In this document: in pieces, positions 1 to 64,000 of the stretch
Numbering within the stretch: position 1 is the stretch's first letter
Layout: the number at the start of each line of letters is the position of its first letter
Source of the DNA: Paenibacillus lentus
GTDB lineage: Bacteria > Bacillota > Bacilli > Paenibacillales > Paenibacillaceae
Assembly: GCF_003931855.1 (NCBI RefSeq)
Contig: NZ_CP034248.1
Span: 1,488,001-1,552,000, forward strand
Length of the DNA: 64,000 bases
Direction: 5' to 3'
Made by a program: the position numbers and the translations under genes
The notes under the pieces: model-generated
What the model saw: only the letters and a program-made list of their open reading frames with translations
Database searches by the model: none
What the model was told of the DNA's origin: nothing

Positions 1-1
1 T

Positions 2-874
2 AGTGATTACATTCCTTTAAATGGCCCGCTCCGGCATGTGCTGGATACGCTGATGATCTTAATCGGATCATTTATTACCGCCATGGCCTTTAACTTGTTT
101 CTCTTGCCTAGTGACATTGCATCCGGCGGGGTTTCGGGGCTATCAATCATCGCTAAGTCGCTCTTTAACATCGAACCGGCATACACGCAATGGGCGCTGA
201 ATATTCCTTTGTTTGTTGCAGGATTCGTATTGCTAGGGCGGTATTATGCGCTTCGATCCTTGCTGGGTACGGTAGTTATGCCGCTGTTCGTCTTTTTGAC
301 CAAGGATTGGATTGCGCCTACGACGGACCCGCTGCTGGCCTCTTTGTATGGAGGGATAGGTGTTGGCTTAGGCTTGGGGCTCGTTTTTCGAGGACGAGGT
401 TCAACCGGGGGACTATCGATTGCGGCGCAGATCATTCAGAAGTACAGCGGGCTCAGCCTTTCGCTTTGCGTAGTGCTGATGGATGGACTGGTTATTGTGC
501 TGGCAGGTGCTGTGCTGTCACTGGAACAGGCGCTGTACGCGTTGATTGGCCTATACATTACGGGCAAATTTATTGACGTAATCGAGCTTGGCTTCAACTA
601 CACGAAGGTAGCTTACATAATCGCCGATAAGACGGAGGAAATCACGGAAGGGATACTGCATCACTTGGATCGAGGACTGACCAAACTGTCCGCTCAAGGG
701 GGCTATACCGGAGATGACAGAACAGTGTTGATGGTCGTGGTCGGGCAGAGTGAGGTGACGCATCTCAAGACGCTGGTTCAATCGATCGAGCCTACGGCAT
801 TTGTAATTATTTCGAATGCTCATGAGGTTCTTGGCGAGGGCTTTTCATTAGGAAGAGGGAGCAAACAGAATTAA
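2..874 (+). CDS. YitT family membrane protein, 5' end outside the window
   Basis: The reading frame is open back to the first bases of the window, so the N-terminus is probably missing; an internal GTG at 38 is not needed as a start. What is present is about 290 residues: a hydrophobic first two thirds with roughly five membrane segments (glycine-rich stretches such as GGIGVGLGLGLVFRGRGS), then a soluble C-terminal part of about 85 residues with the DUF2179 look (KVAYIIADKTEEI near its start, FVIISNAHEVLGEGF near its end). This architecture is that of the YitT/YxkD/YqfU membrane proteins of Bacillus, whose substrate is not established. The gene is followed by a hairpin terminator and then by an insertion sequence, so it is not co-transcribed with the arg genes. 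Confidence 0.88.
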   Translation, partial: SDYIPLNGPLRHVLDTLMILIGSFITAMAFNLFLLPSDIASGGVSGLSIIAKSLFNIEPAYTQWALNIPLFVAGFVLLGRYYALRSLLGTVVMPLFVFLTKDWIAPTTDPLLASLYGGIGVGLGLGLVFRGRGSTGGLSIAAQIIQKYSGLSLSLCVVLMDGLVIVLAGAVLSLEQALYALIGLYITGKFIDVIELGFNYTKVAYIIADKTEEITEGILHHLDRGLTKLSAQGGYTGDDRTVLMVVVGQSEVTHLKTLVQSIEPTAFVIISNAHEVLGEGFSLGRGSKQN

Positions 875-886
875 ATGATGCAGGAT

Positions 887-929
887 AAGAATCTGGGCAG
901 CATAGTGCTAAGCTTGGATTCTTTTTTTA
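887..929 (+). terminator. Terminator of the yitT-like gene
   Basis: AAGAATC at 887-893 pairs with GATTCTT at 917-923, with a smaller AGC/GCT hairpin in the loop, and is followed directly by a run of T. It lies 13 bases after the stop codon. Confidence 0.65.
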
Positions 930-1058
930 TTGGTCGAAGGCTTTGCGGTTTACACAGCTAATTTAACGTGGAAGTCCTTTTTTCAGAAAAAGGGATTTTA
1001 ATCTAATCATGGCTAACACCCCCATTTACACTCAATCAACAAATTTACTTTCATAAAT

Positions 1059-2510
1059 GAGCATTTTGCATAATTCCCTATTTGAGAATTGAATAGCAGA
1101 ACCTAGACCTAGTTGGTGGTGCATTTTCAGCTAAATCCACTCGGTTTTCAAAAATGGGCAGACCTGCAGAATTTTCTGCGCATTCAAAATTTTAAGCAGC
1201 GACTTTTCTGTATTTCTGAGCCATTGCCAGGGCAGAAGCCAGCAATACAATTGCATTTAAATATTGGTGAGTTATGACTTTCTCTATGCCCCAAACATGC
1301 ATGGCGTCTGCGGTCAAATAGGTTTTCATTCGGGAGTTGCAGCGTTCTACACTCGTTCTTTCTTTGTAAAGTTCTTGCCAACGTTTCGTGTTCCGGTGCG
1401 GACTTGAATAACGGCGCAAATCGCTTTTTGTATCAACCTTGAGCACCATTCCATAGTTGGAAGATGAACAGGCTGCCATCCCCAGCGGACAATCCACCTT
1501 GCCGGTCGCATGGGGACACCGGAATTTCAGGTGATCGCCATCTACTCCCCAGTATGTCATGGCAAAACCCATGGAGCAGCAAGGTGTACCGTTAGATGTT
1601 ATACCTGCAGGCGGTTCCTTCTCATTGCGAAGATTCATCGGGATAATCGCTTGCGCTTTGAGCTTCCGTGCCGCTTCATAGTTTTTAAGTTGGTCATACC
1701 CAGCATCAAACACAAAGAACTTCACTTTCGCATCGGCAGCCACTTGTTCCATAAGAGCGGGTGCCAGATCACCGTCATTGACATGAGCCGGTGTAACCGA
1801 GAGGGCCAGGGGCAGTTCGCTAGCGGTGTCGACAGCAAGATGAAGCTTATAGCCGAACCACTTGACCTTGTTACCAAAGGAGTCAAACTTCGCGCCCCAG
1901 TTGGCATTCCCCGTCAGCTCACTTTTGCGCTTCGGCTGTTTCTTCTCGTAGGCATGGATCGCTGCGCTGTCCATCGCCACGTGACTTCCATCGATGATTC
2001 CTTCCTGCTTACAGCGTGTGACGAGATCCTCAAACAGACGTTTTGCCAATCCCTTATTCGTTAGCTCAGTGAAAACGCGGCTTAATGTGGCGATTGATGG
2101 AGCTTTTCGATCAAGCCTGAGTCCGCATTGGTAACGGAAACGAAGATCCATATCCAGACGACGATGCAAGCCGCTAAATGTATCCATGTTCTCCAGCGGC
2201 GCTGCAAGCAATGCGCGAAGAATCCCTTGTCGGCAGTGCCCATCGGCACCTCGGGGTGAATGACTTCTCAATTCTTTAGCATATGGCCGTAAGTCCAGGG
2301 CGCTGAAGAAGATAGGCAAACGTTCTTTAAATTCAAGTTTTTGAAGTTCTTCAAAGGAAAATAGACTTTCTTGTAGAATATACATAGTGACTTCTCCCCC
2401 TTGGGTTTTCTTGTTTTGTCACTTGAAAACTTCTCCAAGTTGGGGTGAAGTCCTTTTTTTATGTTTGAAAACCTTTGTCTAGCAAGGGCTCAGGTTAATG
2501 CAAAATGCTC
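1059..2510 (-). mobile_element. Intact insertion sequence, copy 1 (1452 bp)
   Basis: The element is bounded by inverted repeats that begin GAGCATTTTGCAT on the left and end ATGCAAAATGCTC on the right. It is flanked by a 4-bp target duplication AAAT (1055-1058 and 2511-2514). It carries one transposase gene on the minus strand. A second copy of exactly the same length lies at 62209-63660 in the opposite orientation; the only difference I found is position 2323 (T here, G in the equivalent strand of copy 2). Intact ends, an intact gene and a matching duplication all indicate a recent insertion. The insertion point lies in the argC upstream region. Confidence 0.95.
1192..2385 (-). CDS. DDE transposase of IS copy 1 (IS5/IS1182-like)
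   Basis: 397 residues, full length. The N-terminal part (residues about 15-110) resembles the InsH-type/DUF772 domain that precedes the catalytic core in IS5 and IS1182 transposases. The catalytic acidic residues are visible as the Asp in HVAMDSAAIH, the Asp in FVFDAGYD, and the Glu in RTSVERCNSRMK. Two CxxxxxC-like cysteine pairs (FRCPHATGKVDCPLG) lie between the second Asp and the Glu, as often seen in IS1182-type enzymes. The 5' end is supported by GGGGGAG upstream of the ATG on the minus strand. It differs from copy 2 by one residue (Glu here, Asp there, near residue 22). The family assignment beyond DDE is tentative. Confidence 0.93.
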   Translation of the reverse strand: MYILQESLFSFEELQKLEFKERLPIFFSALDLRPYAKELRSHSPRGADGHCRQGILRALLAAPLENMDTFSGLHRRLDMDLRFRYQCGLRLDRKAPSIATLSRVFTELTNKGLAKRLFEDLVTRCKQEGIIDGSHVAMDSAAIHAYEKKQPKRKSELTGNANWGAKFDSFGNKVKWFGYKLHLAVDTASELPLALSVTPAHVNDGDLAPALMEQVAADAKVKFFVFDAGYDQLKNYEAARKLKAQAIIPMNLRNEKEPPAGITSNGTPCCSMGFAMTYWGVDGDHLKFRCPHATGKVDCPLGMAACSSSNYGMVLKVDTKSDLRRYSSPHRNTKRWQELYKERTSVERCNSRMKTYLTADAMHVWGIEKVITHQYLNAIVLLASALAMAQKYRKVAA

Positions 2511-2525
2511 AAATAATTATGCAAG
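2508..2525 (+). promoter_or_regulatory. Remnant of a candidate ARG box (ArgR/AhrC operator) cut by IS copy 1
   Basis: Removing the IS and one AAAT copy rebuilds CATAAATAATTATGCAAG. This matches the Bacillus ARG box consensus as I remember it (CATGAATAAAAATTCAAG) at 14 of 18 positions and is close to a palindrome. In the present sequence the first three bases of the box are replaced by the IS end (CTC), so the distal half-site is damaged. The box sits immediately upstream of the argC -35 region, the expected place for arginine repression. The match is by eye only. Confidence 0.5.
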
Positions 2526-2529
2526 CTAG

Positions 2530-2558
2530 TTGTATTTATATTAGTATAATCGTATAAT
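2530..2558 (+). promoter_or_regulatory. Candidate promoter of the argC operon
   Basis: TTGTAT at 2530-2535 and TATAAT at 2553-2558 are separated by 17 bases. A second TATAAT lies at 2545-2550. The start codon of argC follows about 80 bases downstream. Confidence 0.5.
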
Positions 2559-2640
2559 AATACATATTTTACTTTCGGATCGCAAGTTAGCAGGGAACGT
2601 CTAAAGATATACCGAAATTGTAGGAGAGGAAAGAGAGGTT

Positions 2641-3771
2641 ATGACTGTGACTGATCAGGTAAACGGAAATGTAAACTTGAACGCAACCGCCAACTCAGAT
2701 GCACTCGAAAATTCGCAAGGGCACGCAAACAAAGTAAAAGTTGCTATCATCGGCTCCACGGGGTACGGGGGTGTGGAGCTGATTCGTTTTTTATTGGGAC
2801 ATCCGCAGGCGGAGATCGTCTCCGTTATTTCGGCCTCTAGTGCCGGGCTGCCAATTACGGATGGGTTTCCGCATTTAACGGGCATTTTGGTGAGTGATTT
2901 GGATGGGGTTGATCCGGTCGAGATTGCAAAAAAAGCAGATGTTGTATTTACGGCAACACCTTCCGGGGTAAGCAGTAAGCTCGTACCTCAATTGTTGGAA
3001 ACGGGTGTCAAGGTTATTGACCTCTCTGGAGATTTCCGCATCAAGGATAGTTCCGTCTATGAAGCTTGGTACAAACATGATGCGCCGGATGAGCAGGTAC
3101 TGGAACAGGCGGTATACGGGCTATGTGAAATTAACGGCGACGATGTCGGCGGAGCGGAATTCATTTCGAACCCGGGCTGCTACCCGACAGCGACGCTGCT
3201 GGGATTGATTCCGGCGCTAAGCGCAGGTTGGATCGATCCGGCCTCGATTATAATCGATGCGAAGTCAGGGGTTTCCGGTGCGGGCCGGGGCACCAGCCTG
3301 ATGACGCATTATGCAGAAATTAATGAGAATTTAAAAGCATATAAAATTAATAAGCATCAGCACATTCCGGAGATCGAGCAAAACTTGACTCAAATCGCAG
3401 GAGAGCCAGTGACAGTCACGTTTACGACCCATTTGGTACCCATGACGCGGGGGATTATGTGCACGATGTATGCCCAACTCAATGGCACCTATACTAATGA
3501 GGACTTAACCGAGTTGTATCGTCAGTATTATGAAGGTAGACCGTTCGTGCGGATTCGGGAGGCGGGCCAATGGCCGGCGACGAAGGAAGTGTTCGGTTCG
3601 AACTATTGTGATATCGGATTTGCGGCCGATCATCGTACGGGAAGATTAACGATTGTATCTGTGATTGATAATGTTGTAAAAGGCGCGGCAGGTCAGGCCA
3701 TTCAGAATTTGAATCTAATGATGGGTTGGGATGAAACGACGGGACTGAAGCTAAGCCCGGTTTATCCGTAA
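2641..3771 (+). CDS. argC: N-acetyl-gamma-glutamyl-phosphate reductase
   Basis: 376 residues. It catalyses the NADPH-dependent reduction of N-acetylglutamyl phosphate to the semialdehyde, the third step of arginine synthesis, in the cytoplasm. The nucleotide-binding start VAIIGSTGYGGVEL is at residues 34-47, the catalytic cysteine is C180 in SNPGCYPTAT, and the HQHIPEIEQ segment carries a conserved histidine. The protein has about 30 extra hydrophilic residues before the Rossmann fold compared with usual ArgC proteins (about 345 residues). The ATG at 2641 is still preferred because AGGAGAGGAAAGAGAGG precedes it and no other start lies closer to the fold. It is the first gene of the arg cluster, and argJ follows after 18 bases. 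Confidence 0.97.
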   Translation: MTVTDQVNGNVNLNATANSDALENSQGHANKVKVAIIGSTGYGGVELIRFLLGHPQAEIVSVISASSAGLPITDGFPHLTGILVSDLDGVDPVEIAKKADVVFTATPSGVSSKLVPQLLETGVKVIDLSGDFRIKDSSVYEAWYKHDAPDEQVLEQAVYGLCEINGDDVGGAEFISNPGCYPTATLLGLIPALSAGWIDPASIIIDAKSGVSGAGRGTSLMTHYAEINENLKAYKINKHQHIPEIEQNLTQIAGEPVTVTFTTHLVPMTRGIMCTMYAQLNGTYTNEDLTELYRQYYEGRPFVRIREAGQWPATKEVFGSNYCDIGFAADHRTGRLTIVSVIDNVVKGAAGQAIQNLNLMMGWDETTGLKLSPVYP

Positions 3772-3789
3772 TAACGAGGGGAGATCGTC

Positions 3790-5025
3790 ATGAGAGAGGT
3801 TAGTAAGTTCACGGTAGTTACAGAGGGTACGGTTACAACGCCGCAGGGATTTCAGGCTGGAGGCCTGCATTGCGGCTTAAAAAAAACAACGCGCAACGAT
3901 CTCGGCGCGATCGTATGCGAAGTGCCTGCCGTGGCAGCAGCCGTATACACATTGAATGTGTTTCAGGCCGCGCCGCTCAAGGTGACGCGCGAAAGCATCG
4001 CTTCTAGCGGCCAGCGGCTGCGGGCGATCATCGTGAACAGCGGAAATGCCAATGCCTGCACAGGCAAACAGGGCGAAGAGGATGCCTATGCCATGCGTGC
4101 AGCGGCAGCAGAAGCCTTCGGAGTGCGTCCTGAGGAGGTTGCCGTGGCGTCCACGGGTGTTATCGGTGAGCTTCTGCCGATGGATCGGGTGAACGCGGGA
4201 ATTCAAGGTTTGCCGGCAGTATTGACGGCAGGAGCCGACGGCGCGGAGGAGTTCTGCCAAGCGATCTTAACCACCGACCTTGTGAAGAAAGAGGTCTGTG
4301 TGAAGCTGAACGTGAATGGTCGAGAAGTAAGCATCGCCGGAGCGGCTAAAGGCTCGGGCATGATTCATCCGAACATGGCTACGATGCTTGGCTTTGTAAC
4401 GACAGATGCCGTCATTAAGCCCGAGGCATTGCAAGCTCTGCTGGGGATGACGACCGATGCCACCTTCAACATGATCACAGTGGACGGCGACACGAGCACG
4501 AATGATATGCTGCTGGCTATGTCGAGCGGGCTTGCGGGTAATGAAGCATTAACACCGGAGCATCCCGATTGGGAGAGCTTCGTGGCAGGCTTCGGCTATG
4601 TGTGCGAGTTTCTCGCCAAGGCCATTGCTCGTGACGGGGAAGGAGCCTCACGACTTGTAGAAGTGAACGTGGAAGGGGCGGTCAGCGATCTGTCCGCGAG
4701 AGCTATTGCCAAGACGGTGATCGGCTCAAGCCTGGTGAAATCTGCGGTATTCGGCGCCGATGCGAACTGGGGTAGAATTATCGCGGCGGTGGGCCGTGCG
4801 GGAGAGCCGGTGAACCCGGAGACGGTGGATATTTCGCTGGGCAGCATTCCAGTGCTGACGGACTCACGCCCGATCTCTTTTGATGAGGAAGAGGCACTGG
4901 CCTACCTGCAGGGAGACACGGTGGTTATTCATGTTCATTTGCATAACGGTGAAGGCCGGGCCACGGCTTGGGGCTGTGACTTGACCTATGATTATGTACG
5001 AATTAATGCGGCTTACCGTACCTAA
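3790..5025 (+). CDS. argJ: Bifunctional glutamate N-acetyltransferase / ornithine acetyltransferase
   Basis: 411 residues, the usual length. ArgJ recycles the acetyl group from N-acetylornithine to glutamate; many homologues also make N-acetylglutamate from acetyl-CoA. The precursor is cleaved autocatalytically inside MATML, leaving Thr198 as the nucleophile at the start of the beta chain. The surrounding KGSGMIHPNMATMLGF is conserved. The C-terminal GCDLTYDYVRINA is typical. Because no separate argA or argE is present here, this is a cyclic acetyl pathway. AGGGGAG lies 6 bases before the ATG, and the gene is tightly spaced behind argC. Confidence 0.97.
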   Translation: MREVSKFTVVTEGTVTTPQGFQAGGLHCGLKKTTRNDLGAIVCEVPAVAAAVYTLNVFQAAPLKVTRESIASSGQRLRAIIVNSGNANACTGKQGEEDAYAMRAAAAEAFGVRPEEVAVASTGVIGELLPMDRVNAGIQGLPAVLTAGADGAEEFCQAILTTDLVKKEVCVKLNVNGREVSIAGAAKGSGMIHPNMATMLGFVTTDAVIKPEALQALLGMTTDATFNMITVDGDTSTNDMLLAMSSGLAGNEALTPEHPDWESFVAGFGYVCEFLAKAIARDGEGASRLVEVNVEGAVSDLSARAIAKTVIGSSLVKSAVFGADANWGRIIAAVGRAGEPVNPETVDISLGSIPVLTDSRPISFDEEEALAYLQGDTVVIHVHLHNGEGRATAWGCDLTYDYVRINAAYRT

Positions 5026-5097
5026 TTGTGCTTAATATTCAGGACATAAGAGTGCAATCATAATTTAATCCATGAGATTCGAAAGAGGGGTTTTGGA

Positions 5098-5940
5098 GTG
5101 ATGAGAACAGCGTTGGATAACAACAAGACAACAGGTGAACAGCTTAAGGCAAACGGTACGTTTGTCATGAAGTGTGGAGGCAGCACGCTCGCAGAGCTTC
5201 CGGATTCCTTTTTCGAGGATCTGGTGAAGCTGCAGAAGAACGGGGTAAGCCCGATTATCGTCCATGGGGGCGGGCCGGCGATCTCCGACAATCTTAGTAA
5301 ACTGGGTATTGAAACTAAATTTGTGAACGGACTTCGATATACGTCGGAGGAAGTGCTTGACGTCGTGGAGATGGTGCTTGCCGGAAGCATTAATAAGGGC
5401 ATCGTGCGGCGGATCGGTCAGTCCGGGGGCAAGGCACTTGGCTTGTCCGGTATAGACGGCCAGTTGATCACGGCAGAACCCGTAGCGGCCAGTGCGGAGG
5501 TTGGCCTTGTCGGTGATGTTACCAAAGTCGAAGGAGCGCTAATTGAAGGCATCGTGCAGCTTGGATTTATGCCGATCATTGCCCCTCTCGGCGTGGACGC
5601 GAATGGTCAACGCTATAATATTAATGCGGATACGGCGGCGGGGGCGGTAGCGTCCGAGCTCGGGGTAGAGCGGATGATCGTCGTGACCGATGTGCCAGGG
5701 ATTCTAAAAACTTTGAACGGTGAAAAAAGAGTGCTTCCTACCGTAACGGTTCAGGAAATCGAGGACATGATTCAAACCGGAGAAATCTACGGCGGCATGA
5801 TTCCGAAGGTGCGTGCAGCCATTGCCTGCATTCACGGTAAAGTGCAAGAGGTCGTCATCGTGGATGGCAGCGAGCCGGGGATTTTGAGCCGGGTGCTGTC
5901 CGGCGAAAAAATCGGGACAAAAATTGTGCGGATGCAGTAG
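5098..5940 (+). CDS. argB: Acetylglutamate kinase
   Basis: 280 residues. It phosphorylates N-acetylglutamate with ATP, the second step of the pathway. Features of the amino acid kinase fold are clear: KCGGSTL near the N-terminus (ATP phosphate binding), HGGGPAISDNL (substrate binding), GLSGIDGQL, NINADTAAGAVA and GGMIPKVRAA. It starts with GTG at 5098 or, equally likely, the ATG at 5101; GAAAGAGGGG at 5081-5090 serves either. The 72-base gap after argJ shows no terminator, so co-transcription is likely. Confidence 0.97.
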   Translation: MMRTALDNNKTTGEQLKANGTFVMKCGGSTLAELPDSFFEDLVKLQKNGVSPIIVHGGGPAISDNLSKLGIETKFVNGLRYTSEEVLDVVEMVLAGSINKGIVRRIGQSGGKALGLSGIDGQLITAEPVAASAEVGLVGDVTKVEGALIEGIVQLGFMPIIAPLGVDANGQRYNINADTAAGAVASELGVERMIVVTDVPGILKTLNGEKRVLPTVTVQEIEDMIQTGEIYGGMIPKVRAAIACIHGKVQEVVIVDGSEPGILSRVLSGEKIGTKIVRMQ

Positions 5941-6019
5941 CCCTGCTATTTTTACCTGCGTTATATTTAATAGAGTGAATAAAGAGAATGTTTATCCAAA
6001 CGATAGGAGTTGACAAGCG

Positions 6020-7255
6020 ATGGCACAAAGTGATCTTAAAGAAGCAAAGGCACCCCAGGCTGAGGACAAAGGGGTAAAGAGCGCACTCTTTCCCAGCTAT
6101 GCCCGCTATCCAATCAGTCTCGTCAAAGGACATGGCAGCTGGCTTTGGGATGATCAGGGGAATCGTTACCTCGACTTTATGAGCGGGCTGGCGGTCACGA
6201 ACTTGGGGCATGCCCCGGAGAAGGTTACAGCCAAAGTAAAAGCTCAGCTGGATGAGCTGTGGCATGTATCGAATTTGTTCCATATCCCAGGGCAGGAGAA
6301 AGCTGCGCAGCTGCTGACGGAGGTTACCTGTGCTGATGTCGTATTTTTCTGCAACAGCGGAGCGGAGGCGAATGAAGCCGCGATTAAGCTGGCGCGTCGT
6401 TATCATCAGAAGGTAAAAGGAACGGATCGTTATGAAGTGATTACCTTTGAGCAGTCCTTCCATGGACGAACGCTGGCTACGCTGACGGCTACGGGTCAAC
6501 AGAAGGTCAAGGATGGCTTCCTGCCGCTTCCGGAAGGCTTTAAGACAGTGCCATTGCATGATATACAGGCATTAAAAAATGCCATTGGGCCGAATACGGC
6601 TGCGGTTATGCTGGAAATGATTCAGGCCGAGGGCGGTGTATATCCGGTAGACCCGGACTTTGTTCAAGAGCTTGTCGCGCTTTGCAAGAAAGAAGGTCTC
6701 CTTCTGATCGTGGACGAGGTGCAAACAGGAATGGGGCGTACCGGAAAGTGGTTTGCACATGAGCATTACGGTATTGAGCCGGACATTTTTACCTCGGCCA
6801 AGGGCATTGCGAGCGGACTTCCCGTTGGGGCGATGCTGGCTAAGGAATACCTGCGTGAAGCGTTCACGCCAGGCAGTCACGCAACGACATTCGGCGGCAA
6901 CCCGGTAGCAGTGGCTGCGGTCGTGGCTACGATCGAGACGATGCTTGAGGATAAAATCCCGCAGCGTGCCGAGAAAATGGGCAAATACTTGCAAGAGCGG
7001 CTTCACGAGGCTTTCCAGGATGAACCGTTCGTAAAGGCGATCCGTGGCAAAGGCCTGCTGATCGGTATCGAGTGCGCCGAACCGGTGGCTGAATTGGTTA
7101 TCGAGGGCCAGAAGAAAAAATTGCTGTTCGTGACGGCAGGACCGAATGTTATTCGCCTGCTGCCTAACTTGAACGTGAGCCGGGAGGAGATTGATCAGGC
7201 CGTCGAAACGCTGGCCGCGATTATTTCTGCCTATACATCTGAGGAGGAAGCATAA
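6020..7255 (+). CDS. argD: Acetylornithine aminotransferase
   Basis: 411 residues, PLP-dependent class III aminotransferase. It converts N-acetylglutamate semialdehyde to N-acetylornithine. The PLP-binding lysine is K261 in TSAKGIASGLP. Other family marks are the CNSGAEANEAAIKLAR and VDEVQTGMGRTG segments and the HATTFGGNP loop. AGGAG lies about 10 bases before the ATG. The first 20 residues are extra hydrophilic sequence compared with short homologues. The stop codon is separated from the argF start by one base, so the two are translationally coupled. Confidence 0.96.
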   Translation: MAQSDLKEAKAPQAEDKGVKSALFPSYARYPISLVKGHGSWLWDDQGNRYLDFMSGLAVTNLGHAPEKVTAKVKAQLDELWHVSNLFHIPGQEKAAQLLTEVTCADVVFFCNSGAEANEAAIKLARRYHQKVKGTDRYEVITFEQSFHGRTLATLTATGQQKVKDGFLPLPEGFKTVPLHDIQALKNAIGPNTAAVMLEMIQAEGGVYPVDPDFVQELVALCKKEGLLLIVDEVQTGMGRTGKWFAHEHYGIEPDIFTSAKGIASGLPVGAMLAKEYLREAFTPGSHATTFGGNPVAVAAVVATIETMLEDKIPQRAEKMGKYLQERLHEAFQDEPFVKAIRGKGLLIGIECAEPVAELVIEGQKKKLLFVTAGPNVIRLLPNLNVSREEIDQAVETLAAIISAYTSEEEA

Positions 7256-7256
7256 A

Positions 7257-8219
7257 ATGAGTCAACCCGATGCAACGAAGCATAATAAGATTAATCTGAG
7301 CGGCCGCGATTTCATTGAGCTCAGTGATTATACGACGGAAGAAATACAATATTTAATTGATTTGGCGGTTGAGATTAAGACGAAGCATAAGAAGGGTGAA
7401 GTTTATCATCCGTTAAAAGGAAAAACTGTCGGTCTTATTTTTGAAAAATCCTCGACGCGGACACGAGTATCCTTCGAAGTAGGAACCTATCAGCTCGGCG
7501 GGCATGCCCTGTTCCTGAGCAAAAATGATATCCAGCTCGGCCGCGGCGAAACGATTGCCGATACGGCTGCCGTTATGTCGAGATATTTGGACGGGATTAT
7601 GATTCGCACCTTTGGTCATGAGAATGTCGTCGAGCTAGCCCGCTATTCATCCGTTCCGGTTATTAACGGGCTGAGCGATCTGGCCCACCCGTGCCAAGTG
7701 CTGGCGGACTTGCAGACCATCTACGAATATAAGGGAGCTTTGAAGGGCTTGAAGCTGGCTTATATCGGCGATGGCAATAATATGGCACATTCCCTGATGA
7801 TCGGCTGCGCGAAACTGGGAGTTCATATTTCTGTGGCGAGCCCGGAAGGCTATGAGCCGGATGCAAAAATCACTGCGGAGGCGCAGCAAATTGCTAAAGC
7901 GACCGGGGCGGTCATTGAGGTCATTCGTGATCCGAAGGCGGCTGCCCGGCAGGCGGACGTCATTTATACGGATGTCTGGGCTAGCATGGGCTTTGAGGAA
8001 GAGCAGAAGGCGCGCGAGGCGGCTTTTGCTGATTATCAGGTCAATGAAGAGCTGGTACAGCATGCCAAACCGGATTATTTGTTTATGCACTGTTTACCGG
8101 CCCATCGCGGCGAGGAAGTAAGCGAAGGGGTTATCGACGGCAAGAACTCGATTATTTTTGACCAGGCGGAGAACCGTCTTCATGCTCAGAAAGCCCTGAT
8201 GGCGGCATTGATTGGATAG
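7257..8219 (+). CDS. argF: Ornithine carbamoyltransferase
   Basis: 320 residues from the ATG at 7257, which has GAGGAGG at 7241-7247 (inside the end of argD) in front of it. The frame is open further upstream but without a better start. The enzyme joins carbamoyl phosphate and ornithine to make citrulline. Signature segments are [12 protein letters not shown] (carbamoyl phosphate), HPCQ, and [11 protein letters not shown] carrying the catalytic cysteine. carAB genes, which lie next to argF in Bacillus subtilis, are absent from this window, so carbamoyl phosphate must come from elsewhere. Confidence 0.97.
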
Positions 8220-8253
8220 TGGTAACATACACTTTTTAGGAGGAACATTCATT

Positions 8254-9489
8254 ATGGCAAAAAATAAAATCGTATTAGCCTACTCAGGCGGCTTGGACAC
8301 ATCTATTATTCTAAAGTGGCTTAAAGAAACTTATGACGCGGAAATTATCGCTTTTACGGCAGATATCGGCCAGAAAGAAGAATTGGACGGACTGGAAGCC
8401 AAAGCATTGGCCACCGGGGCTTCTAAAGTCTACATTGACGATCTTCGCGAGGAATTCGCCAAAGATTTCATTTACCCGATGTTCCAGGCGGGTGCCATGT
8501 ATGAGGGGCAATATCTGCTGGGTACGAGTATTGCTCGTCCGCTGATCGCAAAGCGTATGGTAGAAATCGCGCGTGCTGAAGGGGCGATGGCTATCGCTCA
8601 CGGCGCTACGGGGAAAGGCAACGACCAGGTGAGATTCGAACTGGCTGCTGCAGGCCTGGCTCCGGAAATTGAAGTGATTGCGCCATGGCGCCTAAGTGAA
8701 TTCCGCGACCGTTTCCCAGGCCGCGCCGAAATGATCGCTTACGCGGAAGAGAATGGCATTCCGGTAACAGCGTCTGCTGCGAAGTCTTATTCGATGGACC
8801 GCAATTTACTGCATATTAGCTATGAGAGTGGCGTTCTTGAGGATCCTTGGTTCGATGCAAGCGCAGCGGAGAGCAAGGATATGTACTTGTTGAGCGTTGC
8901 TCCAGAGGATGCGCCGGATGAGCCGGAATATTTGGAGCTGGAATTCGAGCAAGGCAATTGCATTGGCCTCAATGGGCAGCGTCTGGATCCGCTCGGCGTG
9001 ATGGAGAAGCTGAATGAGCTTGGCGGTAAGCACGGCATTGGCCGGGTAGATATGGTTGAGAACCGCTTTGTCGGAATGAAGAGCCGCGGTGTGTATGAGA
9101 CGCCGGGGGGGACGATTCTATTTACCGCTCATCGCAAAATGGAATCCCTCACAATGGATCGCGAAGTGATGAATCTGCGCGACAGCTTGATTACCCGCTA
9201 CAGCACGCTCGTATATAATGGCTTCTGGTTTGCCCCGGAACGCCTTGCTTTGCAGGCGCTTGTTACGGAAAGCCAGAAAAACGTGACGGGAACGGTTCGT
9301 GTGAAGCTATATAAAGGAAATATCATCGCTGCCGGCGTCAAAAGCCCAGTCAGCCTTTACAATCCGGATATCGCTACGATGGAGGCCGACCCGACGGAAG
9401 CCTACGATCAAGGGGATGCTACCGGCTTTATCCGTTTGAACGCGCTGCGCCTGAAAGTGAGCTCCGGTGTGGAACAAAGCGGTAAGTAA
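8254..9489 (+). CDS. argG: Argininosuccinate synthase
   Basis: 411 residues. It ligates citrulline and aspartate with ATP. The PP-loop AYSGGLDTS is near residues 9-17. The [13 protein letters not shown] and [17 protein letters not shown] segments are those of the family. The ATG at 8254 follows TTAGGAGGAAC with correct spacing; reading the frame from 8212 would add residues that overlap argF without a ribosome site. It lies 34 bases after argF and probably belongs to the same transcript. The next arg gene, argH, is almost 0.9 kb away behind repeats. Confidence 0.97.
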
Positions 9490-9580
9490 GAAGTGTTGCT
9501 CCGAGCAGACGAGGCAGGTTATTGGACAAACGAAGCAAGTTATTGGGGATAAATGTAGTAGGTTAATGAACCGAAGCAAC

Positions 9581-9710
9581 TTTCTAACAAGCGAAACAGA
9601 TTATTGAACACTGAAGTACCTTTTTAACAAGCGAAACAGATTATTGAACACCGAAGTACCTTTTTAACAAGCGAAACAGATTATTGAACACTGAAGTACC
9701 TTTTTAACAA
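9581..9710 (+). repeat. Tandem array, 40-bp period, 3.25 copies
   Basis: Units start at 9581, 9621 and 9661, with a 10-base remnant at 9701. They are nearly identical (C/T differences only). Each 40-mer itself is two diverged halves of about 20 bases, one built around GCGAAACAGATTATTG and the other around CTGAAGTACCTTTTT. Degenerate versions of the half-unit (CGAAGCAAGTTATTGG and similar) extend the array upstream towards the argG stop. It lies in the argG-argH gap. Confidence 0.95.
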
Positions 9711-9784
9711 ATGGTAGTAGGTTATTTGAAAGAGAGATGCCTCCTGAAGTGAAGAGTTGTGTTTATGTTTGTGTTTGATTTGAG

Positions 9785-9821
9785 TTTGTTGTTGTTGTGT
9801 TGTTGTTGTTGTTGTGTTGTT
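9785..9821 (+). repeat. TTG/TGT microsatellite
   Basis: A nearly pure run of TTG trinucleotides with two GTGTTG interruptions. It creates a spurious cysteine/leucine-rich open frame (9759-9953) that I do not annotate as a gene. Confidence 0.9.
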
Positions 9822-9965
9822 ATGGTTGCCTTTATAACTGTTTTTCTGCTTCTTATAAATTTATGGGTCTCTAATATCCAAGAAGCTTGGGGAGTAACAG
9901 TGGGACAGTTGTCAAAAAAACAAATTTATGTGCTTGCCCCACGTCCATTTTAATCGTTTGATTTA

Positions 9966-10155
9966 ATAAATGGGTTTTTAGTAGTTAGTTTTTGCAGTAA
10001 AGAGGGTAGAAAAGTTTTAAGTGGATTTCATGTTGTTGGGAGAAGGGAAATAGCCAATTATGGGATGGATTCTTGATCTAGGTACATAGAATCCATCTTA
10101 TTCCCTGAAACATTTGTTTAGATCGTAATTAGATACGTGAAATCCATTTAATGTA
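9966..10155 (+). repeat. Fold-back intergenic repeat, copy A (about 190 bp)
   Basis: TAAGTGGATTTCATGT at 10018-10033 and ACGTGAAATCCATTTA at 10135-10150 form an inverted repeat around about 100 bases. An outer segment (AATGGGTTTTTAGTAGTTAG) precedes it. The whole unit aligns with copy B (28305-28496) and with the reverse complement of copy C (30315-32032). It sits between argG and argH. Confidence 0.85.
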
Positions 10156-10191
10156 CGCATAGCACGAACTATTCGAATGGTGGAGCAGTTA

Positions 10192-10239
10192 AGTGTAGGT
10201 GTAGAGTAACCTTAGAGTGTAGGTGTAGAGTAACCTTAG
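10192..10239 (+). repeat. Perfect 24-bp tandem duplication
   Basis: Positions 10192-10215 and 10216-10239 are identical (core GTAGGTGTAGAGTAACC). It lies upstream of argH, about 130 bases before the start codon. Confidence 0.95.
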
Positions 10240-10366
10240 TTGTCCAATAGCATAGTGAGGACAGCCTAATATGCAGATAGATTCTAATTTTGAAAATTCG
10301 AGTAGAATATATTCGAAATAGATCAGGTTTTGAAACAGATGTTGAAACAGATAAGGAGTGAATCAG

Positions 10367-11782
10367 GTGAGCAAGCTGTGGGGAGGCCGCTTTACGAAGC
10401 AGACCAACAAATTAGTTGAACAATATACTGCATCCATCGAGTTTGACAAGGCGCTGGCCGAAGAGGATGTGCAGGGAAGTTTGGCGCATGTGACGATGCT
10501 GGCCAAATGTGGAATCGTGCCTGAAGGTGACGCTGAGAAGATTAAGGAAGGATTGCAGTCCGTTCTGCAGAAAATCCGTCGCGGAGAGCTGGAGTATTCC
10601 GTCTCTGACGAGGATATTCACATGAATATCGAGAAAAATCTGATTGAGGAGATCGGCCCGGTCGGCGGCAAACTGCATACAGGCCGCAGTCGCAATGATC
10701 AGGTGGCGACGGACATGCATCTTTATCTGCGGAAGCGTGTTGTAGAATTTGTAGGCCTGCTGCACGATTTACAGGAAGCTCTGATTGGACAAGCCAAAGC
10801 GAACCTGGATACCATTGTACCGGGTTATACCCATTTACAGCGGGCTCAACCGATTCTGTTCGCTCACCATTTGCTGGCTTATGTCTCGATGTTTGGACGG
10901 GATATCGAGCGCCTGCAGGACAGCTACAAGCGGATTAACGTTTTGCCGCTCGGCGCGGGGGCCCTTGCAGGAACGACCTTCCCGATTGATCGCCATTTCG
11001 TAGCTGAGCAGCTACAGTTCGACAGTGTCTATGAAAATAGCCTGGATGCGGTCAGTGACCGTGATTTCATTCTAGAGTTTTTGGCGGACGCATCGATTTT
11101 GATGATGCATTTGTCGCGCTTGAGCGAGGAACTCGTGATGTGGAGCAGTACCGAGTTCCGTTTTGTCGAATTGGACGACGCATTTTGTACCGGCAGCAGC
11201 ATTATGCCGCAGAAAAAGAATCCAGACGTGCCGGAGCTTGTCCGTGGCAAGACGGGGCGCGTGTACGGCAATTTGATGGGGCTCTTGACTGTGCTGAAAT
11301 CTTTGCCGTTGGCTTACAATAAAGATATGCAGGAAGATAAGGAAGGTATGTTTGACACTGTAGCTACACTGCAGGGGGCACTGCAGTTATTCGCTCCGAT
11401 GATTGCCACGATGAAAGTGAACAAAGAGCAAATGCGCGAAGCAGTGAACAAGGACTTCTCCAATGCGACCGACATCGCCGACTTCCTGGCGAATAAGGGT
11501 TTGCCGTTTCGCCAGGCCCATGAGGTTATCGGTAAGACGGTGCTGTATTGCATCCAGCACAATAAATATTTGCTGGACCTCTCTTTGGAGGAATTCAAGC
11601 AATTTTCACCGCTGTTTGATGACAGCATTTACGAGGTACTTCAGCCTGAAACGGTCGTTAACGCCCGCAACGTATACGGCGGTACGGCAACAAGCCAAGT
11701 GGCAGCCGCAATCAGCCGGGCCGAGGAGAAATTGCAGGCAACCGGGCAATGGGTACAGGAGTATTTGGAAAAAAGCAAATAA
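10367..11782 (+). CDS. argH: Argininosuccinate lyase
   Basis: 471 residues from the GTG at 10367, chosen because AAGGAG at 10353-10358 is 8 bases away; the GTG at 10358 overlaps that site. It splits argininosuccinate into arginine and fumarate, the last step of the pathway. The superfamily signature [12 protein letters not shown] is present, as are the [13 protein letters not shown] and [10 protein letters not shown] segments. In related bacteria argG and argH are usually adjacent; here they are 877 bases apart and separated by tandem and fold-back repeats. Whether argH is read from the argG promoter is therefore uncertain. A terminator follows. Confidence 0.97.
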
Positions 11783-11879
11783 ATGGTGTGCACTAGCATA
11801 TGGTGAGTTGTAGTATATGATGAGCTATAGCATATGATACGTTTTATCATAGGATGGGCTTAAGCATTGTTGAAGAGCC

Positions 11880-11920
11880 AGAGCAGATTTTGTCCATAGG
11901 ACTGGATCTGCTCTTTCTAT
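11880..11920 (+). terminator. Terminator after argH
   Basis: AGAGCAGAT (11880-11888) pairs perfectly with ATCTGCTCT (11906-11914). GTCC/GGAC pairs inside the loop, and a T-rich tail follows. Confidence 0.85.
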
Positions 11921-12417
11921 ATCGCGAACTAAATTAGGGCAAGGCACCGGCACATAGTAAGGCACATGGTAATGCAATGGTAAGGTACATGGTTAAGGAT
12001 ATTCACGATAAGAAACACATTCAGAAATGAACATACACGACAAGGAACTAGGCAGTGAACAAGGCAAGGAACATAACATATTCCGTAAGGAATTCTTATG
12101 TGGTTCGACCGACCGCCGTCATGCAGCAATGCACCGCGATCTAGGATCTGCGCGTGGTACCAGGCGATCGACACACTCGGAGCGACACTAGGATATGGCG
12201 CTGATATATAGGATTCATAGTATGTGTGTTAAGGCACTCATAATGGCCGCTCGTTCGGTATTCACATGTGACACTCATTAGCACTCCGAATGGCGCTGGA
12301 TTCGGTAATCATGGAATTTACACACCGCTAATAGAGTTGTGCTGAATTGGTTTAGACAACAGGATACATATACTTAGAACCTGCACTGGATACAGCCACT
12401 AGCTGAAAATACACTAA
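11921..12417. other. Gene-free stretch after argH
   Basis: No open frame with a credible start or family resemblance. It contains short degenerate echoes of AAGGCACATGG and AAGGTACATGG and one REP-like repeat (annotated separately at 12102-12154). Nothing else was recognised. It leads into the IS-rich block. Confidence 0.6.
12102..12154 (+). repeat. REP-like repeat, copy 1
   Basis: A 53-base sequence starting GGTTCGACCGACCGCCGTC. Its first 32 bases are identical to the reverse complement at 15864-15895, and the next 21 match at about 15 positions. The 24-base core (12110-12133) recurs exactly at 16226-16249. A shorter piece, CGGCGGTCGGTCG, occurs near 27969. Confidence 0.85.
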
Positions 12418-12432
12418 CTGTATTTGTTACAG

Positions 12433-13537
12433 GTCTGTTGGTTATCCATATTTTGGAACCTTGAATTAATAGAGCAATACAACCCAGTCAGCAGGCAAAA
12501 GTTGCAGACTAAGTCGGCGAGTAAAATTGACAAAAGAGAGAGTGCTAAAGAAGGCACATTCGGATGAATTTCATCATAAACACTCTTTAACAACACATAG
12601 ACCAATAAAGCGATATATAGTTGGCTGCATACCGCCTTAGGCGTCGTACCGAATAACGCAGGGACATTTAAATGCTGTTTAATCCAACGGAGGAAATACT
12701 TCAATTTGCCAGCGAAGCTTATAGATTTCAGCGATTTTCTCAGCAGAAATCCGCTTTAGGCTGGTTACCTAAAATGACAGGGTTCCCTGCAGGATCCCGA
12801 ACTTCACAACCCGGTGCCGAAGCCGAGAACGGTTGACTCCTGTACCTAGTTGGCAGGTAACGTCCAGTTCAATAAACGAGTCTTCTGGTCTTTGGCGACG
12901 GGAAGGGCGTGGTTCATGAAGAACTACCTCATCCTTCAAATGAATCACAAAATCACGTTTCTGTTCCGCATAATTGTCGAATCGCTTGCACTTGGCATAG
13001 GCCCGGTCGGCAACATTAATAAAAGCAGAATCAAAAAGCGCGTCACTGCTACAAATATCATGGTAATTCCCTATCGACTCTACAATTTGATGCAGCTGCC
13101 AATCGATGGACGAAAAGCCACGTTGACTTTAACACCGGCCCGACTGCCTTTGAGTGGGGCCCAAGGTAGTCTTCCTACTCCTACCGTAATTTTGGTCGAA
13201 TCTGTAATGAGGAGTTCTTTAGGAAATTTAAGTTTTCTCTGGGTTCGGCGATTACATTTTTGAACATAAAGATGAAACAGCTGTTTGAAAATCTCAAAGG
13301 GAACGTTTTTGGCCTTTTTTGATAAGGACGAATAATCCATCTTTGGCAAACCGCATTGTGAAGTTTGAAGTGTACCATGACGATAACTATTCCACTGGCC
13401 AAATGCAGCTTGGGCAAAGAACGATAACAGCTGATAAACAGTACACTTTCGGGCAGTATCCTCGTAACCGAATTGTGCGACAAGCTTTTTTACTTCTTCT
13501 TCAGTTACCATACTTTGAACAGGTTTAGAAACATGGT
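12433..13537 (-). pseudogene. IS4-family transposase, frameshifted
   Basis: On the minus strand the pieces read in order. First comes an N-terminal part from about 13537 to 13083 with the first catalytic Asp in ITDSTKITVGVGRL. Then, in a different frame, comes a middle part with INVADRAYAKCKRFD and FVIHLKDEV, where a stop interrupts VKFGILQGTLSF. It continues through YKLRWQIEVF, the start of the Y-R-E-K motif, and after another frame change RWIKQHLNVPALFGTT. At least two frameshifts and one internal stop are visible, and the last frame runs out through the element's end. The fragment order and motifs identify an IS4-type DDE transposase that cannot be functional. Confidence 0.85.
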
Positions 13538-13637
13538 AGACTTGTTCATGAGGTCGCCTCCTAGGTCGAGAGTAGTGGTATACAATCGATTACCCAGTTG
13601 GCGGCCTTTTCTATCCACTTTTTGTTAAATAACAGGC
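12433..13637 (-). mobile_element. Decayed IS4-family element (about 1.2 kb)
   Basis: The element is flanked by an exact 15-base direct repeat CTGTATTTGTTACAG (12418-12432 and 13638-13652). That repeat is itself a partial palindrome, so the exact target duplication could be shorter (for example TATTTGTTA). The ends read GTCTGTTGGTTA and, on the other strand, GCCTGTTATTTA. Inside is a broken IS4-type transposase gene. Confidence 0.75.
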
Positions 13638-13699
13638 CTGTATTTGTTACAGTTAAATAATACGTTCGATCATAAATTCGTATTAATAACTGTATTTCC

Positions 13700-15169
13700 T
13701 CAGACTGTTGAAGTAATTGATTTTCTATGCAAGAAAACATACTTTCCACGGAAATCCAGAATCGAAAGGATTAAAATATAAGGTGAGTTCCCGTTTGTAC
13801 GAGAAAAAAGCTTGGCTAGGTGCCTTGCTATTTTCTTAATGTTCTGCACTATGGCAGTCATCAGTGCTTGTTCCTGCACTTTTTCCCGGCCACGCAAACG
13901 GGAAATGCGAAGCCCATGGAGCACTTTGGCATCCGCGAAGCTTCGCTCAACTGTTTTACAACGGAGCTTATACAAGATCTGTCCTGAAGAGCTACGGTAA
14001 TTCGCTTCTACTCGCTCTTTAAACCCTTCCCAAACATGCCGCTGAATTTTACGTTTACGATTTTTGCTTGATGTACAGCTATCCAATAATGGGCATTGGC
14101 CACATAAGTCAGGGTTGGACATATATTCTTTGTATCCATTGCGATTGGTTGTGTGGTAAGTCAGCTTAGATCCATTGGGACATATATAAGCGTCTTGTTG
14201 CGGGTCATAGGAAAACTCTTCTTTGGGTATAGTCCCCTCTGCTGTAGGGGCATTACGAGTAGCGATGACACTGAAAATACCCATCTCGCTTGTTTTTTTG
14301 CATATGTAGGGCGTCATATATCCTGAATCCAAAGCAACAGCTTCTAACGTATTGTGAAAGTCAAATGTATCGATCTGTCTTTGAAGTCTTTCTATATAAA
14401 CGGTTGAGTCATTCACATTTCCAGGGGTAACATGGACATCCGTAATGAGATTGAATTTGTGATCGACTGTACGATGATCCAAATAATAAAACCCTTCGGG
14501 TTTGCCTTTACGCTTCATAAAGCCACTTTCTGGATCGGTGTTACTCACTCGCAGTTTTTTTTCAATCGTTTCGTTTTTCACGGGCGGCAGCGGCTTTTTT
14601 CCATGACGCTCTCGTTCTTGATTAATAGCTGTCTCCAATTCTTTTAAATATTCAAGGGGCGTTTCCGTCACAACTTGCATCGATGAACGATTTTTATTCG
14701 CGTTAGCTTGGATGTGCGTTGAATCAGTAATGAGAACACGTCCCCCTACCATGTTATGACGGATGGCCAAACGGACTACTTCGTCAAAAATGTCTTGAAA
14801 AATGGTAGATCCTTTGAATCGCACATTACGGTTGTAACTAATCGTCGAGTGATCCGGCACAGGATCCGTTAAGCCTAGACCAAGGAACCAGCGGTAGGCT
14901 ACGTCCGTTTTAATTTCTTGCTCTAATTGCCTTTCGGAGTGAATGCCATATAAATAACCAATCAGCATCATTTTGAAAAGACGAATCGGGTGAATTGGAG
15001 GCCTCCCTAATGTGCCGTGATAGTAGGGGCGAGTCATCTCGGTAATAAATGAAAAATCTACGTTTTCATCAATGATTCGTAGTAAATGATCTTTTGGTAC
15101 AAGCATATCTATACTAACCAATTCAATTTGATTTCTATCTTGTTGAATGTTAGGCAATTCGCACACCAC
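13700..15169 (-). CDS. IS1182-family transposase
   Basis: 489 residues, full length for the family, starting at GTG. The N-terminal domain is of the DUF772 type ([20 protein letters not shown]). The catalytic residues appear as the Asp in [14 protein letters not shown], the Asp in [11 protein letters not shown], and the Glu in [16 protein letters not shown] cysteine cluster ([19 protein letters not shown]) lies between the second Asp and the Glu, as is usual in IS1182 transposases. The frame is uninterrupted, so the element may be active. Confidence 0.93.
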
Positions 15170-15246
15170 ACTTTCAATATATTACCTATATTATACCAAA
15201 TTAACGCGGTAATGTGATCTAGATAGGGGCTTTTTCAACAGTCTGA
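13700..15246 (-). mobile_element. Intact IS1182-family insertion sequence (about 1.55 kb)
   Basis: The ends are TCAGACTGTTGAA (13700-13712) and its inverted partner TTCAACAGTCTGA (15234-15246). Outside them lie CTGTATTTC on the left and GAAATACAG on the right, so the element sits in the centre of a palindrome. No conventional target duplication is visible. It carries a complete transposase whose stop codon falls inside the inverted repeat. Confidence 0.88.
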
Positions 15247-15309
15247 TGAAATACAGCTAGTTCGGGAAATTAGCTTAAAATTCAGCATCTAGATGTATAA
15301 AATACAGTT

Positions 15310-15842
15310 CAACCCGGACTGGCCTAGGTCCTCTGTCTGTTCCGCATTCCCCTACTCTAACTAGCGCAGCAATTAAATCATTTAGCAGGGCCAGGGCAGT
15401 ATAGCCTAAATTCCCCCCGCATTCCCCCCCATCTAAACCTTCACCTCAGCCCCCACCTCAACATTCATCCTCAAAAACTCCCCTCAACACTAGCCTTATT
15501 TACGTAATCTCCGCTAACTTCGTTAACTCTCTTACCTTCACTACCAACTATCCGCACTCCCTCCACTACCGCACTCCCTGCACATCCCGCACTAACCTCC
15601 ACTAACTTTAGCGGCTGCACTGAACAAAACCCTCCTGACGGAGGTCTTTCCTGCTTGAGATGTTTTGCCTTGCTTACTCTCCCGGAGCAATTTTGAATAG
15701 GGAGCATCCAGTAGCATCCAGTATCATCTAGTGGCATCCAGTAGCATCCAGAGCATTCAGGAGCATCCGGGGCATCCAGGAGCGTCCATGACATCCAGGA
15801 GTGTCCATGACATCTAGTAGAATCCAGGATCAATCATGACAT
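15310..15842. other. Gene-free pyrimidine-rich stretch with a decamer array
   Basis: From about 15400 to 15620 the plus strand is strongly C/T/A-biased. A small hairpin CCTCC/GGAGG lies at about 15632-15645. From 15706 to about 15830 there are about a dozen degenerate copies of a 10-11 base unit (GCATCCAGTA). No credible gene was found. Confidence 0.6.
15706..15830 (+). repeat. Degenerate 10-11 bp tandem array (GCATCCAGTA)
   Basis: Successive units read GCATCCAGTA, GCATCCAGTA, TCATCTAGTG, GCATCCAGTA, GCATCCAGA and so on. Later copies vary to CGTCCATGA and CATCTAGTAG. It ends next to REP-like copy 2. Confidence 0.85.
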
Positions 15843-15895
15843 CGCGCAGCTCCCAGTGTGCGATGCATTGCTGCATGACGGCGGTCGGTCGAACC
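15843..15895 (-). repeat. REP-like repeat, copy 2 (inverted)
   Basis: The reverse complement of this segment matches the repeat at 12102-12154: 32 identical bases, then 15 of 21. The two copies face each other across the IS-laden block. Confidence 0.85.
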
Positions 15896-15962
15896 AAAGG
15901 AAGAAAATAAATGAAAAGGACAGTAAATAAACATTGTTTTTCTGAATATTTTCATAAAAGTA

Positions 15963-15989
15963 TAAAAAAATATCGTTTTTTGTCGAAAA
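15963..15989 (+). promoter_or_regulatory. Candidate SigD (motility sigma) promoter upstream of the chemoreceptor
   Basis: TAAA at 15963-15966, then 15 bases, then GTCGAAAA at 15982-15989. This compares with the Bacillus SigD consensus TAAA-N15-GCCGATAT/A and is in the right orientation. It lies about 310 bases before the chemoreceptor start. The distance and the AT-rich context keep confidence modest. Confidence 0.4.
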
Positions 15990-16225
15990 TAGATGTATAG
16001 AATCATTGACATAAGAAGATCGAAGAAAAAACTAGTCAATGAGATCTATTTAAAAAGAGAAATAGATATTAAGAAGCTAAGACAGAAGAGATGCTACTTA
16101 ACACAAAGAGAAAGAAATAAGTGGATAGGATTGGATGATTTTATTTTTTGTAGCTTTTTAAGACAAGTGTTGAGGGGGGACAGAAGACGGGATTCATTTA
16201 ATAGCCCTATAAGCCAAGCCGCTAA

Positions 16226-16249
16226 CGACCGCCGTCATGCAGCAATGCA
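16226..16249 (+). repeat. REP-like repeat, copy 3 (core only)
   Basis: The 24-base core of the REP-like repeat (starting CGACCGCCGTCATGC) is repeated exactly, in the same orientation as copy 1. It lies in the leader of the chemoreceptor gene, about 55 bases before its start. Confidence 0.85.
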
Positions 16250-16302
16250 CCACGCGACTTACAACTATGTTATACATTTGAAAATCTCGAAGGGAGAACA
16301 AG

Positions 16303-18300
16303 ATGAGAAAAATATGGTTGAAAACAAGAAAAATATTTGAATTTAGAACGCTGCGTAATCGTCTTTTGCTTGTATTTACGATTATGTTGATTATCCCTAA
16401 TTTAGTTATTACTGTTTCCAGTCTGACGAGTGCAAAGTATCAAATGGAAGACAAAATCGGGAACGCAGCCAAGACTAGCGTTGTGCTGATGAACGAAGCG
16501 TTGAATGCATCGATAGGAGCGCAAGTTGAGAATGTCGAGCAATTGGTTATGCAGATGAACTCCAAGCAAATCGACGAAAAGTCTCCAGAGGTACAAGCGA
16601 TGCTGGAGTTGTTTATGGAGAAGCATCCGGGGCTTGAACTGTTGACCGTAGGGAACAATAACAAGGCATTTTTGAAGGCGCCCGATCCGGGTCCGCATGA
16701 ATATGATCCTACTGGAAGAGAGTGGTACAAGCGCGCGCTTGCCAACCCGGCGCAAACAATAATTATCGATCCTTTCCAATCAAGTACTTCGGGAAATCAT
16801 AATTTATATATTAGCCGGGCGCTTCCGGATGGTCAGGGTGCAATGACGGTATCTTTTAACATGAATAATATCAATGAATTTACTCGAAATGTAGAGATCG
16901 GAAGTGAGGGGTTCGTCTACATCTTCGACCGCAGCAGCAAGATTACTTATCATCCGCAATATGAGCCTGGCGAGGATGCCGTAGGGGAACATATTCCGTT
17001 GATTCAGGCGATGGATTCTGGCTTTATTGACTACAAAAACGAGATAACAGGCAAGCCACAGCGCGCTTATGTTCATACGAACGACCTCACGGGCCTTAAA
17101 ATCGTCGGAGTTCTGGAAATGAGTGAATTCGATAAAGCGATTGTTCCGATCATCCAAACTTCGGTGATTGTACTTGGTATCGCACTATTGGTCTCTGGCA
17201 TCGTGTTATTTCTGATCATCCGCAGTGTAACTCGTCCAATTGAGCAGTTGAACCGTTCTGCTAAGCGGGTAGGGGAGGGCTATTTGAATGAGGAAGTCCA
17301 GATCAAACGGAAAGACGAAGTCGGGCAATTGGCCGCAAACTATAATGAAATGGTTGCCTCAATACGGGGAATGGTCATGGATGTCGCAGAGGTCTCCAGT
17401 CAGCTTACTGCCTCCAGCGAAGAACTGATGGCCGGTACCGAGCAGAATGCAAAAACGGTGGAGCATGTCGTCGATTTGGTTCAAACCTCATCTGAGGGTG
17501 CTGAAAAACAGGCCACCGTTTCGCTGGAGAGCGCCAACACGATGGAGGAAATGTCCCAGGGCATTTATAAAATTGCCGAAGCATCGGGGACGATCGTCGA
17601 ATCATCTTCGAAGACGGTGGAGGATGTTCATTATGGAAGCGAGAAGGTAGAGCAGGTCAGCTTACAAATGGAGGAAATTCGCCGATCGACGGAGCAATCA
17701 GCCGAGCTGATGAACCGGATGAACGAGCTGAGCGCTCATATTGCCGGCATGAGTACCGCGATTTCGGATATCGCCGTACAGACGAATTTACTTGCGCTGA
17801 ATGCAGCGATCGAAGCCGCGCGCGCCGGTGAAGAGGGACGTGGGTTCTCTGTCGTAGCGGGTGAAGTGCGGAAACTGGCCGAGCAATCCAGAACGACGGC
17901 GGAGCAGATCAGCGAGGATGTCGTGCAAATGACAAGCTTGGCAGAGCAAGTATATGCGGCCATCAATGTAGAGGTCGCGGCCAATGTAGAGCGCGGCATC
18001 ACGGTCACTGCGGAAGCGCAAAATGCCTTCCAGCAAATTCAGAATTCTACGCAGCAAATTACAGAGCAAATTCACGACGTATCTGCAATTACGCAGCAAA
18101 TGTCGGCTAGCGCGGAGGAAATTACCAATTCGGTGAAGCATATTGCGCAAACCTCGCAGGAAAGCTTGGATTCCTTCCAAAGTGTTACAGCCGCAACACA
18201 AGAGCAGCTGGCCTCGATGGAGGAAATCTCGTCCGCCGCAGACGGACTTGCTCGTATGGCTGCGGACATGCAAAGCAAAATTGAGCATTTCAAAGTATAA
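16303..18300 (+). CDS. Methyl-accepting chemotaxis protein with a dCache-type sensor
   Basis: 665 residues. There is one membrane helix near residues 20-42 and an extracellular sensory domain of dCache_1 type (about 45-275, with [12 protein letters not shown] and [15 protein letters not shown]). A second helix (about 280-302) is followed by a HAMP domain ([17 protein letters not shown]) and the cytoplasmic signalling coiled coil. Its hairpin tip contains [19 protein letters not shown] and [16 protein letters not shown]. Such receptors report ligand binding to CheA/CheW. GAAGGGAG lies before the ATG. The gene stands alone, ends in a terminator, and is followed by the sugar uptake genes; a ligand related to those sugars is possible but not shown. 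Confidence 0.96.
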
Positions 18301-18410
18301 CCGAGCAGTAGTGTCTCAATACAATTCATAGTAGTTATAACAATGCTCACCTATGCGAAGGAGCCGCAGAGCCGCAAGTTTAAATACAATCCATAAGTAG
18401 CTATATCAAT

Positions 18411-18452
18411 ACGCCTGGGCAGAAGTGGAAGAAGCCTGGGCGTTTCTTTTTT
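18411..18452 (+). terminator. Terminator after the chemoreceptor gene
   Basis: ACGCCTGGGC (18411-18420) pairs with GCCTGGGCGT (18434-18443), ten pairs including two G-U, followed by TTCTTTTTT. Confidence 0.8.
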
Positions 18453-18559
18453 GCAAAATGAGATATTCTGAAAATATTGAATGATTTTGAGCAATTGTCT
18501 CCTGTAGCTCGCTGGGGCTCTCCATCTATACTAAAAGTACAGAAAAGGAGAGTGAACTT

Positions 18560-19513
18560 ATGGAACGAACGACATCTTTAGCTACCGGTACGCCTGTGCG
18601 TAAAAAGTCATTTCTCAAGCGTTGGGACTCTCCCATTGCAGGTTATTTATTCATTTCACCATGGCTGATCGGATTTTTGGCGTTAACGGCCTATCCGATG
18701 CTGTTATCTTTATATTATTCCTTTACGAACTATACGCTTATGAAACCGATCGAATGGATTGGCATGGAGAACTATAACCGTATTTTTACTACGGACGAGA
18801 AATTCGCCCAATCGATCAAAATCACGTTTTATTATGTGCTGGCTTCAGTTCCGCTAAAGCTCATTGCGGCTCTGCTTGTGGCCATGCTGCTGAACAGGGC
18901 GGTGCGCGGGATTTCAATCTATCGTACAGCCATCTACTTCCCATCCTTGATCGGGGCGAGTATCGCGGTTTCTCTACTATGGAAAAACATCTTTGGCGTG
19001 GACGGCTTCTTTAACAAGGTGCTCGGCATTTTCGGGATTCCCGGGACAGGCTGGGTGACGAACCCGGATACGGCGCTTTGGTCGCTGATCGTGCTGTCAG
19101 TATGGCAATTCGGCTCTTCAATGGTCATTTTCCTCGCCGGCTTGAAGCAAATTCCGACAGATCTTTACGAGGCTTCGGCGGTGGACGGTGCGGGCAAGCT
19201 GAGACAATTTTTCAAAATTACGCTCCCGATGCTGTCGCCTACGTTGTATTTCAATCTCATTATGGGGGTTATCAACTCCTTCCAGGTGTTCACGCCTGCT
19301 TACGTAATTACCGGCGGAGGACCGATGAACTCCACCTATGTGTATGCGCTTTATTTATATGAGCGGGCATTCAGTCGCTACCAGCTGGGCTACTCCTCTT
19401 CGTTGGCTTGGATCATGCTGCTGCTGATCGTCGCTGCTGCCGTCGCGATTAACCTGACGTCGAAATATTGGGTATTCTACGAATCCGAGAGTCAAGGGGG
19501 GAAAAGAAAATGA
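18560..19513 (+). CDS. ABC sugar transporter permease (UgpA/LplB type)
   Basis: 317 residues with six predicted membrane helices. It is a CUT1-family sugar permease: the first helix region reads AGYLFISPWLIGFLAL, and the EAA loop that contacts the ATPase reads EASAVDGAGKLRQFFKITLP. AAAAGGAGAG precedes the ATG. It is the first gene of the uptake operon, and its TGA overlaps the ATG of the next permease (ATGA). No ATPase gene is present in the cluster; CUT1 systems of this kind often share an MsmX-type ATPase encoded elsewhere. Confidence 0.95.
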   Translation: MERTTSLATGTPVRKKSFLKRWDSPIAGYLFISPWLIGFLALTAYPMLLSLYYSFTNYTLMKPIEWIGMENYNRIFTTDEKFAQSIKITFYYVLASVPLKLIAALLVAMLLNRAVRGISIYRTAIYFPSLIGASIAVSLLWKNIFGVDGFFNKVLGIFGIPGTGWVTNPDTALWSLIVLSVWQFGSSMVIFLAGLKQIPTDLYEASAVDGAGKLRQFFKITLPMLSPTLYFNLIMGVINSFQVFTPAYVITGGGPMNSTYVYALYLYERAFSRYQLGYSSSLAWIMLLLIVAAAVAINLTSKYWVFYESESQGGKRK

Positions 19514-20361
19514 CCATAACCAAGTCAAAGTGGAAAGGCCTGATTCGCCATGCGATGCTTACTGTATTCAGTTTAATTATGGTCTATCCTGTCATTTGGT
19601 GGATCGGCGCTTCTTTGAAAAGCAACCAGGAGCTAAGCTCGCCGTCGCTTTTCCCGACTGTTCCTCAGTGGTCCAACTACATTAAGGGCTGGCACTCGGT
19701 TCCAGGGTTTACGTTTACCGATTTTTATGTGAATACTTTTTATCTCATTATCGCGATTATTATCGTGACGGTTATTTCTAGTACACTGGTCGCTTTTGGC
19801 TTCGCCAGATTGGACTTCCCGCTGCGGGGCTTCTGGTTCTCGCTGCTCATGCTTACGCTGATGCTGCCGGGGCAGGTGCTCATTATTCCACAGTATGCGA
19901 TGTTCCACCAATTCGGCTGGGTCAATACGTATTTGCCGTTTATCGTGCCACACGCATTGGCGGGGGGAGCGGGAGGAACCTTCTTCGTCTTTCTGCTAAT
20001 TCAATTCATTCGCGGTATTCCGCGGGAGTTGGATGAATCGGCAAAAATCGACGGGTGCAACTGGTTCGGAATTTATTGGAGAATCATCATGCCTTTGATG
20101 AAGCCGTCGATCGTGACCGTGATCATTTTCTGTTTCCTCTGGAACTGGGATGACTTCCTAGGTCATCTGCTGTACATTAACTCTGTAGATAAATACACGG
20201 TGGGATTGGCGCTGCGGATGATTAACGACTCCCAAGGTGGAGCGGAATGGGGACAACTTCTCGCGATGTCGCTAGTATCCATTCTACCAGCAACTTTCTT
20301 GTTTACCTTCGCCCAGAAGTATTTCGTCGAGGGCGTAGCCACAACCGGAATTAAAGGGTAG
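19510..20361 (+). CDS. ABC sugar transporter permease (UgpE/YtcP type)
   Basis: 283 residues from the ATG at 19510, which overlaps the previous stop by four bases and has GGGGGGAAAAG in front. It has six membrane helices and the EAA loop ELDESAKIDGCNWFGIYWR. It would form the heterodimeric membrane channel with the preceding permease. A rho-independent terminator follows 35 bases later, so the kinase gene behind it may be read separately or by read-through. Confidence 0.95.
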   Translation: MTITKSKWKGLIRHAMLTVFSLIMVYPVIWWIGASLKSNQELSSPSLFPTVPQWSNYIKGWHSVPGFTFTDFYVNTFYLIIAIIIVTVISSTLVAFGFARLDFPLRGFWFSLLMLTLMLPGQVLIIPQYAMFHQFGWVNTYLPFIVPHALAGGAGGTFFVFLLIQFIRGIPRELDESAKIDGCNWFGIYWRIIMPLMKPSIVTVIIFCFLWNWDDFLGHLLYINSVDKYTVGLALRMINDSQGGAEWGQLLAMSLVSILPATFLFTFAQKYFVEGVATTGIKG

Positions 20362-20395
20362 CCAGCTAGCAATCAATATAATATATTAAAATTAA

Positions 20396-20432
20396 GAAAA
20401 CATTGAGGCAGGCGCGGCTTCAATGTTTTTTT
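20396..20432 (+). terminator. Terminator after the second permease gene
   Basis: AAAACATTGA pairs with TCAATGTTTT around a GC-rich loop (GGCAGGCGCGGCT), followed by a run of T. Confidence 0.8.
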
Positions 20433-20487
20433 AGGTCTTGTATCGGTGCTTTTCTTAGACTCTTGCTTGAAAGAGGGGACGCACATT

Positions 20488-22227
20488 ATGATCAATCCAT
20501 TCAAAAAATATAGAATCGATTTTCTGTTCATTATTTGCTTCGCCGGCTTGATTACACTTGTGCTCGCAAGCACGGTGTGGATTAGCTATGTCATCTCATC
20601 GCGCGAATTGGCCGATAATACATCCTATTACCAACAAAGGCTACTAGAGGAGCTGAATAATGAAATTACGGGCCGGCTTACATCGATCGAGCAGGTATCT
20701 CTTACCACCTCGAGGGACAGTGATTTGCTTACGTTTCTGTCGGGCAAGGAGGATGAGTTTGACCGCTATCGCAGGTCGATGGGCATTAAGCAGGCCCTTG
20801 CTCATCTGACCTATTCGATTCCGCAAATCCAAGCGATCGATTTATATCTGGAACAGCCCCAGTGGGGCGATCACCAGAGCTATATCCAGTTTCACCAATT
20901 GGAAGAGGCTGCGGAGCAGTCCTGGTATTCGGCATTGGAGAAGAACGATTTCGCCTGGTCGGAGGAGCATCAAATTACGACTTTCAAGGGAGAAGCCTCT
21001 GTGCTGAGCTTTTCTCGTAAAATTTATTATAATACCCGGTTTATGGGCATTCTTGTCGTGCATGTGAAGGCCGATTGGATCCGGAGCATGCTCGAAGGAT
21101 ATTCCCAGGATTCGAACCGCATTCTGCTAGATCGGAACGGCAGAGAGCTGCTTAGCGTTGGGAAGCCGATGAAGGAAGCCGGGCTGCTGGAGTCCGATCC
21201 GCGGTTTACAGGTGAATCGGGCGTTTTTCGTCTCCATACGCAGCCGCATAGCGACGAAAATCTCATTGTTTATTCCAAAGTAGCAGATTCCGATTGGATG
21301 CTCGTCGAGATTACGCCGTGGAAGCAAATTACGGCGGGTAGCGTGAAGCTTGCCGGAGCGATCATTTCGATTGGCATCGGTGCTTTATTGCTGGCGTTCC
21401 TGCTGACGCTCTTGCTAAGCCGGCAGTTCATGAAGCCGATTGCCCAGCTTGTAAAGGCGATGAAAACTTATGTCGTCGGAGGAGAACAAGCGAAGCTGAT
21501 GAACGACTATACGAATGAATTCGGTGTTCTCTTTGCGGGCTATCGCCGATTGAATGAACGAATCGAAGCGCTTTACTTATCGCTTGCCGAGCGTTATGAG
21601 CAGCAGCGGAAGGCTGAAATTGAGGCACTGCAGGCAAATATTAACCCGCATTTTCTCTATAATACGTTGGATCAGCTCAACTGGATGGCGATCGCGGAAG
21701 GCCAAGATAAGATGAGTCGCATTCTCGAGCTAATGGGCCGCATGTTCCGGATCGGCTTGTCCCATGGGGAGAGCTTCATTACGATCGGTGAGGAGTTGAC
21801 CCACGTGGGCTGTTATTTGGAAATCCAGCAGCTGAGATGGGAGGAAGGATTGGAGTACGAGGTAATAGCTGAGCAAGAGGTACAGAAGCTGTATATCCCG
21901 AAGATGACGCTCCAGCCCTTCGTTGAAAATTCGATGATCCATGGATTTAATTCAAGACAGAGTGGCCATATCCTGATCAAAGTGGCAGAGGAAGGCGAAC
22001 GCATCCGCATTATCATCAAGGATGATGGGACGGGGTTATCTTATAACCATGATAAGGGAAATAACCGGCGCAAGGGTGGATACGGAATTAGGAACGTAAG
22101 GGAAAGATTCTCGGCGTATTTCGGCAAGGAATTTGATATCTCACTCGCGGACGGTGAGCAGGGAGGGACGATCGTATCGATTGCTTTTCCACGGCTTACC
22201 GAAGCACCGGGAAGGGGCGAAGCATAA
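20488..22227 (+). CDS. Sensor histidine kinase, YesM type
   Basis: 579 residues from the ATG at 20488, which has AGAGGGG at correct spacing; an upstream in-frame ATG (20446) overlaps the terminator. A membrane helix near the N-terminus is followed by a large extracellular sensor (to about residue 275). Then come a second helix (about 285-310), HAMP, and a His_kinase domain with the phosphorylated His in NINPHFLYNTLDQL. The ATPase part has the N box LQPFVENSMIHGF and G boxes DDGTGLS and GGYGIRNVRERF. Its partner is very likely the AraC-type regulator encoded at 23818. This YesM/YesN pairing typically controls carbohydrate ABC genes in Paenibacillus. Confidence 0.95.
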   Translation: MINPFKKYRIDFLFIICFAGLITLVLASTVWISYVISSRELADNTSYYQQRLLEELNNEITGRLTSIEQVSLTTSRDSDLLTFLSGKEDEFDRYRRSMGIKQALAHLTYSIPQIQAIDLYLEQPQWGDHQSYIQFHQLEEAAEQSWYSALEKNDFAWSEEHQITTFKGEASVLSFSRKIYYNTRFMGILVVHVKADWIRSMLEGYSQDSNRILLDRNGRELLSVGKPMKEAGLLESDPRFTGESGVFRLHTQPHSDENLIVYSKVADSDWMLVEITPWKQITAGSVKLAGAIISIGIGALLLAFLLTLLLSRQFMKPIAQLVKAMKTYVVGGEQAKLMNDYTNEFGVLFAGYRRLNERIEALYLSLAERYEQQRKAEIEALQANINPHFLYNTLDQLNWMAIAEGQDKMSRILELMGRMFRIGLSHGESFITIGEELTHVGCYLEIQQLRWEEGLEYEVIAEQEVQKLYIPKMTLQPFVENSMIHGFNSRQSGHILIKVAEEGERIRIIIKDDGTGLSYNHDKGNNRRKGGYGIRNVRERFSAYFGKEFDISLADGEQGGTIVSIAFPRLTEAPGRGEA

Positions 22228-22336
22228 TCGGACGATTTTATAATAAATTGTGCATCTCTCTTATACTCCATATTACGCGGAGTTGGTAGGATAAATATTG
22301 ACTACAATATATTTTTTCTCTAGGGGGTAAGGCATT

Positions 22337-23647
22337 ATGATAAAATGGAAGCGATTGCAGATTGTCGCAGCGCTGCTAGTATGCTCTTTATTGTTGGCCG
22401 CATGCGGCGGTGGTAAGGGCGATAATGCTGGAGCAACGTCTAGCGATGCACCGGCTGCATCTAATGCGGCGTCAGAGAAAGTAAAGCTGCGGATTATGTG
22501 GTGGGGATCGCAGCCACGTCACGAAGCGACGTTGAAGGCATTGGAGCTGTACACCGAGAAAAATCCGCATATAACTTTCGAGCCGGAATACTCTGGAATG
22601 GACGGGTACCTGGATAAACTGTCTACTCAGGCAGCTGCTCATAACGAGCCGGATATTATCCAAATGGATCCAGGCTGGATTTCTGATTGGACATCACGTA
22701 ACCAATTGGAAGAGCTCGACTCCATGGTGAACTTGGCTGACTTGACGCCAAGCCTTCTGCCAATTGGGCAGAAAGACGGCAAGCAGTATGGAGTACCGCT
22801 AGGATCGGTTGCTTTTGGGTTGATATATGACAAAGCTGCCTTAGAGAAGCTGGGCGTAGCTACTCCGCAAGATGGCTGGACATGGGATGATTTCTTCGCT
22901 CTAGCGGAGGAAGTGAAGCCTAAACTGGCGAAAGGCCAGTACTTCACCTTGGATTACGCTGGCAACTACTTTATGTTTAGTGCTTATCATTATGCCAAAG
23001 GCAAAGGGACGCTGATTACGGATGACGGCAAATTCAACATCGATGAAGCAACGTTCCTGGAATGGACGAAAAAGTTTGAACAGCTTCGCAATGAGGGACT
23101 AGTGCCTCCAGCCGATTTGAATGCGTCCGATAAGGAAATGGACCCGACGGCTGACCTGTTGGTTAACGGCAAAGTATTGTTCCGTTATTCATTCTCGAAC
23201 AACTACACGACATGGGACAGTATGAAGGAAGGGGCTTTCGATCTTGTGACGATGCCGCGGGCTGAGGAAGCGGGCGGATGGTTGAAACCGTCCATGTTCC
23301 TTAGTTTGTCTCCAAACTCCAAGCATAAAGAAGAAGCAGCGAAATTTATCGACTGGTTCATCAATGATCCTGAGGCTGGAGCTATTCTAGGAACAGCGCG
23401 TGGTGTACCTGCTAATGCGAAAATCGCAGAAAGCTTGATACCGACCCTGCCGGAGGGTGAGCAAGTGGGCATGAAACTGATCGATGCTACGACTCCGGAC
23501 GGGCAGACCTTTACAACGGGGCCAGAAGGCTGGGTGAACTTCATCGACAAAGATTTCCCGCTTGTACGCGACGAGCTGAGTTTTGGTAGAACAACGCCAG
23601 AGAAGGCTTATGAATCTCTGAAAAAGGCTGCGCAAGAGTACGAATAA
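22337..23647 (+). CDS. Sugar-binding lipoprotein of the ABC transporter
   Basis: 436 residues. The signal peptide ends in a lipobox LLLAAC with the lipidated cysteine at residue 23. The mature part is a family 1 extracellular solute-binding protein (KLRIMWWGSQPRHEATLKA; FEPEYSGMDGYLDKL; EPDIIQMDPGW). It would deliver the oligosaccharide to the two permeases at 18560-20361. It is separated from the permeases by the kinase gene, which is unusual; in many clusters the binding protein is adjacent to the permeases. A long stem-loop follows the stop. Confidence 0.95.
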   Translation: MIKWKRLQIVAALLVCSLLLAACGGGKGDNAGATSSDAPAASNAASEKVKLRIMWWGSQPRHEATLKALELYTEKNPHITFEPEYSGMDGYLDKLSTQAAAHNEPDIIQMDPGWISDWTSRNQLEELDSMVNLADLTPSLLPIGQKDGKQYGVPLGSVAFGLIYDKAALEKLGVATPQDGWTWDDFFALAEEVKPKLAKGQYFTLDYAGNYFMFSAYHYAKGKGTLITDDGKFNIDEATFLEWTKKFEQLRNEGLVPPADLNASDKEMDPTADLLVNGKVLFRYSFSNNYTTWDSMKEGAFDLVTMPRAEEAGGWLKPSMFLSLSPNSKHKEEAAKFIDWFINDPEAGAILGTARGVPANAKIAESLIPTLPEGEQVGMKLIDATTPDGQTFTTGPEGWVNFIDKDFPLVRDELSFGRTTPEKAYESLKKAAQEYE

Positions 23648-23692
23648 TAAGGTGAACAAATGCCCTTTATTTTGAATGACTACTAAATTATA

Positions 23693-23734
23693 ACGTCATG
23701 CCTGAGAGGCTTAACAGCTAATCGGGCATGACGT
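23693..23734 (+). terminator. Stem-loop after the binding-protein gene
   Basis: ACGTCATGCC (23693-23702) and GGCATGACGT (23725-23734) are perfectly complementary over ten pairs. There is no T run, so it may act as an mRNA-stabilising hairpin or attenuator rather than a full terminator. Confidence 0.55.
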
Positions 23735-23817
23735 ATTATCATCGATGCGTTGCATTATGCATGGCATAATTCACGACATTATGCGAGAACACTGCTGTTG
23801 CAAAGGGGGCTCTATAG

Positions 23818-25434
23818 ATGTGGAAGATTGGAATCATCGATGACGACCGCGGGGTGCTGCAGGGAATCAAAAGAGCGATCCCCTGGGATGAGTTGAATGC
23901 AGAGTGGGCAGGAGAGGCGCTGAACGGAGAAGAAGGTCTGGCAATGATTCAGTCTGCTTGTCCTGATATCGTCATAACCGACTTATATATGCCTGTCATG
24001 AACGGACTCGATATGATCGAGCAGCTGCGGCAAAACGGATATAAGGGCAAGGTCATTATTTTGAGCGGATATTCTGATTTTGAATATGCCCGCCAGGCTT
24101 TGCGGCTGAACGTGAGTGATTACTTGTCCAAACCGGTCAGCGTCCCTACCCTTAAGTCTGTGCTCGGCGAAGCCATAGCCGATCTGGAGAAGCAGGAGGA
24201 GCGGCGGGTGAAGCAGGATGAGCTGCTTCAGAAGCTGAGGTTGTATGAGCCGTTTGTAGAGAAGGAATGGGTGAAGTCGGCTGCGGCGGGCACTTTGCAG
24301 AATTCAAGTCTGGATATGGAAATTCCAACACCCTATCGTTACTGGTCTGAATGCGATCATACCGTTCTTGGCATTGAATTGGTTCGTAATCAACGGTCAG
24401 CGAAGCTCAGCTTGTCTGATTGGAGCCTCCTTCGTTTTGCAATCAGCAACATTATTGGGGAAGTGACCCAGGGGATCTTCGTCTCCTTTGACTATACAGA
24501 TTTGCACACGAACCGCTCTGTGATTATTGTGCACAGCGAGCCCACCGAGCCAGCTGATCGATTGCGTGAGCGGCTGGAGCAGCTTGGCGTTCGCTTGATC
24601 GATTGCGTCAAGAGCTATTTGAAGTTGAAGATTCGCATCGGGATCGGTGAGCGCAAGAATAGCATCAAGGATATCGGCAGCTCGACAGAAGAAGCCTTTC
24701 GCGTTATCGACTTGAATCTGCAGCCGGCAGTTCCCGGTTATGATTTATTTGTCTATACACAGGAACTGCACAGTGGAGATGCACAAGCGCCGGTTCGGCC
24801 CATCAAGCTGTATTTAGAGCTGGCTGGAGCTATCCGAACGTCGCAGGAAAATCAGGCGCGTAAAATTATTAGGGATTATATGACACGGCTTGAGAAAGAA
24901 AAAGGCATCACGAAGTCATATGTCGGCATGTTGGCTGGTGAGCTATGGGGAATTATTGCTTTTGCTTTCTATGAGATGGGAACGGTCTTGGATGATATTT
25001 TTTCGAATGAGTGTATTACCCGTGAAATTGCTGATTTAAATCGGCCTTCTGAGCTGGCCGAGTGGCTCGGCGCCAAAATCGGAATCGTGTTCAGCAGCCG
25101 TGAATGGGGTGGCAACGGCAAGCATCGGCAGGCCGTCGACTTCATGATGGAATATATCCACGAGCACTACGCCGAGGATATCACTCTGGCTGGGCTTGCA
25201 GATAAAGTGTACATTTCGCGTAATTACCTCTCGATGATTTTTAAGAACATTACGGGGGAGACGTTTAATAATTATTTGACAAGAGTGCGAATTGAGAAGG
25301 CTCGAGAACTCTTGATGGAGAAGAAAGTTCTGGTATATGAAGTCGCGGAAATGGTCGGATACAAAAACGTTCCTTATTTCAGCACGGTGTTTAAGAAAAT
25401 TACTGGGATGAACCCGACGGAAATCGTGAAATAA
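23818..25434 (+). CDS. Response regulator with AraC-type DNA-binding domain, YesN type
   Basis: 538 residues. The receiver domain (1-120) has the acidic pocket IIDDD, the phosphorylated Asp55 in VITDLYMP, and the conserved Lys in SKPVSV. A middle region of about 280 residues (as in other YesN proteins) leads to two helix-turn-helix motifs of AraC type at the C-terminus (ITLAGLADKVYISRNYLSMI and VYEVAEMVGYKNVPYFSTVF). AAAGGGGG precedes the ATG. It probably activates the surrounding transporter and GH67 genes on signal from the kinase at 20488. The GH67 gene follows after 15 bases. Confidence 0.95.
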   Translation: MWKIGIIDDDRGVLQGIKRAIPWDELNAEWAGEALNGEEGLAMIQSACPDIVITDLYMPVMNGLDMIEQLRQNGYKGKVIILSGYSDFEYARQALRLNVSDYLSKPVSVPTLKSVLGEAIADLEKQEERRVKQDELLQKLRLYEPFVEKEWVKSAAAGTLQNSSLDMEIPTPYRYWSECDHTVLGIELVRNQRSAKLSLSDWSLLRFAISNIIGEVTQGIFVSFDYTDLHTNRSVIIVHSEPTEPADRLRERLEQLGVRLIDCVKSYLKLKIRIGIGERKNSIKDIGSSTEEAFRVIDLNLQPAVPGYDLFVYTQELHSGDAQAPVRPIKLYLELAGAIRTSQENQARKIIRDYMTRLEKEKGITKSYVGMLAGELWGIIAFAFYEMGTVLDDIFSNECITREIADLNRPSELAEWLGAKIGIVFSSREWGGNGKHRQAVDFMMEYIHEHYAEDITLAGLADKVYISRNYLSMIFKNITGETFNNYLTRVRIEKARELLMEKKVLVYEVAEMVGYKNVPYFSTVFKKITGMNPTEIVK

Positions 25435-25449
25435 AGAAGGGGTGGCAAT

Positions 25450-27558
25450 ATGAATAGTAATTATGATTTAGCTTGGCTGCGGTATGACAAAGTATCAGCG
25501 GATGGAGCAGGTAGGGAACAATCTCTAGCGCTGCAGCAGCTTCAAGGGTATTTGAGCAATATCGTGATGGCCGACGGGGTGTCTTCCCAGGTATTTCGCA
25601 CGGCAATACAGGAGTTGACGAAGGGCATTGGCTCATTGACAGGCGAGCAGCCTTCTCTCTCTCATACCGTGGAAGCTGATCGCTTTCTGGCTGTAGGTAC
25701 GTTGGAGGATACGGGCAACCTCGGCCATCTGCCGTTGCTAAATGATTCACTGGAGGCAGCGGAAGCAGCTCGTTTGGGAGAAGAAGGTTATGTTATCCGC
25801 GAGGTGGCTAGAGAAGGCAAGGATTACATTGTTATTGCCGGGAGAACGGAAAAGGGACTGCTTTACGGTGTGTTTCATTTTTTGCGTCTGCTGCAAACGG
25901 GTCAGGCGTCGGAGGCGCTGGATTTAGTCGAGGCGCCGAAGTATCAGCTACGGATGGTTAATCAATGGGACAATATGGACGGGAGCATTGAGCGCGGGTA
26001 TGCAGGTCAATCGGTTTTTTATCAGGACAATAAGATCGTCTCGGATCTGACCCGCGTACGGCAATATGCCCGAATGCTGGCCTCTGTCGGGATTAATGGT
26101 ATAGCCATCAATAATGTCAACGTACATGAGGTGGAAACGAAGCTGATTACGCCAGAGCTGTTGCCTGACGTTGCTCGGGTGGCCGATGTGTTCCGCGATT
26201 ATGGGATTCGCCTTTATCTCAGCGTTAACTTTGCCGCGCCACTCGAGCTGGGGGGGACGTCCACTGCTGATCCGCTGGAGCCAGTTGTACAAGAATGGTG
26301 GAAGGAGCGCGCGGCGGATATTTATCGCTACATCGCTGATTTTGGTGGATTTCTGGTCAAGGCTGATTCCGAGAATCGTCCGGGGCCGTTCACGTATGGC
26401 CGGGATCATGCGGATGGTGCCAATATGTTGGCAGAAGCACTGGAGCCTTATGGCGGACTCGTATTGTGGAGATGTTTTGTATATGATTGCCATCAGGACT
26501 GGCGGGATCGCAAAACCGACCGTGCCCGCGCAGCCTATGATCATTTCAAGCCACTGGACGGCAGGTTTAAGGATAATGTTATTTTGCAAATCAAAAATGG
26601 CCCGATGGATTTCCAGGTCAGAGAGCCGGTATCGCCGCTGTTCGGTGCCATGAAGCAAACGAATCAGATGCTGGAATTTCAGATCACTCAGGAATATACA
26701 GGACAGCAAAGGCATGTATGCTACTTGATTCCGCAGTGGAAAGAGGTACTAGAGTTCGATACGCTATGCCAGGGTGAAGGCAGCAAGGTGAAGGATATTG
26801 TCGCCGGACAGGTTCATCCGTATAAATATAGTGGGATTACAGCGGTATCCAGCATTGGCGATGATTATAACTGGACAGGGCATTATCTTGCTCAATCCAA
26901 TTTGTACGGATATGGTCGGCTGTTGTGGAACCCGGAGTTGAGCGCGGAAGAGATCGCCGAGGAATGGACGAATATGACCTTTGGTGACGATCAGGCTGTG
27001 GTGAATACCATTCTGGACATTCTTATGGAATCCTGGCCGACCTACGAGAACTATACCTCTCCGCTTGGCGTAGGCTGGATGGTCGTGCCGCATTATCACT
27101 ACGGTCCAGACGTGGACGGGTATGAGTACTCCAAATGGGGCACCTATCATTTTGCGGATCGCGATGGCATCGGTGTAGACAGAACTCAAGCGACAGGTAC
27201 GGGATACTCGGCTCAATACGTTGGTGCAAATGCAGCTCTATATGACAGCCTGGAGACTTGCCCAGATGAGCTATTGTTATTTTTCCATCATGTACCCTAT
27301 ACCCATGTCTTGAAATCCGGTAAGACCGTTATTCAACATATTTATGACACCCACTTTGCAGGGGTCGAACAGGTGGAGCAGTGGATCGTGCGCTGGGATG
27401 CCCTGGAGAAGGATAAGCTTGACCAGCAGCGTTATACTCATGTGAAGGAGCGTCTGCTGGAGCAGCTCGAGAGCGCCAAGCATTGGCGGGATGTGATCAA
27501 TACGTATTTTTATCGTAAATCAGGTATCCAGGATCAGCATAATAGAGTGATTTACTAG
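25450..27558 (+). CDS. aguA: Alpha-glucuronidase, glycoside hydrolase family 67
   Basis: 702 residues, the usual family size, with no signal peptide, so it acts in the cytoplasm. GH67 enzymes remove (4-O-methyl-)glucuronic acid from the non-reducing end of short aldouronic acids derived from xylan. By comparison with characterised enzymes, the acid is Glu308 in [11 protein letters not shown] and the base pair is Asp387 in IKNGPMDFQ and Glu415 in FQITQEYTG; the spacing of 28 between the last two matches the family. The tight link to the regulator and transporter suggests that the substrate is imported as an intact oligosaccharide. No xylanase or xylosidase gene is in this window. Confidence 0.95.
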
Positions 27559-27695
27559 GTGTTTCGGGAGTAGTTCAGGTGCGTGGAGTGTGGAGTGTGA
27601 AGTGTGAAGTGCGTGGAGTTATTGTGTTGATTGGGTGAGTGATTGAGTGAGTGATTGAGTGATTAAGTGATTAAGTGATTAAGTTTACTAGCCTT

Positions 27696-27799
27696 ATTAG
27701 CTTACAGCATTACTAGCAGTATTACTGGCATTATTAGTTTACAGCATTACTAGCAGCATTACTGGCATTATTAGCTTACAGCATTACTAGCCTTGTTAG
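27696..27799 (+). repeat. Tandem array, 37-bp period
   Basis: Units at 27696-27732 and 27733-27769 and a partial third at 27770-27799. Each unit holds two related halves (TTACAGCATTACTAGCAG and CATTACTGGCATTATTAG). Confidence 0.9.
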
Positions 27800-28025
27800 T
27801 TTGAATTGCTGCTATATGCTATAAAAGTAAGCTAAAGAATAGGATGCGGGCAGGGCAAGAGAGAAGTTGATTCCAAAAGAAACGGATGGGGCTGTTCAGG
27901 AGGTCAGTGAAAACGGACTGCTGGACAGCTCCATTTATTCTCAAAAATACTGCTTTTCAGCTCAAGCCGGCGGTCGGTCGCCTAGGTGATTGTATTCTTG
28001 TATCTTGTAAACCTATAGCGTCCAA

Positions 28026-28216
28026 TTGTGAGTCGATATCGCCCATCGTGAATCTAACGCAAGACGTGAGTCGATATCGCCTATTGTGAATCAATACGCC
28101 CAAAACGTGAGTCGATAGCCGCTCATCGTGAATCTAACGCAAGACGTGAGTCGATATCGCCTATCGTGAATCAATACGCCCAAAACGTGAGTCGATAGCC
28201 GCTCATTGTGAATCTA
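28026..28216 (+). repeat. Tandem array, 80-bp period built from 40-bp halves
   Basis: Two 80-base units (28047-28126 and 28127-28206) differ only at C/T positions. Partial units lie on both sides. Each is made of two diverged 40-base halves sharing GTGAATC and ACGTGAGTCGATA. Confidence 0.93.
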
Positions 28217-28304
28217 TATTATCCAGGAAATTTGGGGCACAAGCACCATAGATCGTTGTAACATTCTACGTGCTAGCCAATGTCTTTTTCAATAGTTCAA
28301 CTTT

Positions 28305-28496
28305 TATAAATGGATTTATAGTAGTTAATTTCTGTGTTATAGGGAAAGCAAATATTTAAATGGATTTCATGTGGCTAAAAAAGGGAAATGGGCCAATCTT
28401 GGGCTAGAATCCTGATTTTAGATTCATAAAATCCATCTAATCCTCTGATAGCTTCATTTATAGCACTACTAGATACATGAAATCCATTTAATGTAC
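28305..28496 (+). repeat. Fold-back intergenic repeat, copy B
   Basis: The best preserved copy. TAAATGGATTTCATGT (28357-28372) and ACATGAAATCCATTTA (28475-28490) are a perfect 16-base inverted repeat. An outer arm TAAATGGATTTATAGTAG starts at about 28307. It lies 180 bases beyond the 3' end of the MFS gene. Confidence 0.88.
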
Positions 28497-28675
28497 CATG
28501 GCGAGGTGTCTTGGTACATGGCAACTTATCGTACACCAGAGCATGGTGAGGTGTTCTAGTGTACAGCATCTTAATGCAGCAGATAGTAAGGCATCCTAAT
28601 ATGAACAGCTTAGTACACGCAGGACGTTGGTAACCTCTCCCTCGCAGCTCATCCAGCATTCATACCGCCCATACC

Positions 28676-29989
28676 TTATTCTGGTCCGACATAACCTTTG
28701 CGTCCGGCAGCATATCCGAAGACTATCGTTAGTAAAGATAATCCGGTAATTGTTGCTAGCGGGACAGACCAATTTCCGCTCTGATCATGGATGAAGCCGA
28801 ACAGAGTCGGTCCAACAGCGGCAAGTAAGTAGCCGAAAGACTGTGCCATTCCGGATAGTTCAGCTGCCTGATCAGCTGTTCGCGAACGCAGGGCGAAGAA
28901 CAAGATGACAAGACTGAATGTCGTTCCGCAGCCGAGACCGATTGCTATTATGAATAAAGATGTCAAGGCTGAACTGCCGATCCAGATGCCTCCGAATCCG
29001 ATGAGGAACAGAGCGGAGGAGACGGCAGCTAGTCCTTTTTGACTTTGCGTTCTGGAGGCGATAAGTGGCATCAGGAAAGATCCGGCCATACTTGCAACTT
29101 GCATCAGGGAGAGCATCCAGCCCGCTTTTGCAGGATTCAATCCCTGTTCTTGCAATATTTCCGGTAGCCAGGAAATGCCTACATAGAACATGATCGATTG
29201 GAAGCCCATGAAGATTGTTACCTGCCAGGCAATGGAAGATCTCCAGACGACTCCTGTTTTACGATAAGAACGTGCACCCTGTGATTTGTAGTTGTTACTG
29301 TTGCGGCGGAGCTGGGGAATCCATATTAAGGCGGCTACAGCTGACAAAATGGCCCAATAGACGAGCGCACCTCTCCACCCTGCACTGTGGGAAAGAGGGA
29401 TGCTGATTCCGGAGGCAATGGCTGCCCACCCGTTCATGGACGAGGTGTATAAGCTGGTCATCAGGCCAATTCGATGCGGGAGGTCGCGTTTGATTAAGCC
29501 GGGGACCAACACATTGCAAACCGCGATCGCACTGCCGATTAAGGCGGTTCCGAAAAACAATGCAGGAATATTAGGCAGGGAACGTACAAGAATTCCCGCT
29601 GTCATAACGACCATGCAGTAGAGCAGTGTTCGCTCCATACCGAACCGCCATGCCAGTTTGGGAGCGGCGAGGGCGAAAATGGCAAAGGCGATGAGCGGCA
29701 GCGTGGTCAGCATGCCCGCAGCCGTATGTGATAGCCCTGTAGTGCTTTGGATTTCGCCAATAAGCGAGCCAACGCCAGTGAGTGGCGAACGCAGCGTTGC
29801 CGCAGTGAGCAGAATAGCTATAATCAGCAGTGCTGATGCGCCAAGTCTTTGCTTTGCAGGACGATTGTTGGCCTTCAAGGTTTTATTTGAATTATTGTCA
29901 AGATCATTACCCGTATTTCGGATAGAGGAAGAGAGTGGGGCAGCTTCAATTCCTGGTCGTTTTGATGTGTCGTTTTTTGATTCTTTCAT
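28676..29989 (-). CDS. MFS transporter of the CynX/NimT family
   Basis: 437 residues with about twelve membrane helices after a hydrophilic N-terminal tail of about 45 residues. Family marks include ATLRSPLTGVGSLIGEI in the first helix pair, AVCNVLVPGLIKRD, and the late AELSGMAQSFGYLLAAVGP. Members move cyanate, 2-nitroimidazole or other small molecules; the substrate here cannot be read from the sequence. AGGAGGAG lies 12 bases before the ATG. The gene stands alone and is flanked by two fold-back repeats in inverted orientation (28305-28496 and 30315-32032). Confidence 0.92.
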   Translation of the reverse strand: MKESKNDTSKRPGIEAAPLSSSIRNTGNDLDNNSNKTLKANNRPAKQRLGASALLIIAILLTAATLRSPLTGVGSLIGEIQSTTGLSHTAAGMLTTLPLIAFAIFALAAPKLAWRFGMERTLLYCMVVMTAGILVRSLPNIPALFFGTALIGSAIAVCNVLVPGLIKRDLPHRIGLMTSLYTSSMNGWAAIASGISIPLSHSAGWRGALVYWAILSAVAALIWIPQLRRNSNNYKSQGARSYRKTGVVWRSSIAWQVTIFMGFQSIMFYVGISWLPEILQEQGLNPAKAGWMLSLMQVASMAGSFLMPLIASRTQSQKGLAAVSSALFLIGFGGIWIGSSALTSLFIIAIGLGCGTTFSLVILFFALRSRTADQAAELSGMAQSFGYLLAAVGPTLFGFIHDQSGNWSVPLATITGLSLLTIVFGYAAGRKGYVGPE

Positions 29990-30445
29990 CGCTGTACGTA
30001 CTCCTCCTGATCCATGTCGCCTTACTTATGCAGTGGCTAAAGTGGCTTTACCTTAACATATGAATACTTTTTCAAGCAATAGTCAACCTAGGGGCATCGC
30101 TCAATTCCTACATACTACTTTCCACATATTCACTAGATAATATGAACTATTGAATGATGTAGGACAAGCATAATAGTGGCTTCTCCGATTGCTGTTCTCT
30201 TAGGCTTCTTGGGTGATACAGGTTCATAGAGTCAGAAATCCCAACTGGTCACCCTGGATGATATAGGTTCATAAAATCAGAAATTCGATCCGGTAAGATG
30301 CGGAAAACCAAGCTGTCACACTAAATGGAGTTCATGTATCTAATTACGCTTTAAATGAAGGTTGCAGGGGATTAGGTGGATTTGTTGCACCTAAAATCAA
30401 GGAACAACCCATAATTGGTTCTTTCCCTTCTTTTAATATCACGAA

Positions 30446-31962
30446 CTCAACTTTCGCAGCTTGAAATCGGCAAATAAGCCTTGATGTAACTGGGCAAGCC
30501 AGCGATCCATTGCTGTAGTTGTGTTTGAATGAGTGTTGTGATCTTCTTACTGGCTTTCTTGGAGATATCTTCGATTAATTCAATCAGTTGTTTTAAGGCT
30601 ACAGCCCAATCTAGCTGACCTACTTCATCACATAGCAAATAAAACAAGCCACCAAGCGTACGGTTGTCGGTACTTTGTCGGTGTTGCCACGCTAGCAAAA
30701 TATACCGTGAAAAAACAATCGTGGTATGGCTGATAAGGAGATCATATGAGCGTCCTTGAAACTCTTTTTGTAGGCGCAGTAAGGATTTGGCACACTTAAA
30801 GAAGACTTCGATATCCCAGCGAATGCCGTATATCTGAATCATTTTTTCTTCCGAAATCGTTAGGTCGGTGCATAGAATGGCAAGCCATTCTTTCTTTTTT
30901 GAGCGGTGACGCACGAAAACCATCATGACTGGAATCCCTGGAGACAACTCGGTACGGATAGAGCGTAAGATTCCCTTGTTTTTTCCTTGAACAGGGATGG
31001 CTTCATAATAAAGTTCTTGCAAAGATAATCGGCGTTCGTCAACAAGATAACGCTTCTTATCCGCTTTGACCATGCCGATCACATCTAGGCCTCGATCAAC
31101 GATGGCTTGGATTAATGGAGCATGTGTGAACCAACTATCCATTAGCACGTATGAAGCCTGCACACCAGCGGAAAGCGCACGATCAATCATCGATGGAATA
31201 ATTTCAGGAGCAGGAAGCAAAGCTTCGACCCGACGCTTGTAGCCAGACGTTCTCTTGTCGATCCCTTGCATGATCCCATTTATTTGCGATTTCATCGAAG
31301 CTAGCAAGGAGAAGTCAACGGGAATAAACGTATGACCATCCGACCAGCCTAGCGTAAGCATCCGAAATCCTTTATAAAAGGAACCCGTTGCATGATCTTT
31401 AAATCGAGAAAGCAGTTCAACCTTCTTGCTACGATTGCGCTCAAACATGGAGTCGTCAACAACAAATGCAGACATGCGATCTTCACCTGTCAGTGGGCGA
31501 ATTTTATCGATAGTGGAGGAACTAAGCAATGACAGAAATTTGCGCCATGCATAGCCGCTGTGATTCAGGAATCGATAGATCGCATCCTTCCCAGGAAACG
31601 TATCACCTTTCTCGCTTTCCAACAGGCGGAACCAGTTTTTGTGGTGAAACAAAAGGACAAAGACAAGCTGGAATAAAAACGAACAGGTATAACCAAATCT
31701 CTTTTTAAATCCAGCTGTTCTTAAATGTTGCAATACTTTCAGCTCTTTAAAAGCGGGTTTAATTTCATTTGGAAGTTGATTTTGTAATATGCTTTGCTCT
31801 ATCATGTAGAGGACACCTCTTCTGTATGGTAGTGATTGATTCGACACTCTCACTTTACCAAATGAAGCGGTGTTTTTCTATTATTGCAACATCCATATTC
31901 TAATCAGGGTTTATCTAATCACATCAAGCAAGTAAGCCGATTTTCGCTCTGCGAAAGTTGAG
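30446..31962 (-). mobile_element. Intact IS4-family insertion sequence (1517 bp)
   Basis: Terminal inverted repeats CTCAACTTTCGCAG (30446-30459) and CTGCGAAAGTTGAG (31949-31962). The target duplication TCACGAA is at 30439-30445 and 31963-31969 (7 bases; 5 if the repeat is extended by one base each side). The transposase stop codon lies in the inverted repeat. The target is one arm of fold-back copy C. Confidence 0.93.
30447..31805 (-). CDS. IS4-family transposase
   Basis: 452 residues from the ATG at 31805, which has AGAGGTG 10 bases upstream; the frame is open 16 codons further without a ribosome site. Catalytic residues are the Asp in AFVVDDSMFER, the Asp in VLMDSWFTH, and the Glu in the full Y-(2)-R-(3)-E-(6)-K motif YGIRWDIEVFFKCAKS. 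The gene is uninterrupted. It is not closely related to the decayed IS4-type gene at 12433-13537. Confidence 0.94.
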   Translation of the reverse strand: MIEQSILQNQLPNEIKPAFKELKVLQHLRTAGFKKRFGYTCSFLFQLVFVLLFHHKNWFRLLESEKGDTFPGKDAIYRFLNHSGYAWRKFLSLLSSSTIDKIRPLTGEDRMSAFVVDDSMFERNRSKKVELLSRFKDHATGSFYKGFRMLTLGWSDGHTFIPVDFSLLASMKSQINGIMQGIDKRTSGYKRRVEALLPAPEIIPSMIDRALSAGVQASYVLMDSWFTHAPLIQAIVDRGLDVIGMVKADKKRYLVDERRLSLQELYYEAIPVQGKNKGILRSIRTELSPGIPVMMVFVRHRSKKKEWLAILCTDLTISEEKMIQIYGIRWDIEVFFKCAKSLLRLQKEFQGRSYDLLISHTTIVFSRYILLAWQHRQSTDNRTLGGLFYLLCDEVGQLDWAVALKQLIELIEDISKKASKKITTLIQTQLQQWIAGLPSYIKAYLPISSCES

Positions 31963-32107
31963 TCACGAAATACATTTAATACTATTTCTTTTCTTTGGCG
32001 CAGAAACTAACGACTATAAATCCATTTATATAAGACGAACGAATATTCATAGGTGATTCCCCGTTATTACCCCCCAGTCCTTCTCTAAACTAAAAAGGGT
32101 TCTACAT

Positions 32108-33679
32108 TCAGAAGTTAGGCCCGCTCACGCCGTCTTCCAGAATTACTTTGGGAACCTCGGTACCTGGAGATTGAGGAGACACTTTTTCCGGGGCATCGTT
32201 AGTTTTAGCTTTGTCACTGCCGCCATCACCTCTGTCGTCATTGCTGCGGTCAGAACCGTCTTCGTCGCCATAAATGGCTATGACGGTGGGCTGTGACGGG
32301 TAGGTGTCGCGGGATAGTAGGGTTTTATCTACTGGCCTGCCGGCGACTTTTTTAATGCGATACGATTCGACGACGAATCCGGGCTTGCCTTCAACAAGAA
32401 TCTCCTGGCTTCCGGGTGAAAGAGTAGGATTAGTGACATATTTAATTGGCGCGGTGATTGTTTTAGTTGTAAATGATTCGACATCATATGTAATATCGTC
32501 AGGCCTATCACCAAACAGTTTCACGGTCAATTGATCATTCTTTATATCGGATTGAATGAGCAGGTGGCGGTCAGAGGAATTTTTGAAGCGGAAATTGATA
32601 TAGCCTCTCGCGAATGTGGCGTCCAGTCCTTTGGGGACATAGCTGACGGGCAGCGTATGATTGCGTCTTTCCACAATGTCCAACCCAGCTAAAATAACGG
32701 CATTGTACAAGGTGCTGGATACCTGGCAGATACCCCCGCCGACTCCCGGGACGAGCTTGCCTCCAAATATGACAGGTGCTTCCCGGAAGCCGTACTTGTC
32801 CTCCGCAGCTTTAATAACTTGCTCATAATCAAACGTGTCTCCAGGAGCGAGTACCATGCCGTGTATCGTACGTGCCGCAGCCCCGACATTATGACGGCGT
32901 CCATCTCCGCTTCCTTGCAGATCGGTCGTGAATTGGGCAACTTTTCGCTTAATGCCTTCCCGCTGCAGGCTGTCCATCGTCACCTGAGGATGCATCGTAT
33001 AGAGCGGCGCTTGGAGGACGAGACTCCTTCGTTCCTTGGCTTGAGGAGTTTGTCCGCTTGGCGTAGGGGCCTGTAATTTATACTGCTGCAGCAGTTCATT
33101 CTGCACTTCCTCCGGCAGCTCCTTGGGGCTGTGCTCCCAGACGAGCGCCTCGAACGTCTTCCAATCGATTCTCTGGACCGAATGGCCTGGCAGGTAGGTA
33201 ATGATATCTTCGGCTGAAATGAGGCGCACGGCGTTGACCGGGCGGCCGAACTGGCTTTGCTCCCACGCGGGGGGGAACAGTTTGCGTAATATTTTTTCAT
33301 CAAAAGTGATCCTTAGTTTCCAGGACTTGGGAAAGTGCCATCTGGCTTTTGCCCGTTCCCAGAGCGTTCCATGATGCAAACGAGCGAGTGCATCGTAAAG
33401 ATGATTCGCATCGTACCGTACGCCTAACTGCTTCCATGTCGAATCGACCTCCGTTCGCTGCACCATAACGACAACTTTTTCCTCCTCCAGGGACCGGATC
33501 ATCTCCTCGATTAAAGCTGTAGCTTCGTTCCCGTCCATTTCGCTAATATCAACTCCATTTATGGTAACGGCGGGCGGCACGCTATCTCGATTGGTATACA
33601 GATAGAGGGCTCCAAAGAAAATCGACCCCAGAAGCAGTGCGGAAGAAAGCAAAGTAGTTATCAGGTGTAATTTCTTCAT
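32108..33679 (-). CDS. VanW-family exported protein with G5 domain
   Basis: 523 residues. An N-terminal hydrophobic segment (about 5-28) would anchor or export it. The first half (about 40-215) looks like peptidoglycan-binding type 4 repeats. A VanW domain follows, with the conserved GDTFDYEQVI, GGGICQVSSTLYNAVI and RRNHTLPVSYVPKG segments (about 280-400). A G5-like segment follows (about 405-475, VEGKPGFVVESYRI). The last 60 residues are a disordered Asp/Ser/Lys-rich tail. The function of VanW proteins is not established; a cell wall role is inferred. AAAGGAG precedes the ATG. It is transcribed away from ftsE. Confidence 0.92.
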   Translation of the reverse strand: MKKLHLITTLLSSALLLGSIFFGALYLYTNRDSVPPAVTINGVDISEMDGNEATALIEEMIRSLEEEKVVVMVQRTEVDSTWKQLGVRYDANHLYDALARLHHGTLWERAKARWHFPKSWKLRITFDEKILRKLFPPAWEQSQFGRPVNAVRLISAEDIITYLPGHSVQRIDWKTFEALVWEHSPKELPEEVQNELLQQYKLQAPTPSGQTPQAKERRSLVLQAPLYTMHPQVTMDSLQREGIKRKVAQFTTDLQGSGDGRRHNVGAAARTIHGMVLAPGDTFDYEQVIKAAEDKYGFREAPVIFGGKLVPGVGGGICQVSSTLYNAVILAGLDIVERRNHTLPVSYVPKGLDATFARGYINFRFKNSSDRHLLIQSDIKNDQLTVKLFGDRPDDITYDVESFTTKTITAPIKYVTNPTLSPGSQEILVEGKPGFVVESYRIKKVAGRPVDKTLLSRDTYPSQPTVIAIYGDEDGSDRSNDDRGDGGSDKAKTNDAPEKVSPQSPGTEVPKVILEDGVSGPNF

Positions 33680-33901
33680 GTGGTTCTCCTTTCAAAACTT
33701 AGGAAATATGGCGTACAGACATATATATGATGAAATTCTGGAAACTTTCAGTGGTTCAGGGTACTCAAGAGGTAACATATTTGTTACAATAAAAAACGGG
33801 CTGATGAATTAACTCAGCTTTTAAAGGAATTGGCTAGAAAGTGTCGAAATGAAATACAGGCAGCCTAGTGATGAAGGAATCAAGGTTTAGGACGTGATGA
33901 A

Positions 33902-34588
33902 TTGATAGAAATGCAAGATGTTTGGAAGACCTATCCGAACGGAACTCATGCCCTTCGCGGTGTTTCGGTTCAGATTGACCGCAATGAATTCGTATATGTC
34001 GTCGGGCCCTCGGGAGCAGGGAAATCGACGTTCATGAAGCTTATATATCGAGAAGAAGTACCGACCAAAGGACAAATTTCAGTAAACGGCTTTAATATCG
34101 GCAGGCTGAAGCCGCGGAAGATACCTTATGTGCGCCGCAATATCGGCGTGATTTTCCAGGATTTCCGGCTGCTGCCGAAGCTGACGGCCTATGAAAATGT
34201 GGCCTTTGCACTAGAAGTCATCGAGGCGCCTAAGAAAGTGATCAAGAAGCGCGTGATGGAAGTATTGGATCTGGTGGGCCTTAAGAATAAGGCAAATCGC
34301 GATCCGTCGCAGTTGTCGGGAGGAGAGCAGCAGCGCGTGGCCATCGCCCGGGCGATTGTTAACAACCCGTCGGTCATCATTGCGGATGAGCCGACTGGGA
34401 ACCTTGACCCTGAGACCTCTTGGGGCATTATGCAGCTGCTGGACGAGATTAATTTCAGGGGAACAACGATTGTCATGGCTACTCACAATAAAGACATTGT
34501 AAACAGTATGCGTAAACGAGTTATCGCCATCGAGCATGGCCACATTGTTCGGGATGAACAGAGAGGGGAATATGGTTATGATTTTTAG
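33902..34588 (+). CDS. ftsE: Cell division ABC transporter ATPase FtsE
   Basis: 228 residues, start TTG at 33902 (an ATG lies three codons on; the ribosome site is weak for both). Walker A GPSGAGKS, signature LSGGEQQR and Walker B VIIADEP are intact, and the C-terminal GHIVRDEQRGEYG is typical of Bacillota FtsE. FtsE hydrolyses ATP at the inner membrane to drive FtsX, which controls peptidoglycan hydrolases outside. The order ftsE-ftsX-peptidase-ctpB-minJ matches the neighbourhood of these genes in Bacillus except for the peptidase type. Confidence 0.97.
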   Translation: MIEMQDVWKTYPNGTHALRGVSVQIDRNEFVYVVGPSGAGKSTFMKLIYREEVPTKGQISVNGFNIGRLKPRKIPYVRRNIGVIFQDFRLLPKLTAYENVAFALEVIEAPKKVIKKRVMEVLDLVGLKNKANRDPSQLSGGEQQRVAIARAIVNNPSVIIADEPTGNLDPETSWGIMQLLDEINFRGTTIVMATHNKDIVNSMRKRVIAIEHGHIVRDEQRGEYGYDF

Positions 34589-35492
34589 CACCCTCTTGAG
34601 ACATCTGCGCGAAGGCTCGAAGAATGTTTTTCGGAACGGCTGGATGTCGGTGGCTTCCATTACGTCCATCATTGTGTCCTTGTTCATATTAGGTGTATTT
34701 ATTCTGCTGGTGCTTAATGTAAATTCGTTCGCAGATGACGCGGACAGCATGGTGCAAATTAAGACGTACCTTAACTCCAATGTCGACGATAGTATGCGGG
34801 AGAAGCTGCATAACGACATCGCGGCGATGGAGGAGGTCAGCAAAGTTACCTTCATCCCTAAAGCAGAAGGACTTAAAGATTTTCGCGAACAGCTCGGGGA
34901 AGAAGGCAAGGATTTGCTCGAAGGGTACGATGAGACGACGAATCCGATTCCGGATACGCTGCAGATCGAGGTCGTTGAACCAACTACGGTTCCATTCGTC
35001 GCCTCGAAGATTGAGCAGCTCAACACTAAATATCCGGATGAACCGATATATAAAGTAAGATACGGGCAGGGAACGACAGAGAAGCTGTTCAAGATTACCC
35101 GTGCCGTTCGTAACATCGGCTTTGCCTTTGTGGCCGGTCTTGGATTAATGGCGATGTTCCTGATTTCGAATACGATCCGCGTAACGATATTAGCCCGTCG
35201 CCGGGAAATTGGCATTATGAAGCTGGTAGGTGCGACGAATATGTTTATTCGTTGGCCGTTTTTTGTAGAAGGTGCACTAATCGGGCTTATTGGTTCAGCA
35301 ATTACGGTTGGTATTCTGTTTTTCGGGTACAACCAGCTGGTGTTTTCTGTGAAAGAGGATATTACCCTGGCCTTCCATTTAGTTCCGCTTCAAGAGGTTG
35401 GCATCCAACTGTCCGTGCTTTTGGTTGGACTGGGTCTGCTTATCGGAATATGGGGAAGTACAGTTTCCATACGTAGATTTCTTAAAGTGTAG
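34578..35492 (+). CDS. ftsX: Cell division protein FtsX
   Basis: 304 residues from the ATG at 34578, which is 9 bases after GAGAGGGG and overlaps ftsE by 11 bases; the ATG at 34572 is too close to that site. FtsX architecture is seen: one helix near 25-48, an extracellular domain of about 120 residues, then three helices, with the loop LARRREIGIMKLVGATN between helices two and three. It transmits FtsE activity to cell wall hydrolases. Confidence 0.97.
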   Translation: MIFSTLLRHLREGSKNVFRNGWMSVASITSIIVSLFILGVFILLVLNVNSFADDADSMVQIKTYLNSNVDDSMREKLHNDIAAMEEVSKVTFIPKAEGLKDFREQLGEEGKDLLEGYDETTNPIPDTLQIEVVEPTTVPFVASKIEQLNTKYPDEPIYKVRYGQGTTEKLFKITRAVRNIGFAFVAGLGLMAMFLISNTIRVTILARRREIGIMKLVGATNMFIRWPFFVEGALIGLIGSAITVGILFFGYNQLVFSVKEDITLAFHLVPLQEVGIQLSVLLVGLGLLIGIWGSTVSIRRFLKV

Positions 35493-35509
35493 TTGTAAGG
35501 GAGAACAAA

Positions 35510-36754
35510 ATGAAGAAGGACGGGGAAGCGAAGTTGAAAAAGTGGATATCCATTGTTGTCGTAATCACTTTAGCCGTTATAATCTTCCAACCTGATAATG
35601 GCTACGCTAAAAGTAAAACAATCAGTCAAATTGATAAAGAATTGAAGCAGTTGCAGGAGCAGGCTAAGCAAGCGAAGAAGCAGCAGGAGAAAGCCGCTCA
35701 GCAAAAGCAGGAAGCCCAGCATTACGTCAACAAGAATACAAATTATCTCAATGAAGTTCTAAGGCAGATGGATGTCGTGAGCAACGAGCTCGCCAAAATT
35801 TCCATGCAAATTCATGATACAGAGGAAAGTCTCAGAAATACAGCTTTAAAGCTGAGCGAGACGGAGGCGCGAATTGAAGAGCGCTCTGGTTTATTGGATT
35901 CCCGCGTACGCTTAATGTATACCGACGGGGCTGTATCGTATTTGGATGTGCTGCTGTCGTCGACCAGTTTTACGGATTTTCTCGAGCGGGCGGACTCCTT
36001 GCAAGCAATCGCGAATCAGGATCAATTGCTGCTTAAGGAGCATAAAGAGGACAAGCTCTTGATTGAAGAGCAGAAGGCTCAATTGGAGCAGGATTATGCC
36101 AAAGTAAAGCAACTGTATGCAGATGCCGAGGCGCGTAAGAGCGAACTGGAGCAGAAGGAGATCGAGAAGCAGCAGTTGATTGCCAAATACCATGCCGAGA
36201 TCGAGGAGTCGGATGATATTAGCGAGGAGCAGGAGCAGCTTCTTATTGAGCTGGCGACGAAGCGGGCGGCATTGGAGAAAGAGAAGAATAAGCTAAAGGC
36301 TGCGCAAGTGTATACTTATAAGAAGAAATCATCATCCGGCTCGGGCGGATTTAAAGGGAATGGCGGCTCAATGGCGCTTCCGGTCAGTGGAGCTCGCTTA
36401 TCTTCGAATTATGGAACACGGGTTCATCCGATTAGCGGTAAGGTGAAGAAGCATACAGGCATTGACTTAGCGGCTCCACAGGGTACGGACATCAAGGCGG
36501 CTGAAGGTGGCGTGGTCATCGTTGCCGAGTGGTGGAGCGGTTACGGTAACACGGTTATTATCGACCATGGTGATAACGTATGGACGCTGTATGCACATAT
36601 TCGCAACGGTGGAATCAAGGTTGAGAAAGGCGATCAGGTCAAGCGTGGACAGAAAATTGCTGAAGTGGGCAGCACAGGAAATTCGACAGGCCCGCACTTG
36701 CATTTTGAAGTTCGGATTAACGGTAGCCCGGTAGACCCATCCCCTTATTTGTAG
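35510..36754 (+). CDS. Coiled-coil M23 peptidase, likely FtsEX-controlled murein hydrolase
   Basis: 414 residues. There is an N-terminal export signal (about 12-33, cleaved near NGYAKSK), then a long coiled coil (about 38-275, very rich in Gln/Glu/Lys), then a flexible Ser/Gly linker and a LytM/M23 domain (about 290-414). The zinc ligands are intact: HTGIDLAA (His and Asp) and HLHFEV (His-x-His). The architecture is that of EnvC in Gram-negatives, whose coiled coil binds FtsX. Its position 17 bases after ftsX suggests the same partnership here. AAGGGAG precedes the ATG. Confidence 0.94.
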   Translation: MKKDGEAKLKKWISIVVVITLAVIIFQPDNGYAKSKTISQIDKELKQLQEQAKQAKKQQEKAAQQKQEAQHYVNKNTNYLNEVLRQMDVVSNELAKISMQIHDTEESLRNTALKLSETEARIEERSGLLDSRVRLMYTDGAVSYLDVLLSSTSFTDFLERADSLQAIANQDQLLLKEHKEDKLLIEEQKAQLEQDYAKVKQLYADAEARKSELEQKEIEKQQLIAKYHAEIEESDDISEEQEQLLIELATKRAALEKEKNKLKAAQVYTYKKKSSSGSGGFKGNGGSMALPVSGARLSSNYGTRVHPISGKVKKHTGIDLAAPQGTDIKAAEGGVVIVAEWWSGYGNTVIIDHGDNVWTLYAHIRNGGIKVEKGDQVKRGQKIAEVGSTGNSTGPHLHFEVRINGSPVDPSPYL

Positions 36755-36810
36755 TAGATTCAATGGACTTTTTCATCTGGCACTTATAAAATAGAATTAT
36801 GCGATATTAA

Positions 36811-36848
36811 AACGGATACCGTCCAAGCAGGATGAATATCCGTTTTTC
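36811..36848 (+). terminator. Terminator after the M23 peptidase gene
   Basis: AACGGATA (36811-36818) pairs with TATCCGTT (36837-36844), followed by TTTCC. It separates the ftsEX group from the protease gene. Confidence 0.75.
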
Positions 36849-36956
36849 CTTCTTTACTCGCTGTATATATTCCGTACAAGCTGAACATATACTATGATGG
36901 TTATAAAAGGTGGGCTTCGAGTCGGCCGAATTACACAGAGGCGGTGAAATTCATTC

Positions 36957-38402
36957 ATGTTCAAGGGACGCACAGTTACTCTACTCGTTTTGGTTGCTAT
37001 GGTGGTTAGTAGTCTACTCACCGTGACTTTGTCGAGCCAATGGAGCTTAGCTGGTTCGGGACAGTTGTCGAGCGGCTTATTCGCAGATATCGGTGGACAA
37101 TCGAAGAACGATATGAAGAAAATCGAGACTGCGTTGGATCTGATAACTAAAAACTATGTAGAAAAAGTGGAGCGCAGCAAGCTTGTAGACGGGGCTATCA
37201 ATGGAATGATGAATGCGCTGGAAGATCCATTCTCTTCTTACATGGCAGGGGCGACAGCCCAGCAATTTTCGGAGCAAATCGAGGGATCCTTTACGGGAAT
37301 CGGTGCAGAGGTATCGATGGAGAACGGCAATGTGGTCGTTGTTTCGCCGATCAAGGGATCTCCAGCGGAGAAGGCTGGAATTAAGCCGAAGGATATTTTA
37401 TTGTCTGTGAATGGACATTCGTTTGAGGGGCTGACATTGAATGAGGCTGTGACCAAAATCCGCGGCCCCAAAGGGACGGAAGCGAAAATAAAGGTGAAAC
37501 GCTCCGGTGCTGCAGAAGCCTTGGAATTTACGATTGTCCGGGATGATATTGCCCTAGAAACGGTTAATGCACGCATGGAGGATGACAAGATCGGCTTGAT
37601 CGAAATTACGGAGTTCTCGATGAACACGGCGAGCCGCTTCAAGAAAGAACTGGAGATGCTGGAGAGCCAAGGGATGAAGGGTCTCGTGATCGATGTACGG
37701 AATAATCCGGGCGGCGTACTGCCAATCGTGATTGAAATGTCAGAGATGTTCGTGCCCAAAGGCAAGGGAATCGTCCAGGTTGAGGATAAGAACGGTCGCC
37801 GCGAGGCTACGCTCTCAGAAGGCTCCGGCAAATCGTATCCGATTGTCGTCGTCACGAATAAAGGCAGCGCTAGTGCCTCGGAGATCCTTGCCGGCGCATT
37901 GCAGGAATCCGCGGGGGCGAAACTGGTCGGTGAGCCGACCTATGGCAAGGGAACCGTGCAATCAAGCTACTCCCAGGAGATGGGGGATGGCAGCATGCTG
38001 AAAATTACGATCGCCAAGTGGCTGACGCCAAAAGGGGAGTGGATTCATCAGAAAGGGATCCAGCCGGACGTTAACGTATCGCAGCCCGATTATTTCTCGG
38101 TAGCCCCTATTAATAAGGAAAAAACCTATAAATACGATATGCTCGGTGAAGATGTGAAGAGCGCACAGATTATGCTTAAGGGGCTGGGTTTTGATCCGGG
38201 CAGGGCAGATGGTTATTTTGATAAAAATACAGAGCGTGCGCTGAAAAAATTCCAGAGCGCTCATGAGCTCGAAGCAAACGGGGTACTTGAAGCAAAGACC
38301 GCAGAAAAGTTGGAGAGCAAGCTAATTGAGCTCATCCGCGACCCGAAGAATGATGCACAATTGAACCGTGCCCTGGAGGAAATCCGGAAGGAATTATCCT
38401 AA
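36957..38402 (+). CDS. Carboxyl-terminal processing protease (S41), CtpB-like
   Basis: 481 residues. A signal anchor lies at about 5-30. A PDZ domain (about 100-180, FTGIGAEVSMENGNVVV) is followed by the S41 catalytic core, whose nucleophile is a serine in NKGSASASEI and whose base is the lysine in YGKGTVQSS. A peptidoglycan-binding type 1 domain lies at about 395-455 (AQIMLKGLGFDPGRADGYF). CtpB in Bacillus works in the intermembrane space of the forespore to trigger sigma-K processing; the neighbouring ftsEX and minJ-like genes agree with that locus. A sporulation role here is inference. Confidence 0.94.
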   Translation: MFKGRTVTLLVLVAMVVSSLLTVTLSSQWSLAGSGQLSSGLFADIGGQSKNDMKKIETALDLITKNYVEKVERSKLVDGAINGMMNALEDPFSSYMAGATAQQFSEQIEGSFTGIGAEVSMENGNVVVVSPIKGSPAEKAGIKPKDILLSVNGHSFEGLTLNEAVTKIRGPKGTEAKIKVKRSGAAEALEFTIVRDDIALETVNARMEDDKIGLIEITEFSMNTASRFKKELEMLESQGMKGLVIDVRNNPGGVLPIVIEMSEMFVPKGKGIVQVEDKNGRREATLSEGSGKSYPIVVVTNKGSASASEILAGALQESAGAKLVGEPTYGKGTVQSSYSQEMGDGSMLKITIAKWLTPKGEWIHQKGIQPDVNVSQPDYFSVAPINKEKTYKYDMLGEDVKSAQIMLKGLGFDPGRADGYFDKNTERALKKFQSAHELEANGVLEAKTAEKLESKLIELIRDPKNDAQLNRALEEIRKELS

Positions 38403-38420
38403 AGGGCGTCGAATCCATTA

Positions 38421-38450
38421 AGAGGGCTGATCTCAGCCTTCTTTTTTTCT
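38421..38450 (+). terminator. Terminator after the CtpB-like gene
   Basis: AGGGCTGA and TCAGCCTT form an eight-pair stem with a 2-base TC loop (perhaps opened further in practice), followed by CTTTTTTTCTT. Confidence 0.8.
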
Positions 38451-38508
38451 TAAAATGATTGTTGACTGAACCGTTATAGATGGCTGGAGGGGCGTTATGG
38501 AGCCTGCT

Positions 38509-38624
38509 GGCGGAACGGCCAGATGGTAGGTTGTATGCTGCCTATTGGCGGCAGGGCCGAATGGTGGGCTTTGTGCTGCTTGTTAGTGGAACGGCCAGAT
38601 GGTGAGGAGGGTATCCTGTCTACT
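38509..38624 (+). repeat. Tandem array, 38-bp period, three copies
   Basis: Units start at 38509, 38547 and 38585. Shared elements are GGCGG, GGCC, ATGGT and TGCTGC. The third copy is more diverged and slightly longer. Confidence 0.85.
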
Positions 38625-38792
38625 GGCAAACGTTAGTATGTTTGTCGAAGCAACCGCTTTGATGATGCTGGTGAAGTTTGTTGTAATGTTTGCTGGCGAG
38701 ATCACTTCGTAGGCGTTATGTGGCGTTATGTAATAAGTAATAATTGGATTTGTGGCATTTAAAATGTGCAATTGAACACCCAACGAATAATT

Positions 38793-38872
38793 AGCTGGAT
38801 TTCCAGTACTTAAAATGAGACTCAATAGGAAAGTTAGGCGAAAAATGTACTTTAAATACTAGGAATACAGCT
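38793..38872. repeat. Fold-back repeat, related to the A/B/C family
   Basis: AGCTGGATTTCCAGTACTTA (from 38793) and TAAATACTAGGAATACAGCT (to 38872) belong to 22-base arms that pair at 18 of 22 positions. A direct echo of the left arm (GGATTTGTGGCATTTAAAATG, split here by length) starts near 38756. TGGATTTC followed by GTA and TAA is shared with the arms of copies A-C. Confidence 0.6.
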
Positions 38873-39030
38873 ATTTTTCCTGAACAGCATAAATAGATGA
38901 AATAGATACAAGTTATCCAACTAAATCAAATACCACTAAATCAAAATAGCAGCGTGAATGATAAACACCGATTGTAAAACGATTTTACAACGGATGTACT
39001 TTTTTACAAGGATAGGAGCGTGAACACCTC

Positions 39031-40410
39031 TTGGATACAGTGCTTGAAGTTCTGTGGATGCTGGCTGAGGCGGGATGGCAGCTTCTCCTGCAGCCGTTCT
39101 ATTATATTTCAATTATATTGATTATGCTCATTTATAGACGGCAGGTGCTGCTGGAGCGTAAGTTGTTTCATGTGAAATTGCACAGCTGGGGCGCTCAGGC
39201 TTGGCGCACGGTCCTTGGGGGGCTTGTGGCAGGAGTCGGCGTATCGCTCGTTTCACTGTTCCTCGGTATGACCTTAAGCGTTGAAGGCATGATCTGCATC
39301 TGGGCTGTCACATTGTTGCTGCTGTTGTTTCGCGTTCGTTATTTATGTTTGGCATATGCAGTCGGGCTGCTAGGTATAGCTCAGTTTATAATTAATATGA
39401 TTCCGGGGCTGCAGGTCGGCAGCTGGCTTGGTGAGGTTGTGCGCGTTGTCCGTGAGTTGAATATTCCTGCGCTTTTATGCCTGGTGGCCGTAGTGCATGT
39501 CGCTGAGGGATTGTTGGTGCGCTGGCAAGGGGCCTCTTTTGCCGGGCCTCTCTTCTTCGAAGGTAAGCGGGGCAAGTCGGTTGGTGGTTACCAACTGCAA
39601 AGCTTATGGCCGGTTCCCTTGTTCCTGCTCATTCCGGCACAGACTACAGGGGCTGTGTTGCCATGGACTCCACTGTTTGGCGGGGATGCCTGGCTGGGAG
39701 GGTTCCAGTTGATCGCATTCCCGATTGTCATTGGCTTTACGGAGATGACGGTTGGGCTATTGCCTCAGGCTAAAGCTCGGGTATCTTCCGGCCGACTGGT
39801 TGCCTATGGCATCGTTATGCTCGTTTTGGCGCTTCTTAGTTCATGGTGGAGTCCGCTAACGGTGGTTGCTGCATTGGCGGGAATTATTTTGCATGAAGGA
39901 TTGATTTGGCTAAGCCGTTTTGAGGAACAAAACCGCAGTCCACTGTTCGTCAATCCTGTGGATGGGGTTAAGGTGCTGGCTGTGTTGCCGGGAAGTCCGG
40001 CGGAAGAGCTTGGAATTCAAGCAGGCGAGACGATAATCAAGGTGAACGGCACTCCCGTGGCTACCAAGGAAGAGCTTCACGCCGGGCTGCGCATGAATCC
40101 TGCCTTCTGTAAGCTGGAGGTACGGAACTTGGCAGGGGAGAGTAAATTTCTGCAGCGTGCCATCTACGCAGGAGAGCACCATCAGCTCGGAGCAATTTTG
40201 GCACCGGATGACCGGGCGCCAGTCGCTGTGAGGATGCGGCCGATCTCGCTCATCCATCTGCTCCGTCCAAGACGCGAGGGCGATCCGGTGAATAGTAGTT
40301 CTCGCCGTTCTGCAAGAGAGCGTAATGGACGCAAGGGGAAGAATTCGGAGGACAAGCGCCTATCCACTTCGCAGGGAGATGTGCAGGCAGAGACAGATGC
40401 GGATGCTTAA
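39031..40410 (+). CDS. Polytopic PDZ-domain membrane protein, MinJ-like
   Basis: 459 residues, TTG start at 39031 with AGGAG 12 bases upstream. About seven or eight hydrophobic segments fill residues 1-300. A PDZ domain follows (about 310-390, VKVLAVLPGSPAEELGIQAG). The last 60 residues are highly charged and disordered. In Bacillus subtilis, MinJ (YvjD) has the same design, links DivIVA to MinD at division sites, and lies near ctpB and uvrBA, as here. The assignment rests on architecture and synteny, not on a motif. Confidence 0.75.
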   Translation: MDTVLEVLWMLAEAGWQLLLQPFYYISIILIMLIYRRQVLLERKLFHVKLHSWGAQAWRTVLGGLVAGVGVSLVSLFLGMTLSVEGMICIWAVTLLLLLFRVRYLCLAYAVGLLGIAQFIINMIPGLQVGSWLGEVVRVVRELNIPALLCLVAVVHVAEGLLVRWQGASFAGPLFFEGKRGKSVGGYQLQSLWPVPLFLLIPAQTTGAVLPWTPLFGGDAWLGGFQLIAFPIVIGFTEMTVGLLPQAKARVSSGRLVAYGIVMLVLALLSSWWSPLTVVAALAGIILHEGLIWLSRFEEQNRSPLFVNPVDGVKVLAVLPGSPAEELGIQAGETIIKVNGTPVATKEELHAGLRMNPAFCKLEVRNLAGESKFLQRAIYAGEHHQLGAILAPDDRAPVAVRMRPISLIHLLRPRREGDPVNSSSRRSARERNGRKGKNSEDKRLSTSQGDVQAETDADA

Positions 40411-40690
40411 GCGAGAAGGCGCCTTAGATTACGTTTGAAGAGCACGCTGGCGGGGCGAACGATCTAGCGCCTTTAGGAATGATTAGGGATTAGGGTGGAT
40501 TAGGGTAAGATTGTGATGGAAGGCAGATGGCGGATCTTTCGTTCGGAGTAGATTTAAAGCGGATTTGAAGTAGATTTGGAGCAGATTTGGAGATTGATTG
40601 CAAAGTGCAGGCAAGAGAAGGGGGTCTCTGGCAGCTCTTTTTTCTGTCTTAGTCTTTTTAATGATGGGTTATCATCCTTATAGTAGAAAT
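40411..40690. other. Gene-free stretch between the minJ-like gene and motB
   Basis: It contains ATTAGG echoes (40478-40510) and about four copies of a 10-12 base GTAGATTTGGAG unit (40546-40596). A possible hairpin AGAGA/TCTCT with a T run follows near 40616-40652 and could terminate the minJ-like transcript. No gene. Confidence 0.5.
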
Positions 40691-40694
40691 GTCC

Positions 40695-40734
40695 AAAAAA
40701 ATCGCACTGCGTGATCATTGAATCGCGCAGTGCG
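40695..40734 (-). terminator. Terminator of the motAB operon
   Basis: On the minus strand, CGCACTGCG pairs perfectly with CGCAGTGCG (nine pairs; 40726-40734 and 40703-40711 on the plus strand). It is followed by a run of seven T. Confidence 0.85.
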
Positions 40735-40790
40735 TGGGCAGGGCAGCATATTCAAATATTAGAGCAAGGTTCCCCATTCATTCCTACCAG

Positions 40791-41654
40791 CTATTGCTGC
40801 AGCTGGCGAAGTACGGTGATCTCCACGCGCCGGTTTTTCTGGCGCCCGGCTTCGGTGGAGTTGTCTCCGTCGGGACGAGTGTCTGCATATCCGGCATACT
40901 GAAAACCTTTCGGGTCGAGTTTCTCGGTGTCGACGAAGTAGCGCAAAACCGACAGGGCTCTGGCGCCGGAAAGTTCCCAGTTATCTTTGTATCTCGAAGC
41001 GTGGACGATGGGCAAATTATCCGTATGTCCTTCGATGCTAATAATAGTGTCCAGATTGCTGAATAGGCTGGCGAGCTTGGACAGTGTCTTGGCGGAGCCT
41101 TCTTTCAGCTCAGCCTTGCCGACATCGAATAGAAAACGGTCGCTTAAGGTAATTGAAATACCTTTGGGCAGATCGGCAACCGTGATTTGATCCTCAAGCT
41201 CATTGTCTTTAATGTAGGCTTCAATTACCTTCATCAAGTTAATAAGCTCTTCCTCCTGTTTACGGAAAGCCAGCTCACGCTCAGTCAACGGCCCCTGTGA
41301 TGATGTTCCTAGCTCAGGGTCGCTGCCCTGGTTCTGATTCGGGCCCTGGGCCTCTTTGCCATGGCTCCCCTCCTGATGGGTTCCTTGTTCGCCAGAAGAA
41401 GGAGGGTTGCGATGGGTGTAGCGATCGGCAGAGCCCAGCACTCCGCTGCCATTCTCCAGAATGGAATCCCCGCTCTTGAACGTTTGCTGCAGTGATTCGG
41501 TGACGACTTCATATTTTTCAATATCGAGACGACTCATAGCATACATGATGACAAAGAAAATGAGCAGCAGCGTGATCAGGTCGGCATAGGTAATCAGCCA
41601 GCGATCCTTGGTCTCGGCTCCTTCTCTCCTGCGTTGTCTGTTGCGCTGTCTCAT
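40791..41654 (-). CDS. motB: Flagellar stator protein MotB/MotS
   Basis: 287 residues. One membrane helix (about 18-40) carries the ion-binding Asp25 in WLITYADLITLLLIFF. An unusually Gly/Gln/Ser/Pro-rich linker (about 70-125) leads to an OmpA-like peptidoglycan-binding domain at the C-terminus (IEGHTDNLPI, NWELSGARALSVLRYF, GRQKNRRVEI). With MotA it converts ion flow into flagellar torque. Whether it uses protons (MotB) or sodium (MotS) cannot be decided from the sequence alone. Its ATG overlaps the motA stop by four bases. Confidence 0.93.
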   Translation of the reverse strand: MRQRNRQRRREGAETKDRWLITYADLITLLLIFFVIMYAMSRLDIEKYEVVTESLQQTFKSGDSILENGSGVLGSADRYTHRNPPSSGEQGTHQEGSHGKEAQGPNQNQGSDPELGTSSQGPLTERELAFRKQEEELINLMKVIEAYIKDNELEDQITVADLPKGISITLSDRFLFDVGKAELKEGSAKTLSKLASLFSNLDTIISIEGHTDNLPIVHASRYKDNWELSGARALSVLRYFVDTEKLDPKGFQYAGYADTRPDGDNSTEAGRQKNRRVEITVLRQLQQ

Positions 41655-42457
41655 AGGTCTTTCTCCATAAACGATGCCGCAGCTGAATTTGAGGACGAAG
41701 GCGCTTCTAAATGAATATCCTTGATAAAGGATTCCATCTTCCGCCGGACAAGCAATGGATGATCTCCATTTTGAATCGATAACACACCCTCTAGAATCAT
41801 CTCCATGCGGCTGATATCATCTTCTCCACGAGCTTTAATTTTGGACGCAATTGGTAAAAAGATAAGGTTTGCGCTCGCGACCCCATAAAGCGTGGCTGTA
41901 AAAGCCAATGCGATTGAAGGGCCTAACGCCGTGGGCTCCGTCAGACTGCCCAGCACGTGAATAAGTCCCATTACTGTACCGATGATTCCCATTGTTGGTG
42001 CATATCCGCCAGCCGATTCGAATATTTTCGCATAGTTATCATACTTTTGTTGGGTAGCATCCATCTCATACTCCATGATTTGCTTGATCATATCCTGCTC
42101 GGTACCGTCTACGACAAGCTGGACGCCTTCGCGTAAATAAATATCGGAATGATCGATAATTTTATTCTCAAGGGAGAGGACGCCTTCGCGCCTCGCCATG
42201 GTGGACATATTGACAATATCCTCTATTAATTGCTCTGTGTTTGCGTCCGTGGCTGTGAAGGCAAGCTTCAAGGCTCGGGGAATCGTCTTTAATCTGCGCA
42301 GGGGGAAGCTGATCATGACCGCAGCAAAGGTGCCGCCAAAAACGATCAATGCAGCCGTAAGCTGCATAAGACCTGTGATTTCTCCTCCATCCCATAAAAA
42401 TCCGCCAATCAAAGCGGCCAGTCCGATAATAATACCAATAATCGTTGCGATATCCAT
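41651..42457 (-). CDS. motA: Flagellar stator protein MotA/MotP
   Basis: 268 residues with four membrane helices: two near the N-terminus (IATIIGIIIGLAALIGGFLW and MQLTAALIVFGGTFAAVMIS) and two around 150-205 (YAPTMGIIGTVMGLIHVLG and SIALAFTATLYGVASANLIF). A large cytoplasmic loop, which contacts the rotor protein FliG, lies between the pairs. The conserved prolines before helices three and four are present (APTMG, LGPS). AGGAG precedes the ATG on the minus strand. It is the first gene of a two-gene operon with motB. Confidence 0.95.
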   Translation of the reverse strand: MDIATIIGIIIGLAALIGGFLWDGGEITGLMQLTAALIVFGGTFAAVMISFPLRRLKTIPRALKLAFTATDANTEQLIEDIVNMSTMARREGVLSLENKIIDHSDIYLREGVQLVVDGTEQDMIKQIMEYEMDATQQKYDNYAKIFESAGGYAPTMGIIGTVMGLIHVLGSLTEPTALGPSIALAFTATLYGVASANLIFLPIASKIKARGEDDISRMEMILEGVLSIQNGDHPLLVRRKMESFIKDIHLEAPSSSNSAAASFMEKDL

Positions 42458-42555
42458 AGATTGTTACAGCTCCTATCCTGTACTTACCGATTGCATCCCT
42501 AGGATGAAAAAGGTATAATAACATGGGAACACTTATTCCTATTTTGCGTAAATGT

Positions 42556-42569
42556 GGAATATAGGTTCA
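42556..42569 (+). promoter_or_regulatory. Weak candidate LexA (SOS) box upstream of uvrB
   Basis: GGAATATAGGTTCA resembles the Bacillus LexA box CGAAC-N4-GTTCG with several mismatches. It lies about 160 bases before uvrB, a gene that is SOS-controlled in Bacillus. No better box was seen. Confidence 0.2.
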
Positions 42570-42726
42570 GACCATTCGGTTTGACTAAATGTTGCAAGTG
42601 GATTCGTTTCTTTTAAGAATATAGATATAGGTTAATATAGTAAGGAGGCCAAGTCCTCCTTTTGCTAATATAAAGTTATTTCATTCCCTAGTATTTCATT
42701 TTAGACGATAAGGGTGATGTTGGACA

Positions 42727-44721
<1,995 letters not shown>

Positions 44722-44756
44722 TTTATTCTAAGGTAATACCAAGGAGATGAAATCTG

Positions 44757-47615
44757 TTGGCCATTGAGAATATTGTCATAAAAGGCGCAAGAGCGCACAA
44801 TTTAAAAAATATAGATATTACAATTCCGCGTGACAAGTTTGTTGTATTGACCGGACTCAGCGGTTCAGGAAAATCCTCTCTGGCATTCGATACGATTTAC
44901 GCAGAAGGGCAGCGCCGTTACGTAGAATCGCTGTCCGCCTATGCGCGTCAGTTTCTAGGTCAAATGGAGAAGCCGGATGTAGATTCCATTGAGGGCTTGT
45001 CTCCGGCGATTTCGATTGACCAGAAGACGACGAGCCGGAACCCTCGTTCCACGGTAGGTACCGTAACGGAAATCTATGACTATTTACGTCTATTGTTTGC
45101 AAGGATCGGACATCCTCACTGTCCGGAGCACGGCATCGAGATTACTTCGCAAACCGTGGAGCAAATGGTAGATCGAATTATGCAATATCCGGAGAGGACG
45201 AGACTGCAAATCCTATCGCCTGTTATTTCAGGCAAGAAGGGCGAACACAAGAGCTTGTTTGCTGAAATTGCGAAGCAGGGCTTTGTTCGGGTGCGGGTCG
45301 ACGGAGAACAGCGTGATCTTTCCGAGAATATCGAGCTGGAGAAGAATAAGAAGCACTCCATCGAAGTGATTGTAGATCGGATTATTATTAAAGAAGACGT
45401 TAGAAGCCGGCTAGCTGATTCCATCGAAACGGCTCTGAAGATGTCCGGGGGACAGCTGCTCGTCGATATTATCGGTCAGGAGGAGTTGCGTTTTAGTTCA
45501 AATTATGCTTGCCCGATCTGCGGCTTCAGCCTCGAGGAGCTATCTCCGCGGATGTTCTCCTTTAACAGTCCATTTGGCGCTTGTCCGGATTGCGACGGGC
45601 TTGGCGCAAAAATGATTATTGACCCGGAACTGCTCATCCCGAATCCGAATAAGACCATCCAAGAGGGCGCGTTTGAAGCCTGGGCGGGAAGCACGTCCAA
45701 CTATTACCCGCAATTTTTGAAATCGGTATGTGAGCATTATGATATTCCGCAAGACGTACCGGTCAGCGAACTGACGAAGGAGCAAATGGATACGCTTCTG
45801 TATGGAACAGGCGATACCAAAATTCGTTTCCATTATCAGAATGATTTTGGTATGAGTAAGGATGCTTACGTGACGTTCGAAGGAGTTGTGCGCAATTTAG
45901 AGCGGCGCTACCGGGACACGGCCTCCGAAGGCATTCGTGAGTTTATTGAAGCATTTATGGGCTCCAAGCCATGCGATTCATGTAAGGGGCACCGCCTGAA
46001 GAAAGAAGTGCTGGCCGTGACGATCAATGATCAGAACATGGCTTATGTGACCAATCTTTCGATTGGAGAGGCAGTGGAGTTCTTCAATGGTTTAAGCTTG
46101 AGTGAGAAAGAGACAGCCATTGCTCATATGATACTGAAGGAAATTAACAGCCGTCTAGGGTTCCTTGTTAATGTCGGTCTAGACTATTTAACTCTGAGCC
46201 GTGCAGCCGGGACACTATCCGGGGGCGAGGCGCAGCGCATCAGGCTGGCTACGCAGATCGGATCTAGTCTTATGGGTGTGCTCTATATTTTGGACGAGCC
46301 AAGCATTGGACTGCACCAGAGAGACAACGATCGGTTGATATCTACACTTGCCCATATGCGTGATCTCGGTAATACGCTCATCGTTGTTGAGCATGATGAG
46401 GATACGATGATGGCTGCTGATTATATTATCGATATCGGTCCTGGTGCCGGCATGCATGGCGGGCAGGTCGTTGCACAAGGGACGCCTAAGGAAATTATGG
46501 AAAACCCGAACTCGTTGACAGGGCAATATCTGGGCGGTAAGAAGTTCATTCCGGTGAATCTGGAACGGCGCAAACCAAATGGTCGCTGGCTTGAGATCAA
46601 GGGGGCTAAGGAGAATAACCTGAAGAATATTAACGTGAAGTTTCCGATTGGCGTATTTACTGCTGTTACGGGAGTATCGGGCTCAGGTAAATCTACGCTC
46701 GTTAATGAAATTTTATATAAAACCTTAGCTCGTGATTTGAACCGGGCCAGGGTGCGCCCTGGGCAATATCGGGAGATTAAGGGTCTGGAGCATGTCGATA
46801 AGGTCGTTGATATCGACCAATCCCCAATTGGTCGTACGCCACGCTCGAACCCAGCTACTTATACGGGGGTATTCGATGATATCCGCGACCTCTTCTCCCA
46901 GACCTCGGAAGCGAAGGTTCGCGGCTATAAGAAGGGACGCTTTAGCTTTAACATCAAGGGAGGACGCTGCGAAGCATGTCGCGGCGACGGGATCATCCGG
47001 ATTGAGATGCACTTCCTGCCGGATGTTTATGTGCCTTGTGAGGTGTGCAAGGGACAAAGATACAATCGCGAGACGCTTGAAGTGAAATACAAGAGCAAGA
47101 GCATCGCCGATGTGCTGGAGATGACAGTAGAAGTGGCGACGGACTTTTTCCAGAACATCCCGAAAATTCATCGCAAGCTGCAAACTCTGCTGGATGTCGG
47201 GCTAGGCTATGTAAAATTGGGACAGCCTGCTACTACGTTATCTGGTGGTGAAGCACAGCGGGTGAAGCTCGCTTCTGAGCTGTATCGCCGCAGCACAGGC
47301 AAGACCATCTACATTCTGGACGAGCCGACGACAGGGCTGCATGTCGATGATATCGACCGATTGCTTAAGGTGCTCCACCGATTGGTGGATTCCGGGGAAA
47401 CGGTGCTCGTGATCGAGCATAATCTGGACGTCATCAAGACCGCTGATTACCTTATTGATCTCGGACCTGAAGGGGGAAGTGGAGGCGGAACGATTATCGG
47501 CACAGGTACGCCGGAGGAGATTGCTAACAATGAGAAATCTTATACTGGGCGCTACTTGAAGCCTGTTTTGGAACGTGATACAGAGCGGACTCGGGGGCTG
47601 CAGCTTCAGGATTAG
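44757..47615 (+). CDS. uvrA: UvrABC excinuclease subunit A
   Basis: 952 residues, start TTG at 44757 behind AAGGAGATGA. UvrA dimers scan DNA for lesions and load UvrB. There are two ABC ATPase modules: Walker A motifs GLSGSGKSS and GVSGSGKST, and two LSGGEAQR signatures. Zinc-binding cysteine sets are present ([10 protein letters not shown] with [14 protein letters not shown] with CEVCKG), as is CDSCKGHRL. Nothing is missing. A strong terminator follows. Confidence 0.98.
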
Positions 47616-47681
47616 TACGTATCTAAAGTTGAAGAGGGGCTGTTCAGAGAGTCCCCTTTCGAGTAAATTAAACCAAAACGA

Positions 47682-47727
47682 AAAGCCCAAGAATGTTGAT
47701 TTTATAGCATTCTTGGGCTTTTTCCGT
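47682..47727 (+). terminator. Terminator after uvrA
   Basis: AAAGCCCAAGAATG (47682-47695) and CATTCTTGGGCTTT (47708-47721) are perfectly complementary over 14 pairs, followed by TT. Confidence 0.93.
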
Positions 47728-47919
47728 CCAAGGAACTGTGCAAAAATCAACCTTTCAAACATCCCTCTTGTGTAAATGATTCATTTAAGTGGTTCTGTCC
47801 GGTAAATGCCCTGAATTTATCCATTTGCTGGGTGATCTCCATGTTATTCTTGAAACATGCAAATTCAGACAAGGCATCTGCATATAGAAAAGATGATAAA
47901 AAAAGGAGAAAAACCCAGT

Positions 47920-49779
47920 ATGAAAAACTATCAAGAAATGAAGCAATACTCGGAGCGGAAAGCTAATTTTACTAAAAAGGTAGAAACGGGGGGAAATACG
48001 GTATGTTATGTGCTTGATCCCATGGAATGGGGCATCCAGACAAACGGCACCGAAGCGATAAAGACGACAGAAGGCTTAAATGCGGCGCTTGCTTATGCGA
48101 AAAATGCTGGCTACCCTGAGGTATTTATCCCGAAGGGAATTTACCTGATCCATGGCGTTGGCAAAAACGAATTTGCTCCGGAGAGAGAGGCGGGTGTCAA
48201 AGTTCCTTCCCACATGAAGCTTACACTGGATCATGAGGCTGAATTGAAGGTAGAGCCAAACAGTTCAAAAGGCTATTCCTGTATTTACCTTCGCGAAGTA
48301 GAAAACGTATCTATTTCAGGGGGAATTCTTACTGGCGACCTCGATGAACATGTTTTAAGCACAAATCCTGAAGAGACGCATGAATGGGGATTTGGAATTT
48401 ACCTTCATGGCAGCAGAAACGTTTCAATCGAGAATATGAAAATTAGAAAATTTACCGGGGACTGCATTTTCCTAGGTTCAGTAGGTGTGCTGGGCATTGA
48501 TCCAGACTATGCAGAACCGGAAAAAGTAACGATTCGGAATTGCTCGCTGGATGGAGCACGGCGAAACAACATCTCGATTACGGCTGGTGAGCATATTTTA
48601 GTAGAAAATAATGAAATTACGAATGCAGGCACGGTAGAGGGCACCATGCCGAAAGCTGGCATTGATATTGAAGGATATGGCGAGGGGGATATCGATTATG
48701 AAGTCCCACGCAACATCGTCGTGAGAGGGAACTTCTTCCGTGGTAATTTCAGATCGTCCATTCTAAATTTCAACGGTTATGAGGTGGTAATTGAAGGCAA
48801 TCACTCGGATAATACGATTTCATATGGCAATGGAACGGATACGGTAATTAGTGGGAATGTGCTGGTGAGGACAGATGGGACACTTACGGCAATTGCTGGA
48901 CAACAGGTGTCGCAAGGATTCGATGGTAACAATGTAACGATTGTCGGAAATATTATTAAAGGCTTCGGGAGCGGTATCGATGCCCGCGGAAAGGACGTGG
49001 TTGTGACAGGCAACACGATCTCTCATCTGGGCGATACAAGCGGCGTGGGCATTAATGTTTGGGCGGCGGAGAATTCATTGGTTGCAAATAATTCGGTTCA
49101 TCGTAGTCAAGGGCTAGCTTACAGAGTGGATAGCAGTAAGGATGTACAGCTCTTGAACAACAAGGCATTCCAGTTGGGGCGATACGCTGTAGAAGTGGAT
49201 AAGTCCACAGAGGTTATTTTGCGAGGTAACATATTTAATCAGTGTAAGGGCGGTATTCAAATAACGAACTTTGGAAAAAAGGATAACGATACGCAGGTTT
49301 TGGCAGAAGGCAATCATATTGATTTTACTGGATATACGGGACAGCCTGCATATGCGATCAGCTTTGATAAATATAGTGATGTCGAGCTTAAATCAAACTA
49401 TATCAAAGGTGCGCGCAATGTCGTTATTTATGGGGGGAGTATGGCTGGGAGAGTTGTTAAAGTTGCGGATAATGAAATTACCGCCAGCATCACTGCGACT
49501 GCGGCGATTCAAATCGAGGGCGGCCAGTTTGGCGAGATTGTTGGTAACCGCATTACCTTCAATCGAATGGCAACCGGAGGTTACGGTATCATCTTGAAGA
49601 ACAGCGAGGATGTGATCATTGCCCAAAACTCGATTTACTCAAACACGGGTCATGCGTTATCCGGTTCGATTGTGACGGAGCACTCTAAAGCTACAAAAGT
49701 GTTAAATAATTTAGCGGTTAAAGGGAGTATGAAATTGAACGCGGATACGGATACGGATCGTGGCAACATGGTTGTTTGA
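47920..49779 (+). CDS. Right-handed parallel beta-helix protein (pectate-lyase-like fold)
   Basis: 619 residues from the ATG at 47920, which has AAAAGGAGAA 10 bases upstream; an upstream in-frame start (47857) lacks one. After a short N-terminal segment the sequence has the start typical of Pectate_lyase_3 proteins (WGIQTNGTEAIKTTEGLNAAL and VFIPKGIYLI, the first cut here by length). Then follow about twenty degenerate coils with the N-x-I/V-x-x-N-x-I pattern (VENNEITNAG, VVTGNTISHLG, IVGNRITFNRM). No signal peptide is visible, so secretion would need another route. Such proteins are polysaccharide lyases, epimerases or phage tailspikes; no catalytic residues could be assigned. Confidence 0.85.
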   Translation: MKNYQEMKQYSERKANFTKKVETGGNTVCYVLDPMEWGIQTNGTEAIKTTEGLNAALAYAKNAGYPEVFIPKGIYLIHGVGKNEFAPEREAGVKVPSHMKLTLDHEAELKVEPNSSKGYSCIYLREVENVSISGGILTGDLDEHVLSTNPEETHEWGFGIYLHGSRNVSIENMKIRKFTGDCIFLGSVGVLGIDPDYAEPEKVTIRNCSLDGARRNNISITAGEHILVENNEITNAGTVEGTMPKAGIDIEGYGEGDIDYEVPRNIVVRGNFFRGNFRSSILNFNGYEVVIEGNHSDNTISYGNGTDTVISGNVLVRTDGTLTAIAGQQVSQGFDGNNVTIVGNIIKGFGSGIDARGKDVVVTGNTISHLGDTSGVGINVWAAENSLVANNSVHRSQGLAYRVDSSKDVQLLNNKAFQLGRYAVEVDKSTEVILRGNIFNQCKGGIQITNFGKKDNDTQVLAEGNHIDFTGYTGQPAYAISFDKYSDVELKSNYIKGARNVVIYGGSMAGRVVKVADNEITASITATAAIQIEGGQFGEIVGNRITFNRMATGGYGIILKNSEDVIIAQNSIYSNTGHALSGSIVTEHSKATKVLNNLAVKGSMKLNADTDTDRGNMVV

Positions 49780-49968
49780 GTTTGATTAATTGACAATTAC
49801 AATAAAGTCAAGGAAACTAGCCACTCTATCTCCGTGAAAAAACGTTTTAAAATTGTCTAAATTGTGACAATTCCATTTTTTATCTGTTTTTCCCCTTGCA
49901 TCCGCGCCATTTGGAAGATAACATATAGGGAGATGCGTATATACGTGATTTTATAAGGGGGTTACGGC

Positions 49969-50181
49969 ATGCGACTGCTCGCAGAAGCGGCAGAGAAGAC
50001 ATCAAACTTCAACGGTTTCGACATATTTATGCTGCTGTTTACAGTAATTATTTTGATCGGCGTGGTGCGCCTGATGGTCGCTCGTCCGAAGAAGAATTTA
50101 TTTGCAATCGGTTTCGGCATCGTAAGTTTGCTTGTTTTCCTGGCATCGGATGCTGTAATGATTAGCGGCTGGTTTAAATAA
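49969..50181 (+). CDS. Small two-helix membrane protein
   Basis: 70 residues with two membrane helices (about 20-38 and 46-66) joined by a short basic loop VARPKKN. GGGGG lies 7 bases before the ATG, and a terminator follows at once, so it is a real single-gene unit. Size and layout resemble the DUF2759 proteins of Bacillus (such as YqgW), but the match was not confirmed. Function unknown. Confidence 0.75.
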   Translation: MRLLAEAAEKTSNFNGFDIFMLLFTVIILIGVVRLMVARPKKNLFAIGFGIVSLLVFLASDAVMISGWFK

Positions 50182-50196
50182 ATACGGAATAACGAA

Positions 50197-50234
50197 AACA
50201 CTTTGTTTCGAAATGGAACAGGGTGTTTTTTTTC
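50197..50234 (+). terminator. Terminator after the small membrane protein gene
   Basis: AACACTTTGTTTC pairs with GGAACAGGGTGTT (13 pairs with four G-U), followed by TTTTTTT. Confidence 0.85.
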
Positions 50235-50438
50235 AATTTTATGTGAAATGAAAATGATAAAGTTGGATACCCATGTGTTCACCAATAATAAAATAAACGG
50301 CAGGGATGCGGTTTGTTTATATTTGGGTTTAGACGGAATTATCAGCCAGTCAGCTAACTAGTCCCTAGTCCGTTAACTGGTCAGCTCGAATCTAACGAAT
50401 CTCATCCACGTAATTTGTATATATTTTCGTTGATATTG

Positions 50439-50578
50439 AATGTAACGATTGCCAGACACGCTATTTACGGTTTAGCTACTGTTTGGAGCAGTGAAGACTG
50501 AAATAGCGTTCCCTGGATTCGTTACATTTTGACAGGGGTTATTTTATTACAAATAGCGCTTGTAGGATTCGTTAGAAA
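50439..50578. repeat. Fold-back repeat with a third arm
   Basis: A 28-base arm at 50439-50466 (AATGTAACGATTGCCAG...CGCTATTT) is complementary to 50501-50528 at most positions. A direct copy of the second arm, sharing AAATAGCG and GGATTCGTTA, lies at 50551-50578. Confidence 0.8.
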
Positions 50579-50768
50579 GTTTCGTTCTCACTGCTCGGTC
50601 TCAGCTTCCCGGTCATGGGGAGCTGTAGGTTCGGTATCGTTGTAGTACGCACTTGTGATCAGCAGTAATCAGTCAGAATAAGATCCCAGTTGTGGGGACG
50701 ACGGTTGGAACATGGCGAATTAGCGGTATCGGACTTTGCGTTTCTTTAAATATTGTGCGATAAACGAA

Positions 50769-50810
50769 ACAAACCCATCGAATAGGATGTGCTCCTAATG
50801 ATGGGTTTGT
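50769..50810. terminator. Hairpin downstream of the HTH-TPR regulator
   Basis: ACAAACCCATC (50769-50779) and GATGGGTTTGT (50800-50810) are perfectly complementary. AGGA/TCCT pairs in the loop. No long T run on either side, so terminator function is uncertain. Confidence 0.5.
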
Positions 50811-50952
50811 TCGATAAATCTTTTAAGTGCGTTCTCGTAGGAATATGGGCTTTAGAAATGGGGTGTAGTTCTATCCTCCGTGTAATCCTCCATAGATACT
50901 AATTTTATTATCTAGGGAGCATTGAGTAGGAAGGAACAAAGTAAAGGCAAAG

Positions 50953-52341
50953 CTAGCTGTCAAAAGTGATAACAGAATTTTCTTCTTCATTCTCATAGAC
51001 TCCTGTTATTATAGTTTTATAGTTAAGCAAGGTTTCTTGGGATGCCAGATCTCTATATTGCTCGAATAGCCCCACACATTTAAGCAAACACTTTCTATTG
51101 TTTATAAAGGCGGATTTTTCAAGCCCCTTGAGTAAAAATGAGAATCCAGTAGTATAATTATCCTTTTTGAGATAATAGTAAGCAAGATTATGTAATAACA
51201 ATGGATAAAAGGTTGTACTATAGTGACTTTTGTAGATGTCAATAGTCGTGTTCTTATTAACATAGGATGTAAGTTCAGATTCAAATTGCTTGAGAATATG
51301 ATCTACATCAATATGATATCGATTAGCTGCTTCCATAATATTAAATAAACCTGGGATAAGTTCATCTTGTTCTTTTTCAATAAAAGCAACGTAATTTGGA
51401 AGTATACTAACATCTCCACACCTTAGCTTAATCACATAAGTATTGGCCTGTGCCCATTCTAGAAAAACACTTTTCCAGTGCCGTGTGCTATCGTCATCTT
51501 CCTTAACCCAGCTTAAATCAGCATAGTAGGAGGTATATTGTAGTGACTGCTCGTACTCACCCCACGTATCGTAAACATCAGCGTGAAATATGTTGGCTAA
51601 CGCAATATATGTAAACAGCGGCCTGCTTGGTTTAGAGTTTTTTTGAACCCTAGGTCTTGCTGTGAAGTACAGTGTTTTGGCCAAATGGCCTAGTCTATTT
51701 GCTATCAATTCTACCTTATCCCATTGACTTAAAGTGCGATATATATTTCCCAGGTCTCTCAAAGCATCTAATTGATCAAGTTCATCCAGCCGATCTACAT
51801 AAGGCTCAAATAGTATCGCTGCTTGATAGTTCTTTTCTTGATCGTTTCCCAAGCGAATTAAGAAAAGTCGATATTGGCACAAGGCGAGCCGTTCTGAATG
51901 CTGATGCCTCTCGCTAACAGCCACATTTTCAAATAATAGTTCTGCTGCTTTAAGCTTGTTCTGCTGGTAGAGGTCTTCCGCTACATCAAACAGAAGGGGA
52001 GTGTACATCAGGTTATCCATTAATAAATGGATCACTTGCTCCATGCAGTCTAATTTATCAAGATCAGCGCAGCGGTATAAAAAGGGCTTGAATCTTCGCC
52101 AGTTGAGGGTACTTTGGCTTAAATGATCTTTAATATATTGCTCGTAAAAATACCCCTCCGGATAGTTCATTACTTTTGTTAGGCGATCCAGATGATCTAC
52201 CGTTAAAATTTTATTTTTGTTTAATATGGAGCTAAGTGTGCCTGCGTTGATTGCGGTTTTACTTGCCAATTCCCTTAGATTCACATGTTCCTCTTGCATG
52301 AAATCGGCAATATGCTGGAGAACAGAAGCGGTATGGTTCAT
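50953..52341 (-). CDS. XRE-type HTH regulator with TPR-like C-terminal region
   Basis: 462 residues from the ATG at 52341, chosen because AAGGA is 8 bases upstream; a second ATG lies three codons earlier. An N-terminal helix-turn-helix (about 15-65, NLRELASKTAINAGTLSSIL) is followed by about 380 residues of helical repeats with TPR-like spacing (LYQQNKLKAAELLFENVA; LRDLGNIYRTLSQWDKVE; LLHNLAYYYLKKDNYTTG). This is the layout of RRNPP-type peptide-responsive regulators (PlcR, AimR), but also of many orphan regulators in Paenibacillus. No convincing signalling peptide gene was found next to it. Confidence 0.85.
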   Translation of the reverse strand: MNHTASVLQHIADFMQEEHVNLRELASKTAINAGTLSSILNKNKILTVDHLDRLTKVMNYPEGYFYEQYIKDHLSQSTLNWRRFKPFLYRCADLDKLDCMEQVIHLLMDNLMYTPLLFDVAEDLYQQNKLKAAELLFENVAVSERHQHSERLALCQYRLFLIRLGNDQEKNYQAAILFEPYVDRLDELDQLDALRDLGNIYRTLSQWDKVELIANRLGHLAKTLYFTARPRVQKNSKPSRPLFTYIALANIFHADVYDTWGEYEQSLQYTSYYADLSWVKEDDDSTRHWKSVFLEWAQANTYVIKLRCGDVSILPNYVAFIEKEQDELIPGLFNIMEAANRYHIDVDHILKQFESELTSYVNKNTTIDIYKSHYSTTFYPLLLHNLAYYYLKKDNYTTGFSFLLKGLEKSAFINNRKCLLKCVGLFEQYRDLASQETLLNYKTIITGVYENEEENSVITFDS

Positions 52342-52393
52342 ACAAATCATCCTTCTTCAGAAGTTATTCTTCCAGTAATGCAAAGCAGTGAAA

Positions 52394-52474
52394 AAAGATA
52401 AGATTCTATCTTTAAAATATGTTTTTGCATCCATCAATTGTTAATCTATTACAAATATAAACAATATTTGATGC
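52394..52474. promoter_or_regulatory. Candidate operators between the HTH-TPR regulator and the U32-family gene
   Basis: AAAGATA-N6-TATCTTT (52394-52413) is a perfect 7+7 palindrome 53 bases before the regulator start. A second, imperfect inverted repeat has GCATC/ATTGTT arms (52427-52442 and 52460-52474). XRE regulators commonly bind such sites. The rest of the 346-base gap shows nothing further. Confidence 0.3.
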
Positions 52475-52687
52475 GTGGTCAATTCTTTTTAGAGGAATGC
52501 TTATGACATATAGTAATTGGTTTCGAGTTATTCGGATTATAGGAAAATAAGTTCTTCGTTTGGAAGGGATTAAAGCTAGAGTCTGCAGGGAATGTCTGAT
52601 AAAATAAAAAGGTTATCGTCGTTACATTTCAAATTTTATGGATATGATTTTACGAGGGTTGATCATTACGGCCTCGGGGAGGAATAT

Positions 52688-55288
52688 ATGAGCAGTACAA
52701 CATTAACGCGGCAGGACGTGGAGCTCCTGGCACCAGCGGGCGATTGGGATTGTATGCGGGCGGCGGTCGCCAATGGGGCAGATGCGATTTTTTTTGGAGT
52801 AGAGAAGTTTAATGCTAGAGCCCGGGCGAACAATTTCCGCATGGACGAGCTGCCGGAAATCATGGCTTTTTTGCACAGTTACGGGGTGAAGGGGTTCCTG
52901 ACCTTCAATATTCTTGTGTTCGAGGATGAGCTGCGGGATGCGGCGGAGCTGATCGAGGCTTGTATCGATGCGGGTGTGGATGCGGTGATCGTGCAGGATT
53001 TGGGATTGGTCAAAATGATTCGGGAAATGTCGCCAGACTTTCCGATTCACGGCTCAACCCAGATGACGATTACTTCGCCGGAAGCGGTCGAATTCACGAA
53101 GCCATGGAATATGGAACGGGTCGTGCTGGGCCGCGAGAACAATTTGAAGCAAATTCAGAAAATTGGGGAGCAGGCGAAGCTGCCGATGGAGGTGTTTGTC
53201 CACGGGGCGATTTGCGTGTCGTATTCGGGACAGTGCCTGACCTCGGAAATGTGGGGCGGCCGTTCTGCAAACCGGGGCGAATGCGCTCAGGCCTGCCGTC
53301 TTCCGTATGACCTGATGGTCGACGGGGAGCAGAAACCGATGGGCGATGTGGCCTACCTGCTGTCTCCGAAGGATTTAGCGGCGATCGATCTGATGCCGGA
53401 GCTGATCGAAGCGGGTGTGACGTCTTTTAAAATTGAAGGGCGTTTGAAAAGCCCGGAATATGTCGCTAACGTGGTGAGCAAATACCGGAAGGCGATTGAC
53501 CGTTATTTTGACGGGGAGGATGCAAGGCCGTCGAAGGAAGAGGTTCGTGAGCTGCAGCAGAGTTTTTCGCGCGGTTTTACGCATGGCTTTCTGGAGGGAA
53601 CGAATAATAAGAAGCTTGTTGAAGGCACGTTTCCGAAGAGCCGAGGCGTGTACCTGGGCCGGGTGGAGCAGGTGCTGCGCGATGGCGTGGTCTGCCGTTT
53701 GGAGGCTCCAGTAAAACGCGGAGACGGTATTGTCTTTGATGCGGGGGATCCGACGAAAAAGGAAGAAGGCGGACGCGTCTATGATTTACGCCGTAAAGGC
53801 GTGAAGCTGGAAGGCGAAGCCGATGAGAAATGGATCGTCGATATTGTACCCGGGCGCAATGATGTCGATTTGCGCAAGGTTCATGTCGGCGATCGGATTT
53901 GGAAGACGAGCGATCCCTCGCTCGATAAGAGATTGCGCCAGACATTTGAGACGGACAAGCCGTACCGGGTGTTTCCGGTGCAGGTCCGTGTTACGGGACG
54001 GGCTGGCGAGCCGCTGGTGACCTTCTGGACGGATGTGCAGAAGGGCACGACGGTGCGCGTCGACTCCGAGCTGCTGCTCGAGACGGCGCAGAAGCGGCCG
54101 ATGGACGATGCCCTGCTCGAAGAGCAGTTTGGCCGTCTCGGCGGCACGCTGTTTCAGCTCGAGGAGCTGGATGCATCGCTGGATGGCGATGTGATCCTGC
54201 CGATGCGAGAGCTGAACAGCATCCGCCGGCGCGCAGTGGAGCTGCTCGCCGGCGAACGGCCCAAGCCGCCCGTTTACGTGAAACGGGCGGACGCCGCCAC
54301 CGCCGCCACCGCCGCCACCGCTTCGCTGGCTGCGGCGGGAGGCGCAGGCGCACCGCGCGAAGCGGGTGCGCCTGAAGGCGGCGGCGCGGGCTTGGCCGCG
54401 CGCCGCGCTTTGCGCGGCGGTGAAGCGGAGCTCACCGCGCTGTGCCGCAGCCTGCCGCAGGTGCAGGCTGCGCTGGAGGCAGGCGTAGGGATGGTCTACG
54501 CCGACTTTGAATTCATCAAGCAATTCCCGGCAGCAGTGGAAGCCGTACATGCCGCGGGCAAACAGATTGCGCTGGCAACGCCGCGCATCCATATGCCGGG
54601 CGAGAACGGCTACCATAACAATATCCTGCGCCTTCAGCCCGATGCGGTGCTGGTTCGCAACACCGGAGCGCTGTATTACTATTTGCGCCACCGTCGGGAA
54701 AATCCGGACGCACAGCATCCGCGAATTATCGGTGATTTTTCGCTGAATATTGCGAATCATAAGACGGTGGAGCTGTTCCTTGAAGCAGGCTGCGACATCG
54801 TTACGCCATCATACGATCTCAACATTCAGCAGATGGTTGATTTGCTGGGACAGAGTCAAGGCATGGCGGCAGACATGGAGATTGTCATCCACCAGCACTT
54901 GCCGATGTTCCATACGGAGCATTGTGTATACTGCACCTTCCTGAGCGAGGGCACCGATTATACGAACTGCGGCCGTCCTTGCGAAGAGCATAGAGTTTCG
55001 TTGCAGGATCGGATCGGCATGTCCCATCCCGTTCGCGTCGATGAAGGCTGCCGCAATACAGTGTACAATGCGATCGAGCAGTCTGGAGCGGAATACCTAC
55101 AGAATTTTCTGGAGCTCGGCGTGCAAAGCTACCGCGTTGAATTCCTGGAAGAAACACCAGAGCAGGTACATGAGGTTATTCGCCTCTATAGCCAAGCTTT
55201 GCGTGGGGAAATTAGCGGCACACAGGTCTGGAAAACGTTAAAAGCAACGAACCAGCTCGGTGTGACACGTGGACAGTTAGTGAAATAA
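52688..55288 (+). CDS. U32-family protein with DUF3656, RlhA/YrrO type
   Basis: 866 residues from the ATG at 52688 behind GGGGAGG; the frame is open to 52592 without a ribosome site. The N-terminal half is a U32 domain (ELLAPAGDWDCMRAAVANGA; GSTQMTI; ICVSYSGQCLTS; ANRGECAQACRLPY) whose cysteines bind an iron-sulphur cluster in relatives. DUF3656 follows. The C-terminal third has a second cysteine set (HCVYCTFLSEG, NCGRPC). Relatives hydroxylate 23S rRNA (RlhA) or tRNA (TrhP/YrrO) rather than acting as peptidases. Oddity: at about residues 526-580 there is an Ala/Gly/Arg-rich, very GC-rich insert with three perfect palindromes (see the separate repeat entry). Confidence 0.92.
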   Translation: MSSTTLTRQDVELLAPAGDWDCMRAAVANGADAIFFGVEKFNARARANNFRMDELPEIMAFLHSYGVKGFLTFNILVFEDELRDAAELIEACIDAGVDAVIVQDLGLVKMIREMSPDFPIHGSTQMTITSPEAVEFTKPWNMERVVLGRENNLKQIQKIGEQAKLPMEVFVHGAICVSYSGQCLTSEMWGGRSANRGECAQACRLPYDLMVDGEQKPMGDVAYLLSPKDLAAIDLMPELIEAGVTSFKIEGRLKSPEYVANVVSKYRKAIDRYFDGEDARPSKEEVRELQQSFSRGFTHGFLEGTNNKKLVEGTFPKSRGVYLGRVEQVLRDGVVCRLEAPVKRGDGIVFDAGDPTKKEEGGRVYDLRRKGVKLEGEADEKWIVDIVPGRNDVDLRKVHVGDRIWKTSDPSLDKRLRQTFETDKPYRVFPVQVRVTGRAGEPLVTFWTDVQKGTTVRVDSELLLETAQKRPMDDALLEEQFGRLGGTLFQLEELDASLDGDVILPMRELNSIRRRAVELLAGERPKPPVYVKRADAATAATAATASLAAAGGAGAPREAGAPEGGGAGLAARRALRGGEAELTALCRSLPQVQAALEAGVGMVYADFEFIKQFPAAVEAVHAAGKQIALATPRIHMPGENGYHNNILRLQPDAVLVRNTGALYYYLRHRRENPDAQHPRIIGDFSLNIANHKTVELFLEAGCDIVTPSYDLNIQQMVDLLGQSQGMAADMEIVIHQHLPMFHTEHCVYCTFLSEGTDYTNCGRPCEEHRVSLQDRIGMSHPVRVDEGCRNTVYNAIEQSGAEYLQNFLELGVQSYRVEFLEETPEQVHEVIRLYSQALRGEISGTQVWKTLKATNQLGVTRGQLVK
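54266..54419 (+). repeat. Three perfect palindromes and a 9-bp microsatellite inside a coding region
   Basis: CCGCCCGTTT (54266-54275) pairs with 54281-54290. CAGGCGCACC (54345-54354) pairs with 54365-54374. CGCCGCGC (54401-54408) pairs with 54412-54419. Between the first two lies GCCGCCACC repeated about three times (54292-54320). The reading frame is kept throughout. Confidence 0.92.
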
Positions 55289-55301
55289 GCAAGCAAAGCG
55301 C

Positions 55302-55346
55302 CCCCCCTCTGAACGTCATCGTATGACGGAAAGAGGGGGGTCTTTT
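55302..55346 (+). terminator. Terminator after the U32-family gene
   Basis: CCCCCCTCT pairs with AGAGGGGGG, with an inner CGTCAT/ATGACG stem, followed by TCTTTTT. Confidence 0.95.
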
Positions 55347-55398
55347 TGAAATATACATTCGACTAACAGCTCATATAACAATCCTCAATTTACTAACC

Positions 55399-56043
55399 TC
55401 AATCTACTAACGAGGCGATTATTTTACCCGCAGATAGAGTGGTCGTATAATCAGCAGGCGTGCCCGTATGCTCGTAGCCCGTCGGCCAAAAAATGGTTGA
55501 AGTCGGCGGGGCAGAGTTCGTTGAAGACAAAGTTCTCCACGTGCCGCAACTGTCCCTGTAACTAAAGCCGTCGCATATGACGGTATCATGGCGCGTCGTC
55601 CATTCGGGAAGAGGCTCGGGAATGCATTCAAATTTTTGATCGCAAGCCGCGACGACGAGCCGGGCGTTACTTAGAGCTCCAAAGGGCTCGGCTTCAGCGA
55701 AGAAGGTTTTTACAACCTCCCCGGCCACCTTATACTCCAACTGGCTATCGCTATTCAGAGATAGCTCAATTGGAACAGTAGCTCCGCCTTTTATCATCCA
55801 AGGCCCCCCATCATTGGAAAATCCGGTATTCCAGAACCAGTGCCAGTGATCGTTAACTGCTTCAGCAGGCTTAGTGGACAGGCCGCACTCGTAGTGAACA
55901 TCCGCAGCATATACCCCTAGATAAAAGTTAATGAAGCCTACATCTTTCTCGAAGATTGCAGTTTTGGGCAGCTGAATCGTCGTTTTCAGGCCATATACAT
56001 CATTGTCCATTGCCCAACGCAGAACTTTTGCATACTCTTCCAT
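55399..56043 (-). CDS. Protein of unknown function
   Basis: 214 residues from the ATG at 56043, which has AAAGAGG upstream; the frame extends 15 codons further without support. No signal peptide or membrane helix. The sequence is rich in Trp, Tyr and Thr with an alternating beta-like pattern (LPKTAIFEKDVGFINFYLGV; GPWMIKGGATVPIELSLNS; STIFWPTGYEHTGTPADYT), suggesting a beta-sandwich or lectin-like fold. I do not recognise the family. It is convergent with the U32-family gene and stands alone at the edge of the AT-rich stretch. Confidence 0.75.
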   Translation of the reverse strand: MEEYAKVLRWAMDNDVYGLKTTIQLPKTAIFEKDVGFINFYLGVYAADVHYECGLSTKPAEAVNDHWHWFWNTGFSNDGGPWMIKGGATVPIELSLNSDSQLEYKVAGEVVKTFFAEAEPFGALSNARLVVAACDQKFECIPEPLPEWTTRHDTVICDGFSYRDSCGTWRTLSSTNSAPPTSTIFWPTGYEHTGTPADYTTTLSAGKIIASLVD

Positions 56044-56373
56044 CCCAATACCTCTTTTCGTTATGTTTTTAGGAAAAAGAGAGAACAAGCCATAGGCACG
56101 TCCATAATTTTCCCTCTCATAAGAGAAAGGTAATTTTAGAGGGTGTTTTACAACCTGGTTATAAAAATACTTTTGTTTTTTAATTCAAGCTCTATGAAAA
56201 TACCGATAAGGCAAGTTAAATGTCTATTATTGACCATTTATTGCCATAATGGTAACATAAAGAGGCAACACTTTATACTTTATGACAAATCAAAGGACTA
56301 ATGGTTAACAGGTTGTTTTAATGTGCTTTTATTACACCTTAGTAATATAAAGGGAATTCAGGAGGTGTCTTGA
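56044..56373. other. AT-rich gap before the sigma factor gene
   Basis: No gene recognised. It marks the change to AT-rich sequence that continues to about 62.2 kb. Imperfect A/T-rich inverted repeats are present but none is convincing as an operator. Confidence 0.4.
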
Positions 56374-56991
56374 ATGATTCTAACTAAATCTCAAAGAAAA
56401 ACCTTTAATAATTATTATCAAAAAAATGAATCAGTATTTTCAAATGGTATAGTCAGTAGTTTTTTTCAAAATGAAGAGAATATTGTTCTTTTACTTAAAG
56501 CAGTAGATCATGAACACAAATATTTACCTGAACTAAACGAGAAATTTCGCAAATATTTTTTTAGAGTTCGTTTTACGAAATACTTGGTTTCTACTGTGCA
56601 TTATTGTGCAATTGATCTTATGAGGCAAAACCACAAAATGAAAAAAAGAAATATGCTTATATTTGATAGTCCGATATCTGATAAGGATACGTCTGTAACT
56701 TACGGAGAATTACTTCTTAGCAAACATGCAACTCAACCTTCCGACATACAAAATTTCAGTCTCTCCACCTTTCCAGATTCCATAACTAATGATCATCTAT
56801 CGAAGGCTTTTTCTAGCCTGACCAGAAGACAACAACAAATTATTACCTACAGCTATGTTTTATGCTACAAGGATGTTGAAATTTCTCGCTTACTAGGTAT
56901 TTCTCAGCAAGCTGTATCCAAAGCTAGAAATAAAGCACTGCGAAGACTACGACTCATCATCGAGGAGGGGGGTGACTCCGATGGAAAATAA
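56374..56991 (+). CDS. Sigma-70 family factor, SigO (YvrI)-like
   Basis: 205 residues. The C-terminal region 4 is clear: LTRRQQQIITYSYVLCYKDV then the helix-turn-helix EISRLLGISQQAVSKARNKA, which reads the -35 element. The N-terminal half has only a weak region 2 (FTKYLVSTVHYCAIDLMRQN). This fits the Bacillus subtilis SigO system, in which SigO supplies region 4 and the separate protein RsoA supplies the region 2 function. The next gene, overlapping by 11 bases, is a YvrJ homologue, and an RsoA-like frame follows, the same gene set as yvrI-yvrHa-yvrJ. GGAGGTG precedes the ATG. Confidence 0.85.
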   Translation: MILTKSQRKTFNNYYQKNESVFSNGIVSSFFQNEENIVLLLKAVDHEHKYLPELNEKFRKYFFRVRFTKYLVSTVHYCAIDLMRQNHKMKKRNMLIFDSPISDKDTSVTYGELLLSKHATQPSDIQNFSLSTFPDSITNDHLSKAFSSLTRRQQQIITYSYVLCYKDVEISRLLGISQQAVSKARNKALRRLRLIIEEGGDSDGK

Positions 56992-57163
56992 TCAACCTCT
57001 AGCTTATATATTTACAGCTATTAGTCAGGTAGGATTTCCGATTGTATTGACAGGTTATTTACTTCTTCGCTTTGAAAAAAAACTAGAGCATTTAACACAA
57101 ACGATATCAAAACTAATTGATGTAATTCATAAAAAAGTGAATGGGGAGGGTAATGATGGATGA
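56981..57163 (+). CDS. YvrJ family small membrane protein
   Basis: 60 residues from the ATG at 56981 behind GAGGAGGGGGGTG, overlapping the sigma gene by 11 bases. The single membrane segment and following charged helix (VGFPIVLTGYLLLRFEKKLE) match the YvrJ family well. In Bacillus subtilis yvrJ belongs to the sigO-rsoA operon; its role is unknown. It looks translationally coupled to the sigma gene. Confidence 0.85.
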   Translation: MENNQPLAYIFTAISQVGFPIVLTGYLLLRFEKKLEHLTQTISKLIDVIHKKVNGEGNDG

Positions 57164-57417
57164 ACTATTTGATCTAGTGTTCCAGGCACAAAATGGCGAC
57201 CGTGAGGCGTGAGGCAGTATATGAGGTAATAAGAATTATATTACCCGCTATAAAAAGTGTACGAAACAAGATAGAATTTAATAATAGGGATGATCTTGAA
57301 CAAGAAATTATGGTTACACTTATCAAGAAAATATTATCGTATGACTTAACTCAAGTCCCTGATTTCTCTACATTTTTTATAGCTCTACAAAAAACAAAGA
57401 GTAATTATCGATCGTGA
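57153..57417 (+). pseudogene. RsoA-like sigma partner, frameshifted by a 7-bp tandem duplication
   Basis: It starts at ATG 57153 or 57156, 3-6 bases after GGGGAGGG, overlapping yvrJ. It reads MDELFDLVFQAQNGDREA, then hits TGA at 57210. The bases GTGAGGC at 57202-57208 are repeated exactly at 57209-57215. Deleting one copy joins the start in frame to EAVYEVIRIILPAIKS and on to the stop at 57415-57417, giving about 86 residues. The joined product (NGDREA start, RDDLEQEIMVTLIKKILS) has the look of sigma region 2 helices, and its place in the operon matches RsoA. As it stands, the frame is broken. Either a true pseudogene, a reversible slipped-strand variant, or a sequencing error. Confidence 0.7.
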
Positions 57418-57628
57418 CATTTAAAGCAAATAAACTATCGTGTCGTGATATGGTATGGGAGTTCGTCCTTTTATCTCAGTGTTTGGGTCGTTGATAACAC
57501 TTTCGAGATTTAGGGGGGACTCCTTTTTTTGTGCAACAGTTTGCAAAAGGTACATCCAAAAAACATAAGTATGAATCAAACTTACATGATGATGAATACG
57601 TTTAGAAAATAGAGAGGAGGCTTAAAAA

Positions 57629-58474
57629 TTGTCAAGACGGATTGGTAACCTAAAAATTGTTATTATTTTATCGATTTGTATTATGATTACTGGTTGTTTG
57701 GAGAAAAAGGATAACTTTATTTTAAACAATCATTCTAATTCAATGGAATTAGAGTCGGGGAAAAGCGGCTTTCCGCAAATTGTTGAAGAGAGGATCCGAA
57801 ATGCATTAGCTAGTTCGAACCTCAACTTTTCTGAAGATGATCTCGCTAAAGTCGAGTTCATCAGTTTTGAGGGAATAAGTGAGCCTGTTGATCTGTCCTC
57901 TTTAAGCAGATTGGAAAATTTAAGTGGTATAAATCTGTCGTATGTGAATGTAGAAAATTTTGAATTTCTGTATGAACTACCCCACTTAGATTATTTAGAG
58001 TTAAATGGGGTTTCATTAGAGGAGTTACCAGATTTTAATAAGTTACACCTTCAATCAATAAGTATCTCAGACAGTAATGTCAAAGACATTAATTTTATTA
58101 AAAATTGGAATAAACTTGTATCTCTTACATTGTCTAATTGTCAATTAGCTAATATTGAAGGAATCGAACAAGCAAAAAAATTAAAAACATTACGTATTTC
58201 AAACAACCCTGTAAAGGATCTGCAGCTATTAAGCGAATTAAATGATTTGGAGAGAGTCGAGATTAACAGCACTCAAATTGAGTCGATCAATTCACTGGAA
58301 AATAACAAAAATCTTACTTTTCTAGATATCCGTAACACTCCCATTAATACAGTGGCGTCACTATCCAAATTACCAAAACTCAAAATTTTGCTAGCAAATA
58401 AGGATAAAATTATGGATCTAGATATGATCTCCGATTCTGTCACAGTATCGGAAACGAATGTCTTGGAGTATTAA
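57629..58474 (+). CDS. Leucine-rich-repeat lipoprotein
   Basis: 281 residues, TTG start behind GAGGAGG. A signal peptide ends in a lipobox (MITGC), so it is anchored to the outer face of the membrane. From about residue 85 there are eight or so leucine-rich repeats of the internalin/LRR_4 type, about 22 residues each (LSRLENLSGINLSYVNVENF, WNKLVSLTLSNCQLANIEGI, NDLERVEINSTQIESINSL). The repeats suggest protein binding; the partner is unknown. It is convergent with the next gene across a bidirectional terminator. Confidence 0.9.
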   Translation: MSRRIGNLKIVIILSICIMITGCLEKKDNFILNNHSNSMELESGKSGFPQIVEERIRNALASSNLNFSEDDLAKVEFISFEGISEPVDLSSLSRLENLSGINLSYVNVENFEFLYELPHLDYLELNGVSLEELPDFNKLHLQSISISDSNVKDINFIKNWNKLVSLTLSNCQLANIEGIEQAKKLKTLRISNNPVKDLQLLSELNDLERVEINSTQIESINSLENNKNLTFLDIRNTPINTVASLSKLPKLKILLANKDKIMDLDMISDSVTVSETNVLEY

Positions 58475-58506
58475 AGAAGGGCCGGGGATATCCCCGGCCC
58501 TTCTTT
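58473..58506. terminator. Bidirectional terminator between convergent genes
   Basis: A perfect palindrome with stem AAAGAAGGGCCGGGGAT and its complement, with A and T runs at the two ends. It serves the LRR gene on the plus strand and the C39-like gene on the minus strand. Confidence 0.93.
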
Positions 58507-58508
58507 AG

Positions 58509-59057
58509 TTATTTTGTATAGTAGGTAATGTAGTCTACACTGCCTTTTTGGTTTATTACATCTTGCAGAGTTGAATTACTGCTACTACCTGGATCATTAA
58601 CTTTAAACATGGACGCTGAAATATCTGTGTAATATGGAAGGCCATCAATATCAGTAGTCAGCGTTCCTTGAAAGCCCTTAACGACAACCATATGATTAGG
58701 TACATGTACCATTACGGGAACTCTTTGAGTAACAATGAGGTCAAAAAGATTGCTACGGACATTATTAAAGGATCCGTTTGTTTTATTATGCCAGGTATGA
58801 GAGTATTCTGACGCAGCGGTGTTCCAATTAAAAGGACAATCGGCATTATTTTTCTTTTTGAGAGCCTCAGTTATGGATCCTGGATCAACAGTATCACCAA
58901 AACCTTTGAAAATCATCGCAGCCGATGTTAGGAAACAACCTTCTTGTCCAATGGTTCCACCACAGCTTGTTTTCTTACTGTACCAAGTATTATTTCCATC
59001 ATTGAACTGTTTAAAGCTGGGTGTATTTAGATCAACAGAATAGGTTCTTTTTGCCAT
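58509..59057 (-). CDS. C39-like cysteine peptidase domain protein
   Basis: 182 residues from the ATG at 59057, which has AAGGTGG 8 bases upstream; the frame extends 29 codons further without a ribosome site. It has the Peptidase_C39_2 look: possible catalytic Cys in GQEGCFLTSAAMIFKGFG, His in NHMVVVKGFQG, and a following NDPG. No signal peptide or membrane segment is seen. Nearby lipoprotein and amidase genes suggest cell wall or phage-like context; the substrate is unknown. Confidence 0.78.
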   Translation of the reverse strand: MAKRTYSVDLNTPSFKQFNDGNNTWYSKKTSCGGTIGQEGCFLTSAAMIFKGFGDTVDPGSITEALKKKNNADCPFNWNTAASEYSHTWHNKTNGSFNNVRSNLFDLIVTQRVPVMVHVPNHMVVVKGFQGTLTTDIDGLPYYTDISASMFKVNDPGSSSNSTLQDVINQKGSVDYITYYTK

Positions 59058-59214
59058 GATAATATCCACCTTAAATTTGAATTCAGAATAATACTGGGAC
59101 TGTGGATTGCAAATAGAACCATCCCCTATTCTAAATGCAACCAAGAATATTCTGTATTCTTAAAGGTGGATTAACATCAATGAAAAACAACCATTTAGTG
59201 GAAATTGGTTCTTA

Positions 59215-59631
59215 TCATCTCACAATAGCGGACTCATTAAAAATAATTTCTACTGAACCGAGGAGTTGCTCTGTATCTGTTTCTGGTTCAAACACTCCAT
59301 TGTTATCTTCATCTAGATAAAAGTTTATAGTAACGTAAGCATTGGAAGGTGTTCGAGTTTCTATATTCACATCAAAGCCCCCGTCCCCCTCAGGAACTAT
59401 TTTCCCATCACCTATATAAGAATGCCCATCGTCAATTTGATAGAAAAAATAGTCTACTGTTTTGTTAGTAAGTTTTCCTGATATATTTATTTCGTTCGTA
59501 TCCAAGATCATCCCAGAGTGTGGTGTATTTAACTCCAGCTTATTATTATCTTTTGACGTACAGGCTCCTAGAGTAAGTATAAGACTAGATATAAGGATAA
59601 TTACAAATGAAGATAATGTTATTTTTTTCAT
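59215..59631 (-). CDS. Small lipoprotein of unknown function
   Basis: 138 residues. The signal peptide ends in a lipobox TLGAC with the cysteine at about residue 24. The rest is a predicted beta-sandwich (ELNTPHSGMILDTNEINISG; DYFFYQIDDGHSYIGDG), with a segment resembling calcium-binding Asp-rich loops (LDEDNNGVFEPETDTE). AGGAGG lies 6 bases before the ATG. It is divergent from the amidase gene, so the two may share a control region. Confidence 0.82.
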   Translation of the reverse strand: MKKITLSSFVIILISSLILTLGACTSKDNNKLELNTPHSGMILDTNEINISGKLTNKTVDYFFYQIDDGHSYIGDGKIVPEGDGGFDVNIETRTPSNAYVTINFYLDEDNNGVFEPETDTEQLLGSVEIIFNESAIVR

Positions 59632-59719
59632 TATATCCTCCTGAAGGTTGTTTTTTTGATTTTTAAAACCACTTTATTTGATAGGTTGGCGTCAATCAAT
59701 AAAACAAGAGGTGATCGGT

Positions 59720-60310
59720 ATGGCTTTGAAAGGAAAGAAAATTTTAATTGATCCTGGACATGGTGGAAGCGATCCTGGAGCCAGTGGTAAGCTAAACAAC
59801 AAAACTGTAAATGAAAAGGATCTTGCGCTCACTTTTGCTGAATCCGCTAAATCTTATCTAGAGAATGCTGGTGTTACAGTTATCATGACAAGAACAACTG
59901 ATAAGAAAGTAGAAATTAACGACCGGTGGAAAAAAGGGCAAGATGAGAAAGTCGATGCAGTGATAAGTATCCACTGGAATGGGGGCAGCACTACGGCAAA
60001 TGGTACTGAGACATACTATGCTCAAACAAGATCCGGCGATAAATCGTTTGCTCAGGGGCTTCAAAAAGGTGTTGTTGGGGCATTAGGTACAAAAGATCGA
60101 GGAGTCTTGGATGATACTAAAACAGCGGTTGGTTCACTGGGTGTTTTACGCTATCCTAGCGGATCATCGTATAGTTATCCACGAGCTCTAATCGAGGTTG
60201 AGTATATCACCAATTCAACTGCTTTAGCAAACTTGGATTACCCAATGTACGAGGCTTCACTGGATTTTGCTGCAGGAGTTCTTAAGGGGTTACAAGGTTA
60301 TTTTGGTTAA
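59720..60310 (+). CDS. N-acetylmuramoyl-L-alanine amidase (Amidase_3)
   Basis: 196 residues, the catalytic domain only, from the ATG at 59720 behind AAGAGGTG. It cuts the amide bond between the glycan and peptide of peptidoglycan. Zinc ligands and catalytic residues are placed in LIDPGHGGSDPGA (His), NEKDLAL (Glu), ISIHWN (His) and IEVEYITN (Glu). There is no signal peptide and no binding domain, as in phage or mother-cell-lysis enzymes. It is divergent from a lipoprotein gene. Confidence 0.92.
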   Translation: MALKGKKILIDPGHGGSDPGASGKLNNKTVNEKDLALTFAESAKSYLENAGVTVIMTRTTDKKVEINDRWKKGQDEKVDAVISIHWNGGSTTANGTETYYAQTRSGDKSFAQGLQKGVVGALGTKDRGVLDDTKTAVGSLGVLRYPSGSSYSYPRALIEVEYITNSTALANLDYPMYEASLDFAAGVLKGLQGYFG

Positions 60311-60466
60311 TGGAATACAGATAAGCGACTTCTACAGTATTCTTACTTGCAGCGCCCACCATTTGTGTGTGGCGCTGTCACCTTCCTAATTTTAAACTTT
60401 CAGTGAACACAGCCTCTAAAAAGCTTAGAGAGATCAAGGTTCTACCTCCCGGAAAGAGCTTGTTCA

Positions 60467-60475
60467 TGGTATAAT
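60467..60475 (+). promoter_or_regulatory. Extended -10 promoter
   Basis: TGGTATAAT is an extended -10 element. It stands about 60 bases before a small open frame and about 325 bases before a terminator; no good -35 was seen. Confidence 0.55.
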
Positions 60476-60537
60476 GTAAGCGTAACCAAAATAATTTGCG
60501 TTCGTGTTGTTCATTCGTTTGAAGGGGGATGAATTTC

Positions 60538-60732
60538 ATGTTCGAAGGGTTCTTGGAAATGCAGGCCGTGGTTACTCGTGTACATGAGAAGTTGGAGCTC
60601 GGCGGGGAATTGGAGTATCGCAAGCTCGAGTATGATACGGACCGATTTCTTCATACGCCGGAGCCGGGCAGACATCATCCTAGCCAGGAGCAGTCTCGTC
60701 GCTTCTCTATACGCAAAATTTGGAGTCAGTAG
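60538..60732 (+). CDS. Small protein of unknown function
   Basis: 64 residues from the ATG at 60538, which has GAAGGGGG 9 bases upstream. It is hydrophilic, rich in Glu, Arg and His (TRVHEKLELGGELEYRKLEY), with no membrane segment. No family was recognised; it could also be the remnant of a longer gene. It has its own promoter (60467-60475) and lies ahead of a terminator at 60799-60848. The transcript may instead act as an RNA. Confidence 0.45.
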   Translation: MFEGFLEMQAVVTRVHEKLELGGELEYRKLEYDTDRFLHTPEPGRHHPSQEQSRRFSIRKIWSQ

Positions 60733-60798
60733 AAGTAGGCGGGCTCAGATCAGAGCCTGGTCAAGTGCAAAGATGCAGGTGCAGTACAATTCAGACGC

Positions 60799-60848
60799 AG
60801 ACGGTGATCCCAGATGGACTTGGGGGGCCGTCTTTTTATGTAGTTACG
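60799..60848 (+). terminator. Terminator after the small gene
   Basis: AGACGG (60799-60804) pairs with CCGTCT (60838-60843). TCCCA/TTGGG pairs inside, and a run of T follows. Confidence 0.8.
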
Positions 60849-60980
60849 GAATGGTTCACAATATAAGTAATAGAACACTAACCATGGATTATAGAATATA
60901 TTGTATGATAATATATGATAAATAAATACTAGCCATATGATAATATGAGTATAAAATCAAAATATTGAAAGGTGACCATT

Positions 60981-62024
60981 GTGAAAGTAAAAAAAAGTAG
61001 AGTGTTCTATTTAGATTTTTTACGAGCGATTTCTATACTATTGATTATAATATATCATTTTAATCAACAGTTAGGGTTTCATGAAATTAATGCTCCAGAA
61101 ATATTTATACAAAATTTTAAAAATGATAGTATTGGATCGTTAGGAATAACATTATTCATAATGTTGTCCGGGGCTTCGTTGATGTTAAATTACAGAGAGA
61201 AAATTTCTTTAAAAAAATACTTTTACAAACGGTTTGTATCCATTTACCCATTGTTTTGGTTAGGTTATATTTTTACTTATTTCGGATTGTTTATAATTAA
61301 TACTAATCTTCATCATGAAGTTGAACCATGGAAACTTATTTTAACCCTAATAGGATTTGATGGATTTCTATACTATAAAATACCGAATTTTTATCTAGTA
61401 GGTGAATGGTTTTTAGGATTAATAGTTATTATGTACATTCTATTTCCTATTTTGAGATACTTAGTTCTTAAAATGCCTATTTTAACTTGTATCTCAATCC
61501 TGGCAATCTATATAGTAGTAGTTCAAAATTACAGCTCTCTCTTTGAAATTGATGTTATCCGCAATCCATTAACTCGGTTGCCAGAGTTTGTTTTCGGAAT
61601 GTTGTTTATTCAGTATGCTGATAAAATAAAACAATATTTACTTGTCATTCCGGCTATAATAACGGGGGTATTTTTGTTTGCTGTAACAGTTAGTATTCCA
61701 CATATTCATATAACATTTATCTTAGGTGCTTCTCTTTTTATTATTTTTGCATACTTATCTCATTTTATTAAGAACAAAGAGCTTAGAAGTTTGATTGGCT
61801 TTGTGAGTAAATTCTCTTTTGCGGCATTTATTGTTCATCATAATATAATAGGTCAGTTTTTTGTCAGATTTGACAGGGGAACCCTTTCTATTGTAGAGAC
61901 ATATGCTCTGTTTATTATTGTATTGTCATTAATTTTTATAGCAGCTGTTTACTTGTCGAAAGTTACTCATAGAGTAGTAAGTTCAATGAAACGAATTTGG
62001 CATGAGCAAACTATGGTGCAATAA
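60981..62024 (+). CDS. Acyltransferase 3 family membrane protein (OafA/YrhL type)
   Basis: 347 residues from the GTG at 60981, 8 bases after GAAAGG; a GTG at 60972 overlaps that site. About ten membrane helices. The family start is seen in VFYLDFLRAISILLIIIYHF, where the His is the conserved catalytic residue. Members transfer acetyl, succinyl or other groups to exported polysaccharides or lipids. The gene is strongly AT-rich compared with the arg or uvr genes, which suggests transfer. A polysaccharide role would fit the nearby galU. Confidence 0.92.
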   Translation: MKVKKSRVFYLDFLRAISILLIIIYHFNQQLGFHEINAPEIFIQNFKNDSIGSLGITLFIMLSGASLMLNYREKISLKKYFYKRFVSIYPLFWLGYIFTYFGLFIINTNLHHEVEPWKLILTLIGFDGFLYYKIPNFYLVGEWFLGLIVIMYILFPILRYLVLKMPILTCISILAIYIVVVQNYSSLFEIDVIRNPLTRLPEFVFGMLFIQYADKIKQYLLVIPAIITGVFLFAVTVSIPHIHITFILGASLFIIFAYLSHFIKNKELRSLIGFVSKFSFAAFIVHHNIIGQFFVRFDRGTLSIVETYALFIIVLSLIFIAAVYLSKVTHRVVSSMKRIWHEQTMVQ

Positions 62025-62094
62025 GAACTGATGAATTATATTAATAGACAATTTAAAAAAGATTTTAGTGAGAAATAAGTTTGTCATAAATTAT

Positions 62095-62136
62095 TGACGG
62101 CATTCCTTGGTTGTTATCTGGGAACCGTCTTTTTTG
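62095..62136 (+). terminator. Terminator after the acyltransferase gene
   Basis: TGACGG and CCGTC flank an inner ATTCC/GGGAA stem, followed by a run of T. Confidence 0.75.
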
Positions 62137-62173
62137 TTTGGGGGGCCGTTTAGGTTGTTGTCCATATTTTGTG

Positions 62174-62179
62174 TATAAT
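62174..62179 (+). promoter_or_regulatory. Candidate -10 of galU, now cut off by IS copy 2
   Basis: A consensus TATAAT lies 29 bases upstream of the IS insertion point. Without the IS it would be about 50 bases before the galU start. The -35 region is poor (TTAGGT at 18 bases). Confidence 0.4.
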
Positions 62180-62208
62180 AGGCATATATTATTTCAGGTC
62201 TTTTAATT

Positions 62209-63660
62209 GAGCATTTTGCATTAACCTGAGCCCTTGCTAGACAAAGGTTTTCAAACATAAAAAAAGGACTTCACCCCAACTTGGAGAAGTTTTCAAGTGA
62301 CAAAACAAGAAAACCCAAGGGGGAGAAGTCACTATGTATATTCTACAAGAAAGTCTATTTTCCTTTGAAGAACTTCAAAAACTTGAATTTAAAGACCGTT
62401 TGCCTATCTTCTTCAGCGCCCTGGACTTACGGCCATATGCTAAAGAATTGAGAAGTCATTCACCCCGAGGTGCCGATGGGCACTGCCGACAAGGGATTCT
62501 TCGCGCATTGCTTGCAGCGCCGCTGGAGAACATGGATACATTTAGTGGCTTGCATCGTCGTCTGGATATGGATCTTCGTTTCCGTTACCAATGCGGACTC
62601 AGGCTTGATCGAAAAGCTCCATCAATCGCCACATTAAGCCGCGTTTTCACTGAGCTAACGAATAAGGGATTGGCAAAACGTCTGTTTGAGGATCTCGTCA
62701 CACGCTGTAAGCAGGAAGGAATCATCGATGGAAGTCACGTGGCGATGGACAGCGCAGCGATCCATGCCTACGAGAAGAAACAGCCGAAGCGCAAAAGTGA
62801 GCTGACGGGGAATGCCAACTGGGGCGCGAAGTTTGACTCCTTTGGTAACAAGGTCAAGTGGTTCGGCTATAAGCTTCATCTTGCTGTCGACACCGCTAGC
62901 GAACTGCCCCTGGCCCTCTCGGTTACACCGGCTCATGTCAATGACGGTGATCTGGCACCCGCTCTTATGGAACAAGTGGCTGCCGATGCGAAAGTGAAGT
63001 TCTTTGTGTTTGATGCTGGGTATGACCAACTTAAAAACTATGAAGCGGCACGGAAGCTCAAAGCGCAAGCGATTATCCCGATGAATCTTCGCAATGAGAA
63101 GGAACCGCCTGCAGGTATAACATCTAACGGTACACCTTGCTGCTCCATGGGTTTTGCCATGACATACTGGGGAGTAGATGGCGATCACCTGAAATTCCGG
63201 TGTCCCCATGCGACCGGCAAGGTGGATTGTCCGCTGGGGATGGCAGCCTGTTCATCTTCCAACTATGGAATGGTGCTCAAGGTTGATACAAAAAGCGATT
63301 TGCGCCGTTATTCAAGTCCGCACCGGAACACGAAACGTTGGCAAGAACTTTACAAAGAAAGAACGAGTGTAGAACGCTGCAACTCCCGAATGAAAACCTA
63401 TTTGACCGCAGACGCCATGCATGTTTGGGGCATAGAGAAAGTCATAACTCACCAATATTTAAATGCAATTGTATTGCTGGCTTCTGCCCTGGCAATGGCT
63501 CAGAAATACAGAAAAGTCGCTGCTTAAAATTTTGAATGCGCAGAAAATTCTGCAGGTCTGCCCATTTTTGAAAACCGAGTGGATTTAGCTGAAAATGCAC
63601 CACCAACTAGGTCTAGGTTCTGCTATTCAATTCTCAAATAGGGAATTATGCAAAATGCTC
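62209..63660 (+). mobile_element. Intact insertion sequence, copy 2 (1452 bp)
   Basis: Same length and same ends as copy 1 (1059-2510), but in the opposite orientation. It has its own 4-bp target duplication AATT (62205-62208 and 63661-63664). The only difference seen from copy 1 is C at 62396 where copy 1 has A on the same strand. It ends 22 bases before the galU start codon. Confidence 0.95.
62334..63527 (+). CDS. DDE transposase of IS copy 2
   Basis: 397 residues, identical to the product at 1192-2385 except Asp for Glu near residue 22. The catalytic Asp, Asp and Glu motifs are intact (HVAMDSAAIH, FVFDAGYD, RTSVERCNSRMK). It reads towards galU and ends about 155 bases before it, so transcription of the element could run into galU. 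Confidence 0.93.
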   Translation: MYILQESLFSFEELQKLEFKDRLPIFFSALDLRPYAKELRSHSPRGADGHCRQGILRALLAAPLENMDTFSGLHRRLDMDLRFRYQCGLRLDRKAPSIATLSRVFTELTNKGLAKRLFEDLVTRCKQEGIIDGSHVAMDSAAIHAYEKKQPKRKSELTGNANWGAKFDSFGNKVKWFGYKLHLAVDTASELPLALSVTPAHVNDGDLAPALMEQVAADAKVKFFVFDAGYDQLKNYEAARKLKAQAIIPMNLRNEKEPPAGITSNGTPCCSMGFAMTYWGVDGDHLKFRCPHATGKVDCPLGMAACSSSNYGMVLKVDTKSDLRRYSSPHRNTKRWQELYKERTSVERCNSRMKTYLTADAMHVWGIEKVITHQYLNAIVLLASALAMAQKYRKVAA

Positions 63661-63682
63661 AATTAGAAAGGGACAAAGAAAT

Positions 63683-64000
63683 ATGAAAATTCGTAAAGCG
63701 ATTATACCTGCTGCAGGACTCGGAACGCGGTTTTTGCCAGCAACGAAAGCGATGCCTAAAGAAATGCTGCCTATTGTGGACAAGCCGACGATACAATATA
63801 TCGTTGAAGAAGCAGTAGCCTCGGGGATTGAGGATATTATCATTGTAACAGGGAAAGGAAAACGGGCGATCGAGGATCATTTCGATCATTCGTTCGAGCT
63901 TGAATACAACCTCCATGAAAAAGGTAAGTGGAAGCTGTTAGAGGAGGTTCGAAAGTCCTCTGAAATGGCGGACATCCATTATATTCGGCAAAAAGAGCCA
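63683..64000 (+). CDS. galU: UTP-glucose-1-phosphate uridylyltransferase, 3' end outside the window
   Basis: The first 106 residues are present and the frame is open at the window edge. The N-terminus has the nucleotidyltransferase signature [20 protein letters not shown] and the segment [14 protein letters not shown]. It makes UDP-glucose, used for wall polymers, glycolipids and exopolysaccharide (GtaB in Bacillus). GAAAGGGAC lies 9 bases before the ATG and belongs to the host sequence, not to the IS. The IS ends directly upstream, so the native promoter is displaced by 1.45 kb. Confidence 0.95.

Follow-up and report, generated by a model that had tools for sequence, protein, structure and literature searches.

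Does a seven-nucleotide tandem duplication that breaks the gene for one half of a split sigma factor serve as a reversible switch, or is it an ordinary loss of function? The question is raised by a locus of Paenibacillus lentus within a stretch of 64,000 nucleotides (contig NZ_CP034248.1, positions 1,488,001 to 1,552,000), referred to here as the window. The standard example of a split sigma factor is SigO-RsoA, chiefly tied to oxalate decarboxylase in Bacillus subtilis. Both subunits are required at PoxdC in that species (PMC10028694, PMC8103513). In the window, sequence inspection had identified a sigma factor gene, yvrJ and a small frame in overlapping order at 56374-57417, with an exact duplicate of GTGAGGC in the small frame, and the original prediction held that the SigO-RsoA-type system is off here and that slippage at this repeat could turn it on and off. 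The overlapping arrangement held when coordinates and frames were rechecked, and the exact duplication is borne out by the sequence (Table 1).

Table 1. Features of the split sigma factor locus and its neighbours, in window coordinates.
Feature	Position	Strand	Basis
sigO-like gene, encoding the region 4 half of the split factor (205 aa)	56374..56991	+	Sigma70_r4, phrog_351, Bacillus SigO match
yvrJ, small holin-like membrane protein	56981..57163 (ATG 56981; open frame from GTG 56972)	+	PF12841, phrog_4898, Bacillus YvrJ
rsoA-like gene, 5' part, 19 codons	57153..57212 (ends at TGA 57210-57212)	+	alignment to intact relatives
GTGAGGC in two copies (GTGAGGCGTGAGGC), frameshifting tandem duplication	57202..57215	+	exact repeat; single copy in relatives
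rsoA-like gene, 3' part, other frame; 74-aa remnant, possible start ATG 57193	57193..57417	+	PRK14082, NF041489, Sigma70_r2
LRR lipoprotein gene	57629..58474	+	PF12799 1.5e-17
C39-like peptidase, no signal peptide, predicted SigO target	58509..59057 (open frame to 59144)	-	PF13529 2.8e-5
N-acetylmuramoyl-L-alanine amidase, endolysin-like, no signal peptide	59720..60310 (open frame from 59678)	+	PF01520, phrog_435
Divergent neighbour, family without Pfam match	55399..56043	-	no motif upstream here
Predicted SigO-RsoA-type promoter of sigO operon, GGTTGTT-N17-CACCTTA	56311..56341	+	conserved spacing; exact genome match
Predicted SigO-type promoter of amidase, exact match	59646..59676	+	same exact promoter at amidase in G011, G012
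Predicted SigO-type promoter of C39-like gene, 1 mismatch	59162..59192	-	pattern search

The SigO-like protein matched Sigma70_r4 in a profile search (E = 3.8e-8) and gave no Sigma70_r2 match up to E = 1; solved structures yielded weak sigma-4 matches only. The 3' part of the rsoA-like gene matched PRK14082 (4.7e-8), the RsoA model NF041489 (1.5e-4) and Sigma70_r2 (0.0012), and the intact RsoA of a relative matched HTH_16 (1.3e-7) and Sigma70_r2 (0.013), with a poor single-sequence AlphaFold2 model (mean pLDDT 63). One phage sigma-factor profile, phrog_351, spans RsoA (profile positions 489-562) and then SigO (633-730), which argues that a single sigma factor has been cut in two. YvrJ was assigned to PF12841 (1.2e-15) and to the PHROG holin family phrog_4898 (2.7e-6). 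Comparison with a Bacillus locus retrieved through the RsoA model gave 24% identity for SigO (E = 3.5e-13), 29% for RsoA (E = 2e-5) and 40% for YvrJ (E = 1.5e-8), so that the proposed identity of the pair is upheld by Bacillus homologues of both subunits. Scores against the NCBI RsoA model (about 21 bits for the window genome and G004, 24.9 for G036) are far under its cut-off of 100; the pair is thus a related type rather than a member of that equivalog. It resembles SigO-RsoA of B. subtilis in having regions 4 and 2 on different proteins, and in its nearby yvrJ, its homology and its promoter spacing, but differs in that the sequences are distant and under that cut-off, yvrJ lies inside the operon, RsoA carries an N-terminal helix, and the predicted targets are cell-wall hydrolases, not oxalate decarboxylase. 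No oxdC was found among the neighbouring genes examined.

Two near relatives, G004 (P. bouchesdurhonensis, sigma factor 92% identical) and G036 (88% identical), were aligned at the locus. Both have a single GTGAGGC and an uninterrupted rsoA of 85-86 codons; this comparison, which the original prediction had proposed, bears out its expectation that one copy leaves a continuous protein of about 86 residues. The rsoA-like gene of the window is interrupted by the heptamer duplication, a break that we judge to be real because homology extends on both sides of it and the relatives have one copy. A genome search found no second rsoA in the window genome. The 3' part is 86% identical to the intact RsoA of G004 from residue 16 onward, and its lineage-specific changes (eight silent, seven replacement) resemble the pattern of the near relatives, which indicates that the break is young. 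As in a recent pseudogene, the orthologues are intact, there is a single disabling change, and little further decay has followed.

Change in the 3' part is still mostly silent, so the break is recent or else not real. No relaxed selection is visible yet, which would also fit a working gene or an assembly or sequencing error, the main technical rival to a young loss of function; under such an error, the true sequence would have one copy and an intact rsoA. A single genome stands behind the two-copy reading, its relatives have one copy, and all promoters are intact (see below). However, a 7-bp duplication outside a homopolymer is an atypical error for short or long reads, and tandem units that split genes are not generally over-represented in the window genome: of those lying between two frames, 84 are in the frame expected after a duplication and 107 in the wrong frame. 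We therefore consider an error to be unlikely.

If the break is real, RsoA region 2 is absent or shortened at its N terminus, and the regulon is probably silent. Translation from ATG 57193 could conceivably yield a protein of 74 residues, as this codon is in frame with the 3' part and lies just upstream of the premature stop, where terminating ribosomes could restart. Restart there, or at GTG 57202, would give a protein near the length of Bacillus RsoA, which itself has no counterpart of the lost N-terminal segment. Against a working product of this kind, ATG 57193 is preceded only by a weak AGG ribosome site, compared with the good site GGGGAGGG before the start at ATG 57153, and conservation of the lost segment within this protein family is strong, with residues 5-16, absent from any restarted product, conserved in about 30 homologues. 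The corresponding ATG also exists in G004, where it is out of frame; its presence is thus incidental, and we regard a functional shortened RsoA as improbable. Programmed frameshifting at GCG-TGA was rejected on inspection, as the site has no slippery run and does not resemble known +1 sites.

What the system would control is suggested by a conserved pattern upstream of sigO. We found GGTTGTT-N17-CACYTTA at this position in nine of ten Paenibacillaceae loci, always with a 17-nt spacing, although a few loci are counted only if one or two substitutions are allowed; the pattern was not found upstream of sigO in G011. Only sequences upstream of sigO went into the pattern, and the amidase site was not used. 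In the window genome (5.29 Mb) there are just two exact matches, one upstream of sigO and the other upstream of the amidase gene, 3.3 kb away. Single-mismatch matches number four; one precedes the C39-like peptidase gene and another, at 59043-59073 (+), lies within that gene in antisense orientation. In the sigO-bearing relatives, 16 of 17 exact matches are within 4 kb of sigO, and none occurs in G008, G015, G065 or G111, in which sigO is lacking or reduced to remnants. A further 38 genomes yielded 21 exact matches, against six for a reversed control pattern. Bacillus oxdC is preceded by GTTG-N19-CACTTAA, compared with GTTG-N19-CACYTTA here, with equal spacing. Taken from sequence comparison, these results suggest that GGTTGTT-N17-CACYTTA is the SigO-RsoA promoter. 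The promoters of sigO, the amidase gene and the C39-like gene are intact despite the broken rsoA. Elsewhere, G012 has an exact promoter before a truncated amidase gene (L097) and no detected sigO or rsoA; this promoter may be the relic of a system that has been lost.

The original prediction had pointed to the amidase and LRR genes as places to look for activated promoters, and only the former has an exact predicted promoter. The amidase is assigned to PF01520 (2.2e-37) and to the PHROG endolysin family phrog_435 (5.9e-36). Upstream of the LRR gene there is no SigO-type motif at up to three mismatches, and the gene was rejected as a SigO target; SigO could reach it only through read-through. 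The order sigO-rsoA-LRR recurs in G011. In relatives, the promoter precedes, besides sigO itself, genes for cell-wall hydrolases that are unrelated to one another: an amidase and a C39 peptidase (G011, where the match upstream of the C39-like homologue is exact), a hydrolase of the Hydrolase_2 type (G036), a transglycosylase-like protein with a DPBB domain (G080) and GH46-like proteins (G200, G293). On inspection, several of the predicted target proteins begin without a signal peptide. The regulon thus likely comprises peptidoglycan hydrolases together with the holin-like YvrJ, and does not include the LRR gene.

Other neighbours of the locus also recur. The family of the divergent gene (about 210-230 residues, GFINFYL...ECGIS) is found beside sigO or behind SigO-type promoters in several Paenibacillaceae, with 43% identity between the window protein and its G105 member, and its relatives in G004, G242, G105 and G138 are predicted SigO targets. 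A small lipoprotein gene at 59215-59631 (-) accompanies the amidase gene in G011 and G012. In G011, an A118-type phage holin gene (L047, 7910-8185; PF06946, 3.1e-11) adjoins the lipoprotein gene, a 5'-deleted amidase gene and sigO-rsoA.

Could the duplication nevertheless be a switch? Phase variation would require gain and loss of a copy by slippage, yielding a population with on and off cells and a bet-hedging use of the sigma factor. In its favour, the heptamer is repeated perfectly and in direct orientation, relatives have the single-copy form, sigO and the promoters are intact, and constraint persists in the downstream frame; as in simple-sequence-repeat phase variation, a frame-shifting tandem repeat lies in a regulatory gene. 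Unlike such systems, this one has two copies only, does not vary among relatives and shows no reversion. Perfect two-copy heptamers number 95 in 1.26 Mb of the window genome, about one per 13 kb, so the tract is not longer than chance provides; given this abundance and the frame counts above, the repeat by itself is unremarkable. No copy-number change at the site was seen in more than 50 homologues: both near relatives have the single copy, the other homologues have no repeat there at all, and the parent sequence is not repetitive. A search of the literature on slippage of two-copy heptamers returned nothing usable. Clustered tandem repeats with periods of 7, 8, 37 and 38-80 bp occur elsewhere in the window, at 27583-28218.

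Parts of the module also decay in relatives, irreversibly and in other ways. The sigO gene is absent in G015 and G065 and present only as remnants in G111; internal stop codons interrupt rsoA in G015 and G137, and in G111 the gene is truncated; the amidase gene has lost its 5' portion in G011 and is shortened in G012; and G004 and G036 keep only a stop-containing remnant of the homologue of the lipoprotein gene. The loss of sigO and the damage to rsoA in G015, G065 and G111 arose independently. Where copies are broken elsewhere, the lesion is thus a point stop, a truncation or the absence of sigO, and we consider phase variation to be very unlikely. The proposed on/off switch finds no support, given the two-copy tract, the lack of variation among relatives and this other decay. 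A young, ordinary loss of function accounts better for the heptamer than an evolved switch does; the duplication is reversible in principle, as is any short tandem duplication.

We propose that the SigO-like protein would supply region 4 and the RsoA-like protein region 2, with the holin-like YvrJ encoded between them. Together the two subunits would form a holoenzyme on GGTTGTT-N17-CACYTTA promoters, serving their own operon and genes for leaderless peptidoglycan-cutting enzymes, and YvrJ may aid these enzymes across the membrane. The 7-bp duplication would shift the frame of rsoA after 19 codons and so probably silence the regulon. We place the probability of this explanation as a whole, a split SigO-RsoA-type factor with a hydrolase regulon and a recent ordinary loss through the heptamer, at about 0.68. 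Binding of the motif by this sigma factor, and a role in lysis or release, are what the arrangement of the genes and promoters suggests.

Loci that combine a sigma factor with a holin, and phage lysis cassettes, include Xpf of PBSX in B. subtilis and clostridial UviA/UviB. The present locus is similar in that a sigma factor has as neighbours a holin-like protein and leaderless enzymes of endolysin type, but differs in that the sigma factor is split and that YvrJ is linked to export or lysis by inference only; none of the genes seen alongside it in the examined stretch encodes a phage structural protein. That the split factor controls a cassette for lysis or release, linked to a holin, is a tentative reading, to which we give somewhat less than an even chance; that it does so under reversible control by rsoA heptamer copy number is very unlikely.

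The promoter pattern upstream of sigO across the family is new here. It points to a wider Paenibacillaceae family of such systems that governs cell-wall hydrolases beside a holin-like protein. With RsoA broken and its promoters preserved, the present strain may serve as a natural mutant.
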